IMG/VR virus record: IMGVR_UViG_3300031507_000010
Location: 1 to 45,712 of that record
Length of the DNA stretch: 45,712 bases
Source of the DNA: a virus
Strand: one strand, 5' to 3'
A program made the position numbers and the translations under genes. Under the pieces are notes generated by a model. It ran no database searches, was not told where the DNA came from, and saw only the letters and a list, made by a program, of their open reading frames with translations. Shown here piece after piece: positions 1-45,712 of this stretch. Numbering within the stretch: position 1 is the stretch's first letter; every line of letters begins with the position of its first letter.

Positions 1-173
1 CCCTCGCTCTTAGCCAGTTCCATGGCCTGCCTCCACGCGTCCTCCACCTGGGGCCAGCGGCCCCCGTGGACCTCACACGAACCGTAGCCGAGATGCCCGG
101 TCCCCTTGCCCGCCGGATGAGCGCACATGGCACCGCCCCGGGTCCGTGACGGACACCGGGGCGGATAGCTCAT
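1..173 (-). CDS. N-terminal part of a small terminase-like zinc-motif protein (cut by window edge)
   Basis: An open frame begins at ATG 173-171 and runs off the left edge, giving 57 residues. It starts MSYPPRC and carries a pattern of Cys7, Cys17, then C-E-V-H-G-G near residues 33-38, with a Gly-rich stretch between. This C...C...GxG...CxxHGG arrangement is familiar from the N-terminus of phage small terminase subunits and some HNH proteins. It lies 38 bases downstream of the resolvase on the same strand, so it is probably the next gene of the leftward operon. Being followed by large terminase and portal would fit the capsid gene at the right edge. No strong ribosome site is visible; ATG 128-126 is an alternative start. 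Confidence 0.5.
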   Translation of the reverse strand, partial: MSYPPRCPSRTRGGAMCAHPAGKGTGHLGYGSCEVHGGRWPQVEDAWRQAMELAKSE

Positions 174-211
174 ATCGTTCATTGTCGCAGCTCGCGCGCT
201 CGCGTTAGTGA

Positions 212-829
212 TCAACGGGCCTCGAAGTGGCACGGGGCCGGGTCGCTGCTGCCGACCCGGACCGGGGACCCGTTGTCCAGCAGGGTGCTGATCAGCACCG
301 GTTCGTAGACGGACGACTCCGGGTCCGGCACCTTCGGCCAGTCCACGGAGCCCAGGAACGCCCGCTGCGCCTGGGGCATGACGACCGGCGTCAGCCCGAA
401 GTGGTCCAGGCCCATCAGGCGCAACCACCAGGCGTCGCACTGGTTGTCGTCCGGGAACTCCCGGTCGTCCCGCTTGAACGCGGCCATGGCCATGGCGGTC
501 TTGTCAGCCCCCTTCTTGCCAGTGGCGTAGGCCTTGAGCGTGGACGGGTTCACCACCGCGTACGGCACCCCCACGTCCAGCAGGGCCACCCGCACCGCCC
601 CCTGCACCATGTGGATGGCCTTGATCGCCGGACCCTTCAGGCCCGGGGGCGCTTCCTCCATCACGACCAGGTCCACACCCGCCAGCGCGAGGGTGACATT
701 GTCCCGGATCACTGCCAGCCGGGCGTCCTTGTGCTTCGCGTTCGTGGCGACCGTCAGCGTCCGCCCGTCCGGGAAGGCGATCCCGGTGGCGGTCATCGAC
801 AGGTCCAGTCCCAGCACGTTCATCGTCAT
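212..829 (-). CDS. RuvC-like Holliday junction resolvase
   Basis: The 205-residue protein opens with a beta-strand and acidic residue typical of the RuvC/RNase H fold (G-L-D-L-S, Asp9), has a second acidic pair after a hydrophobic strand (VVMEE, Glu58-59) and ends the core with D-D-N-Q-C-D-A-W (Asp128/Asp132). These are the expected metal-binding positions of a phage RuvC-type nuclease that cuts branched DNA before packaging. The start overlaps the upstream stop (ATGA). The upstream GGAGG suits either ATG 829 or ATG 823 two codons later. It closes the leftward replication operon and precedes the terminase-like fragment, a sensible place for a junction-clearing enzyme. Confidence 0.8.
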   Translation of the reverse strand: MTMNVLGLDLSMTATGIAFPDGRTLTVATNAKHKDARLAVIRDNVTLALAGVDLVVMEEAPPGLKGPAIKAIHMVQGAVRVALLDVGVPYAVVNPSTLKAYATGKKGADKTAMAMAAFKRDDREFPDDNQCDAWWLRLMGLDHFGLTPVVMPQAQRAFLGSVDWPKVPDPESSVYEPVLISTLLDNGSPVRVGSSDPAPCHFEAR

Positions 830-1056
830 GCTTCCTCCGTCATCAAGTCGGTGATCTCCTGCATACCGTCCACCGAGGCGGCCAGCTTGACCAGGTCCAG
901 CGCCCGCTTCGTCAGGTCCCGCGCGTCGTCCGCGTACGGGCCGGGAAACCGGTCCACCCCCGCTGCGAACCGGCTGGTCTGCTCCGCCAGGGCGGAGGCG
1001 TCCCGGGCCAGGCGACGGGTCTGACGGGACCGCCAGCGCTCCGCTGCCGTGGCCAT
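826..1056 (-). CDS. Small helical protein of unknown function
   Basis: I place the start at ATG 1056 (MATAAERWRS), giving 76 residues; a longer frame to 1248 only reads the neighbouring gene out of phase. The protein is rich in Ala, Arg, Asp and Leu and predicted to be helical, with no motif I recognise. It lies five bases after the upstream gene and its TGA overlaps the resolvase ATG, so the three are translationally linked. Confidence 0.6.
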   Translation of the reverse strand: MATAAERWRSRQTRRLARDASALAEQTSRFAAGVDRFPGPYADDARDLTKRALDLVKLAASVDGMQEITDLMTEEA

Positions 1057-1060
1057 GGGA

Positions 1061-1261
1061 TCAGCCCCGTTCCCGTCGGCCCGCAGCCACGCGGTGGCCC
1101 CAGCGGGCGCCGCGCAGGAACGCTGCCAGGACCCGGCCGCGCCTTCGGGCCCGGAGGACCCGGGGGTGATCGGCCGGCAGCGAGGGCGGCCCCCAGTCGT
1201 CCCGGTTCCAGTCCGCTTCCCGGGCCCAGCGCTGCTCCCATTGTGCATCGGTTTCGGCCAC
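1061..1261 (-). CDS. Small basic protein of unknown function (GTG start)
   Basis: The start GTG 1261-1259 follows a clear GGACGGAGGGG ribosome site, which decides it against an upstream ATG at 1303. The 66-residue product (VAETDAQWEQRW...) has an acidic, Trp-rich first half and a very Arg-rich C-terminus. That tail could bind nucleic acid, but no family is recognised. It sits between the DNA polymerase and the 76-residue gene. A TTTAACGAAA sequence just upstream (1282-1291) resembles the AT-rich motif found before rightward genes. Confidence 0.6.
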   Translation of the reverse strand: MAETDAQWEQRWAREADWNRDDWGPPSLPADHPRVLRARRRGRVLAAFLRGARWGHRVAAGRRERG

Positions 1262-1299
1262 GGCCCCTCCGTCCTCTCTCGGTTTCGTTAAACCGTACC

Positions 1300-3150
1300 T
1301 CACTTGGACCCGTAGCAGAGCGACCAGTCGGAACCCGGTGCGGACACGTCCGCCAGGATCGGGACGCCCCGGAACTCGAACGTCATCGCGTCCTTGATCA
1401 CTTCGGTGACCTCCGCCACCCGGTCAATCCGGACACTTAGCACTATTTCGTCGTGGATCACAGCCCGGAACATGGACGTGATCTCCGGGAGCCGGTCCAC
1501 CATGCGCAGCAGCCCCGTGGTCATGATGTCCCGGGCGCAACCCTGGCCCATCAGCGCCGGGGCCTGGGTGTACGCGCGTTCCGGGTCGCAGCGCATCTTG
1601 CGGCCGAATCCGTTGTCCAGGAGCTGGCCGGATTCGGCCTGTTTGCGGACGCGCTCGGTCCAGGCTGCCTTGACCTCGAACCGGCTCATCGCCTCGAAGA
1701 ACCGGGCCACCAGCTCCGGGTCATGGCCCTTGGTGATCATGGCCTTCGCGCCCAAGCCGTAGTTGTTGCCGTGGTTCAGGGGCTTCACCCCGTCCCGGCT
1801 GACCCCCATCATGGCCGCGATCTCGGTGTGCATGTCCCGGCCCGGCTCGAACATTTCCATGTACAGCGGGTCCTGGCACAGTCCGGCCACCCCCCGCATG
1901 TCCACCTGGGCGAAGTCCGCCGCGATCAGCGCCTCGCCCTCGTCGGGGAGGAAGACCGCGCGCTGGATCGCCTTCCCGTCCCGCTTGCCGATGTTCGTGA
2001 TGGACGGCTTCGTGTGGGCCCATCGCCCCGACGCCTGGTCCTCCCCGATTCCGGCGTGCACTCGGCCGGCGGTGACGAACTTGGAGATCTCCGCGTACTT
2101 GGCGGTGGCCCCGGTCACCTCGTTGACCAGCTCACAGATACGCCGGACGCCCGGCAGATGGCCGTACGCGCGCAGCATGCCGGGGAACCGTTTCATCTCC
2201 GCGCCCTTGCCCACGAAGTAGAAACCCTCCCCCAGAGCCTCTGAGGACGTCGCCAGGGCCCCCGTAGCGGTCTTCGGGTAGTGGGGGGCGCCCGCGGCCT
2301 GAAAGGCGCTCACAAGGGCGCTGCGGCCCGCGTCGGACCCCGTGGGGGACTTCCGGGGCTCCTCGAACGTGACCTTGGCCTTACCGCGGCCCTTCGTCAC
2401 GGTCTTGGTCAGGGGCACCCCGTACTCGGCCCCGAGGATCTTCAGGGCCTGCTGGCGGTGCTCTTCCTCGGTGGCGGTGCGCTGCGCGAGCAGGTCTTCG
2501 TCGACCCGCCAGCCGTTGAGCGTCATCCGGTTCTGGATCGCGGAAATCCGCATCTCGCGCCGGGCGTAGTCGTCCAGTGCGGGCGCCAGCGCCCCGTAGA
2601 CGGCCCGTGAGGACCGTACGTCGCCCCTCAGGTAGTCCAGGTACCGCGGATCGTCCGGGGGAATCAGGGCGTACCCCAGGGCCGCGCGCTCCGGCTCGGT
2701 GAGCTTCTCGCCCGTGACCTGATCGGTGAGCGGGGCGAACTCCAGCGCCAGCGCCCGCAGGTTGTCGGTCTTGCCGGCCACGCCGTACCGCTGCGCCACA
2801 TCGTCCAGCGAGTAGTACCCGGACCGCATGCCCTTGGCGGAGGGCGGATCGGCGAGACGGGCGAGAACGATCGTGTCCACGGTCTTGGCCGCAAGCGCGT
2901 CGTAGTCCGCCCCGCAGTGCCGGGCCAGCGCCGGCAGGTCGAACCGGAGCACGTCGTGCCCCACGATCACCCTCGCCCGGTTCAGGAAGTCCAGCAGGGC
3001 TGCGGGGTCGGTGGTCACGCCCACAGCAGCGTCACCGGCAGCGCCGCACAGCCGGACGAACGGGCCCGGGTGACCTCCCAGGTAGAGCCGGTCCGCCGAG
3101 GCGGTCTCGATGTCAAAGAATCCGATGTCAGCCACGTCACGCCCCCGCAC
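1300..3150 (-). CDS. Family A DNA polymerase with 3'-5' exonuclease domain
   Basis: This is the phage replicative polymerase (616 residues). Exonuclease motifs are present: Exo I F-D-I-E (Asp13, Glu15), Exo II G-H-D-V-L-R-F-D (64-71) and Exo III Y-L-R-G-D (173-177), indicating proofreading. Polymerase motif A is A-D-F-A-Q-V-D (411-417, Asp412), motif B R-D-G-V-K-P-L-N-H-G-N-N-Y-G (452-465, Lys456) and motif C H-D-E (566-568). The motif B position usually held by Phe before Gly is His here. GTG 3150 overlaps the HNH-like gene; GTG 3135 is an alternative start with GGGGG at better spacing. Length suits single-subunit actinophage polymerases. Confidence 0.93.
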   Translation of the reverse strand: MRGRDVADIGFFDIETASADRLYLGGHPGPFVRLCGAAGDAAVGVTTDPAALLDFLNRARVIVGHDVLRFDLPALARHCGADYDALAAKTVDTIVLARLADPPSAKGMRSGYYSLDDVAQRYGVAGKTDNLRALALEFAPLTDQVTGEKLTEPERAALGYALIPPDDPRYLDYLRGDVRSSRAVYGALAPALDDYARREMRISAIQNRMTLNGWRVDEDLLAQRTATEEEHRQQALKILGAEYGVPLTKTVTKGRGKAKVTFEEPRKSPTGSDAGRSALVSAFQAAGAPHYPKTATGALATSSEALGEGFYFVGKGAEMKRFPGMLRAYGHLPGVRRICELVNEVTGATAKYAEISKFVTAGRVHAGIGEDQASGRWAHTKPSITNIGKRDGKAIQRAVFLPDEGEALIAADFAQVDMRGVAGLCQDPLYMEMFEPGRDMHTEIAAMMGVSRDGVKPLNHGNNYGLGAKAMITKGHDPELVARFFEAMSRFEVKAAWTERVRKQAESGQLLDNGFGRKMRCDPERAYTQAPALMGQGCARDIMTTGLLRMVDRLPEITSMFRAVIHDEIVLSVRIDRVAEVTEVIKDAMTFEFRGVPILADVSAPGSDWSLCYGSK

Positions 3151-3478
3151 TCTTCAGGACCCAGGCCACGTTCTCGGGCCGGTTGTCGTACATGTCCCCG
3201 CTGAGATTCTTGGCCCAGTGGTCCGAGGACGGCTTCGGCCCGTGGAACGCGGAACAGACCACTTCGTCCACAGGGATCCAGGACCGGCCGTCCTCAGCGC
3301 CCCGCGCGCAGTTCACCAGGAGATTCCCCCGGGTCCTGGCCCGAACCCGCTTCAGCGGCGTTCCCGAGGGGCCGTAGACAGCACCGGACCCGTCCACCGA
3401 CAGCCCGGGAAAGCCCGGAGCGGGGGCGCGCGGTGTCGGGGGAGTCCCTTCGAAATCCACGCGGGCCCGACGGGTCAC
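3137..3478 (-). CDS. HNH-like endonuclease protein, possibly degenerate
   Basis: The C-terminal third (113 residues in all) matches the phage HNH/NUMOD layout: V-C-S-A-F-H-G-P-K-P, then a His-containing segment (S-D-H-W-A-K-N) and D-N-R-P-E-N-V-A-W. In typical members the second block reads H-x-N-G before the DNRPEN box; here the local sequence differs, so activity is uncertain. The GTG start overlaps the preceding stop (GTGA), and the end overlaps the polymerase start. HNH genes beside replication genes may be homing endonucleases or nicking enzymes. Confidence 0.6.
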   Translation of the reverse strand: MTRRARVDFEGTPPTPRAPAPGFPGLSVDGSGAVYGPSGTPLKRVRARTRGNLLVNCARGAEDGRSWIPVDEVVCSAFHGPKPSSDHWAKNLSGDMYDNRPENVAWVLKSAGA

Positions 3479-3621
3479 CGGCCCAACTCCTTCAGGATCA
3501 GGCTGCGGACCAGTTCGGCTACCAACTGGTCACGCCCTGCGGCCAGCAACCGCAGGGCGCGCCGCTCTTCGGAGGTGAGGTAGGTGCTCACCCGTACACG
3601 CTCGGTCTCGGATTCACTCAT
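3475..3621 (-). CDS. Ribbon-helix-helix-like small DNA-binding protein
   Basis: A 48-residue frame from ATG 3621 (MSESETERVRV...) fills the gap between primase and HNH genes. A short beta-strand-like R-V-R-V-S-T-Y-L is followed by two helices (S-E-E-R-R-A-L-R-L-L and L-V-A-E-L-V-R-S-L-I), the usual order in Arc/CopG-type repressors or antitoxin-like proteins. The stop overlaps the GTG start of the HNH-like gene. No strong ribosome site is seen, so it may be translated by coupling to the primase gene. Confidence 0.55.
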   Translation of the reverse strand: MSESETERVRVSTYLTSEERRALRLLAAGRDQLVAELVRSLILKELGR

Positions 3622-3644
3622 AGGCCAATGGTACCACTCGACTG

Positions 3645-6002
3645 TCAGTCCACGTAGAAGTCGAACGCGGAATCGCCGTCCGTCACGCTGTGTGACACCG
3701 GGTCGGGTGTGGGCTCTGGAGTGGGCGGTGTCAGGAGTGTGGGCATCGGCTCTTCGCCCCCATGCCTTTGGGACTCAGCACTCTCTGGACCATGATCATT
3801 AAGCTTTGGTTCCCGCATGCATGGAGACGAAGAGCCGATCCCCACACTCATGACACTCGGCTCACCCCCCATAGCGGTACCGTCTTCCGCATCCTCGGAC
3901 GAATCGGACAGGTGCGGTGTGGCTTCCGGTGGTGTGACTTTCACACCCGGTGTGACATTGAGGCCCACGTTCTTGTTCTCGTTCCGGAGCCTGACTTCCC
4001 CCACTCCGCTCACGCTCCGCAACCGCTCTATGAACTTGCGGCTCGACATAGGTGCGGACGAATCCTCATCCTTCGCCCACGTCTTGAACATCTCGTGCAA
4101 AGTGGACTTCTTGGTCCCCTGCTCCGGCCCGACCAGCTTCCCGGCCGCGTCCGCATGAACGGTGCACTTCTCGCTCACCCACAGGGCGACCCGGTCGCTG
4201 CGGGTCTCGAACTCCCGCATCACCCGGGCGTCGGTCGGCAGGTACCCCCCGCGGGCCGTGTACCGCTGCCACGCGGCCACCCAGCGCACCAGGATCCCCG
4301 GCAGCTCGGCCATGATCCGGTCCTCGATGGAGGGGTCCTCCCGGCCGGCGAAGGTGAACGGGAACTCGAACGGCTTGATCCGGTTGGCGTACGCCCGGGA
4401 CGCCTCGCTCACCGTGGGCAGTTCGTTCGCGGAGAACGCGAACAGGGCCTGATTGGTGAACTGGAACTCCTTGCCGTACTTGCGGTTGGCGTGGATCACG
4501 TCCTCACCGGTCAGCATCTTGAACGTGGCCAGGTTCGTGACGTGCTTGGCCTCCAGCTCCGCTGCCACGTTCAGCATGCGCTGATACAGGTTGGCCGCTG
4601 CGAACTTGTCGTCACCGAGCTGGTGCAGCGTGACCGCACTGTGGTTCTCCGGCCCCGTGGCAGCGGCCATGACGCGCAGGTACGTGGACTTGCCCGAGTG
4701 GGACGGCCCGAACAGGAACACCGCTTTGCCCGGGGTGCGGGACGGGTCCAGCATCAGGGACACGGACTCTTCCAGGTCATCGATCTGGAAGCCGGGCAGC
4801 ACCGTGGCCAGCCAGGCCTCGTACTGCGGGCAGGTGGCTGCCGGGTCCCAGGCGATGGTGATCTGGGCGGTGGACAGGTACTTGGGGTCGTGCGGGTGCA
4901 GCTCCCCGGTGCGCAGGTCCAGCATCCCGTTCCGGCAGTTGAGCACCGGTTCCGGCATGCGCTCGGGCAGCCGCACGTCGTCCATGGCCAGACGCCCGAT
5001 CAGCACCTCTTCGATCGTCGTGCGCCAGGCGGGGCGGTACTCCTCCCCCAGCTTGTCCTGGACGGCCGCGAACAACTGCTCGCGGCCGCGGTCCAGCACG
5101 TACCGGCCGTCCCGGTACAGCGCCACCATGGACCCATGCGCCAGCGCGGCGGGCTGGCCTTCCAGCACCGCTGACGCGGCGGTCTGCGCGAGCAGCGACC
5201 CTTTCTCGTTGAACAGGGATGCCGCGTCCCCGGAGACCTTCCGTGCCGGCGCCCGGCCCAGGGTCTTCTTGGCCGCGTCGCACACCCGGCGCAGGTACGG
5301 GGTGCGCTTGTCCGGCTCGCGCCGGCCCAGAACATCGTCCAGCCCCTCCTTGGCCTTCGCTCCGGCCAGCGACGCGAAGCGCACCGATGCGGCGCCCTCC
5401 GCGTCCAACGCCTCCTTCAGCCCGGTCGCCGCTTCCCACACGTCCCGGTTGTGGGACACGTCCGCGTCGAACAGGCAGATCACGTCCCGGTCCTCGGCCC
5501 AGGACAGGTCCGTACCGGTCCAGTTCTGGCATCCCGGCACCGCGACCACACCCCACCCGTCCGGGGCCCACACAGCAGCAGCCAGCCCCTGCTTCGTCCC
5601 CTCCACGAACAGCACGGGGTCGCTCTCGCTCTCCGGGGCCCGCAGGTGCCCGAGGAAGGTGCCGCACCCGCCCGGGAAGATGTACTTGTGCGGGGTCTCC
5701 TTGCCGGTCACCGGATCGGCGTCCATCACCGGGATGTCCGGGCGGAACTGGGTCACGGTCCTGTCCCCGTCGCGCCACTCGAACAGCATGCCGGGAGACT
5801 TCACCCACCGGCGGTGGATGTCGTCCGGCACGTGGTCCGGGTGCCGGACCGAGCGCACCCCGTACCGCAGAGCCTCCGCGATCGGGATCCCGCCGGAGTC
5901 CAGCAGCGCCAGGGAGGCAGGGGTGAACTCCGTGCCGAACGCGTCCATCACCCGCTCAGCGGCGTCCGGCACTGTCCCGTTGGATTGGATAACATCGGTC
6001 AT
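3645..6002 (-). CDS. Primase-helicase (TOPRIM plus D5-type ATPase)
   Basis: I prefer ATG 6002 (MTDVIQSNG, 785 residues) over an in-frame upstream start at 6041. The N-terminal part has a TOPRIM-like domain: L-F-V-E-G-T near residue 131-136 and D-A-D near 179-181. The C-terminal half has a Walker A (G-P-S-H-S-G-K-S-T, about 432-440) of the D5/poxvirus type, then a probable winged-helix segment (about 620-668). It should prime and unwind DNA for the neighbouring polymerase. The last ~110 residues are low complexity (Ser, Pro, Glu) and contain an in-frame 115-bp inverted-repeat element (3735-3849), so the tail is probably acquired and dispensable. Confidence 0.85.
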   Translation of the reverse strand: MTDVIQSNGTVPDAAERVMDAFGTEFTPASLALLDSGGIPIAEALRYGVRSVRHPDHVPDDIHRRWVKSPGMLFEWRDGDRTVTQFRPDIPVMDADPVTGKETPHKYIFPGGCGTFLGHLRAPESESDPVLFVEGTKQGLAAAVWAPDGWGVVAVPGCQNWTGTDLSWAEDRDVICLFDADVSHNRDVWEAATGLKEALDAEGAASVRFASLAGAKAKEGLDDVLGRREPDKRTPYLRRVCDAAKKTLGRAPARKVSGDAASLFNEKGSLLAQTAASAVLEGQPAALAHGSMVALYRDGRYVLDRGREQLFAAVQDKLGEEYRPAWRTTIEEVLIGRLAMDDVRLPERMPEPVLNCRNGMLDLRTGELHPHDPKYLSTAQITIAWDPAATCPQYEAWLATVLPGFQIDDLEESVSLMLDPSRTPGKAVFLFGPSHSGKSTYLRVMAAATGPENHSAVTLHQLGDDKFAAANLYQRMLNVAAELEAKHVTNLATFKMLTGEDVIHANRKYGKEFQFTNQALFAFSANELPTVSEASRAYANRIKPFEFPFTFAGREDPSIEDRIMAELPGILVRWVAAWQRYTARGGYLPTDARVMREFETRSDRVALWVSEKCTVHADAAGKLVGPEQGTKKSTLHEMFKTWAKDEDSSAPMSSRKFIERLRSVSGVGEVRLRNENKNVGLNVTPGVKVTPPEATPHLSDSSEDAEDGTAMGGEPSVMSVGIGSSSPCMREPKLNDHGPESAESQRHGGEEPMPTLLTPPTPEPTPDPVSHSVTDGDSAFDFYVD
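3735..3849. repeat. 115-bp element with 22-bp terminal inverted repeats (copy E1)
   Basis: Arms 3735-3756 and 3828-3849 are inverted copies over 22 bases with one mismatch; both ends read GAGTGTGGG inward. Inner CCATGC (26-31 of the element) and GCATGG can pair as a second stem. It lies wholly inside the coding tail of the primase-helicase. A second element of exactly the same length and ends lies at 36113-36227. It may be a miniature mobile element, an origin component or a structured RNA. Confidence 0.75.
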
Positions 6003-6094
6003 GGCGACTCGCTCTCGCTCGTGCCCCCGGCGCCGGCCCACGGCTTCCGGGGGTTTCGCATGTTCGCTTGGGTGGGTTGAGAGTAGACCACACT

Positions 6095-6104
6095 GCCCAC
6101 ACTC
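6095..6104 (-). repeat. Solitary copy of the GAGTGTGGGC end motif
   Basis: On the minus strand this reads GAGTGTGGGC, identical to one end of the 115-bp elements, and sits in the 115-base gap upstream of the primase-helicase start. No partner arm is visible. It could be a binding site for the primase or a remnant of a third element. Confidence 0.4.
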
Positions 6105-6116
6105 ATGGACACGGGA

Positions 6117-6581
6117 TCACCCGGACTCCCCGAACTCGAACCGGGCGGACCGCGCGGCGGTGAGCGCGTCCCTCAGCGCCTGCGCGGTGTGCGCCGGCAT
6201 CCAGTCGGTGCGCACGTCCTGGACCGTCTTCCCGGTCACCAGGAAGGAACGAGCCGGGATGTTCACGGTGTCCGGCCTCGGCCGGGGGACGCCCCCGACC
6301 AGCATCAGCGTGACGTACCCGTGGGCGTGCGCTTCCACCGCGAACTCACGCACCTTGGACAGCTCCCGCTCCGTCGGCTCCGCGCCCTTGATCTCAAGGA
6401 ACATCTTCAGGTCCGGCAGCTTGAAGTCGGGCAGGTACCGGCGCCCGGACGGGAGCTGGAACCCCTGCCCCTCGTACTCCCACGTGAGGCTGAGCCGGTC
6501 CAGGAACACGGCCCAACGGCTCTCGGTCCGGGACCTGAAGTGGCACCCGGCGTAGTGGGTGGGGATGGCGGAGATCGTCAT
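6117..6581 (-). CDS. PD-(D/E)XK-type nuclease-like protein
   Basis: Start ATG 6581 overlaps the stop of the upstream HTH gene (ATGA), giving 154 residues. The pattern R-T-E-S (Glu20), then Y-L-P-D-F (Asp52) and L-E-I-K (Glu63, Lys65) is the signature of the PD-(D/E)XK nuclease fold, as in restriction-like and very-short-patch-like enzymes. The N-terminal A-G-C-H-F-R-S-R-T-E-S-R-W is common in phage proteins of this type, often listed as hypothetical. It could process recombination or host DNA. It is coupled to the HTH gene and lies just upstream of the primase. Confidence 0.65.
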   Translation of the reverse strand: MTISAIPTHYAGCHFRSRTESRWAVFLDRLSLTWEYEGQGFQLPSGRRYLPDFKLPDLKMFLEIKGAEPTERELSKVREFAVEAHAHGYVTLMLVGGVPRPRPDTVNIPARSFLVTGKTVQDVRTDWMPAHTAQALRDALTAARSARFEFGESG

Positions 6582-6775
6582 GCCGTGCTCCGGTCCGGAA
6601 CGAACAGGTCCGTGGCGTTCTCCAGTTCGTCCGCGTTGATGCGCACTCTGCGGCTCCGGTTCCTGTACCTGGTCAGGGTGCCGTCCGCCAGCATGCGGTC
6701 CACGGTGCGCAGGCTGATGCCCGCGCGTTCCGCCGCTTCGGCCCGGGTCAGCCAGGTCTTCTGTGCTGTCGTCAT
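6578..6775 (-). CDS. Excisionase/MerR-like helix-turn-helix protein
   Basis: This 65-residue protein has a helix-turn-helix at about residues 8-34 (L-T-R-A-E-A-A-E-R-A-G-I-S-L-R-T-V-D-R-M-L-A) followed by a short wing-like basic stretch (R-N-R-S-R-R-V-R-I). This is the HTH_17/excisionase layout. It is the first gene of the leftward operon and faces the rightward operon across a 94-base gap containing three 10-bp direct repeats, a likely operator. It may control early transcription or act as a recombination directionality factor; no integrase is present here. Confidence 0.7.
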   Translation of the reverse strand: MTTAQKTWLTRAEAAERAGISLRTVDRMLADGTLTRYRNRSRRVRINADELENATDLFVPDRSTA

Positions 6776-6795
6776 GGGTGCAGCGTAACAGGTTC

Positions 6796-6825
6796 TGGCA
6801 GTCGGTGGCAGTCAGTGGCAGGCCC
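6796..6825. promoter_or_regulatory. Three 10-bp direct repeats in the divergent promoter region
   Basis: TGGCAGTCGG, TGGCAGTCAG and TGGCAGGCCC follow each other with an exact 10-base period, about one helical turn, in the only divergent intergenic region (6776-6869). This geometry suits side-by-side binding of a small HTH protein such as the adjacent excisionase-like regulator. The gap should hold promoters for both directions. Confidence 0.55.
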
Positions 6826-6869
6826 GTGATATCGTTCAACCAGACGTACCGAGCAGCGACGGAGGAACG

Positions 6870-7058
6870 ATGAGCAGCGTTGAGTTCATGGAATCGCAGA
6901 TCGATCGCCTGGAGCGTGACCTCGCCGACGCCGAGGACGAACGGGACCAGTTCAAGGACCAGGTAACCGAGCTGGAGAACGAGCGCGACGAACTGAAGGC
7001 GAAGCTGGCCTCCGCCGTCCGTTCCCTGGAAGACGCGATCCGGGGGCTGGAACGATGA
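6870..7058 (+). CDS. Short coiled-coil protein
   Basis: This 62-residue protein is almost entirely heptad-like (I-D-R-L-E-R-D-L, V-T-E-L-E-N-E-R-D-E-L-K) and highly charged, so it should form a coiled coil. The start is fixed by the leader GACGGAGGAACG directly before ATG. It is the first gene of the rightward operon and its end overlaps the next start (ATGA). Function unknown. Confidence 0.75.
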   Translation: MSSVEFMESQIDRLERDLADAEDERDQFKDQVTELENERDELKAKLASAVRSLEDAIRGLER

Positions 7059-7438
7059 CCCACAGCGAAGAGACCTACGCGGGCTGGCTGAACCTGCTGG
7101 GCACCGGGGGCGAGGAGAGCCCCGAGCTGCACCAGGAACTCCTGGTGATGCGGGTGGTGGCCACATCGTCCGGGGACAGCGAGCGGTTCAGCGAGGCCTA
7201 CATGGACATCCTGCTGGCCCTGGCGCCGGCGGTCGGGGCGAGGAAGGCCAAGCGGATGGTGGAGGCGCTGTCCAAAGCGGCCCGCGCGCACCGGGTCCGC
7301 TACGTCCCCGGCACCCCGCTGATGATCGACGGTCGCGACTGCTCCCCCGACGCCGTACGGGCGCTGCAAGCCGACCGCGACGCGTACCGGTCCATGGTGC
7401 TGGAGAACGCCACCCGGCACGGGAGCGTGACCGCGTGA
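7055..7438 (+). CDS. Hypothetical protein (127 residues)
   Basis: The start overlaps the upstream stop and the end overlaps the next GTG start (GTGA), so it is embedded in a coupled operon. The sequence is helical with a mixed charge distribution; nothing matches a known motif. It precedes a zinc-ribbon protein and the SF2 helicase, so a role in DNA metabolism is possible only by position. Confidence 0.65.
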   Translation: MTHSEETYAGWLNLLGTGGEESPELHQELLVMRVVATSSGDSERFSEAYMDILLALAPAVGARKAKRMVEALSKAARAHRVRYVPGTPLMIDGRDCSPDAVRALQADRDAYRSMVLENATRHGSVTA

Positions 7439-7821
7439 GCGAGCCCCGGTTCATGTGCGCACGGTGTGGCACGTTCGTCTGCGACAACTGCGGAAGAAAA
7501 CGACCGACCACCGACGTCCGGTACTGCTCGTACCCGTGCGGGTGCCGGGGGCTGGTGGGTGTGCTGGTTCCGACGATGCACACCGAGAAGATGTGGCGCA
7601 CCCACAACGACGGAGACCTGCCCTTCCCGTACCCCTACGGGCAGAGCCCCCAGCCGGAGAACTGGCCGGAAGGCTTCGGCTCCCGCACGGTTCCCCAGCC
7701 GATGTACCGGGGCGTCCCTCGCCCTGGTCCGGAGTCGGACGTGACCAACATGGACTCATGGAGGCGCGGCGTGGACGCTGCGCTGGAACAGGAGACGGAG
7801 ACACGGTGGCGACTCAGCTGA
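7435..7821 (+). CDS. Cysteine-rich zinc-ribbon-like protein
   Basis: Starts at GTG 7435, overlapping the upstream TGA. Early cysteines form C-A-R-C then C-D-N-C, followed by Y-C and P-C-G-C within the first 37 residues, suggesting one or two zinc sites. The remainder (128 in all) is Pro/Gly-rich and hydrophilic. Its end overlaps the helicase start by 16 bases. Function unknown; such ribbons in phages often bind DNA or partner proteins. Confidence 0.65.
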   Translation: MSEPRFMCARCGTFVCDNCGRKRPTTDVRYCSYPCGCRGLVGVLVPTMHTEKMWRTHNDGDLPFPYPYGQSPQPENWPEGFGSRTVPQPMYRGVPRPGPESDVTNMDSWRRGVDAALEQETETRWRLS

Positions 7822-9419
7822 GTCTCAGGAATTACCAGGAAGAGGCGATCGCAGCCGTCTTCGCCGCGTGGGCGGAGGGTATGCGGAAACCGGCGGTCGT
7901 GCTCCCCTGCGGTGCCGGGAAGACAGTGATCTTCTCCCACCTCGCAGCGCAGTCCATGGAGCGGGACGGGCGCCGGGTCCTGGTGATCGTCAATCGAGAC
8001 GAACTCTGCGATCAGGCCATGGACAAGATGCGCGCGATCGCCCCGCACCTGCGCACGGGGAAAGTGAAGGCCGCCGATGACGAGACCGGCGCGGATGTGG
8101 TCGTGGCCTCGGTGCAGACACTGGCGCGCCCGGCGCGGCTGGAACGACTGCTCCGGTCGGAGACCCGGCGGCCGTTCGGGCTGGTGGTCACGGACGAATG
8201 CCATTTCGCAGCGGCCCAGTCGTACATCACCGTTCTGGGTGCGTTCCCGGACGCGAACCATGTCGGGTTCACCGCGACGCTCGCGCGCGGGGACGGGGTG
8301 GGTCTGGGCTCCGTCTGGGACGGGGTGGCGTACTCCAAGTCCATTCTGTGGATGATCTCCAAGGGGTATCTCGTTGACGTGCGGGGCCGGGAGATCACGG
8401 CGGAGGGTCTGGACCTGGGCTCTGTGAAGCGCACCCAGGGGGATTACCAGGTCGGTGCGCTCGGTGAGGCGATGGTGGACTCGGGTGCCAACGAGGTGGC
8501 TGCGGAGGCGTACCGGCTGCACGCGGGGGACCGCTCCGGTGTGGCGTTCACGCCCACGGTTGCCAGCGCACACGACCTGGCGACCGAGCTGCGCAAGCGG
8601 GACATCGCCACGGCGGTGGTATCAGGCGAGACTCCCCGGGACGAACGGCTGAGGGCGTACGAGGATTCGCGCACCGGCCGCGTCCAGGTGCTGGCCAACT
8701 GCCAGGTTCTCACAACAGGATTTGATGCCCCGTGGCTGTCCTGCGCGATGATCGCCCGTCCGACCCAGTCACAGACCCTGTGGATTCAGATGGCCGGCCG
8801 CTCCATCAGGACGTGGCCGGGCAAGAAAGACGCGCTGATCCTGAACCTGGGAGGAGCCGGCGGGAAGCTCCGTAGCCTGATCGATCTGGAACCCGGGGCC
8901 GTGAAGGCGGTCCGGGAGAACGAGACCCTGACCGAAGCCATGGTCCGGGAGGAAGAGGAAGGTAACCGCGCGCTTCCCTCCGGCTCATTGGCGTACGAGT
9001 TGAAGCACCGGGACATGGACCTGTTCGCGGGGTCGTCCCAGTCCTGGCTGACCACCGCTGCGGGAATCCTGTTCATCCCGGCCGGGGAGTCCGGGGAGGT
9101 GCTGTTGTGGCAGTCCCAGACCCCGGGCCTGTGGGATGTGGTGCACGCCCCGAAGACCGGAAAATGGACCCGGCTGCATGCGGATCTTCCGATCGGTACG
9201 GCTACCGGCTGGGCCGAGACGGAGGCTGACGACCTGGCCGGGTTCAACGTGCGCAAGACCGCGAGCTGGCGGAAGAAGCGCCCGTCCGAGGCGCAGTTGG
9301 AATTCGCCGCCCGGCTCCGGATCGACCTGCCGAAGGACGTGAGGTCAGGCGAGCTGGGCAACCTCATCTCCGTGGCGCTCGCGTCCCGGAAACTGGACAG
9401 GTACTTGCCCCGTGTGTGA
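7806..9419 (+). CDS. Superfamily 2 DNA/RNA helicase (DEAD/DEAH-like)
   Basis: The start is taken as GTG 7806 (V-A-T-Q-L-S-L-R-N-Y-Q), preceded by GGAGACGGAGA, giving 537 residues. A Q-like motif (L-R-N-Y-Q-E-E-A-I), Walker A G-A-G-K-T (36-40), D-E-C-H box (130-133), a T-A-T motif after it and motif VI Q-M-A-G-R-S-I-R are all present. This matches RecQ/UvsW/type III restriction-like phage helicases that remodel branched DNA. It lies upstream of the RecB-like nuclease gene, consistent with a recombination or repair pair. Confidence 0.9.
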   Translation: MATQLSLRNYQEEAIAAVFAAWAEGMRKPAVVLPCGAGKTVIFSHLAAQSMERDGRRVLVIVNRDELCDQAMDKMRAIAPHLRTGKVKAADDETGADVVVASVQTLARPARLERLLRSETRRPFGLVVTDECHFAAAQSYITVLGAFPDANHVGFTATLARGDGVGLGSVWDGVAYSKSILWMISKGYLVDVRGREITAEGLDLGSVKRTQGDYQVGALGEAMVDSGANEVAAEAYRLHAGDRSGVAFTPTVASAHDLATELRKRDIATAVVSGETPRDERLRAYEDSRTGRVQVLANCQVLTTGFDAPWLSCAMIARPTQSQTLWIQMAGRSIRTWPGKKDALILNLGGAGGKLRSLIDLEPGAVKAVRENETLTEAMVREEEEGNRALPSGSLAYELKHRDMDLFAGSSQSWLTTAAGILFIPAGESGEVLLWQSQTPGLWDVVHAPKTGKWTRLHADLPIGTATGWAETEADDLAGFNVRKTASWRKKRPSEAQLEFAARLRIDLPKDVRSGELGNLISVALASRKLDRYLPRV

Positions 9420-9429
9420 TTTAATGAAT
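9420..9429 (+). promoter_or_regulatory. AT-rich leader motif TTTAATGAAT
   Basis: Variant of the recurrent TTTAATTAAA motif, overlapping the end of the helicase gene and placed 26 bases before the next start and its GACGGAGGAACG leader. See the family listed in findings. Confidence 0.45.
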
Positions 9430-9454
9430 CCATGAACTGAGAGACGGAGGAACG

Positions 9455-9694
9455 ATGGACGCGGACTTGCAGGAACGGAACGTTGCGGAACTGCTGAAGG
9501 TGATGGACCGGTACGGTCCGGACACGCTGAAACAGATCGAGACCCTGATCCGGGACCACGACGGGGACGGCACGGACCGCCCGTTCAGGTGGCTGTTCCG
9601 GATCAGCGAGAACGGGAACGTGGAGATGACCGTGAAGCGGGCCCGCATACGGACCTGGTTCTGGTGGGCATTGAGCAAGGCGGGCCGGTCGTGA
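9455..9694 (+). CDS. Hypothetical protein (79 residues)
   Basis: Start fixed by the GACGGAGGAACG leader. An acidic helical first half (ELLKVMDRYGPDTLKQIETL) is followed by a W/F-rich basic segment (F-R-W-L-F-R ... R-T-W-F-W-W). No recognised domain. Its TGA overlaps the next GTG (GTGA). Confidence 0.7.
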   Translation: MDADLQERNVAELLKVMDRYGPDTLKQIETLIRDHDGDGTDRPFRWLFRISENGNVEMTVKRARIRTWFWWALSKAGRS

Positions 9695-11367
9695 CCGAGA
9701 CCCCGCGCCACGCCTGCAAGGAATGCACCCGGACCGACCTGTCCCTGACCGCCAACGGCCGGGTCCGATCTCACGCCGCGAACGGCCGGCGCCCCGGCCC
9801 GGACAACCCGAACTGCCCCGGGGGTTCGGACCTGCCCTGGGACCCGGATCTTCCCTGCTTCCACCCGGACATCGACGGCATTGGCCGGTGCAAGGACTGT
9901 TCCGAAGACCTGCGTCCGACCATCGCCGAGGTGGACGTGGCGATGCGGGCCGCGTCCGGAGACGCCCCGTTCGAGGTGGAGGAAGCAGCGCTGGAGATGC
10001 TGGAACGCCAGCGCCTGTACGGCACCCGTCCGGTCACCGCTTCCGGTGGACCTAACCCGTACCGAGCCCCGCTCCCGACCGGGAACCTGCCCCACGACCG
10101 GCGCACAGACGCACCGACGGAGGACGACCCATGGCAGACCCGTTCGACTCACCCGACAACCGCAGCGGCCCCGGACCCTGGTTCTACGCCGGTTACGACA
10201 GAGACTGTGACGGATGCGGTGAACCCCTCTACGAAGGCGACCTCATCCGAGCCGACGGCGACGGCGGGTACGAGGGACAGGACTGTTGCGGTGACGACTG
10301 AGACAGCGGACGCGTTCGACTCCGCAACCGCCCCGGTCCAGCGAGCGGAGCAGCGGGTGGAGCGCGACGGCTGGGGGCGCTACCGGCTCATCCACCCGGT
10401 GACCGGCAAGAAGCAGGCTTGGCAGCGCTGCACGACCTTCGCCAAGATGCTGGAGGACACCTTCGGGCTGGGCAAGTGGCAGCGCAGGATGGCAGCCAAG
10501 GGCCTGGCCCTACGCCCGGACCTGCTGGACATGATTGCCACGCTGGAGGTCAAGCAGGATTCGCAGCGGATGGATCTGCTGCTGGAGCAGGCCATGGACG
10601 CGGCCGGCCAGAAGGTGGCCGCGAACCAGGGCACGGTGTGCCACAAGCACACCGAGGACGTGGACCGGGGGGACTCCCTGGACGACGTGCCGCCCCGGTA
10701 CCGCGCGGACGTGACCGCTTACGTGAAGGCGATCCGCCGCGCCGGGATCACCATCGTTCCCGAGCTGATCGAGCGCATCACAGCCGTCCCCGATCTGGGG
10801 GTGGCCGGGACCCTGGACCGTATCGTTCGGGATCGAAACGGTAAATATCGGACACTCGATGTCAAAACTGGCAACATGGACTTCGGCCAGCTCGGGATCT
10901 GTGTCCAGCTCGCGGTGTACACCCACGGGGTGAACGAAGCCGGAGTGTACGACCTGGACACTGGCACGTGGCAGGCCGGTCCCAAGGTCGAGACGGACTA
11001 CGCCCTGGTGGCGCACATCCCGGTCGGCTCCGGTACCTGCGAGCTACTCAAGGTCCCGATCGACACCGGCTGGGAAGCGGTGCAGACGGCTGTCCAGGTC
11101 CGCGACTGGCGGAAGATGAAGCGGCTGTTCACGCCCTACGACCCGGAGGACGACGGGCCGTCGGAGGCCGTGGCGGAGCAGGCTGCCGTTGCAGCCCACC
11201 AGCCCCCGACGTGGGGAGAGAGGTTCCGCGCGGTGACTTCCCGGGCCGAAGCGATGGAGCTGTACACCGAAGCGTCCAAGGAGTTCGCGCCCGGTACCCA
11301 GGGGCTGAACCAACTGGTCGCCATCGGCATGGCTGCCCTGGCCGCACTGGAGGAGCGGACCGGTTGA
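9691..11367 (+). CDS. Zinc-ribbon protein continuous with a RecB-family (Cas4-like) nuclease
   Basis: From GTG 9691 a frame runs 558 residues without a stop. The first ~75 residues carry C-K-E-C, an H, C-P-G-G, and C-F-H, then C-K-D-C, a zinc-ribbon-like set. A Thr/Pro/Ala-rich linker (about 125-215) follows. The last ~340 residues hold RecB-type nuclease motifs: H in C-H-K-H, G-T-L-D-R, L-D-V-K-T-G and Q-L-A-V-Y. A separate gene (10131-10301) is nested out of phase in the linker, and GTG 10291 just after it is a plausible independent nuclease start (358 residues). So this is either a fusion or two genes that lost the stop between them. The nuclease likely processes DNA ends. Confidence 0.75.
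   Translation: MTETPRHACKECTRTDLSLTANGRVRSHAANGRRPGPDNPNCPGGSDLPWDPDLPCFHPDIDGIGRCKDCSEDLRPTIAEVDVAMRAASGDAPFEVEEAALEMLERQRLYGTRPVTASGGPNPYRAPLPTGNLPHDRRTDAPTEDDPWQTRSTHPTTAAAPDPGSTPVTTETVTDAVNPSTKATSSEPTATAGTRDRTVAVTTETADAFDSATAPVQRAEQRVERDGWGRYRLIHPVTGKKQAWQRCTTFAKMLEDTFGLGKWQRRMAAKGLALRPDLLDMIATLEVKQDSQRMDLLLEQAMDAAGQKVAANQGTVCHKHTEDVDRGDSLDDVPPRYRADVTAYVKAIRRAGITIVPELIERITAVPDLGVAGTLDRIVRDRNGKYRTLDVKTGNMDFGQLGICVQLAVYTHGVNEAGVYDLDTGTWQAGPKVETDYALVAHIPVGSGTCELLKVPIDTGWEAVQTAVQVRDWRKMKRLFTPYDPEDDGPSEAVAEQAAVAAHQPPTWGERFRAVTSRAEAMELYTEASKEFAPGTQGLNQLVAIGMAALAALEERTG
10131..10301 (+). CDS. Small zinc-finger protein nested out of frame
   Basis: ATG 10131 follows GACGGAGGACGACCC, the stereotyped leader of this phage. 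The 56-residue product has D-C-D-G-C-G, E-G-D-L-I-R-A-D-G-D-G-G-Y and Q-D-C-C-G-D-D, the look of small actinophage zinc-finger proteins, whereas the overlapping frame here is low complexity. Its stop overlaps the candidate nuclease start at 10291. I think this gene is real, which argues that the surrounding long frame is two genes. Confidence 0.65.
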   Translation: MADPFDSPDNRSGPGPWFYAGYDRDCDGCGEPLYEGDLIRADGDGGYEGQDCCGDD

Positions 11368-11376
11368 CAACCGGCT
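11354..11376 (+). terminator. Hairpin at the end of the nuclease gene
   Basis: CCGGTT and AACCGG pair around GAC, flanked by GAGC-like pairing, overlapping the stop codon. There is no U-run, so termination is possible but weakly supported. Confidence 0.35.
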
Positions 11377-11464
11377 CCTGATTTAGGAAAATGGACGTAG
11401 GCGAGGCGCCGGAAAACCGGCGACACGTGACCGGGTCACCGACCGGTTCGCTGAAACGGTGGGG

Positions 11465-11534
11465 CGCGCTGTATGCCAAGTAGAGCAGCCTGGTAACTCG
11501 GGCGGATATGCCGGTGTCGAATCCGGTCAGCGCA
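11465..11534 (+). ncRNA. Degenerate tRNA-like sequence A
   Basis: Ends pair as GCGCTG/CAGCGC with an unpaired C opposite A outside, as at positions 1-72 of initiator tRNA. A D-arm-like segment (GAG..CTC, with GAGCAGCCTGGTA as in E. coli tRNA-fMet) and a T-arm-like hairpin (GCCGG, loop TGTCGAAT, CCGGT) are present. Nine extra bases precede the D arm and the anticodon arm is too short (GGC/GCC), so this is not a normal tRNA. It lies in a 370-base gene-poor stretch after the nuclease. Confidence 0.35.
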
Positions 11535-11541
11535 CGAGCGG

Positions 11542-11614
11542 TCCGGCGGGGTGTACACCCCGTAAGACTCCCCGGCTCTCAGTCCGGATCCTGAGAGCCA
11601 CCCCGGCGGGGGTC
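11542..11614 (+). ncRNA. Stable hairpins between the two tRNA-like sequences
   Basis: The 16-base palindrome CGGGGTGTACACCCCG (11549-11564) is followed by a hairpin with a 9-bp stem (GGCTCTCAG/CTGAGAGCC, 11574-11599) enclosed by further pairing of GACTCCCC with GGGGGTC. The region looks like a folded RNA or a processing spacer rather than coding sequence. Confidence 0.4.
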
Positions 11615-11623
11615 AAGCCGCAA

Positions 11624-11689
11624 GGGTGGCGTATGGCAGTGCGTAACCGGGACCATGGCCCGGGATGCGGGTTCGAATCCCGTCCACCC
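11624..11689 (+). ncRNA. Compact tRNA-like sequence B with CAT in the anticodon position
   Basis: A cloverleaf can be drawn: acceptor GGGTGG/CCACCC, D stem CGTA/TGCG with loop TGGCAG, anticodon stem CCGGG/CCCGG with loop ACCATGG, and T arm GCGGG-TTCGAAT-CCCGT. The anticodon would be CAU, and the GGG/CCC pairs next to the loop are an initiator tRNA hallmark. Against a normal tRNA: no 8-9 linker, C instead of U at position 33, a 3-base variable region and no encoded CCA. Confidence 0.4.
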
Positions 11690-11739
11690 ACGGAGACAGA
11701 TATGCGTCACGGCAGACCACTCCCTCAAGGACAAGACCC

Positions 11740-11868
11740 GTGACCGGTGAGGACATCGTCAGAGTCCAGCGGGGCCGGATCTGTGGTGACACCAGCGCCA
11801 AAGCGAGGGATGCACAGGATCCGGCCCCGCACCCAACGGAAACAGCAACGGAAAGAGACAGAGCATGA
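11740..11868 (+). CDS. Possible 42-residue ORF overlapping a long inverted repeat
   Basis: GTG 11740 follows AAGGAC and the frame (VTGEDIVRV...) ends TGA overlapping the next gene's ATG, the usual coupling here. The product is hydrophilic with no motif. A perfect 13-bp inverted repeat (11769-11781 and 11818-11830) lies inside, so the region could instead be a structured leader for the next gene. Confidence 0.35.
   Translation: MTGEDIVRVQRGRICGDTSAKARDAQDPAPHPTETATERDRA
11769..11830. repeat. 13-bp perfect inverted repeat upstream of the 164-residue gene
   Basis: GCGGGGCCGGATC (11769-11781) is exactly complementary to 11818-11830, with a small internal hairpin (TGGTG/CACCA). As RNA it would be a long stable stem 35 bases before the next start codon. 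It may act in translational control or as an operator. Confidence 0.5.
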
Positions 11869-12359
11869 GCAACGAAGACCCGTTCGCCAGCGCCTCCGGA
11901 TTCGAGTCGATCACCGATGAGGAGCACTGCGGAAAGCTGGTCCTGTTCACCCCGCTGGAGCACGTCTTCAACGTGAAGACGAAGTACTCCACCCCCGAGA
12001 AGCCGACCACCGACGTGATCGACACGGACGCGGTCGTTCTGGACGGCACCGACGGGATCGAGGAGTTCGAATCGGTCCGCATCTTTCAGGGCCCGCTGAT
12101 CGCCACCCTCAAGCGGGCCGCGAAGTTCAACGACGCGAACCCGGACGGCGACCCGAAGACCGGCAAGCCGAGGATGATTCTCGGGCGCCTGGACCGGGGC
12201 GAGGACAAGACCGGCAAGCTGAAGAAGATCCTGGAGTTCACCGACGCGGACAAGCGGGCGTGGATCCTGACCCCGCCCTCGGAGGAGGACAAGCAGATGG
12301 CCCGGGACTACCTGGCCAAGCGGCCGGCCGCTGCGGCCCCGAACCCCTTCGAGCTGTAA
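11865..12359 (+). CDS. Hypothetical DNA-metabolism protein (164 residues)
   Basis: Opens M-S-N-E-D-P-F-A and ends with an Ala/Pro linker and N-P-F-E-L. The middle is predicted to be beta-rich (K-L-V-L-F-T-P-L, D-A-V-V-L-D) with an R-K-lined helix. Beta-rich phage proteins with a short acidic/hydrophobic tip in this position can be single-strand DNA-binding proteins, but I see no diagnostic motif. It ends 15 bases before a strong terminator. Confidence 0.65.
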   Translation: MSNEDPFASASGFESITDEEHCGKLVLFTPLEHVFNVKTKYSTPEKPTTDVIDTDAVVLDGTDGIEEFESVRIFQGPLIATLKRAAKFNDANPDGDPKTGKPRMILGRLDRGEDKTGKLKKILEFTDADKRAWILTPPSEEDKQMARDYLAKRPAAAAPNPFEL

Positions 12360-12373
12360 CACCCCGATGAACC

Positions 12374-12420
12374 GGAACGGCCCCTGTTTCTCCGCCCCCG
12401 TGGGAGACAGGGGCCGTTCC
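12374..12420 (+). terminator. Strong hairpin terminator
   Basis: A 14-bp perfect stem (12374-12387 with 12407-12420) extended by further wobble pairs encloses a short C-rich loop. It follows the 164-residue gene at once. No U-run follows, as is common in high-GC actinobacterial terminators. Confidence 0.7.
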
Positions 12421-12474
12421 CCTGTTCCGGATACGCTGAGTTCGACGAAGCGGACGACACACGACGGAGGAACG

Positions 12475-12936
12475 ATGACGAACAGCGACACCCTGCCCGG
12501 CCCGGACACTGTGGGCAACTACGGGAGATGGCTCCTGCCCGCATCCGGAGGCGGTGACCCGGTCCCCCTGGACGGGCAGTTCATCGGCATGGCCAGCAGC
12601 CGGCGCGACAGCCACAACCGCCGCATCCCGCACCCGGACGGCTTCGCCCCGCCCAACAGCCGGGGGCAGTGCTCCACCTGCCGGTGGACCGAGATCCGGG
12701 TGTTCCGGGACGCGGATGGGTACCTGATCCACCGCTCCGGCATGACGATCGTCCCCGGCGAGAGTCCCCGGCACCCTGTGGTGCGGGTGCGGACCGCGTA
12801 CGAGGTGGTGGAGTCGCTGACCTCCCGCGTGGCCGGCGGGGCGCACCTGACCCGTACTCCGGCCATGGCGCTGGCCCAGTGCGCGGCGTACGACGTGCCG
12901 CTCAGGGACGCGTACGAGAACCGTGCGGTGAGCTGA
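12475..12936 (+). CDS. Hypothetical protein with C-x-x-C motif (153 residues)
   Basis: The leader GACGGAGGAACG fixes ATG 12475. The middle has R-G-Q-C-S-T-C-R-W-T-E, a possible half zinc site, and R-V-F-R-D-A-D-G-Y; the C-terminal part is helical. No family is recognised. The stop overlaps the next ATG (TGATG). Confidence 0.65.
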   Translation: MTNSDTLPGPDTVGNYGRWLLPASGGGDPVPLDGQFIGMASSRRDSHNRRIPHPDGFAPPNSRGQCSTCRWTEIRVFRDADGYLIHRSGMTIVPGESPRHPVVRVRTAYEVVESLTSRVAGGAHLTRTPAMALAQCAAYDVPLRDAYENRAVS

Positions 12937-13133
12937 TGGCCGGGGACGGGGCGACCCCTCGCAGGGAGGTCCGCCAGCACGCCCACCGGCTTGCGGCCGA
13001 AGGTCTGAGCGCCGCCCTGAACATGTGGGAGCTGGACCGGTACTACTCCCGCGAGGACGATCAAGACGCGCTTGTGTCCGAGATGCAGGCGATCATCGAT
13101 CGGCACCGCAAGCAGGGGCGGTCTGTGGTTTAA
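12936..13133 (+). CDS. Small hypothetical protein (65 residues)
   Basis: Starts at ATG 12936, overlapping the previous stop; helical and charged (W-E-L-D-R-Y-Y-S-R-E-D-D-Q-D). Its last codons and stop are part of the AT-rich TTTAATTAAA motif serving the following methyltransferase gene. No recognised function. Confidence 0.6.
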   Translation: MAGDGATPRREVRQHAHRLAAEGLSAALNMWELDRYYSREDDQDALVSEMQAIIDRHRKQGRSVV

Positions 13134-13138
13134 TTAAA
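13129..13138 (+). promoter_or_regulatory. AT-rich leader motif TTTAATTAAA
   Basis: Perfectly palindromic core preceded by GTCTGTGG and followed by GACAGACGGAGG; 24 bases before the methyltransferase ATG. The stop codon TAA of the preceding gene lies inside it. Confidence 0.55.
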
Positions 13139-13161
13139 GGAAAGCGACAGACGGAGGAACG

Positions 13162-13821
13162 ATGACGGAACGACCCAGGGTCCTGGACCTGTTCTGCAAC
13201 GCCGGCGGAGCGGCGGTCGGGTACGCGAGCGCCGGCTTCGAGGTGGTGGGGGTGGACATCGAACCCCAGCCCAACTACCCGTTCCGGTTCGTCCAGGGCG
13301 ACGCGATCACTTTCATCACCATGAACGGATCCGGGTACGACTTGGTCCACGCGTCCCCTCCGTGCCAGTACGGGGCTGCCATCACGCTGGGGACGAACAA
13401 GCACCGCCAGAGCCTGCACCCGAACCTGTACCCGTCCACGCTGGCAGCTCTGGAAGGGACGGGGCGACCGTACGTGATCGAGAACCCCGACGCCCGCCCC
13501 GACGTGGTGCTGTGCGGGGAGATGTTCGGTCTCGGTGTGCTCCGCCACCGGAAGATCGAGCTGGGCAACTGGACGACCCCCCGGCCGGTCCACGTCAAGC
13601 ACCGGGGCCGGGTCCGGGGCTGGCGCCACGGCGAGTACTTCGACGGCCCGTACATCGCCGCCTACGGCAACGGCGGTGGCAAGGGCAGCGCACAGGAGAT
13701 GCGCGAGGCGATGGGCATCGACTGGACGGACGACCGTGACGAACTGGTGGAGATGCTCCCCCCGGCGTACACGGAGTGGATCGGCCGTGCCTTCCTCGCG
13801 CAGCGGGCCGAAGTAGGTTAA
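13162..13821 (+). CDS. DNA cytosine C5-type methyltransferase-like protein (copy 1)
   Basis: Motif I V-L-D-L-F-C-N-A-G-G (7-16) binds S-adenosylmethionine; V-D-I-E (31-34) follows, and S-P-P-C-Q (65-69) is the catalytic loop with Cys68. The E-N-V box is changed to E-N-P. At 219 residues it is short, with almost no target-recognition domain, as often seen in phage enzymes. It may methylate phage DNA against host restriction. A paralogue with nearly the same opening half lies at 37289-38005. Confidence 0.8.
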   Translation: MTERPRVLDLFCNAGGAAVGYASAGFEVVGVDIEPQPNYPFRFVQGDAITFITMNGSGYDLVHASPPCQYGAAITLGTNKHRQSLHPNLYPSTLAALEGTGRPYVIENPDARPDVVLCGEMFGLGVLRHRKIELGNWTTPRPVHVKHRGRVRGWRHGEYFDGPYIAAYGNGGGKGSAQEMREAMGIDWTDDRDELVEMLPPAYTEWIGRAFLAQRAEVG

Positions 13822-13851
13822 GCTAAATCAGACAGAGGAAGGAGCGGCACC

Positions 13852-14109
13852 ATGTCGCAGGAGACCGAAGTGAAGCTCGGCCGTGGCCGGCCGCGTCCGG
13901 AAGAGGCGATCCAGCGGGATGCGTCCGTGCTGGCCCTGCTCAGGAGCGGCCCACTCACCCGCAACCAGCTCCGGGACGCGACCGGGCTCACGGGCACGAT
14001 CGTCTACCTGTCGCTGAGCCGCTTGCGGCGCGAGGGCAAGGTGAAGCTGTGCCAGGGCACCGCGGGCAACCGGGTGTGGTCCACGGACGTGGACGGCCCG
14101 TGTCCCTGA
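13852..14109 (+). CDS. Winged-helix DNA-binding protein
   Basis: This 85-residue protein has a MarR/ArsR-like core: L-A-L-L-R-S-G-P-L-T-R-N-Q-L-R-D-A-T-G-L, then V-Y-L-S-L-S-R-L-R-R-E-G-K-V-K, then a wing. It probably regulates a nearby promoter. A GTTAAGCTAAATCAGAC variant of the leader motif (13818-13833) precedes it, and a strong terminator follows. Confidence 0.75.
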   Translation: MSQETEVKLGRGRPRPEEAIQRDASVLALLRSGPLTRNQLRDATGLTGTIVYLSLSRLRREGKVKLCQGTAGNRVWSTDVDGPCP

Positions 14110-14133
14110 GGACGTGACACGTTCCACTTACCG

Positions 14134-14159
14134 GAGGCCCCGTCATATGACGGGGCCTC
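14134..14159 (+). terminator. Perfect palindromic terminator
   Basis: GAGGCCCCGTCAT and its complement form a 26-base perfect palindrome, flanked by outer arms TTACCGGA/TCCGGTAA (14129-14136 and 14170-14177). It ends the winged-helix gene unit. Confidence 0.7.
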
Positions 14160-14183
14160 TTGCGTACTTCCGGTAACCTCCGC

Positions 14184-14193
14184 TTTAATTAAA
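14184..14193 (+). promoter_or_regulatory. AT-rich leader motif TTTAATTAAA
   Basis: Lies between the terminator and the GntR gene, followed by TCCGTCGGAGGAA. It is about 100 bases before the GntR start, further than usual; no convincing small gene follows the GGAGGAA at once. Confidence 0.5.
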
Positions 14194-14233
14194 TCCGTCG
14201 GAGGAACCGAACAGACGGACGACCCCGGGCCGT

Positions 14234-14270
14234 ACCTGATCAAGCCCCCACGGCGTTACGCTGGTCAGGT
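14234..14270. promoter_or_regulatory. Inverted repeat upstream of the GntR gene, candidate operator
   Basis: ACCTGATC (14234-14241) and GGTCAGGT (14263-14270) are inverted copies with one mismatch, 25 bases before the GTG start. GGTAA (14268-14272) and TTACC (14290-14294) form a second small dyad. The position suits autoregulation by the GntR product. Confidence 0.45.
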
Positions 14271-14294
14271 AAACCCGTAAAGGAGAAACTTACC

Positions 14295-15059
14295 GTGGAC
14301 AGTCAATCCCCCCGCACGACGAAGTACCGGGCGCTGGCGGACGCGCTGCGCTCCGCGATCGAACGCGGCGAGTACCCGGCCGGCGGGACGCTGCCCACAG
14401 TGGCGGATCTGAGGACCGCCTACGGGGCGACCAACGACACGGTGAAGTCCGCGTTCCAGGTGCTGGCCCGCGAGGGACTCATCGACACCGGACAGGGCCG
14501 ACGCACCCGCGTGCTGTCCCGCAGGCCCGTCATCCACACCTCCAGCTCCTACGTCGCCCCCGCGGCGGACGGGGGCCAGCAGACCTGGACCAAACGCCTG
14601 GCCGAACTCGGCATGCGGGGCACCCAGCGGCTGGGGCGCGTCGGGGAGGTTCCGGCGCCGGACGATGTGGCAGCCGAGCTGGACATCGAGCCGGGTTCGC
14701 CCGTGCTGCTCCGCCCCCGGGTCATGCTGGCGGACGGGGAGCCTGTGGAGCTGGCGGATTCTTACTACCTGCTGGCCGTGGCCTCCGGCACCGCGATCGC
14801 TCAGCAGGGACTGGTGCGCGGCGGGACGTACCGGATCTTCGCCGACCGGGGGTACCCGCTGGTGGACCGGCAGGAGACGATCGCGTTCGGGCCGGCCACG
14901 GAGACGGACCAGCGGGGCCTGGCGCTGCCGTCCTCCGCCTGGGTGATCCGGATGCTCATCACGCACCGCACGCACGGAGGCAGGCCCATCAGCGTGGACG
15001 TGTGCACCCTGCGGGCGGACCGGCACCGGCTGACGTACACGGTTCCCGTTCACGGGTGA
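14295..15059 (+). CDS. GntR-family (HutC/UTRA-type) transcriptional regulator
   Basis: Residues about 9-75 form the GntR winged helix (Y-R-A-L-A-D-A-L-R-S-A-I ... G-G-T-L-P-T-V-A-D-L ... V-K-S-A-F-Q-V-L-A-R-E-G-L-I); residues about 80-250 resemble a UTRA effector domain. GTG start with AAAGGAGAAA. HutC-type GntR proteins such as KorSA control transfer genes in Streptomyces conjugative elements; here Spd-like and FtsK/TraB-like genes lie downstream. Likely regulator of that block and of itself. Confidence 0.85.
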   Translation: MDSQSPRTTKYRALADALRSAIERGEYPAGGTLPTVADLRTAYGATNDTVKSAFQVLAREGLIDTGQGRRTRVLSRRPVIHTSSSYVAPAADGGQQTWTKRLAELGMRGTQRLGRVGEVPAPDDVAAELDIEPGSPVLLRPRVMLADGEPVELADSYYLLAVASGTAIAQQGLVRGGTYRIFADRGYPLVDRQETIAFGPATETDQRGLALPSSAWVIRMLITHRTHGGRPISVDVCTLRADRHRLTYTVPVHG

Positions 15060-15085
15060 GGGTTGCCGTTCCGTAGGGACTGTGA

Positions 15086-15095
15086 TTTAATTAAA
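15086..15095 (+). promoter_or_regulatory. AT-rich leader motif TTTAATTAAA
   Basis: Preceded by GGGACTGTGA and followed by TCAGACGGAGAGAGCAGC; 36 bases before ATG 15131. The 30-odd bases after it closely match those at 20738, including AAGGAGCGGGAC before the start codon. Confidence 0.55.
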
Positions 15096-15130
15096 TCAGA
15101 CGGAGAGAGCAGCGGACGAAGGAGCGGGAC

Positions 15131-15493
15131 ATGACGAACTACACGGCCAAGGAACTGGCAAAGGCTCTGGGTATCGGCCCCCGCACCCGGAAGTTCACGA
15201 TCCAGGACGAGTACGGAATCTCGATCGATGCCGGGCGCACGGAAAGTGTCCTGGCGACTCTGTCCCGGACCGACAAGTCAGACGTCCCCCAGAGAATCCA
15301 CACCGTGGCGTACGCGCTCCTCAAGAGCATCTCCACCGCCCGCATGAACCCGGTCACCTCCCTCCGGCTGACGCTGGACACCTCCGCCTACCAGATCTGC
15401 GCCATCGTGGCCAAGATCGCCAACGAGTGCCCGGAACAGGAGATCGGCGGAATCTGCGACGTGTGGCTTCCGAAGCACCACACCGAGCTGTAA
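15131..15493 (+). CDS. Hypothetical protein (120 residues)
   Basis: Opens [15 protein letters not shown], resembling the first helices of a DNA-binding domain, then beta/alpha segments. It sits between the GntR regulator and the repeat region. ATG is supported by AAGGAGCGGGAC. No family recognised. Confidence 0.65.
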
Positions 15494-15515
15494 CCCGAAC
15501 CCAGCCCCACCCAGA

Positions 15516-15545
15516 GCCCCTGCCGGGAACGTTCCCGGCAGGGGC
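15516..15545 (+). terminator. Perfect 30-base palindromic terminator
   Basis: GCCCCTGCCGGGAAC with its exact complement, centred on GAACGTTC, follows the 120-residue gene by 22 bases and is followed by TTCGTCGT. Confidence 0.75.
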
Positions 15546-15560
15546 TTCGTCGTGCCCGCA

Positions 15561-15692
15561 CAGCGGACAGGACAGCGGACAGGACAGCGGACAGGACAGC
15601 GGACAGGACAGCGGACAGGACAGCGGACAGGACAGCGGACAGGACAGCGGACAGGACAGCGGACAGGGACAGCGGACAGGGACAGGACAGCG
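15561..15692 (+). repeat. Tandem 12-bp repeat array (CAGCGGACAGGA)
   Basis: Eight exact copies of the 12-base unit run from 15561 to 15656, followed by three drifting copies with inserted G. GGACAG therefore occurs at 6- or 12-base phase throughout. A 9-bp hairpin (GCGGGACAG/CTGTCCCGC, 15690-15709) follows. The array fills most of the 300-base gap before the Spd-like gene. The same hexamer is enriched in two later coding segments. Such arrays beside transfer genes recall the clt/TRS loci bound by TraB translocases. Confidence 0.85.
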
Positions 15693-15751
15693 GGACAGTC
15701 CTGTCCCGCGAAGGGGGTTGTCCTAGCTGTACCGGTTAGGTTACGGTGTTC

Positions 15752-15770
15752 TGGTATAGCTAATTCAGAC
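15752..15770 (+). promoter_or_regulatory. Variant leader motif TATAGCTAATTCAGAC
   Basis: Shares the TCAGAC flank and AT-rich core with the TTTAATTAAA family and with GTTAAGCTAAATCAGAC at 13818. It is 27 bases before the Spd-like start with a GACGGAGGAAGCG leader between. Confidence 0.45.
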
Positions 15771-15796
15771 GCACCGAGACACCGACGGAGGAAGCG

Positions 15797-16759
15797 ATGA
15801 AGACAGTCACCCGCATGGTCCCGGTGGAGCGGGACGGGAAGCATCACCTCGTTCCGCAGGAGTTCCAGGTGCCCCGGGACTACGACGCGATGGCGCTGAC
15901 CGCTGTGCTCACCGCCGCGTCCCTGGCGGTTGCCGGCGCCATCACCTGGTCCACGGTCGCGATCGGCGGGCTGCTGTCCGGCGTGGCACCCGTGTGGGCC
16001 GCGTACCTGGTGGCCGGAGTGTTCGACCTGGCCTGGATCGTCTGCCTGATCCTGGAGTGGCTGTGCCGGTTCGACCGGGCCCGCGCCGCCCTCCCGGTCG
16101 CCTGCGGGTGGATCGCACTGGCCCTGTCCGTGTGCCTGATCACCCTTCACGGGGCCTCCAACGGGGGCACGGCGCTGATGGCCGGGACCGTGGACTGGTC
16201 GGGCCGGGGCACGGTCCTCGGGGCCTGCGGAGGGGCTGTGTCGGTCATCGCCAAGGGCATGGCGACCGTGGTCATGCGGCACACGTCGGTGGCCATGGAC
16301 CCGGCGTCCGAGGCCTGGCTGAGCGCGGAGCGCGCGGAGGTGAACGCCACGCTGGCGGTCACCGCGGCCCGGCGCCAGCTCACCCGCACCCAGTCCCGCA
16401 TCGCGACCGAGACGCTGGCCCTGTCCGCCCCGGTCCAGGACAGCAGGACCGAAGTTGTTCGGACTGTCCCGACCGAACAGGACAACTTGTCCGCTGTCCC
16501 TGTCCTGTCTCAGGACAGTCCTGCGGACAACGGACAGGACAGGACAGTTCTCCCCCGGACAGTCCGGGACAACACCGCTGACCTGTCCGGACGGCTGTCC
16601 CAGCGGGCGTTCGTCCGGGGGCTCCTGTCCGCCGATCCCGGACTGTCCGACACCGACCTGTCCTCCGCTGTCCGCTCCGAGTACGGAGCGGACACGAAGG
16701 CGGACAGCATCCGCAAGGCGATCCAGCGAGCCCGGGGCGACCTGTCCCAGGCCGTGTGA
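15797..16759 (+). CDS. Spd-like multi-pass membrane protein
   Basis: Of 320 residues, about 35-150 contain four hydrophobic spans ([16 protein letters not shown], the [15 protein letters not shown] segment, and two more). The cytosolic C-terminus is charged and ends in an [10 protein letters not shown] helix-turn-helix-like domain (about 270-315). Membrane proteins of this shape occur in the spread (spd) gene sets of Streptomyces conjugative plasmids. The linker DNA 16430-16700 is crowded with GGACAG/CTGTCC. Confidence 0.6.
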
Positions 16760-16784
16760 ACCGACAACCGAAAGAGGAACCGAG

Positions 16785-16916
16785 ATGAGTTACGAAGCCC
16801 GCCCCTGCACCGCCTGCGGCGGATCCAAGGGCCGCACCGAGACCACGTCCAGCGGGGGCAAGACCGTCCAGGTCTGGCGCCCGTGCTCCGGCTGCGGAGG
16901 TAAGGGCGTCCGCTAG
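16785..16916 (+). CDS. DnaJ-type mini zinc-finger protein (43 residues)
   Basis: Two C-x-x-C-G-G modules (C-T-A-C-G-G-S-K-G and C-S-G-C-G-G-K-G) are separated by about 25 residues, the layout of half a DnaJ cysteine-rich domain. Similar tiny proteins are common in transfer regions of Streptomyces integrative elements and in actinophages. Start at ATG 16785 after AAAGAGGAACCGAG. Confidence 0.7.
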
Positions 16917-17010
16917 ACCCCCAGCGCTTCCCCGGACCCGGTCCGGCACCCGCGTCACGGCGGAGGAGCGCACGTAGCAGACGGAAACGACCGACCCGAC
17001 GGAGGAAGAG

Positions 17011-17322
17011 ATGAACGGCACCCTCGGATGGACCGCGTACGCGGCGGTGAACACAGCGGCCGGCGCGGTGGCAGCGGAAGGCCTGTCCCCGGCGCTGGTG
17101 GCGGGGCTGGGGCCGGTGGCAGCGGCCACGGTGACGCTGGTGGCAGGCACGAAGGCGCTGCTGGACCTCAGCGCCGCGTACGGCCCTGTACCGGCCGTTC
17201 TCGCACCCGCCCTGGTCCAGGTCACCGCGCTGCTGGGAAGCGGCCACAGCAGCGCTCCGGCAGCCGCATCGGTTGCCCTGGCCGTGCTCGCGCAGTCCGC
17301 CCGGAAGGTGTCCCGCTCATGA
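17011..17322 (+). CDS. Small Ala-rich membrane protein, Spd-like
   Basis: This 103-residue protein is dominated by Ala/Val/Leu/Gly with two or three potential membrane spans. ATG follows GACGGAGGAAGAG. The stop overlaps the next ATG. By position and composition it belongs with the spd-type set; exact role unknown. Confidence 0.6.
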   Translation: MNGTLGWTAYAAVNTAAGAVAAEGLSPALVAGLGPVAAATVTLVAGTKALLDLSAAYGPVPAVLAPALVQVTALLGSGHSSAPAAASVALAVLAQSARKVSRS

Positions 17323-17465
17323 GCATCGCCTTCGTCTGGCCGCTGTTCATGGCCATTGCCCTGATCGGGATCCGGACCCAGCGCCCTACCCCGTCCGGCC
17401 CGGCTTTCACCGCGGCCGTCTTCGCCCTCGGCGCCCTGTCCGGGGCGCTCGCCGTACTGAACTGA
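17319..17465 (+). CDS. 48-residue two-span membrane protein
   Basis: Two hydrophobic segments (F-V-W-P-L-F-M-A-I-A-L-I-G-I and the F-T-A-A-V-F-A-L-G-A-L-S-G-A-L segment) are separated by a basic turn. Coupled to the previous gene (ATGA) and followed by an AAAGGAGGAACGG leader for the next gene. Confidence 0.6.
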   Translation: MSIAFVWPLFMAIALIGIRTQRPTPSGPAFTAAVFALGALSGALAVLN

Positions 17466-17479
17466 AAGGAGGAACGGTC

Positions 17480-17974
17480 ATGAATTACGTATCTCTCGGA
17501 GGCCTGGCCGTAGGTCTCTCCATCATCGCCGGGCACATCACGCTGTGGGTAATGGGCGGAAAAGGGCGGGGGTGGCGGGGGCTGGTTCTCCCGTTCGTTC
17601 CTATCTTCCTTTTCGGGATGATGCTCACCCTTTCCGCAGGTGGGGTCCTGGGGTGGCTCGCACACATTTCCCTGTGGGGGTCCAACCAGGTCGGGGACCT
17701 GTCCCTGAAATACGGAGTCGGCAGCGGAACGCAGCGCGTTACCCGCTCCGTCTCCCTGGTGCTCACCCCGGCCGGCCACATGGTCGTGCTGGTGGCCACC
17801 GTGGTGCTGGTCCTGGTCTTCCTGCGGTCCAAGAAGATCAGCCGGGTCAGGGTCTCGCTGTACTTCGTCAGCGGCACGTGCCTGGCCCTGTCCTCGGGCG
17901 TGGCCGGGTTCGTCGCCACGGGGATGGCCCCGGGAGTGAACAGCCTGGGCGGCCTGGTGGCCGGGGTCGTATAG
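17480..17974 (+). CDS. Membrane protein with about four spans
   Basis: This 164-residue protein has hydrophobic spans at about 5-26, 33-58, 95-117 and 125-150. It completes a run of four small membrane or zinc proteins before the FtsK-like gene. A supporting role in DNA transfer or membrane anchoring is inferred only from context. Confidence 0.6.
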   Translation: MNYVSLGGLAVGLSIIAGHITLWVMGGKGRGWRGLVLPFVPIFLFGMMLTLSAGGVLGWLAHISLWGSNQVGDLSLKYGVGSGTQRVTRSVSLVLTPAGHMVVLVATVVLVLVFLRSKKISRVRVSLYFVSGTCLALSSGVAGFVATGMAPGVNSLGGLVAGVV

Positions 17975-17975
17975 C

Positions 17976-18072
17976 CGTTCGTTCGGTGTTCGTTCGGCCC
18001 CGGAAAGACCCTCCGGGGCCGTTCGGCGGTAGCCGACCTGGGCGAACGCACCGAACGAACACCGAACGAACG
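17976..18072. promoter_or_regulatory. 22-bp perfect inverted repeat upstream of the FtsK/TraB-like gene
   Basis: Arms 17976-17997 and 18051-18072 are exact inverted copies; each arm is itself a doublet of GTTCGTTCGG-type repeats. Between them CCCCGGA/TCCGGGG forms a terminator-like hairpin (17998-18018). The position, 45 bases before the translocase start, fits an operator, perhaps for the GntR protein, combined with an attenuator. Confidence 0.6.
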
Positions 18073-18116
18073 CTCCACCGAACAGAGCCGAACAGTGACC
18101 GGAAAGGAAGAGGATC

Positions 18117-19877
18117 ATGGACTACGGGACATCCACAGCGGTTCCGGCGCAGCCGGTCACCGAGCAGCAGCCGGACAGCGGGATCAGCGCGGGAGGGGTG
18201 TTCACCCTCGTTGTCGCGGTCGGTATCGCGGTGGCAGTGAAGTGGACCGGGCGCCGGGGGAAGACCGCTGCACCAGCCCAGACGAAGCAGGGAAAGAAGC
18301 ACCGGAAGGACTCCGGAAGCGCTCCGGAAGAGCTCCCGGTCGTCGGAATGGAGCAGCTGCGGGGGGAATCCCCGGCCCCGGTCCCAGTCCTGGAAAAGGA
18401 CGCGTATTCCCCTGCGGAGTCCTCCACCGGAAAGGGGCGGGAACTCCTCAGCGCCCCGACAATGAAGCTGCTCTCGCACAAGCTCGGTATCCCGTACGAA
18501 CTGGCGCAGCGTCTCCAGAAGAACGCCTGGACGGACATGTGCCGTAATCGGGGGCTGTCCGGACTGGAACGCGGAGAGGTGGAGAAGACGCCTTACGGCG
18601 TGGCCGTGCACGTCCAGTTCCGGGGGCGCCTGGACTTCGCCGCCGTACAGCGGGGCGTGGACCAGATAGAGACCGGTCTGGACGTGATCCCCGGGACGAT
18701 CCGCCTGCGCAAGGGGGCCACCGCCGGCCGCGGCATCGTGGACGTACGGCTGAGGGACCCGCTGGAAGGCGGGGTGCCGTGGGAGGCCCCGGCCGTCCCG
18801 GTGCGTCTGGCGCACCCGCTGAAGCTGGCGGTGACCGCGTTCGGGGACACAGTGGAGGTGAGCCTGAAGCAGCGCGTCGGGGTGTTCGGTACCTCCGGTT
18901 CCGGGAAGTCGTGCGTGCAGCGGCTGATCGGGGCGCACGTCGCGGCTGCGATCGATGCCGAGCTGGACGTCTGGGACTTCAAGCACGGGGTGGAAGCCCA
19001 GCACTACGCGGGCAAGGCGCACCGGGTGACTTCGATTGATGCGGCTGTGTCCCGGCTGGACTGGCTGCTGGACACCGAGTTCCCCCGGCGCGCGGCGAAG
19101 ATGAAGGCGCGGGGCGTGTCCGAATGGGTGGAGACCCCATGGGATCCGGCGCTGGTCATCGTGGTCGATGAGGGCAATGTCCTGGTCCGCGACTTCGGGG
19201 AGTGGCGCGAGGAAGCGGAGGAAGAGGGAGGGAAGCCGGGCGCGAAGGGCGCCCCGCTGAAGCGGCTGTTCACCGCCGTGGAACAGGGCCGGGCACTGGG
19301 GGTGTACTGGGTGTGGGCCACCCAGTACCCGAAGGCCGCTTCGCTCCCGACCGAGATCCGGTCCCAGCTCAACGCCACGGTGTGCATGAAGCTGCGCACC
19401 GACGGAGAGGCCCGCGTGGTCTTCGGTGATGACGACGTGTCCGCCGGCTGGGCCCCGCAGGATCTGTACGGCCCCGGCTGGCTGCTGGTCCAGGACGACA
19501 CGCACACCGAACCGGTGGACGCGAAGGCTGTCTGGCTGTCCGTGGACAGTTTCCGGTCTGTCCGGTCCAGCGGGACAGTCCAGGACAGGACACCTCTGCC
19601 GTCCAGGACAGCGGGACAGTCCCTGTCCGCCGACTGTCCTGTCCCGTCTCCTGTCCTGTCCGCTGTCCCGGACAGGACAGCGTCCACGGTGTCCCTGGAC
19701 ATCTGGACTGTCCTGTTGATGTCCGAGGACAGCCTGTCCCTGTCCGAGCTGGCGGATAGGACAGGCCGGGCGAAGTCCTCGGTCCACGGCGCCCTGGCGA
19801 AGATGCTGGAGAAGAGCGAGGTGGTCCGGGACGGGGACAACTACCGGATCCGGGTAGCGGACACCGACTGCGGGTGA
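18117..19877 (+). CDS. FtsK/SpoIIIE-TraB-like DNA translocase
   Basis: This 586-residue protein has one N-terminal membrane span (about 24-42), a linker, and a motor domain with Walker A G-T-S-G-S-G-K-S (258-265), Walker B L-V-I-V-V-D-E-G (346-353) and W-A-T-Q-Y-P-K-A-A-S-L-P-T-E-I-R (400-415), all typical of the TraB/TraSA type. A Ser/Thr-rich linker (about 475-525) leads to a C-terminal winged helix (about 527-577), where FtsK and TraB carry their sequence-reading domain. TraB moves double-stranded plasmid DNA between Streptomyces hyphae. The linker DNA is saturated with GGACAG/CTGTCC. Confidence 0.85.
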   Translation: MDYGTSTAVPAQPVTEQQPDSGISAGGVFTLVVAVGIAVAVKWTGRRGKTAAPAQTKQGKKHRKDSGSAPEELPVVGMEQLRGESPAPVPVLEKDAYSPAESSTGKGRELLSAPTMKLLSHKLGIPYELAQRLQKNAWTDMCRNRGLSGLERGEVEKTPYGVAVHVQFRGRLDFAAVQRGVDQIETGLDVIPGTIRLRKGATAGRGIVDVRLRDPLEGGVPWEAPAVPVRLAHPLKLAVTAFGDTVEVSLKQRVGVFGTSGSGKSCVQRLIGAHVAAAIDAELDVWDFKHGVEAQHYAGKAHRVTSIDAAVSRLDWLLDTEFPRRAAKMKARGVSEWVETPWDPALVIVVDEGNVLVRDFGEWREEAEEEGGKPGAKGAPLKRLFTAVEQGRALGVYWVWATQYPKAASLPTEIRSQLNATVCMKLRTDGEARVVFGDDDVSAGWAPQDLYGPGWLLVQDDTHTEPVDAKAVWLSVDSFRSVRSSGTVQDRTPLPSRTAGQSLSADCPVPSPVLSAVPDRTASTVSLDIWTVLLMSEDSLSLSELADRTGRAKSSVHGALAKMLEKSEVVRDGDNYRIRVADTDCG

Positions 19878-19904
19878 GGGGTTGCGGCCGGCCCCTGTCT
19901 CTGC

Positions 19905-19914
19905 TTTAATTAAA
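19905..19914 (+). promoter_or_regulatory. AT-rich leader motif TTTAATTAAA
   Basis: Follows TGTCTCTGC and precedes TCAGACGGAGG. Unlike other copies, a folded 59-base segment lies between it and the next gene. Confidence 0.55.
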
Positions 19915-19920
19915 TCAGAC

Positions 19921-19979
19921 GGAGGGCGGGACGAGAGACCAAGGTCTCGACCGGGCAACCGGGGTCGCAACCGCCCTCC
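19921..19979 (+). ncRNA. Three-way-junction-like structured leader
   Basis: GGAGGGCGG (19921-19929) pairs perfectly with CCGCCCTCC (19971-19979) and encloses two hairpins: GAGAC-CAAG-GTCTC and CCGG-GCAA-CCGG, the latter with a GNRA tetraloop. It lies in the 5' leader of the gene at 20014. The GGAGG is buried in the outer stem and has no start codon near it. It could be a regulatory or stability element; no known riboswitch class is recognised. Confidence 0.55.
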
Positions 19980-20013
19980 GCCACAGACACCGGATCCACG
20001 ACGGAGGAACAGC

Positions 20014-20274
20014 ATGAGCGACGGAGTCTGGATCCTTGAGAAGGGGATCATCCAGGAGGGCGGAGAGGTCCTCGGGGTCTGGACCGGCCCGAACGCCAAG
20101 GACGCGGCTGTTGCCCGCTTCGATCAGATCGTATGGACCGTGAACAGCGACCCGAACGAGATCGACCGGGGTGACGGGGGACCGGGAAGCGAACGGGGCA
20201 CCGCGTACGCCTGCGGCCGACACGAGTGGCTGTACCTGGGTTACTACGAGAACGGCTGGACCAAGGGCAACTGA
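20014..20274 (+). CDS. Hypothetical protein (86 residues)
   Basis: Start ATG 20014 follows GACGGAGGAACAGC. The protein has a beta-rich opening (V-W-I-L-E-K-G-I-I-Q) and a C-terminal Y-L-G-Y-Y-E-N-G-W. No motif recognised. It is the first gene after the structured leader. Confidence 0.65.
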   Translation: MSDGVWILEKGIIQEGGEVLGVWTGPNAKDAAVARFDQIVWTVNSDPNEIDRGDGGPGSERGTAYACGRHEWLYLGYYENGWTKGN

Positions 20275-20315
20275 CCGCACCACCCGACCGAGGAACGAAC
20301 GAGAGGAACAGTCCC

Positions 20316-20477
20316 ATGTGGAACCCCTTCAAGCGCACCGACTCCTACAGCTACGCCAGCCGGAGCAAGGCAACGGCCCAGTGGAAGGCCGGCACCGCGG
20401 CCCGGTCCGCCGGCCACTGGAAGAACCTGAAGAAGAACGCGGCCAAGGGCCAGGCCTGGTCCGACCGCCAGCGCTGA
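20316..20477 (+). CDS. Small basic protein (53 residues)
   Basis: MWNPFKRTDSYSY is followed by Lys/Ala/Arg-rich sequence with net positive charge; start supported by AGAGGAACAGTCCC. The 3' end (G-A-C-C-G-C-C-A-G-C-G-C-T-G-A) is repeated at the end of the next gene. Function unknown. Confidence 0.55.
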   Translation: MWNPFKRTDSYSYASRSKATAQWKAGTAARSAGHWKNLKKNAAKGQAWSDRQR

Positions 20478-20522
20478 TCCACCGACCGTAAGCAGACCGG
20501 AAACGATCCTAAGGAGAAGACA

Positions 20523-20669
20523 ATGTCTGACGCGAACGCGCTCGACGCCGCCTCGCAGCAGGTCCGCCACGCCGAACCGGTCAAGCAGCACACCACCGCC
20601 ACGCCACCGCCCCGGGTGGAGAACCCCCAGCCCGGCACGACCATCGACGAATACGACCGCCAGCGCTGA
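20523..20669 (+). CDS. Small hydrophilic protein (48 residues)
   Basis: ATG 20523 follows TAAGGAGAAGACA, a good ribosome site. The product (MSDANALDAA...) is rich in Ala, Gln and Pro and ends D-E-Y-D-R-Q-R, the last residues matching the end of the preceding gene. A terminator follows 13 bases later. Confidence 0.55.
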   Translation: MSDANALDAASQQVRHAEPVKQHTTATPPPRVENPQPGTTIDEYDRQR

Positions 20670-20681
20670 TCCCCGACCCTG

Positions 20682-20710
20682 GAACCCCCGCCTGAATCAG
20701 GCGGGGGTTC
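20682..20710 (+). terminator. Hairpin terminator
   Basis: GAACCCCCGCCTGA pairs with TCAGGCGGGGGTTC, followed by TGTGTTG. It separates the 48-residue gene from the next leader motif. Confidence 0.75.
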
Positions 20711-20737
20711 TGTGTTGCGCGCCGCGCCGGTCTATGG

Positions 20738-20747
20738 TTTAATTAAA
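20738..20747 (+). promoter_or_regulatory. AT-rich leader motif TTTAATTAAA
   Basis: Preceded by GGTCTATGG and followed by TCAGACGGAGAGAGCAGC; 36 bases before ATG 20783. Downstream leader nearly identical to the one at 15086. Confidence 0.55.
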
Positions 20748-20782
20748 TCAGACGGAGAGAGCAGCGGACAAAGGAGCGGGAC

Positions 20783-21196
20783 ATGAGCAAGATCTACGAG
20801 CGGACCGAGAACGGCGTCACCGCCCCGGTCAGTGTCCGTGACGCTCTGGCCGAGGTGAACCACGCGATGATGGCCGGCAAGGGTGACGTACGGGAGATGT
20901 CCTCGGGCCGTGGCCGGCACAGCATCGAGTACAGGGACGGCCGCTCGGTCAAGCTCACCGAGGTGGACGCGCCGGCTTCGATCGAACCCCGCCAGTGGCG
21001 CGGTACGCACTCGAACTTCTCCCACTTGCACCGATTCGGTTCGGACCGCCGCGCTCTCTGCAACCGACGGATCCACCCCGCGTACTGCACCGAGAACGAC
21101 AAGCCGACCGAGTTCCTGTCCAAGTCCGAGGTACTGAGCAGCGAGTACGCGGACCTGCACAGCTTCTGCCCCCGCTGCGACGCGGTGGACCAGTGA
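20783..21196 (+). CDS. Hypothetical protein with scattered Cys/His (137 residues)
   Basis: The C-terminal half has C-N-R-R-I-H, A-Y-C and F-C-P-R-C-D, a possible single zinc site (...L-C-N-R...C-P-R-C). The N-terminal half is mixed alpha/beta. Start decided by AAGGAGCGGGAC. It resembles the next gene's gene product in having cysteines and a late R/Y-rich region but no clear homology. Confidence 0.65.
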   Translation: MSKIYERTENGVTAPVSVRDALAEVNHAMMAGKGDVREMSSGRGRHSIEYRDGRSVKLTEVDAPASIEPRQWRGTHSNFSHLHRFGSDRRALCNRRIHPAYCTENDKPTEFLSKSEVLSSEYADLHSFCPRCDAVDQ

Positions 21197-21238
21197 GCAG
21201 GGGCCGCGTGCCCGACCGACACGAAAATGGAGAAGCTC

Positions 21239-21520
21239 ATGAATGACAAACGCGACAAGCACGGGTTCCCGGTGCACCGGATCGCGTGCGCGCGGGCGAA
21301 CCTCCACCGCAGGCACTGGGTGGTGGAGGTTCGCAGGGCCAACTACTCGGCCTTCAACGGCGGCCGGCGGACACCCTCGGCCTACTCGCAGCTCCACTGC
21401 ACCGCGTGCGGGGCCGTCTGGCGCACAAAGGCCGCTTACGTGGACCAGGTACCCGACGCGGACCAGGAGAAGAACGTCAGCCCGTACGGGCTGGACACCC
21501 TCCGCATGTCGCTGGACTGA
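21239..21520 (+). CDS. Hypothetical protein with C-x-x-C motif (93 residues)
   Basis: ATG 21239 has GGAGA at correct spacing; an in-frame ATG at 21227 overlaps that site and is less likely. Basic, with H-R-R-H-W-V-V-E-V-R-R and L-H-C-T-A-C-G-A-V-W, a half zinc ribbon. Function unknown. Confidence 0.6.
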   Translation: MNDKRDKHGFPVHRIACARANLHRRHWVVEVRRANYSAFNGGRRTPSAYSQLHCTACGAVWRTKAAYVDQVPDADQEKNVSPYGLDTLRMSLD

Positions 21521-21536
21521 CCGGCCCGGTCTGTGG

Positions 21537-21546
21537 TTTAATTAAT
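21537..21546 (+). promoter_or_regulatory. AT-rich leader motif TTTAATTAAT
   Basis: Preceded by GGTCTGTGG, as at 13129 and 20738; followed by TCAGCAGGACAG. It is 37 bases before ATG 21584. Confidence 0.5.
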
Positions 21547-21583
21547 TCAGCAGGACAGCACCGGACAGACGACGGAGGACCCG

Positions 21584-21943
21584 ATGAACGCCAGCAGCCG
21601 CACGAACCGCCGGACGATCGCAGCCCGCAGCGCGGCCACCCGCACCACCCGCCGCGCCGTCAAGGCCGTGGCCACCGGGGCCCCGCAGCCGGCGAAGACG
21701 CACATGATCGCGGCCGGGATCGACGCGGCCACCGCGAAGCGGTTCGCCGGAGCGTTCAGCACGAAGGTCGCCCCGACCGCCACGGGCGAGACGACGATCA
21801 AGCTCAAGGGTCGCCGCACGAAGCTGGTCCCGGTCAAGCTGTACGACCTGGCCACCTTCACCGCCCGGCTGTCCGTGTACCGCCCGAAGGACCTCACCGC
21901 TGCCGGGATCTTCGCCCGTGCGGCCCACCGCCTCGCTGCCTGA
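21584..21943 (+). CDS. Basic Ala/Thr-rich protein, possible DNA-binding (119 residues)
   Basis: The first ~30 residues are very Arg-rich (T-N-R-R-T-I-A-A-R-S-A-A-T-R-T-T-R-R), followed by a more ordered domain with V-P-V-K-L-Y-D-L. Net charge is strongly positive, so nucleic acid binding is plausible. Start after GACGGAGGACCCG. Confidence 0.6.
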   Translation: MNASSRTNRRTIAARSAATRTTRRAVKAVATGAPQPAKTHMIAAGIDAATAKRFAGAFSTKVAPTATGETTIKLKGRRTKLVPVKLYDLATFTARLSVYRPKDLTAAGIFARAAHRLAA

Positions 21944-21957
21944 ACGGAGATCAGACC

Positions 21958-22098
21958 ATGACCGGTTTCGCCATCATCCTCTACCTGACCATCGGGGTCT
22001 GTACCGGTATCGCCCTGAGCCGCTACCCGCTGTGGTTCCGGCTGATCGTCGCCTGCTCCGCCTGCGCGCTGCTCTCGCTGGTCTTCCCGGCCCTGTAA
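21958..22098 (+). CDS. 46-residue membrane protein
   Basis: Two hydrophobic spans (F-A-I-I-L-Y-L-T-I-G-V-C-T-G-I-A-L and L-I-V-A-C-S-A-C-A-L-L-S-L-V-F) are joined by a short loop. Start ATG 21958 after GGAGATCAGACC. Function unknown. Confidence 0.6.
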   Translation: MTGFAIILYLTIGVCTGIALSRYPLWFRLIVACSACALLSLVFPAL

Positions 22099-22109
22099 TC
22101 CCGGTCCCG

Positions 22110-22134
22110 CCCCGGTCTCTGCAAGGGACCGGGG
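22110..22134 (+). terminator. Hairpin terminator
   Basis: CCCCGGTC pairs with GACCGGGG around a 9-base loop, 11 bases after the preceding stop. Confidence 0.65.
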
Positions 22135-22140
22135 TGGTGC

Positions 22141-22150
22141 TTTAATCAAA
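22141..22150 (+). promoter_or_regulatory. AT-rich leader motif TTTAATCAAA
   Basis: Variant of the TTTAATTAAA family directly after a terminator, followed by CTGACAACGGACGGAGG; 23 bases before ATG 22174. Confidence 0.5.
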
Positions 22151-22173
22151 CTGACAACGGACGGAGGACGGAC

Positions 22174-22518
22174 ATGGCGTACGGACACTTCACCGCGCGC
22201 AGCGCGTACGCGGAAACGGTCTTCGAAGACCTGGCCGACGGGGGTCTGCTGATCTTCGTCAAGCAGGCCCGGGGCAGCGAGGACGGGGAGGCCAGGATCA
22301 CCCTGTCGGCGAACCAGGTCTCCGCCCTGCGCACCTGGCTGGCCACGGACCGGGACGCGGACACCTGCGCCTGCCCCGAGCTGCACCCGGGTATGGAGCA
22401 CGCCGCGTGGACCGATGAGCTGGCGCGCAGCGAGCCGGGGGACATCCCGCTGCACCTTGAGACGCAGGACGAGTGGTCCGAGCGCATGTGGCAGAACCGC
22501 CACGCCCACGGGTCATGA
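22174..22518 (+). CDS. Hypothetical acidic protein (114 residues)
   Basis: Mixed alpha/beta with a C-A-C-P-E-L-H segment and acidic C-terminus. It is first in a four-gene coupled run with the WhiB gene (ATGA overlap at the end). No family recognised. Confidence 0.65.
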   Translation: MAYGHFTARSAYAETVFEDLADGGLLIFVKQARGSEDGEARITLSANQVSALRTWLATDRDADTCACPELHPGMEHAAWTDELARSEPGDIPLHLETQDEWSERMWQNRHAHGS

Positions 22519-22949
22519 GCACTGCGGTGAAACTTCGCCCCCGTACGATGGTCTCGATCTCCCCCGGCCGCGCTCCGGTGCTGCCCCCGCGCCCGCACTG
22601 GCAGGATCTAGCCGCGTGCAGCGGGACGGATGATCCTGTGTTTTTCGACCCGGTCAACGAGCTGGCCCAGGCCGAGCTGGCTTCGCAGAGGTACTGCGAC
22701 AGGTGCCCGGTTCGGGTCCAGTGCCTGGCCACGGCCCTGAGGACCAAGAGCCCCGGGGTGTGGGCGGGGACGACCCTGGTCCAGCGCACGGCGATGGCCA
22801 GAATCCGCACCCGGTCCAAGTGCCCAGTCTGCTCGTGTAGCACACTCATTCGAATCGAGGACCACGACGCGTGTCTTGCCTGCGGACGGTCGTGGCGCAC
22901 GGAACGCGGGCGTGAAGGACAACAGCCTGATGGTGATGACGACCGATGA
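22515..22949 (+). CDS. WhiB-family iron-sulfur regulator with extra C-terminal zinc ribbon
   Basis: The 144-residue protein has the four WhiB cysteines: Cys35 (A-A-C-S), Cys61-x-x-Cys64 and Cys70 (Y-C-D-R-C-P-V-R-V-Q-C), then G-V-W-A-G-T at 81-86 in place of the usual G-[IV]-W-G-G turn. WhiB proteins bind [4Fe-4S] and act with sigma factors on transcription; phage members can block host WhiB2 and septation. Unusually, C-P-V-C (103-106) and C-L-A-C (120-123) add a second metal-site-like ribbon. It likely reprograms host transcription. Confidence 0.88.
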   Translation: MSTAVKLRPRTMVSISPGRAPVLPPRPHWQDLAACSGTDDPVFFDPVNELAQAELASQRYCDRCPVRVQCLATALRTKSPGVWAGTTLVQRTAMARIRTRSKCPVCSCSTLIRIEDHDACLACGRSWRTERGREGQQPDGDDDR

Positions 22950-23109
22950 CCTGCGCGAGCACGCGGAGAACCTGGACCGCGCGCTGAACCGCAAGATCAC
23001 CGATCTGTGGGAGTGCGACAACCCGGCCCGCCGCACGGCTTTGCTGAAGCAGACCAAAGCGATACGGGCCCGGATCGCGGAACTGAACGAACTGATCAGG
23101 ACAGACTGA
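22930..23109 (+). CDS. Short helical protein (59 residues)
   Basis: ATG 22930 lies within the end of the WhiB gene, after GAAGGAC. The product is charged and alpha-helical (L-R-E-H-A-E-N-L-D-R-A-L-N-R-K; I-R-A-R-I-A-E-L-N-E-L-I), possibly a coiled coil. Function unknown. Confidence 0.55.
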   Translation: MVMTTDDLREHAENLDRALNRKITDLWECDNPARRTALLKQTKAIRARIAELNELIRTD

Positions 23110-23120
23110 TGGAGGAAGAG

Positions 23121-23366
23121 ATGAGCGAGGCAACGTCACCCGAGGAAGCGCGGGCACGCCTGTTCGGCTTCACCGGCGGAGGCGAGGAAGAGGACCAGCC
23201 GACCTTCGCGGCGGCTCTGGACGCCTACGCGGCCGTAGTCCGGGCGGAGACCCTGGCGGACGGGGCCGATGTAGACGAGTTCCTGACCCAGCTCCACGAC
23301 ACGCCGTACACCCGGCAGACGGACTGGGTCACGGAGAACTACACGCTGATTCGCAAGGCCCGCTAG
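23121..23366 (+). CDS. Hypothetical acidic protein (81 residues)
   Basis: Start fixed by ATGGAGGAAGAG before ATG 23121. Acidic, helical. Last gene of the rightward operon; its TAG stop shares a CTAG with the TAG stop of the convergent glycosyltransferase gene. Confidence 0.65.
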   Translation: MSEATSPEEARARLFGFTGGGEEEDQPTFAAALDAYAAVVRAETLADGADVDEFLTQLHDTPYTRQTDWVTENYTLIRKAR

Positions 23367-24442
23367 ACCCCGATCACCGAAGGCGTACGGACTCCCCGCT
23401 GGAGTTCGTACGCCTTCTCCCATGCTTCGATCCACCGGTAGGAGTGATCTTCCAGCCGATTCGCCGCGGCCACCGCGCGGCCTGCCTGGGACAGCTCCTC
23501 CCGCAGCGCCGGGGACTCCCGCAGCCTCTTCAGCTCGCGGTACCAGGTGCGCGGGCGGTCCGCCAGGATCCCGGCGCCGGCAGCGTGCAGCCGAGCGTAC
23601 TCCGGCCGTGGCGAAGCCACCCACGGGACACCCGCCGCGCACATTTCCAGCGGCTTGAGCCGGGACTTGGACCGGTTGAAGCGGGTGTCCGCCAGGGGTG
23701 CGATGCCGATACCGATCCGGCCGACCGATTCCGGCCACTGTTCCAGCGGAATCCTCCCGCCCTCCGGTTCCTCCGCCAGCCCGAACGCCCGAGCGCACCC
23801 GGCCGGGTCCCCGCGCACCTCGAACCTGGCGCCCTCCGCCACCAGCCGGGAGACCGCCGCACCGACCGCTTCCGGGTCGTTGGGGTGGGAGTGCAGCGAC
23901 GCGGGCCATCCGATGATGTCGGAGTCCACATGGGGCACGTCGTCGTACGCGGAGGGAAGGTAGTTGTCCAGCACCACCCCCCGGCCGTGCGCCGCGTACA
24001 CGGGCAGCAGCGCTTTGGTGGACACCGTGACCAGCGTGGCAGCGCGGCAGGCCGCGTTCAGGTTGCGCCAGGACGACATGGACACGGTCCCGCCCGGCAG
24101 CTTTCGCCCCTCGTTGCGGGGATGGAGCCCGTGCCACGCCGGGTTGCTGGGGTGAACGGAGGTCAGGTCGTCGTCCACATCCACGACCACCGCGGTGCCT
24201 TGCCGGCGCAGCACGCTCACCGCCTGCGCGAGCCGGCTGTTCGTGATCCGCTGGAAGACCACTACGTCCGCTTCGGTGTCCACCTTCACGACCTCTTCGC
24301 CCCGCATGTGCAGCATGACGCGGCGGTCAGCCTGCTTCACCACGGTCACGTCGTGACCGGCCCGGCGCAGCGCTTCGCCCGGACCGATCATACGCAGCAG
24401 ACCCCCCGCCCACGAGTCCGTGGGATACACCAGCACCTTCAC
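23363..24442 (-). CDS. GT-B-type glycosyltransferase
   Basis: GTG 24442 overlaps the previous TGA, giving 359 residues. The N-terminal half starts V-K-V-L-V-Y-P with a Rossmann-like core; D-V-D-D-D-L-T-S follows at ~110. The C-terminal half has S-R-L-K-P-L-E-M-C-A-A-G-V-P-W-V-A-S, the nucleotide-sugar-binding signature of GT1/GT4 enzymes. It may glycosylate virion proteins, host surface or DNA. It ends the leftward late operon after holin and lysin. Confidence 0.8.
   Translation of the reverse strand: MKVLVYPTDSWAGGLLRMIGPGEALRRAGHDVTVVKQADRRVMLHMRGEEVVKVDTEADVVVFQRITNSRLAQAVSVLRRQGTAVVVDVDDDLTSVHPSNPAWHGLHPRNEGRKLPGGTVSMSSWRNLNAACRAATLVTVSTKALLPVYAAHGRGVVLDNYLPSAYDDVPHVDSDIIGWPASLHSHPNDPEAVGAAVSRLVAEGARFEVRGDPAGCARAFGLAEEPEGGRIPLEQWPESVGRIGIGIAPLADTRFNRSKSRLKPLEMCAAGVPWVASPRPEYARLHAAGAGILADRPRTWYRELKRLRESPALREELSQAGRAVAAANRLEDHSYRWIEAWEKAYELQRGVRTPSVIGV
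23380..23416. terminator. Long hairpin inside the glycosyltransferase 3' end, likely bidirectional terminator
   Basis: AAGGCGTACG pairs perfectly with CGTACGCCTT, and after one mismatch ACTCC pairs with GGAGT around a 5-base loop. It lies just past the end of the rightward operon but within codons of the convergent gene. It should stop rightward transcripts entering the late operon antisense. Confidence 0.65.
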
Positions 24443-24645
24443 GCGGGGTCCGTCGCCTTCCTCGCACGGGCCGGACGCGGAGCGATCTGGGCCTCCAGCG
24501 CTGCCACCCGGGCGGTCAGCGCGTCCACCTTCGTGGCCAGCGAGTGCAGCTCGGTGTGCAGGCTGTCGGAACCGGCGTCCGCCTCGGTCAGTACGCGGTC
24601 CACTTCCTGGCGGACCAGGTGAATGATCCGGTCGTCCATCGCCAT
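24439..24645 (-). CDS. Small coiled-coil protein
   Basis: 68 residues; L-H-S-L-A-T-K-V-D-A-L-T-A-R-V-A-A-L-E-A-Q-I shows clear heptads, with a basic Pro/Ala C-terminus. It lies between holin and glycosyltransferase; in other actinophages small genes here are lysis accessories, but no such function is shown. Confidence 0.65.
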   Translation of the reverse strand: MAMDDRIIHLVRQEVDRVLTEADAGSDSLHTELHSLATKVDALTARVAALEAQIAPRPARARKATDPA

Positions 24646-24657
24646 CGTCGGTACTCC

Positions 24658-24963
24658 TCAGGCTGCGGTGGTGAAGGCGGACTGGACCTTCGCGCTGATC
24701 GTGGTCGGCTTGTAGAAGCCGAAGTGAGCGGCCACGCCGATGACGAATGAGACCGCGGTCAGGACCAGCGCGGTGCCGAAGTCGAATCCGTCCGGGGCCG
24801 TGGACCACTCGGTGAGGAAGGACAGTACGGCGGACAGGAACAGGTGCAGGACCGCCTTCACTCCGGCCGGGATGCTGGCGGAGGTGACCAGGCCCACCAG
24901 GACCGGAAGAACGAAGCTGATGGCCAGGCCCAGCCAGTAGGCGGTATCCAGGTTGACGTCCAT
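24658..24963 (-). CDS. Holin-like membrane protein
   Basis: 101 residues with three or four hydrophobic spans (about 9-28, 33-50, 64-84) and a short polar C-terminus. It lies 11 bases after the endolysin in the same direction. Size, topology and context support a holin that times lysis by opening the membrane. Confidence 0.8.
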   Translation of the reverse strand: MDVNLDTAYWLGLAISFVLPVLVGLVTSASIPAGVKAVLHLFLSAVLSFLTEWSTAPDGFDFGTALVLTAVSFVIGVAAHFGFYKPTTISAKVQSAFTTAA

Positions 24964-24974
24964 GACGGTTCCTC

Positions 24975-25865
24975 TCAGGAAGCGAGTCTGGCAGCGAGCA
25001 GGTCCGCCACCTTGATTGCGAGTGCGTCCAGGTCCACGCCTCCGACCGCGAGAGCGTCCACGGACGCCTTCACCTCGGCAAGCGTCTTCTCGATGCTGCG
25101 GACCTTCACCGTGGTGGACTGGACGTGTGTCCCGAAGGCCCAGTAGTGGTTGGGGGACGCGGGGTCGGGCGAGTACCCCGAGGCGTCCGGAGGGGCCACG
25201 AAAACCCCGTCCGTACCCGCGAGCTGCTTCACGTCCGCTGCGCTGATCGTCATGTCGTCCTCCGTGCTCGGTCCCGTTCTCAGATGCGCGGCCACCAGTG
25301 CCCGCATGCTCACCATAGTGAATCCGCGCGGATCGATCTTCCGGGTGGTCCACTCCAGGTGGCCGATGACGGACTGCGGGCCCCAGCCGTGGAACTCGCA
25401 GACCGCGGCCTGTACCCGGACCATGGCTTCGAGCTGAACATCCGGCCACGGGTCCTTTCCGGTGCCCAGGTTCACGCACTCCCACCCGTAGAAGTGCGCG
25501 TTGCCGTCCACCGTGTCCGCACCCGGCGCCGGGACCCTCAGTTCGTCCAGTACGGCGCTGTAGACGTTGAGCGCGCCGGCGCCGGCATGGTTGGCCCGGC
25601 CGTTGCCGACCAGCGTCACCGTGCCGTCCTTGTGAATGACTCCGTGGCACAGCGGGCCTGGCAGATCGACCCGGCCGGAATAGCACAACTCCACGATCCC
25701 CGTGCCATCACCGGACGCGGTGTGATGGATCATGGACCCGTTGACCGGGCCCCAGGCGCCGTGCCCGGCCCGGTTGTTGGTCCGCCAGCCCGGGTGCTCG
25801 GTGAAACTCACGCCCCACCGCCTGAACTGCGCGGTGAGCTGGTCTGCCGTCATCGGATCCGACAT
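24975..25865 (-). CDS. Endolysin, N-acetylmuramoyl-L-alanine amidase
   Basis: The N-terminal amidase_2/PGRP domain (about 20-190) shows M-I-H-H-T-A-S (His47/His48), I-G-H-L-E-W (His169) and K-I-D-P-R-G-F (Lys176, Asp178), the zinc ligands and catalytic pair. It cuts the bond between muramic acid and the stem peptide. The C-terminal ~100 residues are mostly helical with a short repeat of L-A-V/D-L-D-A-L-A; no classic wall-binding motif is visible, so its target module is unknown. Confidence 0.9.
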   Translation of the reverse strand: MSDPMTADQLTAQFRRWGVSFTEHPGWRTNNRAGHGAWGPVNGSMIHHTASGDGTGIVELCYSGRVDLPGPLCHGVIHKDGTVTLVGNGRANHAGAGALNVYSAVLDELRVPAPGADTVDGNAHFYGWECVNLGTGKDPWPDVQLEAMVRVQAAVCEFHGWGPQSVIGHLEWTTRKIDPRGFTMVSMRALVAAHLRTGPSTEDDMTISAADVKQLAGTDGVFVAPPDASGYSPDPASPNHYWAFGTHVQSTTVKVRSIEKTLAEVKASVDALAVGGVDLDALAIKVADLLAARLAS

Positions 25866-25893
25866 GCGTTCCTCTTTCGTCCGTCTGCCCCGG

Positions 25894-26430
25894 TCAGGGA
25901 GCTACTCGGTACATGGTCAGCCGGGGCCCGGCGAAGGTGGCGACAAAGGCCCCGGTGTTCTGGATCACGGTGGTGGTGATGATGTCCCCCGCGATCATGT
26001 TCGGGACCAGGGCACTGACCATCAGCCGGGGCCGGGACGGGGCATTGCCCTCATGGACCACCCGGCCGAAGTCGGTGGTGTTGACTCGGATGAACGCTTC
26101 CAGCACCGAGGTCACGTCCGGGGCGCTGACCAGGAACTGGAGAAAGTACGTTCCCGGAACCCGGACAGTGATCCGGTTTCCCCCGGCGCCTATCGCTCCG
26201 GCCCCGTTGTTGTAGACCGTCCGGTTGTAGCCCGCTGCGGTCTCCACTCCGGAGAAGAGCACCGCGAAGTCGTTCCCGTCGAACACTGACAGCGGGGGAG
26301 GTGTGATTAGGTTGACCAGGGCCTGGACATCCGCGTCCACCGCGCGGGCCAGATCTTCCAGCCCTCCGGCGAAGTCGGCCGCGTCGGACGGATCCGGGTA
26401 GGGGTAACTGCGGTTGGCGGTTGATCCCAC
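25894..26430 (-). CDS. Minor tail protein with N-R-S-Y-P leader and jelly-roll-like C-terminus
   Basis: The first ~40 residues (N-R-S-Y-P-Y-P-D ... D-V-Q-A-L) resemble the starts of the proteins at 26446-27015 and 27746-28291, suggesting a shared docking segment. The remainder is beta-rich with T-V-R-V-P-G-T-Y-F-L-Q-F, like C1q/jelly-roll receptor-binding heads. Likely a variable tail-tip or fibre protein. Confidence 0.65.
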   Translation of the reverse strand: MGSTANRSYPYPDPSDAADFAGGLEDLARAVDADVQALVNLITPPPLSVFDGNDFAVLFSGVETAAGYNRTVYNNGAGAIGAGGNRITVRVPGTYFLQFLVSAPDVTSVLEAFIRVNTTDFGRVVHEGNAPSRPRLMVSALVPNMIAGDIITTTVIQNTGAFVATFAGPRLTMYRVAP

Positions 26431-26445
26431 GGGTCGCCCTCCCTC

Positions 26446-27015
26446 TCAGAGTGTGGACAGGCGGAACGCCTGCAACTGCTTGGTGACCGTGTTCAGCGCG
26501 ACGCTGGACGTCTGGAGCGTCTGGAACGTCATGGTCTCCCCGGGCGTGTACACCGGAACGGCAACGGTCGTGCTGAGTGCGGCCCCGTCGGAGACTGTTC
26601 CGAGCTGGGTGTTACGCGCCACGATCCCCAGGGTGGAGTGGGTGAAGGTAACCCTGCGGACCCCTCCTCCGGACGCGGTGGCCACATAGGTGCACCGCAG
26701 CGCCACCAGGTAGATCCCGGCGTGAGTGAAGACCAGCGTGCCGTTGGTGATCGAGTTGTCCCACATCGTGTCGTTGTCGAACGACTGCGACCCCGCCGGC
26801 CACGTCAGGTTCGTGTCCGTGTTGTTGGGGATCGACTGTGTCGTGGACGTGGCCGCACGCATGGCCGGCTTCGCCGCGCCGATCGCCCGCGCGTCGTACA
26901 GCGACTGCACGGCGGTGTCCGCGGTGTCCGCCAGATCCTGGATCGACTGGCTGATGTCGGCCGGGTCGGTAAACGTCTGATAAACGAGACCCCATGTCGT
27001 TGTGGTCGCGGTCAT
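26446..27015 (-). CDS. Minor tail protein, C1q/TNF-like beta-rich head
   Basis: ATG 27015 overlaps the previous stop (ATGA). A helical N-terminus (T-D-P-A-D-I-S-Q-S-I-Q-D-L) is followed by a beta-rich domain with T-H-A-G-I-Y-L-V-A-L-R-C-T-Y, similar to the neighbouring head domains. Probably a trimeric adhesin. Confidence 0.65.
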   Translation of the reverse strand: MTATTTTWGLVYQTFTDPADISQSIQDLADTADTAVQSLYDARAIGAAKPAMRAATSTTQSIPNNTDTNLTWPAGSQSFDNDTMWDNSITNGTLVFTHAGIYLVALRCTYVATASGGGVRRVTFTHSTLGIVARNTQLGTVSDGAALSTTVAVPVYTPGETMTFQTLQTSSVALNTVTKQLQAFRLSTL

Positions 27016-27746
27016 GCGGTCCGCCTCCCGACTACGAAGTCCCATTGCATGCCGACCCCGGTCGCGAGCACCGAACGCAGCCCGGCACGCGCGAACAGAC
27101 TTGCCCCGGCCGGCACCACCGCGGTACCGGAGATCGAGGTGTACGGGGCCGGCTGGGCCACGTCGTTGACGCTGGCCGCGGTCACGTCCGCGGTCGTGGT
27201 GGGCATCAGGTCGGTGGGGCCGGCGAAGCACAGCAGATGCAGTTCGATGTCCCCGGTCGAATCGTCCACCCCGCCGGCGAACGCGGACAGTGCGTACGTC
27301 TCGCCGGGATTCACCGGCCACGGCTGGCTGTACATCACCGTGGTCCGCGCTCCGGTGTCCGGATTGACCTGAAGGACGAAGTCCCCGGACGGGGCGTCGG
27401 TGACCGACAGAACCTGTGTGGTCGCGGTGCCGGATTCGTCGTACAGGAACCAGTCGGACGGCACCCCCGGCGTCTCCCCGTCTGCTTCGAATCCCCCGTT
27501 CTCCACCAGGTTGGGCCCGACACCGGCTTGCTTGCCGAGCACGATCCAGCTCGCGTCCTGGTTGCCCACGACCACCAGGTCTCCTTCAACGGCCGCGTAG
27601 GAGTGCAGGTACGCGGCCGTGATGGTGGTCCCGCCCACGACCACATCAAGTGTTGTGGAGGACACTGCGGACACGGTGCCCACCCGGTAGGTCCCCGGCC
27701 GGGGTGAGACCGACTGCACCGCTTTGGCCATGCTCGTGACTGCCAT
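27012..27746 (-). CDS. Minor tail protein with carbohydrate-binding-like domain
   Basis: The central region starts N-L-V-E-N-G-G-F-E and has V-N-P-G-E-T-Y-A-L-S-A-F, the pattern of CBM4/9-type beta-sandwich modules. The N-terminal ~75 residues have a small beta domain (V-G-T-V-S-A-V-S-S-T-T-L-D-V). ATG 27746 overlaps the previous stop. It may contact host wall polysaccharide. Confidence 0.65.
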   Translation of the reverse strand: MAVTSMAKAVQSVSPRPGTYRVGTVSAVSSTTLDVVVGGTTITAAYLHSYAAVEGDLVVVGNQDASWIVLGKQAGVGPNLVENGGFEADGETPGVPSDWFLYDESGTATTQVLSVTDAPSGDFVLQVNPDTGARTTVMYSQPWPVNPGETYALSAFAGGVDDSTGDIELHLLCFAGPTDLMPTTTADVTAASVNDVAQPAPYTSISGTAVVPAGASLFARAGLRSVLATGVGMQWDFVVGRRTA

Positions 27747-28291
27747 CACAGGGCCACCAATCGGGTCGCGGAGAACCAGCAGTTGTCGAAATTGGACGGG
27801 GACGTTCCGGTGAAGAACACCCGCAGCCCCAGCGCGGCCCCCGCCGTTCGGATCGTGACACCGCTGCCGGTCATCTGGCCCCGGTTCGACGCGGTCGGGG
27901 AGGTGCCCTGAAGGAAGAACCCGGAGCCGTCCCCGGTGAACTGCACCGCGAGCTGCTGGACGTTCTCTCCGGACGCGCAGGCCACGAACCCGGTCACCAG
28001 CCACAGACCGGACGGAGCCTGGACCGTGTCCCCGTTCGACCAGCCCTGCGGGTCGTACTCGACCACATCGAACGGAACGTCATCGCCGCTGGCGATCGAG
28101 GTGCTGGAACTGATGCGCAGAATCGTGGTGGGGAGCTGGTAGGTAGCCTCGATCAGGTTGTCCACGATCGTGAAGTCCGCGTCCATGGCCTCGGCCAGCG
28201 CGCGGGTCTGGACCGGGGCGTTCGCTGCGTCCTCGACAAGCGGAGGATTGCACTCCGGAAATGGATAGCTCCGGTTCGGTGTCAGGTCCAC
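27746..28291 (-). CDS. Minor tail protein with shared N-R-S-Y-P leader
   Basis: Opens M-D-L-T-P-N-R-S-Y-P-F-P and has A-L-A-E-A-M-D-A-D, parallel to 25894-26430. The C-terminal domain is beta-rich (G-L-W-L-V-T-G-F-V-A-C-A) and like a C1q-type head. The pair probably arose by duplication with divergence of the heads. Confidence 0.65.
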   Translation of the reverse strand: MDLTPNRSYPFPECNPPLVEDAANAPVQTRALAEAMDADFTIVDNLIEATYQLPTTILRISSSTSIASGDDVPFDVVEYDPQGWSNGDTVQAPSGLWLVTGFVACASGENVQQLAVQFTGDGSGFFLQGTSPTASNRGQMTGSGVTIRTAGAALGLRVFFTGTSPSNFDNCWFSATRLVAL

Positions 28292-28294
28292 AGT

Positions 28295-29404
28295 TCAGGT
28301 CCCTTCCCCGACGGTGACCGGTGGAGCGATCGCTGAGCGGGTACTCAGGCTCATCGTGCCGTCCGTGGTCAGAGGGTACGTGATCGAATCAATCACCTGG
28401 TCCGCACTCTGCCCCCGGTAGCTCAGCCGCACTGTGTCCCCCGGCTCCAGCGTGGAGTCCGGCACCATCTGTACCGACCATTGTTCGGACAAAGCCGACT
28501 GGGCCGCGAGCTGTTGCGTGGCCAGCGCCTGCGCGGCCGCGGACGACAACGGGGTCTGGATCGTGATGACCTGAGAAACGCGGCCGTACAGATTCCCGAA
28601 CATCGTCGGGGAGGATGCGTCTGTGTTCCGCGCGGTCACCCGGATGGGGGTGGTGCCGTCGATGCGCTCCGCCACCACGGTCACGGAGTTCACCACCCCG
28701 TCCCGGGTCAGCGTGCGGTTCGCCGTGGACAGCAGTCCGTCCGGCCCGTCGCTGATGTCGGAGACCACGGATCCCAGCGCGTACGGGAACAGACGCACCA
28801 CGAAGTCCCCGTTGCCGAGCGAGTACCAGCGGCCCTGAAGGACTTCGGCCAGATCGTCCAGTGCCTGGCCCCGGTCCTGGTCCCAGGTCAGTGCCGGGGA
28901 GTTCTGGTCGGTAACGTCGTTCGTGCCGTACACGGCCTCGGGCACCGCCTGGGTGATCAGCTTGCGGATCTCGGTGAGGACGGTAGTCGACGTGCCGACG
29001 TTCTGCGGGGCCTCGAACCGGTACGCCACCACATCGGCCGCACGGTCGTCCGCCCGGACCGTCACCGTACCGTCCGCCTGGCGCTGCGGGGTGTACACCC
29101 GGCCGGTGAAGACCGGGAACACCTCCCGCAGCCCGTTCGGGTACTGGATACCAGTACTGATCTTGATGACGCTCTGGTACGGGGACAGGATCGAGTTCAC
29201 GTCCCCGGGAAAGTCCGCGTCACTGAACGTGAGGCTCGCGGAGCGGGTCACCCGGGAGGTCAGGTTCGCGGTCACCGACCCGGCGCTGAACGTCAGATCG
29301 CTGATGCTCGCCACCTGGACCCCGCCCTGGAACACGTCCAGCAGGGTGTACCGCTTGTGCGGGCCCTTCAGTACGGCCCGGTAGGTAGCTGATGAGGTCA
29401 ACAT
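28295..29404 (-). CDS. Minor tail/baseplate protein
   Basis: ATG 29404 overlaps the previous stop; 369 residues. The layout (a first domain with an F-P-V-F-T-G-R-V-Y-T-P-Q motif, then long beta-rich sequence) matches phage proteins next to the tail tip that follow the distal tail protein, such as gp27-like or DUF5047-type hub proteins. It likely builds the tail hub. Confidence 0.65.
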   Translation of the reverse strand: MLTSSATYRAVLKGPHKRYTLLDVFQGGVQVASISDLTFSAGSVTANLTSRVTRSASLTFSDADFPGDVNSILSPYQSVIKISTGIQYPNGLREVFPVFTGRVYTPQRQADGTVTVRADDRAADVVAYRFEAPQNVGTSTTVLTEIRKLITQAVPEAVYGTNDVTDQNSPALTWDQDRGQALDDLAEVLQGRWYSLGNGDFVVRLFPYALGSVVSDISDGPDGLLSTANRTLTRDGVVNSVTVVAERIDGTTPIRVTARNTDASSPTMFGNLYGRVSQVITIQTPLSSAAAQALATQQLAAQSALSEQWSVQMVPDSTLEPGDTVRLSYRGQSADQVIDSITYPLTTDGTMSLSTRSAIAPPVTVGEGT

Positions 29405-31506
29405 CAGGAAGCCGTCATCACAACGACGATGCCGTTGGCTCCTGCTCCACCGGCCCCGGAGTTGCTGCCGTCCAGGCTCGCGCCACCGCCACCGCCACCC
29501 GCGCCGTAGGTTCCGCCTGCGCCACCGGTGCCGCCGACCGCGGCGGTGGCAGATCCCCCGCCACCGCCGGCCGTACCGGACAGCGGGGCCCCTGCGGTCA
29601 CCGATACACCGGCCCCGCCCGCGTTGCCCGCAGTACCCGCCGTGCCGCCCGCGTTGCCTCCGGAGGACGACACGTTGCCTCCGGCCCCGCCGGCGGACGC
29701 GGCCGGCGCCGTGGTGACGCCTCCGCCGGACCCGCCCCCGGGGGCAGCCAGGCCCACCGAGGTGCCCGCGCTGCCGACCAGCCCCGTGGCAGAGGACGAT
29801 GCCCCGGCCCCGCCGTTCGCCCCGCCCCCTCCGCCGGCCCCGCCCGTGGCCGCTCCGGTGGATCCCCCGCCACCGAGCACACCCGCGTTGGCCACCAGGA
29901 ACGTGGACGACTTGAAGACGGAGTTCGTCCCGGTGGACCCCGGGTTTCCGACCGTGCCGTTGGAGGTGATGGCCGTTCCGCCAGCTCCGCCCGCGCCCAC
30001 GGTCACGGTCTCCGTAGCGCTCAGCAGGGAAGCGGGGACGGTTCGGATGGTGTACGCGGACCCGCCACCGCCCGCACCACCGGAGGACACCGTGCCGGAC
30101 GGTTCGCGGGCGCCGGATCCGCCACCGCCTCCGCCTCCGATGGCGACGATCGTGACCGTCTTCGCCCCGGCCGGCTTGGTCCAGGTACCCGATCCGGTGA
30201 ATGTCTGCACGTCTCCGGCGCCGGATCCGATCAGCACCCAGGCCCCGGCCACCCGTGCGTACAGACCGCCGCTCGTGGTGTCGATGGCGAAGGTGCCGTT
30301 CAGCGGGGTGTGGGTGAAGTCCCCGTCCACCGGTACGCCCGCGATCTGCTTGACCGGGTGCTGGCCGGACCAGCGGATCGGCACCGTTCCGCCGGACTGG
30401 CCTCCGGTGCTGCCGTAGCAGTTCGTCACATGGAAATCGGCGGTGGAGGACGCGTCGTAGAAGATGTGGCTGCCGACCGGGGCCGTGGTGTAGGCGCCGA
30501 TCACCGTGTCCAGCCGGGCCGTGCTGGCTGCTCCGGAGAACAGCAGTACGCCGCTGTTGACCGTGGCCACCGCTCCGTTGGCGATGAGCACGTTGGCCAG
30601 CTCGGAGGCCTGCGGGGCCCAGTTGATGATGTTCTGCTCGGTGGAGTAGCCGGAGAAGAACGCCCCTGCGAAGCAGTACAGGCCGTTGATATATACGCCC
30701 CGGCACTCCGCGTTCACCCGCAGGTGGCTTCCACCCCGCAGGTTGCTGGACTCCATCTTGCAGTCCGTGATGAAGATCGCGTTCGGGTTGTTCGTGTTGC
30801 TGGTGCCCTGCTCGATACGGATCGCGCCGTTGTAGAAGTCCTCGAACCGGCAGGCCACGAAGGCGATGTTGTTCGTGTTGTCCGCGGAGAACCCGAAGCC
30901 GGACGCGGCCACGGAGTTGCGGAGCCGGACCATGGGCATGACCGCGTCCGCAGCCCCGCCGGAACTCTCGAACGTGCAGGAGATGAAGCGGGAGTCCCAG
31001 AACTCCGCCGTCTGGACGATCGTGTCCGCGTTGGAGGTGAAGTGGACCTCGCGGAAGTACAGGTTGTCCGCGTAGTACAGCTGGAGCAGGGCTCCGCTGG
31101 TGGAGTTGCCGTTCAGGCCGATGTTCTCCACCGAGCTGTACCGGGCGTGCGTGGCCCCGGTCGCGTCGGTGGACGGGCCCGAGATGGACAGCAGCACACC
31201 CGCCGAACTCTTCTTCAGGAACGTGGACTTGCGGCCCGACCCGACAATGCGCACGTTGCTGGGCACCGCGAGCACATCGGGGCTGCACAGGTACGTGCCG
31301 GCGGGGAAGTAGACGACACCTCCCCCGGCCCCGGACACGGCCGTGATGGCAGCCTGGACCGCCGTGGTGTCGTTGGTGACCCCGTCGCCCGTGGCGCCGT
31401 AGGCCGCGTCGGTGACGTTGGTCGCCAGATCACCGAGCTGGTCCAGGGCAGCGTTGAGGTCCGCGCCCCAGGGGTCCTGGCCGATGGTGGGTTTGCTGAT
31501 CGGCAT
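29404..31506 (-). CDS. Tailspike-like adhesin: pectate-lyase beta-helix plus glycine-rich domain
   Basis: 700 residues. Residues about 35-380 have the pectate lyase 3 pattern (Y-G-A-T-G-D-G-V-T-N-D-T-T-A-V-Q-A-A-I; G-G-G-V-V-Y-F-P-A-G-T-Y), a right-handed beta-helix used by tailspikes to bind or cut polysaccharide. From ~450 on it is a Gly/Ala-rich domain with many G-G-A-G-G runs and a W-T-K-P-A-G start, like the glycine-rich adhesins of actinophages. It is probably the main receptor-binding protein. Confidence 0.8.
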   Translation of the reverse strand: MPISKPTIGQDPWGADLNAALDQLGDLATNVTDAAYGATGDGVTNDTTAVQAAITAVSGAGGGVVYFPAGTYLCSPDVLAVPSNVRIVGSGRKSTFLKKSSAGVLLSISGPSTDATGATHARYSSVENIGLNGNSTSGALLQLYYADNLYFREVHFTSNADTIVQTAEFWDSRFISCTFESSGGAADAVMPMVRLRNSVAASGFGFSADNTNNIAFVACRFEDFYNGAIRIEQGTSNTNNPNAIFITDCKMESSNLRGGSHLRVNAECRGVYINGLYCFAGAFFSGYSTEQNIINWAPQASELANVLIANGAVATVNSGVLLFSGAASTARLDTVIGAYTTAPVGSHIFYDASSTADFHVTNCYGSTGGQSGGTVPIRWSGQHPVKQIAGVPVDGDFTHTPLNGTFAIDTTSGGLYARVAGAWVLIGSGAGDVQTFTGSGTWTKPAGAKTVTIVAIGGGGGGGSGAREPSGTVSSGGAGGGGSAYTIRTVPASLLSATETVTVGAGGAGGTAITSNGTVGNPGSTGTNSVFKSSTFLVANAGVLGGGGSTGAATGGAGGGGGANGGAGASSSATGLVGSAGTSVGLAAPGGGSGGGVTTAPAASAGGAGGNVSSSGGNAGGTAGTAGNAGGAGVSVTAGAPLSGTAGGGGGSATAAVGGTGGAGGTYGAGGGGGGASLDGSNSGAGGAGANGIVVVMTAS

Positions 31507-31509
31507 CGT

Positions 31510-32427
31510 CTAGCCTCCATCGCCGTAAGGACCTGAGCCGTACGGGCCGAAACCGTACCCGTCCGGGATGGGGACGGGTGTCGCTGTGCAGTCAGCTACC
31601 TGGAGCCACGTGAGCCCGGTGTTGACCAGATCCTGGATGGTCTCGTACCGCTCCGCCACCAGGCACCAGTTGGAGCACACGGTGCCCTGACCGGCAGCGG
31701 CCGGGGAGGGCTGGTCCACCTGCACCAGCGGGACCGACCACAGCCGGAACGGCACCCGCTGGTCGTTGGACCCGGTGTAGTTCTCCGCCAGGTCGCCCGG
31801 CTGCCAGTACGCGTCGGGCCAGCCGTACAGCGGGTCGAACTGGAGCAACAGCGGACCACCTGCGGTGAACAGGTCGTAGACAGAGTCCACGGCCGTCAGG
31901 CTGCGGGTGAGGAAGACGACGGAGGAGACGATGCCCTTGCGGCGCGCCCAGATGTCCGCCGGCTTTTCCCGGTCCAGGACTCCGATCAGGTTCGCGTCCG
32001 AGGCCCTGGTCTTGTTGCCGAGCTGGATCAGGGACACGCCGGTTTCGTCGGTGCAGGGCGCCCCCTGGGGGCACAGGTCCACCCGGACGTTGGCCCACGG
32101 CCGCGCGGGGTCCTTGAACCAGCTGTACGTGGTCACGATCGTCACCGTGCCGGAGACCGCCTGGTTGGCGGTGGGCCCCAGCCCGTCCACATCCTCGTAC
32201 GCCCGGTAGTGGACGGGCGTGTTCAGCGGGGCCTCGGTGTCGATGAGGAAGTAATCCAGCGTGGTGGGGAACAGCACCACCCGGTACCCGCCCCGGACGA
32301 TGGTCTCCGTGCCGTCAGCGGCCACCCGGACGATGGTGAAAGAGTTGTCGATCAGCGTCGTATCGAAGTCGATGACCAGCTCGATCTCAGCGTTGTCGTT
32401 GTCGGCAGTCGCCACCAGGGTGTTCAT
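31510..32427 (-). CDS. Minor tail protein (distal-tail-like)
   Basis: 305 residues, directly after the tape measure (stop/start 1-base overlap), a position usually held by the distal tail protein. It is beta-rich, with L-C-P-Q-G-A-P-C and C-S-N-W-C and a Gly/Tyr/Pro C-terminal tail (Y-G-F-G-P-Y-G-S-G-P-Y-G). Function by position. Confidence 0.65.
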   Translation of the reverse strand: MNTLVATADNDNAEIELVIDFDTTLIDNSFTIVRVAADGTETIVRGGYRVVLFPTTLDYFLIDTEAPLNTPVHYRAYEDVDGLGPTANQAVSGTVTIVTTYSWFKDPARPWANVRVDLCPQGAPCTDETGVSLIQLGNKTRASDANLIGVLDREKPADIWARRKGIVSSVVFLTRSLTAVDSVYDLFTAGGPLLLQFDPLYGWPDAYWQPGDLAENYTGSNDQRVPFRLWSVPLVQVDQPSPAAAGQGTVCSNWCLVAERYETIQDLVNTGLTWLQVADCTATPVPIPDGYGFGPYGSGPYGDGG

Positions 32428-35222
32428 CAGATCCTCACCCCCTGCGCGAGCTGGCGCGCCACGGCCACGTTGTTGTCGTCGATCAGGACTTGCACATGAT
32501 CATTGATCACCTTGTTCCCGATCATCACGGTGACACGCGGAGCGGCCGTGTTCACGCTCACGTTCGGGGCCACTGCCTGCGCGGTGACCGTTCCCGCGGT
32601 ACGGGTGGAGGACAGCAGGGACGCGACGCCCTGTCCGGCTGACACGGGCGCCGCTGCGCCGGAGACCAGCCGGCTGGTCGCACGGGTCACCAGGGACTGA
32701 TTCGCCCGGATACCCGCGGCGAAGTCCGAAGCCAGCGCCTCTCCGGAGTACAGCGTCCAGCCCTTGCCGCTCAGGGGGCCCTCCTTGGCCGGGGACGACC
32801 CGAAGAATCCCCGGACCTTGCCCACGACTGCGGACGCGGCGTCCTTGGCCGCGGACAGCATCGACTTGATGCCGTCGATGAAGCCGGAGATCAGAGCCCG
32901 CCCGGACTTGTACAGCAACGTCCCCACTCCGCTGAACGCCCCGGTCACCTTGTCCTTCAGGCTGCTCACGGTGCGCACCGCGGCGCCGATCGCGTCGGAG
33001 ACGGCCGTCTTGACCCGATTGAAAGCTGCGGACGTGGCGCCCGCGATGGCGTTCCACGCGACCGTCACCGTGGTCCGGATGGCGTTGACGTTGGAGACGA
33101 AGAACGCCCCCAGACCGGTGAACAGGGACGTGATCCGGTGGATCAGGTCGGGAATGATGCTGTGCCCCACCAGTACGTCGTAGAGGTACTGGAAGATCCC
33201 GATAATCGTATCGACCGCCTTGCGGATCAGACCGCCCACGTTGCTCACCGTGGTGGCGATCTGGTTCCAGATGCCCGAGAACAGCGAGCCGAGGCCCCGC
33301 AGCGCCCCGGAGAAGTCCCCGGAGAACAGCGCTACCAGGGTGTTGATCACGGGGACGATGATGTTCGTAATGGTCCCGGCCAGCACACCGACCAGGACAG
33401 CGGCCACCTGCGCTGTCAGGCTGATCAACTGGGCCATGATCGGGAGGACGAACCCGATCGCCTGCGCGAGCAGCCCCACGATCGGAAGCACCGCCGTTTG
33501 CAGCCCGATCATGGCGGTGACGACTTGGATGATCGACGGGGCCAGTTGGATGAACAGTGCGGCCAGTTGGGGGAGGAGCTGGACCACCAGGCCGATCAGC
33601 TGCCCCTGGACTCCAGCGATGGAGGTAATGAAGGCGGTGAATACCGGCGCGAGCTGGAGCACCAGATCGGACAGGACCGGCAGCAGGGTGGCGGTCAGCT
33701 GGGTGAACACGTCCAGCAGCGGGAAGATATTGGTTGAAAGCTGAGTGATCGCGGGGGCGAGGACGGACACGAAGGTGTCCGCCACCTGGACAATCAGCGG
33801 GGCCGCGTCCGCGAAGGCCTGGGTGAGGGTGTCCAGGACCGGGAGTAGCGGGGGCAGCAGGGACGCGATGAGATCCCCGAAGATCGGCAGAAGCGGGGCC
33901 AGCGACACCACCAGCTGACCGACCGCCTGTGCAGCGCCCTCAAGGACCGGGCCGAGACCGGCGATGATCGGGGACAGGGCGGCACCGAGCGCCTGGACCA
34001 GCGTCTGTACGGGACCGGCCAACGCCACGAACACCGGGCCGAGCACACCGATCGCCTGCCCGAGCAGCGGGCCCACGGTGTCCGCCAGGACGCCCATGGT
34101 CTGCACCAGGGCTCCGATCGCGTCCTGGAACCCCTTGGTCCCGGACGCGGTCTCCAGCGTCTGTGTGATGGACGTGAGCACCTGGAAGAGCCCCGCCCCG
34201 CCCGTGGACGCGGCACCCAGGACGTTCTTCAGGATGCCGAACACGTTCCCCGCGATGTCCCCGAGCCCGGACAGGACGTCGATCGCCGTGTTGATCGCGT
34301 CGGTGAGGCCGCCCGAGGCGAACGCCTTGCTCAGCTTGTCCGAGATCGACGTAGCCGCGCCGGCAGCGGCCTGGGTGATCCGGTCGAACGCCGGGGCCGC
34401 TGCGGTCGCGAGCTGGCCCAGCCCGGTGACGACCAGGGCCGGGATCCCGGCCAGGTTCGTCAGACCCTGATTGGCGCCGGCCATGGCCTTGCCGAGGGTG
34501 CCGTTCGTGGCAAGCTGCCCGGCTGCGGCAGCGGTGCTCAGCGCCACCTGGTTCAGCGTGGTGGCCGTGGCGGTGAGGTTGGTCTTCAGGACCGGAAGGA
34601 CGGAGCCGGCCAGGCTCTTCAGTTCCTTGGCGAACCCGGTGAAGACCGTGTCCTGGATACTCTGCTGGAACTTCGTGAACTCCGGGACCATCGACTTGAT
34701 GGTGAGGACGAAGTCCTTCGCGTTCGGGCCCAGGGTCGCCAGAGCCTTGTCGAACTTCTTGGCCCCGGCCGCGGACGTGTCGAATGCGGCGGTGGCCGCG
34801 TCACTGACCCCGATCATGCTGAGCTTCACCACGGCGTTCGCCTGGGCGATGGCCAGGGCGCCCGTGGTGGCCACCGCAGCGGCCGGGGCTATCTGCTCCA
34901 GGGCGGTGACCACGGAGGCGATCAGGGGCAGCGCTGTGCCCGCCGCTGCGCCGATGCTGCCGACGCTCAGCGCTGTCTTCCCCAGGATCCCGGCCAGCGG
35001 GCCCAGGGACACGCTCAGTCCCCGCAGGGACAGCCCGAAGCGTTCGGTGTCGCGGGTGGTGCTCTCCAGCGACCGGGAGATCTGCGCGCCCTCAGCGGCG
35101 AAACGGCCCCGGATGTCGTGCAGGCGCCCGTTCGCGTCCCGGCTGAACTCCCGCAGCGCGAGCTGCGCCGGAAGCGTGTTCATATCCACTTGGATATGGG
35201 CTTCGCCGATCTGCTCGCTCAC
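32427..35222 (-). CDS. Tail tape measure protein
   Basis: 931 residues with GTG 35222 overlapping the chaperone stop (GTGA). It has a helical, charged start (I-G-E-A-H-I-Q-V-D), long hydrophobic Ala/Val/Leu stretches with many L-x-P-x-L repeats in the middle, and a G-F-I-D-G-I-K-S-M-L segment near the end typical of actinophage tape measures. The length predicts a tail of roughly 140 nm. It follows frameshifted chaperones, as expected. Confidence 0.92.
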   Translation of the reverse strand: MSEQIGEAHIQVDMNTLPAQLALREFSRDANGRLHDIRGRFAAEGAQISRSLESTTRDTERFGLSLRGLSVSLGPLAGILGKTALSVGSIGAAAGTALPLIASVVTALEQIAPAAAVATTGALAIAQANAVVKLSMIGVSDAATAAFDTSAAGAKKFDKALATLGPNAKDFVLTIKSMVPEFTKFQQSIQDTVFTGFAKELKSLAGSVLPVLKTNLTATATTLNQVALSTAAAAGQLATNGTLGKAMAGANQGLTNLAGIPALVVTGLGQLATAAAPAFDRITQAAAGAATSISDKLSKAFASGGLTDAINTAIDVLSGLGDIAGNVFGILKNVLGAASTGGAGLFQVLTSITQTLETASGTKGFQDAIGALVQTMGVLADTVGPLLGQAIGVLGPVFVALAGPVQTLVQALGAALSPIIAGLGPVLEGAAQAVGQLVVSLAPLLPIFGDLIASLLPPLLPVLDTLTQAFADAAPLIVQVADTFVSVLAPAITQLSTNIFPLLDVFTQLTATLLPVLSDLVLQLAPVFTAFITSIAGVQGQLIGLVVQLLPQLAALFIQLAPSIIQVVTAMIGLQTAVLPIVGLLAQAIGFVLPIMAQLISLTAQVAAVLVGVLAGTITNIIVPVINTLVALFSGDFSGALRGLGSLFSGIWNQIATTVSNVGGLIRKAVDTIIGIFQYLYDVLVGHSIIPDLIHRITSLFTGLGAFFVSNVNAIRTTVTVAWNAIAGATSAAFNRVKTAVSDAIGAAVRTVSSLKDKVTGAFSGVGTLLYKSGRALISGFIDGIKSMLSAAKDAASAVVGKVRGFFGSSPAKEGPLSGKGWTLYSGEALASDFAAGIRANQSLVTRATSRLVSGAAAPVSAGQGVASLLSSTRTAGTVTAQAVAPNVSVNTAAPRVTVMIGNKVINDHVQVLIDDNNVAVARQLAQGVRI

Positions 35223-35563
35223 AGGCTCACCCCCATCGCCTTGAGGAAGGAGTCCGACGCGTCTTCCTCATCGGTCCACCACCACGGTGCCTTCGGATCA
35301 CGCTGCTTCACGCGCTTCGGGCCGGAGCCGGGCACCGCCCAGCCGGCCACGGACAGCATGCTGTCCAGGACCTTACGCGCGTCCTCCGCGCTCTGGCCCT
35401 CGTGAACCCGCACCCGCTGGAGCATCTCCGCGTAGACCAGGTTCAGGAACCGGTCGGCAGGAAGGTAGGCGAAATCGGTGCCGGCTGCTGCGGAGCGTCC
35501 GTCGAGTTCGTGCCAGATGCCGGGTTGCCGGACCCATCCGCAGAGTTCGAGGACGGCTGTGTA
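35219..35563 (-). CDS. Frameshift extension of the tail assembly chaperone (gpT-like)
   Basis: In the -1 frame relative to the gpG-like gene, an open stretch from about 35563 to 35219 reads ...AVLELCGWVRQPGIW... and contains Y-A-E-M-L-Q-R-V, ending G-V-S-L. It has no good start of its own and overlaps gpG by at least 120 bases, so it is best read as the C-terminal part of a fused product made by -1 frameshifting. The start given is only the start of the segment I could follow. The slip site is not obvious; no perfect X-XXY-YYZ heptamer was found. Confidence 0.6.
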   Translation of the reverse strand, partial: YTAVLELCGWVRQPGIWHELDGRSAAAGTDFAYLPADRFLNLVYAEMLQRVRVHEGQSAEDARKVLDSMLSVAGWAVPGSGPKRVKQRDPKAPWWWTDEEDASDSFLKAMGVSL

Positions 35564-35907
35564 GGGCGCAGCCCGTACTTCTCCAGCAGCCAGATCATGA
35601 CATCGCTGGCCTGCTCCAGCTCGATCGGGTTCTCCAGGTCCCCCAGCCGCTTGGCGAACAGGGCTGCGGACTCCGGGAGCAGCACCAGCCCGAGCGCGTC
35701 CAGGATCGCGTCCACCTGCTGAGTGACCGGCATGGCGCCGATCTTCTCGAACCGGGACGCGAACTCAGTCATGGTCCGGCCGGGCAGCGCCCGCGCAGCC
35801 TCGAACCGGTCAGGCTCGATCCGGAACCTGATGCGTTCGTGCGCTCGGGTGAAGTCCTTCACGCCATCTTCTGTGGACCCGCTCACCAGGCCCGTGCTCT
35901 CGCTCAT
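35443..35907 (-). CDS. Tail assembly chaperone (gpG-like)
   Basis: From ATG 35907 (MSESTGLVSG), 154 residues. It is just upstream of the tape measure and its 3' end overlaps a -1 frame extension, the hallmark of lambda G/GT-type chaperones that coat the tape measure. An upstream in-frame ATG at 36030 would read through repeat E3 and is unlikely. The C-terminal 40 residues are Ser/Pro/Asn-rich. Confidence 0.75.
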   Translation of the reverse strand: MSESTGLVSGSTEDGVKDFTRAHERIRFRIEPDRFEAARALPGRTMTEFASRFEKIGAMPVTQQVDAILDALGLVLLPESAALFAKRLGDLENPIELEQASDVMIWLLEKYGLRPTQPSSNSADGSGNPASGTNSTDAPQQPAPISPTFLPTGS

Positions 35908-35970
35908 GGGGCCACCGTAGGGGACTGCGGGAGAGATCTTGACCGGGCCGGATTCCGTCACGGTCGGTGA

Positions 35971-36024
35971 GAGTGTGGGGTCCGGGTCCGGCGGTGTGGG
36001 GTGTGGATTCCGTTGCCCACACTC
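35971..36024. repeat. Short derivative of the inverted-repeat element (E3, 54 bp)
   Basis: Begins GAGTGTGGGG and ends CCGTTGCCCACACTC, the latter the exact complement of the left 15 bases of E2. It therefore looks like an internally deleted copy in opposite orientation, 89 bases from E2. Confidence 0.6.
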
Positions 36025-36112
36025 CGGCATTTAGGGACACACCGGGTTACACCCGTACGTATGGCCGGACAAACGGGGCGGAATCACTTCCTCCGGTGTG
36101 AGTTTGAGTGTG

Positions 36113-36227
36113 GAGTGTGGGCAACGGTCCTTTAGGCCTATGCCTGAGTGAGTGAAGAGAAGTGGATCAAGGAAAGAGGGCTGTTGAGTACCAGAGGCAT
36201 GGCTGCGAAAGGCCGTTCCCCACACTC
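36113..36227. repeat. 115-bp element with terminal inverted repeats (copy E2)
   Basis: Exactly the length of E1 and with the same ends. GAGTGTGGGCAACGGTCCTTT at the left is matched, with one deletion and one mismatch, by GAAAGGCCGTTCCCCACACTC at the right; ATGCCT and AGGCAT form an inner dyad. It lies in the 437-base gap (35908-36344) between chaperone genes and the rightward island. I see no gene there. Confidence 0.75.
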
Positions 36228-36310
36228 CTCACTCCGGAAACACTCCCGCAGGTCAGCCCGACCCTGTCCGCCGCTACGCTCCGTTACTGGTTTCCGGGAC
36301 TGATCCATGG

Positions 36311-36320
36311 TTTACTTAAA
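36311..36320 (+). promoter_or_regulatory. AT-rich leader motif TTTACTTAAA
   Basis: Variant of the TTTAATTAAA family after TGATCCATGG, 25 bases before ATG 36345 and its GACGGAGGAACG leader. It shows that the island is controlled like the early rightward genes. Confidence 0.5.
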
Positions 36321-36344
36321 TGAACCCGACCCGACGGAGGAACG

Positions 36345-36617
36345 ATGCGTGAACCAGGTCTCAGTCTCACCTCCGCACTGGCCGGAGCCCAGGCGTACGG
36401 CTGGGGAGTCACCACGTACCCCGGGGGCTTCACGGCCCAGTCAGGGGCCCACATCGTGACCGCCACGTTCACGGCCGGCGGTGGCCTCATTCACGCGTCA
36501 GTCCGCAGCGGTTTCCGGGGCCAGGAACAGAGCCTGCGCGCGAGCGAGGTAATCGGAACCCTGGCCCGGTACGGCCAGCACGGCTTGATCCCCGCAGCCC
36601 CGACGGAGGAACGATGA
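36345..36617 (+). CDS. Hypothetical protein (90 residues), first gene of the rightward island
   Basis: Start fixed by GACGGAGGAACG-ATG. Gly/Ala-rich alpha/beta sequence (G-A-Q-A-Y-G-W-G-V-T-T-Y-P-G-G-F). Ends P-T-E-E-R because the ribosome site of the next gene is translated; the TGA overlaps that ATG. Confidence 0.65.
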   Translation: MREPGLSLTSALAGAQAYGWGVTTYPGGFTAQSGAHIVTATFTAGGGLIHASVRSGFRGQEQSLRASEVIGTLARYGQHGLIPAAPTEER

Positions 36618-36889
36618 GTGAACTGATCCCTGCATTCCTGGTGGGCTACCTGGCGCAGCGGGACGCCGCACGTACGGATGCCGTGACTACCTTCCTGACT
36701 TCGCTCACAGTCCGCGAACTGGGCCTGGTCAAGGACGCGGCCGTGATGGGGTACGTCCGGGGGACGATGGCCCCGAAGGGCGAACCGATTCCCAAGGACC
36801 GGGCAATTCTGGCCGAAGTGGTGGACGCTGCCCTGGCGTTCCCCGACCTGTATCCGGCCGTCAACGCGGACCCGACGGAGGAACGATGA
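36614..36889 (+). CDS. Hypothetical protein (91 residues)
   Basis: Coupled to its neighbours on both sides by ATGA overlaps and again ends P-T-E-E-R. Helical, moderately hydrophobic (F-L-V-G-Y-L-A-Q-R-D-A-A-R). No motif recognised. Confidence 0.65.
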   Translation: MSELIPAFLVGYLAQRDAARTDAVTTFLTSLTVRELGLVKDAAVMGYVRGTMAPKGEPIPKDRAILAEVVDAALAFPDLYPAVNADPTEER

Positions 36890-37176
36890 AGGAACCCACG
36901 GCCCTCACAGCGGCCGAACTCACCGACCGGATAGCCGAGCAGGTGGTCTGGGCCATGCACGCCCGGGACCGCATCCTGGGGGACCTGTCCGACGCGGGTT
37001 ACGTGGTCCGCGACAACCTCACCGGGCAGATAAGCGGCCTGCGCTGGGCCCTGTGCCTGCTCAAGGGCTGGAACCCGGCGCGCGAGTGCGAGCACGAAGG
37101 CCAGGCGGATCGCTTCGTCCGCGTCTGGCACAACCTCCCCGGCCACTGCAACGAGCCGGGGTGCGGACCGTGGTAG
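36886..37176 (+). CDS. Hypothetical protein (96 residues)
   Basis: Helical start; the C-terminal third has E-C-E-H-E-G and G-H-C-N-E-P-G-C-G, which could bind a metal. Stop TAG at 37174-37176 lies inside the next small gene. Function unknown. Confidence 0.65.
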   Translation: MKEPTALTAAELTDRIAEQVVWAMHARDRILGDLSDAGYVVRDNLTGQISGLRWALCLLKGWNPARECEHEGQADRFVRVWHNLPGHCNEPGCGPW

Positions 37177-37292
37177 GGATCCTGCTGGGTATCTGGCCCG
37201 GGATCGGTCTCGGTGTGGGAGTCGTCTGGGTCGGGACGTGCTGGGTCGCGCACCGGATCAGGTTGCGGCGCGCAGGGGGTGACGGGCCATGA
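37170..37292 (+). CDS. 40-residue single-span membrane protein
   Basis: From GTG 37170 (or GTG 37161) the product is a hydrophobic span (I-L-L-G-I-W-P-G-I-G-L-G-V-G-V-V-W-V) with a basic tail H-R-I-R-L-R-R-A-G-G. Its stop overlaps the methyltransferase ATG. The DNA for I-R-L-R-R-A-G is the left copy of a 21-bp direct repeat. Confidence 0.5.
   Translation: MVGILLGIWPGIGLGVGVVWVGTCWVAHRIRLRRAGGDGP
37257..37277 (+). repeat. 21-bp direct repeat, left copy
   Basis: ATCAGGTTGCGG followed by CGCGCAGGG; identical to 37976-37996. The copies bracket the methyltransferase gene and lie in the same reading phase (I-R-L-R-R-A-G) at the ends of two adjacent genes. Confidence 0.8.
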
Positions 37293-38005
37293 TCCTTCCT
37301 GAGCGGGAGCCGAACGGGTTGATCGTCCTGGACACGTTCTGCTGCGGGGGCGGCATGGGCATGGGCTACCACCTAGCTGGGTTCACCGTCGTCGGGGTGG
37401 ACATCGAACCGCAACCCAACTATCCGTTCCCGTTCGTACAGGCGGACGCGGTGGAGTTCATCCGCAGTCACGGCCACGAGTACGACCTGATCCACGGATC
37501 CCCTCCTTGCCAGGCGTACACGCCGCTGAATGCCTACAACCACAAGACGTATCCTGACCTGATCGGGCCGACCAGGGACGCGATGGAGGCCACCGGTCAG
37601 CCGTATGTGATCGAGAACGTGGAAGCGGCCAGGTCCGAGATGAAGGATCCGGAGTTGCTGTGCGGGCCGATGTTCGACCTGCGGATCTACCGGCACCGGC
37701 TGTTCGAGACGAACTGGCCGCTGGCCGCGCCAGCCCACAAGCCGCACGTCGCCCTGTGCTCCCGCAATGGCTATCTGCCCACGGCGGAACGACCGTTCAT
37801 GTCCGTTCATGGCGGCAAGCACTCCAAAGCGTGGCAGCGAGCCGCCGCGGATGCCCTGAGCATGCCGTGGCTGCGCGTTCCGGACGGAGGCGACACCAAG
37901 CGGGCCATCCGCGAAGTGTGCGAGGCCATCCCGCCGGCCTACGCCCAGTGGATCGGACAGCGAGCCGCTGAGTACATCAGGTTGCGGCGCGCAGGGCCTC
38001 GATGA
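37289..38005 (+). CDS. DNA cytosine C5-type methyltransferase-like protein (copy 2)
   Basis: 238 residues. Motif I V-L-D-T-F-C-C-G-G-G (13-22), V-D-I-E-P-Q-P-N-Y-P-F (37-47, shared almost exactly with copy 1), catalytic S-P-P-C-Q (71-75, Cys74) and an intact I-E-N-V. More canonical than copy 1 at the E-N-V box. It sits at the end of the rightward island, bracketed by the 21-bp direct repeat, and its 3' end overlaps the convergent gp10-like gene by 29 bases. Likely an anti-restriction gene. Confidence 0.82.
   Translation: MILPEREPNGLIVLDTFCCGGGMGMGYHLAGFTVVGVDIEPQPNYPFPFVQADAVEFIRSHGHEYDLIHGSPPCQAYTPLNAYNHKTYPDLIGPTRDAMEATGQPYVIENVEAARSEMKDPELLCGPMFDLRIYRHRLFETNWPLAAPAHKPHVALCSRNGYLPTAERPFMSVHGGKHSKAWQRAAADALSMPWLRVPDGGDTKRAIREVCEAIPPAYAQWIGQRAAEYIRLRRAGPR
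37976..37996 (+). repeat. 21-bp direct repeat, right copy
   Basis: Identical to 37257-37277. On the plus strand it encodes I-R-L-R-R-A-G at the end of the methyltransferase; on the minus strand it encodes the last residues (A-L-R-A-A-T) and stop of the gp10-like structural gene. Confidence 0.8.
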
Positions 38006-38369
38006 GGAATCCGTTCGGCCGGGTCCCGGGATGATTCACGTACCGGGCGTAGACCACCCGGCCACCGATCTCGAACCGCAGAACGCCCCCGCGTCGCTTT
38101 GGCTGGATCCGGTGGGGCCGGGTTCCGTTCACCACGTAGATGGTCGCGGGGTGCGTGGACGTGATCGTTCCGATCGGCCCGTCGTGCGTGTAGCGCAGGG
38201 ACGTACGGATGCCGTTCCCCATGGACCCCGGTGCGAGGCGCTGTGCGGCCGCCTGGACGCGTTCCACACGTCTCCTGAGGGATCGGTCCACCGCGCCCCC
38301 GGGAAGTCGTAGGAGACGCGCTACACGGCTCTGGTCGAGCCGGAACGAGGTGGACACGTTGAAGGACAT
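37977..38369 (-). CDS. Head-tail joining protein, HK97 gp10-like
   Basis: 130 residues. The sequence R-V-Q-A-A-A-Q-R-L-A-P with later Y-V-V-N-G-T-R-P-H-R-I and Y-A-R-Y-V-N-H-P-G-T-R-P-N-G-F-L-I-E-A-L resembles HK97 gp10/minor capsid neck proteins. Position between connector genes and tail chaperones fits. Its last codons lie in the 21-bp repeat and overlap the convergent methyltransferase gene. Confidence 0.7.
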   Translation of the reverse strand: MSFNVSTSFRLDQSRVARLLRLPGGAVDRSLRRRVERVQAAAQRLAPGSMGNGIRTSLRYTHDGPIGTITSTHPATIYVVNGTRPHRIQPKRRGGVLRFEIGGRVVYARYVNHPGTRPNGFLIEALRAAT

Positions 38370-38401
38370 GCACCCAGTGTCCTCGGTACGCTTGTCAGCG
38401 T

Positions 38402-38488
38402 GGCGGAGGTCGCTGGTTCGAATCCAGTCACGTCCCCGAACGGGGAGTCAACGTGTAGCGCAGCTCGGTAGCGCGCCGTCGGCATGAA
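38402..38488 (+). ncRNA. tRNA-like sequence with permuted halves (3' half before 5' half)
   Basis: In order: GGCGG, AGGTC, a perfect T arm (GCTGG-TTCGAAT-CCAGT), CACGT; a linker with hairpin CCCC-GAAC-GGGG; then ACGTG, TA, a perfect D arm (GCGC-AGCTCGGTA-GCGC), G, CCGTC and GGCATGA. CACGT pairs with ACGTG (acceptor side) and GGCGG with CCGTC (anticodon stem, one G-U). The two halves thus fit one cloverleaf, but in reversed order, as in permuted tRNA or two-piece tmRNA genes. CAT falls at the anticodon position. Only 5 acceptor pairs are seen and no CCA follows the 3' acceptor strand. Confidence 0.45.
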
Positions 38489-38509
38489 GGGGTCCTACGG
38501 GGCCCCTTC
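38486..38509 (-). terminator. Hairpin terminator at the end of the tail terminator-like gene
   Basis: GAAGGGG pairs with CCCCTTC around TCCTACGGGG. It lies just past the stop of the leftward gene and could also end a rightward tRNA-like transcript. Confidence 0.6.
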
Positions 38510-38511
38510 TG

Positions 38512-39018
38512 TCAGTTCCTCGGCAGCGCGACCAGGAAGCGCAGCTCGTTGCCGACGCATCCGCCGGACGGTCCCTGCGCGGTGAGCGGGTTCAGGAAGA
38601 AGTCGATGATCTCCCGGTCCGCCTTCATCTCGCACAACTTGACCGAGACCGCCTTCAGCAGGCCGTAGGCGTCGGTCAGGATCTCCTGGGCCGATGCGGT
38701 CAGGTCCGCGATCGTCGGGACCAGCGTCTGATCGTCCGGGTTAGGGGCGCAGCGGATGAGCTGCACCACGATCTCCGCCACGTCCCATGCTGCCTTGCAC
38801 GCGGTCGCGGTGGTGAGCGGGAGAGGGAAGTTGTCGGACAGGTAGATCCGGGCCACGGACACGGCCAGCAGCCCGCAGTCGCACGCGTCCCAGGCGATCG
38901 CCCCGGGCACGACACTGGACCGGTCCGGAGGATTCGCCGCGATCTCGGTATCGATCGCCAGACGCACGGTCTCCGCCACGGTGTACCACTTCAGCGGTCC
39001 GGTGATGAGCGCCACCAC
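38512..39018 (-). CDS. Head-tail joining or tail terminator-like protein
   Basis: The start is placed at GTG 39018 or 39015 behind TGGAGG; a longer frame upstream reads another gene out of phase. 168 residues, beginning V-V-A-L-I-T-G-P-L-K-W-Y. Mixed alpha/beta, with D-A-C-D-C-G. In actinophages proteins of this size between connector and gp10-like genes are tail terminators or stoppers; assigned by position. Confidence 0.55.
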   Translation of the reverse strand: MVALITGPLKWYTVAETVRLAIDTEIAANPPDRSSVVPGAIAWDACDCGLLAVSVARIYLSDNFPLPLTTATACKAAWDVAEIVVQLIRCAPNPDDQTLVPTIADLTASAQEILTDAYGLLKAVSVKLCEMKADREIIDFFLNPLTAQGPSGGCVGNELRFLVALPRN

Positions 39019-39152
39019 GGCCTCCAGACGCCATCGCGGGTGTTCTCGTCCCGGACCTTCTGCCACTTCCCGTACGGCCCGTAGTTGAACAAGTAGACCT
39101 CAAAGTTCCGGCGCTCCCTGCGCTCCCGCCACCGGGCCCATGCACCCCGCAT
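38991..39152 (-). CDS. Small basic Trp/Arg-rich protein (53 residues)
   Basis: ATG 39152-39150 overlaps the upstream TGA (TGATG). The product (MRGAWARWRERR...) has a very Arg-rich helix, then F-N-Y-G-P-Y-G-K-W-Q-K. It overlaps the next gene by 28 bases. Orderly coupling and composition suggest it is real; perhaps a small head-tail component. Confidence 0.6.
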   Translation of the reverse strand: MRGAWARWRERRERRNFEVYLFNYGPYGKWQKVRDENTRDGVWRPWWRSSPDR

Positions 39153-39982
39153 CAGGTGGGCCGCCTGACCGGTGGCCGGTCGGGGCTGACGATGCGGGCC
39201 TTCTGGCGGATCCCGTACGGGTTCCAGGTGGCCAGGAACATGTCCACCAGGTACAGCCCCGTGCGTCCCTGACGGAACAGCTCCCCCACGTCCGGGTACT
39301 GGATCGTCACGCCCTGGCGGACCAGTTGCTGGAGCCCCGCCGGCAGCTTGCAGTCCCCGCCCGTCGCAGCCCGCAGGATCTCGCAGACCAGCGCCCCCAT
39401 GGCGAACGCTGCGCCCTCCGGCACCGCCTCCCCGTACGTGGCCGTGACCGACCAGGTGTCCTCTTCCGTGTCGTCCCGGGACAGGTCGTTGCAGCGGGGC
39501 CAGACTCCCCCGTCCGTACGCACCACGATCCGGTTGTTGTCCAGGCGGTACCCGCCTGTCACCATCGGTTCGCCGTCGATCCTGATCTCGATGATCTCGT
39601 TCACCGGAGCGGGGAGAACGAACTCACTCACCCGTGAGCACGAACACGACCCGGCACAGCCCCCGCACACCAGGTTGAACCACAGTCCGCCGATCAGCGC
39701 CGGGGTGGGCCAGGAGTTGGCGAACCACGATGGCCCGAAATCGTCGTACATGCGTCCGCTGTAGCAGTCCTGACGGCACGGTCGCAGCGTCACGGTGCAT
39801 AGACCGAACCGCATGCCGGTCAGCGCCCACAGCACTTCGGTCGCAGTCGCCACGGCAGCCCCGGTCAGCGGAAGCTGTTCCGCTGTCACCTCGCACAGCC
39901 ACTGAACCGGCCAGTCCGCGCAAGGACCGAAATCCGCTCCGCTATTGCTGCCGGTTGCGGTCACCGGGTTAATGACGGGCAT
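39152..39982 (-). CDS. Head-tail connector/adaptor protein
   Basis: 276 residues with many cysteines (G-L-C-T-V-T-L-R-P-C-R-Q-D-C; L-V-C-G-G-C-A-G-S-C-S-C). Later I-I-E-I-R-I-D-G and Y-R-L-D-N-N-R-I-V-V resemble neck and adaptor proteins of actinophages. It lies in the head-to-tail segment of the operon. Function by sequence style and position. Confidence 0.6.
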   Translation of the reverse strand: MPVINPVTATGSNSGADFGPCADWPVQWLCEVTAEQLPLTGAAVATATEVLWALTGMRFGLCTVTLRPCRQDCYSGRMYDDFGPSWFANSWPTPALIGGLWFNLVCGGCAGSCSCSRVSEFVLPAPVNEIIEIRIDGEPMVTGGYRLDNNRIVVRTDGGVWPRCNDLSRDDTEEDTWSVTATYGEAVPEGAAFAMGALVCEILRAATGGDCKLPAGLQQLVRQGVTIQYPDVGELFRQGRTGLYLVDMFLATWNPYGIRQKARIVSPDRPPVRRPT

Positions 39983-39997
39983 CGTGCACCTTCCCGG

Positions 39998-40171
39998 TCA
40001 GGCCCCGGAGGGGTTGTCGTTGGACCAGGTGTGGTCGTCCACCAGCGCCTGGGTGTGGACCAGATGATCCCCCAGGTGGGCGCCCTCTTCGCCCCAGTGG
40101 ACGCACCGCAGTTCCAGGGGCTCTCCGTCCACGATCAGCGTGTCGGTCGCGGGGCAGCGGGCGCGGGCCAC
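39998..40171 (-). CDS. Small hypothetical protein (57 residues)
   Basis: GTG 40171 follows CCGGAGGTGACCAC. Contains L-R-C-V-H-W-G-E-E-G and several His, possibly metal-binding. It lies between the fibre and connector genes. Confidence 0.6.
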   Translation of the reverse strand: MARARCPATDTLIVDGEPLELRCVHWGEEGAHLGDHLVHTQALVDDHTWSNDNPSGA

Positions 40172-40187
40172 GTGGTCACCTCCGGGG

Positions 40188-42221
40188 TCATACGGCGAAC
40201 CAGCCCCAGGCGGAGCCGTCGAACAGGGCCGACAACCGCAGTATCGCACCGGAGGCCACGGCCACGCTGGTGGCGCCGGGGATGGCAGCCACGGTGATGG
40301 TCTGCGCGGACCCGGTCGCCACGGTCAGCACGTTGGCCCCGATGTTGTGGAGGACGTACGTCACCGGGTTGAAGTCGGCCGCGGGCAGCGTGGCGGTGAA
40401 GGCACCCACAGCGGACGTGTCGCAGACCAGGGTGCGGTCGATCGGCCGCGCGGTGAAGTTGGCGGTCAGGCGCCGGATGGCTTTGGGCACCGACCCGTTG
40501 ACCAGCTCGATACCGCACGGCCCCGACGTGCTCACCCCCGACTCGGTGAACAGCCCGGTCAGCCGGACCAGGCCCAGGGCGAACTTCACCGCGTTGGCGC
40601 TGTTCCCGTCGATGTTCGGGGTGCTGGATTCTGTGGAGATGTTGGCGTAGATGGTCGGACCGACGCCGCTGCTGCCAGGGCCGATGATGTACAGCTCGTG
40701 TACGCACGCTTCGATGCTGGCCGAGATCACGTCCATGGCGTGAACGGAGCCGACGGACCCGAAGTACGTACCGACCGGACACAGCGCGGCCCAGCAGTAC
40801 AGGATCATCAGCCGGAGCATGACCCCGTGCTCGGTGAAGGCCAGCGCGTACGTGTACCCGCCCCCGCAGCTCACGTTCTCCGCGATGCAGTGATCATTGT
40901 TGCCCGGCGCCGGCATCAGCGCACCGAAGCTGAGCCCGGTACCGAACACCCCCGGGGAGCTGTAGTCGGTGCTCGGGGCCGCGACTGTGCCCGCCGTGCC
41001 GTACCCCACGTTCGCTACGTGCGCGTTGGCGCAGCCATAGAAGTTGTAGGCGCCGTAGGTGAGCCCGAAGGAGCTGTGCGCGGTAAGGATGGCCAGGTTC
41101 TTCAGCACGGCCTGGGTGTTGCTGTACACCGCCCCGACGCCGTAGCCGAATCCCTCGTTGGGCCCGCAGATCACGCCGGGGTTTCCGGCCGCGTTGATGC
41201 TGGCGATCTGGGCCGCGACCGACGCGTACACCCCGAAGCTGATCAGGCAGGACCCGGCGAACTGGGGAACGGTCTGCTGCCAGTGCCGGACCGCAGCCGC
41301 GCCGTCGCTCTCGCCCCGGAACTCCAGGATCTTCTTTACGCCGGTCGTGGGCTGAGGGCCGAACACGACCTGGCCGTTCCCGCTCTTGGACGTGTTCAGG
41401 GCTCCGGCCACGATGAACGGCTGAGGGGGCACGTACACCTGCGCATAGGTGTGCGTGGCCAGGTACGTCTCCGCCGCGTCGGTCGCGGCCTGGATCGCGG
41501 CCTGGTTGTTGGTCCCCCAGACCACCACTGCGTTGGCCAGCGCCCCGCCGGATGCGTTGCTGAAGGACAGCGTGAGCTGGTTGGCGCTGGTACGGACCAG
41601 CACGGTGCCGGACGCGGTGGTGACCCCGTTGACCCCGGCGCCCTTCACCGAGATCGACTGACCCACGGTGCCGACCGCGAACGCCCCGGTGGCGCTGGTG
41701 AGCACAGCGGAGCCGGACGACATGACCCCGTCCCCGACCACCTGCGCATCCCCCACGGCTCCGTAGGCGGGGTCGGTGATGTCGAACACCCAGTCGGGGG
41801 TGACGGATTCCGGGGCGGTCCACGCCGCGGCTGCGGCCCCTGTGGCGGTGAGCACGTCGCCGACGGCCGGAGTACCGGACAGGACCACTCCGTCGATCGC
41901 GGCCACCGACGGATCCGGGTACGTGCCCGCCAGGTCCCCGCCGGCGGGGCCGGTGGGCCCGGACGATCCGGTGACCGGGGGCACGGTGATCTCAAAGGAC
42001 TCGGTGTCCAAGTGCAGCCAGTACGTACCTTCCTCGATCCAGAAGGTGAGGAAGGCAGCGGCGTCGGTGACCGTGGGGTTGGCCACCGGTACGGTGCCGC
42101 CCGCGTCGGCCCACAGCGGGGCGAAGGTGTTCGTGTCGTGCAGGAAGACCCTGGACACCACCCCCGGCGCCAGCGCGCCGGAGGGGAACCAGAACTTCTG
42201 TGAGTACAGGGCCAGTGCCAT
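40188..42221 (-). CDS. Large beta-helix tail fibre/spike-like protein
   Basis: 677 residues. An N-terminal anchor (W-F-P-S-G-A-L-A-P-G-V; Y-W-L-H-L-D-T), a short G-P-T-G-P-A-G collagen-like piece, a spacer, then a pectate-lyase-like start (Y-G-A-V-G-D-A-Q-V-V-G-D-G-V) and a long Gly/Ser/Ala beta-helix. The C-terminal ~100 residues form a beta-rich cap. A second spike so far from the tail tip gene is unusual; it may decorate the neck or capsid. Confidence 0.7.
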   Translation of the reverse strand: MALALYSQKFWFPSGALAPGVVSRVFLHDTNTFAPLWADAGGTVPVANPTVTDAAAFLTFWIEEGTYWLHLDTESFEITVPPVTGSSGPTGPAGGDLAGTYPDPSVAAIDGVVLSGTPAVGDVLTATGAAAAAWTAPESVTPDWVFDITDPAYGAVGDAQVVGDGVMSSGSAVLTSATGAFAVGTVGQSISVKGAGVNGVTTASGTVLVRTSANQLTLSFSNASGGALANAVVVWGTNNQAAIQAATDAAETYLATHTYAQVYVPPQPFIVAGALNTSKSGNGQVVFGPQPTTGVKKILEFRGESDGAAAVRHWQQTVPQFAGSCLISFGVYASVAAQIASINAAGNPGVICGPNEGFGYGVGAVYSNTQAVLKNLAILTAHSSFGLTYGAYNFYGCANAHVANVGYGTAGTVAAPSTDYSSPGVFGTGLSFGALMPAPGNNDHCIAENVSCGGGYTYALAFTEHGVMLRLMILYCWAALCPVGTYFGSVGSVHAMDVISASIEACVHELYIIGPGSSGVGPTIYANISTESSTPNIDGNSANAVKFALGLVRLTGLFTESGVSTSGPCGIELVNGSVPKAIRRLTANFTARPIDRTLVCDTSAVGAFTATLPAADFNPVTYVLHNIGANVLTVATGSAQTITVAAIPGATSVAVASGAILRLSALFDGSAWGWFAV

Positions 42222-42241
42222 GCCGCGCCCCTCGGGTCAGG

Positions 42242-42916
42242 TCACGGCGTGAGCGTGGTGGAGTCGCATCCGGCATCCGGCGGGGGCGTGGTGGTGACGT
42301 TCCAGATCCAGTGCCGTTGCGGGGACAGGACGGCTGTATCCCCCAGCCAGGGCGCGCCCACGTCTTCCAGCCAGTTGACGCCGTGCGCCTGGGTCTCGGA
42401 CACGCTCTGGAAGGTGGATTTGTCGTTCTCCACCGTGTAGTCACCGTGCTTGGTGTTGCCCACGTTCGGCCAGGCGTTGTAGATGAACCGCTGGTTGCCC
42501 GAGCTGTCGCAGGCACCTGATCCGGCCACTTCCTGCCAGATCTCCAGCGAGAACCGGTTGTCGTCCCCTCCCTCACCGAAGGCGAAGCCGGTCCCGGTGA
42601 CGGGAGTGCCGTCGCCCAGGAGCTGGGCGTCAACCACGTACGCGGCGAGAAGTGCGTTCACCTCGCACCAGTCAACCGTGATCTCCTCCCGCTTGAAGAT
42701 CGGCTTGTCCTTCTGGTTGATGCACGCGTTACCGCCCGCATTCCGCTGGAAGAACTCCGTGCCGTCTTCGTACTGCGGGCTCATCACGGCTTGGATGAAG
42801 CCGTCGCTGGTGATGACCAGCCCGGAGTCCCCGGTGATCGGGACACCGCACACGTCCACGGCCACGATGCGCAGGTGCGTCCCCTTGATGGGAGCTGCAC
42901 AGGTGGATGCTGCCAT
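42242..42916 (-). CDS. Probable major tail (tube) protein
   Basis: 224 residues, beta-rich, opening M-A-A-S-T-C-A-A-P-I-K-G-T-H-L-R-I, with S-P-Q-Y-E-D-G-T-E-F-F-Q-R and Q-K-D-K-P-I-F-K-R-E-E-I-T-V-D-W. Tube proteins share such a K-R-x-x-x-T-V strand and length. It lies unusually far upstream of the chaperones, next to capsid genes, so an alternative is a capsid decoration protein. Confidence 0.5.
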   Translation of the reverse strand: MAASTCAAPIKGTHLRIVAVDVCGVPITGDSGLVITSDGFIQAVMSPQYEDGTEFFQRNAGGNACINQKDKPIFKREEITVDWCEVNALLAAYVVDAQLLGDGTPVTGTGFAFGEGGDDNRFSLEIWQEVAGSGACDSSGNQRFIYNAWPNVGNTKHGDYTVENDKSTFQSVSETQAHGVNWLEDVGAPWLGDTAVLSPQRHWIWNVTTTPPPDAGCDSTTLTP

Positions 42917-42925
42917 GTCAACTCC

Positions 42926-43834
42926 TTATACGGTGGGGACGCCCAGGTCCGTGAGGGCTGCGAAGAGGCAGCAGGGGAAGCCGAACACGTACGTACGTTC
43001 CGCGATCATCTTCACGGTGTTCTCGGCCCGGTCGAAACTCTCGTTCCTCCGAGTGGCAAGAACATCGCCCCGGTACCCGAACACCGGTCCGGTCGCGTAG
43101 ATCCAGGCCTGGCCCTCCGGCGGGTCGTCCCCGGCCGGGGAGGTACCCGGGAACATCCCGCTCACCACGACCTTGTGCCCGGACGGGGTGTACAGCGTCC
43201 CGTTCCGGTCTTCCAGTACGCGTAGCGCTATGAAGGTGGGGAGGGCGAAACGCGGGATGTAGAAGGTCCCCAGGCCTCCGTAGCACTGGTCGAGCTGGTG
43301 ACCGAGCTGGCCGAAGGCCACGGCCGGGTCCAGGGTGACGATGTCGGATCCGGAAGCTGCGATGGTGGCCACAGGCTGGAGAACGATGCCGTGTTCGTCC
43401 ACGACTTCGGTATCCGCTGCCAGGTGCGGGAAGACGACGGTCTGGCCCCCGGCCGCGCCGGTCCAGAACGCCAGCTCCGCCTGGGAAGCTTCGGTCCGGT
43501 CCAGTGCCTCGGTCGCCAGGGCGTTGATTGCAGCCTCGTCGCCCAGCCCGACCGGGGAGCAGTCGAACTCGGCAAACACCGTGAACGGCGTGGCGCCCCG
43601 GAACTCCTGCGCCACGTTGTCGGTCTTGGCGGGCGGCTCCGGTACAGCTCCCCCGTCGGAGCCGGTGACGATGACACATTCGTCGTAGGTGCTGTCCCCG
43701 GCCGGGCACCGGTCGATCCAGGTGACCCCCGCCTGCCAGTGGGCCGGGGCGGGAAGGTGCTCCGCCACGTCCCACAGCCCGTACGGCAGCGGGGTGAACG
43801 CGGGCGGGTTGACGATGGGTCGTGCGCTGGCCAC
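42926..43834 (-). CDS. Second capsid-type protein, possibly pentamer protein
   Basis: 302 residues from GTG 43834 after GGGAGGTGAG. It lies directly downstream of the large capsid gene. The end (Y-A-T-G-P-V-F-G-Y-R-G-D-V ... R-N-E-S-F-D-R-A-E-N-T-V-K-M-I-A-E-R-T-Y) resembles the C-terminal strands of HK97-fold capsids. Some actinophages use separate hexamer and pentamer proteins; this may be the pentamer. Confidence 0.55.
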   Translation of the reverse strand: MASARPIVNPPAFTPLPYGLWDVAEHLPAPAHWQAGVTWIDRCPAGDSTYDECVIVTGSDGGAVPEPPAKTDNVAQEFRGATPFTVFAEFDCSPVGLGDEAAINALATEALDRTEASQAELAFWTGAAGGQTVVFPHLAADTEVVDEHGIVLQPVATIAASGSDIVTLDPAVAFGQLGHQLDQCYGGLGTFYIPRFALPTFIALRVLEDRNGTLYTPSGHKVVVSGMFPGTSPAGDDPPEGQAWIYATGPVFGYRGDVLATRRNESFDRAENTVKMIAERTYVFGFPCCLFAALTDLGVPTV

Positions 43835-43877
43835 CTGCGCTCACCTCCCTTCTGTTGCTCTCGCTGCGGGAAGCGGA

Positions 43878-45650
43878 TCAGACGCGGACGGTACCGGAGA
43901 GCAGGGCGGAGGTGGAGCCGTTGACGTTGAAGCCGACGGAGTACTGCCGGGAGGCATGGCCCACCATGGCGATCAGGTGGCATTCCTCGCTCCACGCGGC
44001 GGTGTAGTCGTTCTCCGCGTTCAGGACGCTGTCCCGGATGACACCCAGGTCCAGGGTCATGCCCTGTCCGTGGAGGAAGGTGCCGGCCGCGAAGATCATG
44101 AAGTTGACCGTGGTCGGCCAGGCCACCAGTCCGGTCGCGTTGCCGAACTGTCCGGTGCCGCGTACCTGCCAGTCGCTGACCCACTGGACGCGTACGTTGC
44201 GTGCGGCGAAGAACGAGGTGATCTCCGCGTCGGCGACCGCCTGCCAGGCGTCCACCCCTGCCTTCCAGGCCAGGTCCGCGCGGAGCACGTCCCTCACCCA
44301 GTACGGGAGGACGACTTCGAGCACGTCATCGGTGCACATGCCGTAGCGGGCGCGGTAGTCGGTCGCGGCCAGGCTCACCGCGTCGTAGATGCGGGGCGCG
44401 GCCGCGTCTGTGTTGGCGCCGCCCGTGATGGCGGTGGCAGCTCCGGAGGCCGCGACCATGAGCGCGATCAGGCGGGCGTTGATGGCCCGCTCGTGCGCGG
44501 CCATGAGCAACTGAAGGGTGTTCTGGGTGGCCTCGGGGTACGCGTCGTTCGTGAGGTTGCCGGCGGTCAGGCAGATGCCGTAGCAGTCCAGCCGCTCCTC
44601 GTCGAAGGTCGGGCAGGGGACCCGCATGCACGGCTTGTTCGGCGAGCCGGTGACCGTGGCCTCGTCGTCCGCCTCGGTCCACAGCCACGGCACGGAGGCG
44701 TTGGAGAACGCGACCGCGAACCCGCCGAAGGCGTTGGTCCCGACCGCGTCAGCGAGCGAGGGAGAGATCGGGAACTGGATCCCGCCGCGGGTGATGCCCA
44801 CGGTCGGCAGGTCGATCAGGCCGTCCGAGCACGCGATGTTGAAGAAGTCGTAGCGGATCTCGGACGGGGCACACCAGCCACCGCCGGCCACCAGGGCTTC
44901 GGCCATCTCGGGCCGGGTCAGGTGCTTGATGAGCTGCCCGACCTTGGAATGGGACGTGTTGAGATCGACCGTGTGGTCGAACTGGTTCTTGATCGTGGCC
45001 ACGATGTGGCCCTGCTCGGTGGAACCGGTTCGGCTGATCGGGATGGCGCGGGACTTCTTGGAGAACGCGTCGCCCAGGTCGTCCATGCTGACGATGTCGG
45101 CGCCGGCAGCCTTGCCGGGGATGTCGATCGACGCGGTGACCGCGAGCCGGGGGGTGACCTCACCCTGGGTCTGCGGGGCGACTGCGGCGGTGGCGGACAG
45201 GGACGCGGTGGCCCGGGTGACCTGGCCCTGGAACCTGCTGCCCATCATGTCCGCGAGAGCGGCGGTGACGCCCTGCGCGGTGGCGCGGGCGATGGCGTCG
45301 GTGTCCACGGCAGCGGCGACCGGGGCCACGGGCTCGGCCGGTGCGGCGGGTCCGTTGACTCGGGCGGCGATGGCTGCCATCTGGTCCGCGTTGCGGATCC
45401 GGGCCTGGTCCGCGAGCCGTGCGGCCGTGGCCTGCTTGCCTTCCAGCTCGGCCGCGATGCGGTCCAGGTCGTCCGCGACGCGCCCGGCGTAGGCGATGCG
45501 CTGTTGCGCGGACTCTGCGGTGATCTCGCCCGGGTCCTCGGAGTTGAGCCGGTTGACCTCCGCCATGCCCTGCTCCTGCAGGGCGGTCAGGTCAGCGACG
45601 CTCATGAGCGTCAGATCCGACGGGGCGGAGAACAGTTCGTCACGGGCCAT
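43878..45650 (-). CDS. Major capsid protein with scaffold-like N-terminal domain
   Basis: 590 residues. About 1-130 is helical and charged (E-V-N-R-L-N-S-E-D; A-A-E-L-E-G-K-Q-A-T) with an Ala/Pro/Val linker to ~200, like the delta/scaffold domain of HK97-type capsids. About 215-590 carries the shell domain, with H-S-K-V-G-Q-L-I-K-H-L, a Cys-rich middle and Y-S-V-G-F-N-V-N-G near the end. GAGGGGA precedes ATG. Alternatively a hexamer protein paired with the next gene. Confidence 0.8.
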   Translation of the reverse strand: MARDELFSAPSDLTLMSVADLTALQEQGMAEVNRLNSEDPGEITAESAQQRIAYAGRVADDLDRIAAELEGKQATAARLADQARIRNADQMAAIAARVNGPAAPAEPVAPVAAAVDTDAIARATAQGVTAALADMMGSRFQGQVTRATASLSATAAVAPQTQGEVTPRLAVTASIDIPGKAAGADIVSMDDLGDAFSKKSRAIPISRTGSTEQGHIVATIKNQFDHTVDLNTSHSKVGQLIKHLTRPEMAEALVAGGGWCAPSEIRYDFFNIACSDGLIDLPTVGITRGGIQFPISPSLADAVGTNAFGGFAVAFSNASVPWLWTEADDEATVTGSPNKPCMRVPCPTFDEERLDCYGICLTAGNLTNDAYPEATQNTLQLLMAAHERAINARLIALMVAASGAATAITGGANTDAAAPRIYDAVSLAATDYRARYGMCTDDVLEVVLPYWVRDVLRADLAWKAGVDAWQAVADAEITSFFAARNVRVQWVSDWQVRGTGQFGNATGLVAWPTTVNFMIFAAGTFLHGQGMTLDLGVIRDSVLNAENDYTAAWSEECHLIAMVGHASRQYSVGFNVNGSTSALLSGTVRV

Positions 45651-45682
45651 GTTCGGTCCCCTCGTGGCCGGATCGTCAGCGC

Positions 45683-45712
45683 TCAGGCGCTACTCAGGGT
45701 CAAGTTAGCACC
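45683..45712 (-). CDS. Possible 3' end of an upstream gene
   Basis: The only stop-free minus frame at the edge reads ...A-N-L-T-L-S-S-A-stop, ending 32 bases before the capsid gene. It could be the C-terminus of a protease, scaffold or portal gene; too little is visible to name it. Confidence 0.3.
   Translation of the reverse strand, partial: GANLTLSSA

Follow-up and report, generated by a model that had tools for sequence, protein, structure and literature searches.

The virus-derived window (the whole analysed stretch of 45,712 nt) carries a complete permuted tRNA-like module at positions 38402-38480 (+), on a short insertion between two late genes. We consider it rather probable that this insertion is a moron encoding a Ro-independent tRNA mimic, similar to a Y RNA, that would occupy tRNA-binding proteins of the host; transcription, RNA ends and protein target are what we infer from the DNA. 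The fold is kept by compensatory changes in two further phages, although the acceptor-like stem is weaker in one of them.

Architecture of the module and its flanks

The module runs in the order anticodon-like strand, T arm, capped acceptor-like stem, D arm, anticodon-like strand (Table 1), with a single G between the D arm and CCGTC. All pieces named by the first-pass annotation are present where it placed them, and the T arm does precede the D arm, as it does in the YrlA module described below. A contact between the GG of the D loop and the T loop, forming an elbow, is possible. We drew random sequences of the window's composition with both arms given, geometry fixed and G-U pairs allowed: both cross-permutation stems were perfect in 18 of 200,000 draws (p ~9e-5). 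Chance resemblance was rejected on this ground, and the earlier claim that CACGT/ACGTG and GGCGG/CCGTC pair across the permutation beyond chance was borne out. The permuted fold lies at most 1.1 kcal/mol above the minimum free energy in the window.

Table 1 Features of the RNA element and its surroundings, in window coordinates
Feature	Position	Strand	Remarks
Late gene, HK97 gp10-like tail completion/neck protein	37977..38369	-	PF04883, phrog_5; downstream of insertion on its own strand
Insertion of 141 bp carrying the RNA gene	38370..38510	+ (RNA)	Empty site in relatives
TACGCT, TANNNT -10-like box (actinobacterial)	38387-38392	+	9 nt before module
GGCGG, 5' strand of anticodon-like stem	38402-38406	+	Pairs with 38476-38480; compensatory in L298 (AGAGG/CCTCT)
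AGGTC	38407-38411	+	Read from sequence
T arm GCTGG-TTCGAAT-CCAGT	38412-38428	+	Canonical loop TTCGAAT; compensatory change in L298
CACGT, first acceptor-like strand	38429-38433	+	Pairs with ACGTG
Capped acceptor-like stem with linker hairpin and 5-nt bulge	38429..38455	+	Computed fold; two pairs changed on both sides relative to L137
Linker of 17 nt	38434-38450	+	Self-pairs CCCC-GAAC-GGGG
ACGTG, second acceptor-like strand	38451-38455	+	Pairs with CACGT
TA	38456-38457	+	Read from sequence
D arm GCGC-AGCTCGGTA-GCGC	38458-38474	+	GG in loop; sequence and YrlA model match
CCGTC, 3' strand of anticodon-like stem	38476-38480	+	Covariation
Strong GC hairpin	38481-38513	+	-24.1 kcal/mol; no gap after module
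Late gene phrog_810	38512..39066	-	Upstream of insertion on its own strand; unknown function

The feature runs past the end first assigned to it, as the GC hairpin follows CCGTC without a gap. Equivalent hairpins stand in the two relatives L137 (-19.7 kcal/mol; also gapless) and L298 (at once after the module). The one in the window lacks a T run, hence the terminator scan missed it; it is likely a transcription terminator, and may in addition extend the anticodon-like stem coaxially.

On the other side of the module, the TANNNT box recurs as TATCCT in L137 and TACCCT in L298, 8 nt before the module in each. Its occurrence in all three by chance has a probability of about 5e-7. Consensus scans, which are tuned to other consensus forms, gave no E. 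coli-type promoter match. We infer that the box is a promoter. Alternatively, it may be left over from the TTACTTC motif of Y RNAs, which is similarly placed; the -10 box is favoured because the sixth base is T in three of three.

Relation to Y RNAs and Ro60

No Rfam model matched the window at gathering scores. In a permissive search of the region, the best match was the bacterial Y RNA YrlA (RF02553; 35.4 bits, E 2.4e-6), spanning exactly the T arm-D arm module, that is, model positions 23-86 of 114. The gathering score of RF02553, 69 bits, is not reached by the window element; Ro-linked YrlAs of phages and Streptomyces are also sub-gathering at about 20-50 bits, with those of phages Olaya and Sparky at about 25-50, overlapping the element, so this threshold does not tell them apart and excludes nothing by itself. 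YrlA is composed of a tRNA-like domain and a basal stem tethering Rsr/Ro60, and PNPase is bound by the former, a module that mimics tRNA (PMC8394870). Competitive inhibition of an anticodon nuclease has been proposed as another role (PMC7790460).

With YrlA the element shares the strand order, the T arm, the capped acceptor-like stem, the D arm and the short anticodon-like stem, as well as a bit score near that of phage and Streptomyces YrlAs. The tRNA mimic suggested by the first-pass annotation thus holds, by way of this match. Unlike YrlA, the element has no detectable outer stem for Ro60 binding, and its record yielded no Ro60 gene; conversely, it has a hairpin directly 3' of the module and a TANNNT box of its own. 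In a shuffle test on the window and L137, the outer duplex was no better than with shuffled flanks (z of +0.24 and +1.25, respectively); the corresponding z in Ro-linked RNAs is -1.2 to -2.9. Near the element, neither of the Ro-type motifs GTTACTTC and GGTGCGMAGGC was present. As both a Ro stem and a Ro60 neighbour were tested for and not found, we do not file it as a Y RNA: it probably works like the mimic half of one.

A TROVE (Ro60) gene was found in none of the window, L137 and L298 records, which are possibly fragments, so that such a gene could lie outside them. Relatives 57-66 kb in length have neither the RNA nor TROVE. Among Streptomyces with YrlA, TROVE is present in seven of seven genomes tested, about 1 kb downstream of a YrlA, and it is lacking in the three of three without a strong YrlA match. 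It is also present in three terminase-related phage records with Ro-type RNAs. The phage YrlAs that stand beside Ro60 in Xanthomonas phage Olaya and Mycobacterium phage Sparky are phage-encoded and contain the same module as our element, but keep the outer stem, a motif of the GTTACTTC or GGTTATCC type and the TROVE neighbour. In Sparky the neighbour is an annotated Ro-like protein; in Olaya, the TROVE gene, with a hypothetical-protein annotation, follows a YrlA array. Exceptions to the linkage exist: several phage records with no TROVE match (e.g. G004, G008), maybe fragments, have YrlA-like matches.

Two YrlA-like loci deserve a mention of their own. Olaya (L048:2457-4457) holds at least three unannotated YrlA-like RNAs just upstream of QTZ82393.1, a TROVE/Ro60 protein. 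In a window-related phage with an 86.6-kb record and no TROVE match, L300:1501-1574 (-) holds a YrlA-like module whose acceptor-like stem has 7 bp and which may have an outer stem; we leave it unassigned.

Insertion site and minimal relatives

The insertion is clean: it adjoins the stop codon of one minus-strand late gene and, on its other side, the start codon of the following one, with the RNA on the strand opposite to the late operon. In three close relatives (L003-L005), whose flanks are 88-95% identical over 300 nt on each side, the site is empty, GAAGGACAT being followed by GTCAGTTCC with nothing between (junction GGACAT/GTCAGTTCC). The hairpin reaches beyond the insertion, its final three bases (38511-38513) being part of the old flank. 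The best reading of the insertion is a moron, a self-contained small-RNA gene with predicted promoter and terminator. On the minus strand, the insert supplies a GAGGA ribosome-binding-like site (38370-38390) ahead of the gp10-like gene, similar to the one that it displaced, which lay at the end of the upstream gene. A DNA-level search found no close phage record for the window; the nearest bacterial relatives found for its capsid protein are in Streptomyces (51-62%), which is therefore the likely host.

The same minimal form is present in two further phage records, bringing the members found to only three. In L137 (IMGVR_UViG_3300010045_000003, 42,299 bp) the RNA is upstream of the terminase gene; in L298 (IMGVR_UViG_3300046717_000225; in L255) it directly follows the reading frame of the terminase and lies on the opposite strand. 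L137 shares nearly the whole module, with an acceptor-like stem changed on both sides (CACTC/GGGTG), only 5 bp long and tightly capped by a 6-nt loop. In L298, the anticodon-like stem and the T stem are changed and the acceptor-like stem is weaker, with three of five pairs by alignment; as the enforced fold lies 8 kcal/mol above the minimum, this is the weaker case.

Over the three members, 96.5% of cells are paired and five pairs are changed on both sides, compared to at most one two-sided pair in slid controls. Where the first-pass annotation had looked to relatives for halves that vary without pairing, L137 and L298 vary and stay paired, less firmly in the acceptor-like stem of L298. The structure also covaries over 13 YrlA-like modules, although pairing in the T, acceptor and D stems was the criterion by which these had been chosen.

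The terminase relatives of L137 include contigs also related to the window: the phages are thus akin, yet their RNAs are at different places. The layout of box and hairpin is common to all three members at their three different genome positions. Exact-element patterns returned only L137 from the viral collection besides ordinary tRNAs, and nothing from the genome collection or from 393 Streptomyces genomes. The one plasmid match inspected (L172) is an ordinary tRNA, and the AbbeyMikolon tRNA-OTHER matches are ordinary annotated tRNAs.

Alternative readings and proposed function

A permuted tRNA gene, whose transcript would be circularised and cut to a working tRNA, is a highly improbable reading of the element. 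It has all tRNA core positions, and its 3' half stands ahead of its 5' half as in the permuted tRNA genes of some algae and archaea, but an acceptor-like stem that is capped, with only 5 bp in L137 where a tRNA acceptor has 7, cannot form a mature tRNA end. The RNA ends and the hairpin break up the anticodon loop, position 33 is not a T, and no anticodon is defined. ARAGORN found no tRNA and no tmRNA in the window, and covariance models of tRNA and tmRNA gave no match at the element. The splicing endonuclease is not known from bacteria. The RNA can imitate a tRNA but cannot be one. The chances of a tmRNA-like piece or an attachment-site rearrangement, both also put forward by the first-pass annotation, are close to nil. 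Attachment sites of phages often contain tRNA halves, and two-piece tmRNA genes have the same strand order, the permuted tmRNA (RF04321) likewise running from a 3' acceptor strand through an intervening loop to the 5' strand. However, even with the threshold relaxed to E 10, RF04321 did not match the region, while both it and the tmRNA model gave matches elsewhere; the element also differs from it by a perfect D arm. As the 28-nt T half is absent, within 3 mismatches, from 61 Streptomyces genomes, an attachment-site origin lacks support; no integrase was seen among the proteins scanned, and the insert carries its own terminator-like hairpin.

Two other readings stay closer to Y RNAs, and we hold both to be unlikely, the second slightly more so. 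The element might have no present function, being what is left of a full Y RNA in decay or of tandem tRNA genes; its rarity (three cases) would fit, and tandem identical tRNA genes do imitate a permuted tRNA. Against decay speak the compensatory changes among the three members and the layout repeated at three genome positions, and the linker misfits tandem tRNAs, having no 7-bp acceptor and no CCA spacer, and in L137 only a 6-nt loop. It might otherwise be an ordinary Y RNA that uses the Ro60 of its Streptomyces host, with TACGCT as a remnant of the UUACUUC loop and a short or divergent outer stem. Streptomyces hosts do carry Ro60 and YrlA, the box is roughly at the TTACTTC position of Ro-type RNAs, and the flanking strands can pair into a weak stem. 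Yet this stem did not surpass shuffled flanks in the window and L137, the strong 3' hairpin leaves it no room, and the two motifs missing near the element are common in Streptomyces Y RNAs. In addition, most Ro-type motifs have C as the sixth base, where the box of all three members has T.

In the reading that we prefer, a moron-borne tRNA mimic independent of Ro, an RNA of roughly 110 nt would begin at the anticodon-like stem, fold into the permuted tRNA body and finish in the GC hairpin. Its T loop and D-loop GG would present a tRNA-like elbow to tRNA-binding proteins of the host; with no acceptor end and no anticodon, it would be neither charged nor decoding. As no Ro60-binding part is detectable, the RNA probably acts by imitating tRNA to host proteins rather than by decoding. 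It could act as the decoy of a nuclease that targets tRNA, or else bind PNPase or tRNA-modifying enzymes. More tentatively, and with some doubt, such RNAs might constitute a distinct class of Ro-independent phage decoys built on a permuted tRNA, which derive from Y RNAs by reduction to the mimic module, are carried around as morons, and block tRNA-cleaving defence nucleases or redirect PNPase. Ro-less forms may already have been described in the bacterial Y RNA literature. Y RNAs are described as two-part molecules, made of a Ro60-holding stem and a tRNA-mimic module; if our reading is true, a free-standing mimic module with no detectable Ro60 would mean that the mimic part is useful on its own, and would offer a natural minimal RNA for asking which host protein it targets.

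Finally, tandem identical tRNA genes were considered as a source of the element and rejected: they do produce such a pattern, as in L223 and L226, but both the linker and the missing second T arm exclude them here. A permuted-tRNA covariance model scores such genes at 60 bits in these two Streptomyces genomes, since strands in the T half of a copy are complementary to strands in the D half of the copy that follows; they are a built-in false positive for permuted-tRNA searches. A permuted tmRNA (RF04321, 76.7 bits) was seen at L093:11835-12122 (-); this viral contig carries a YrlA-like module as well.
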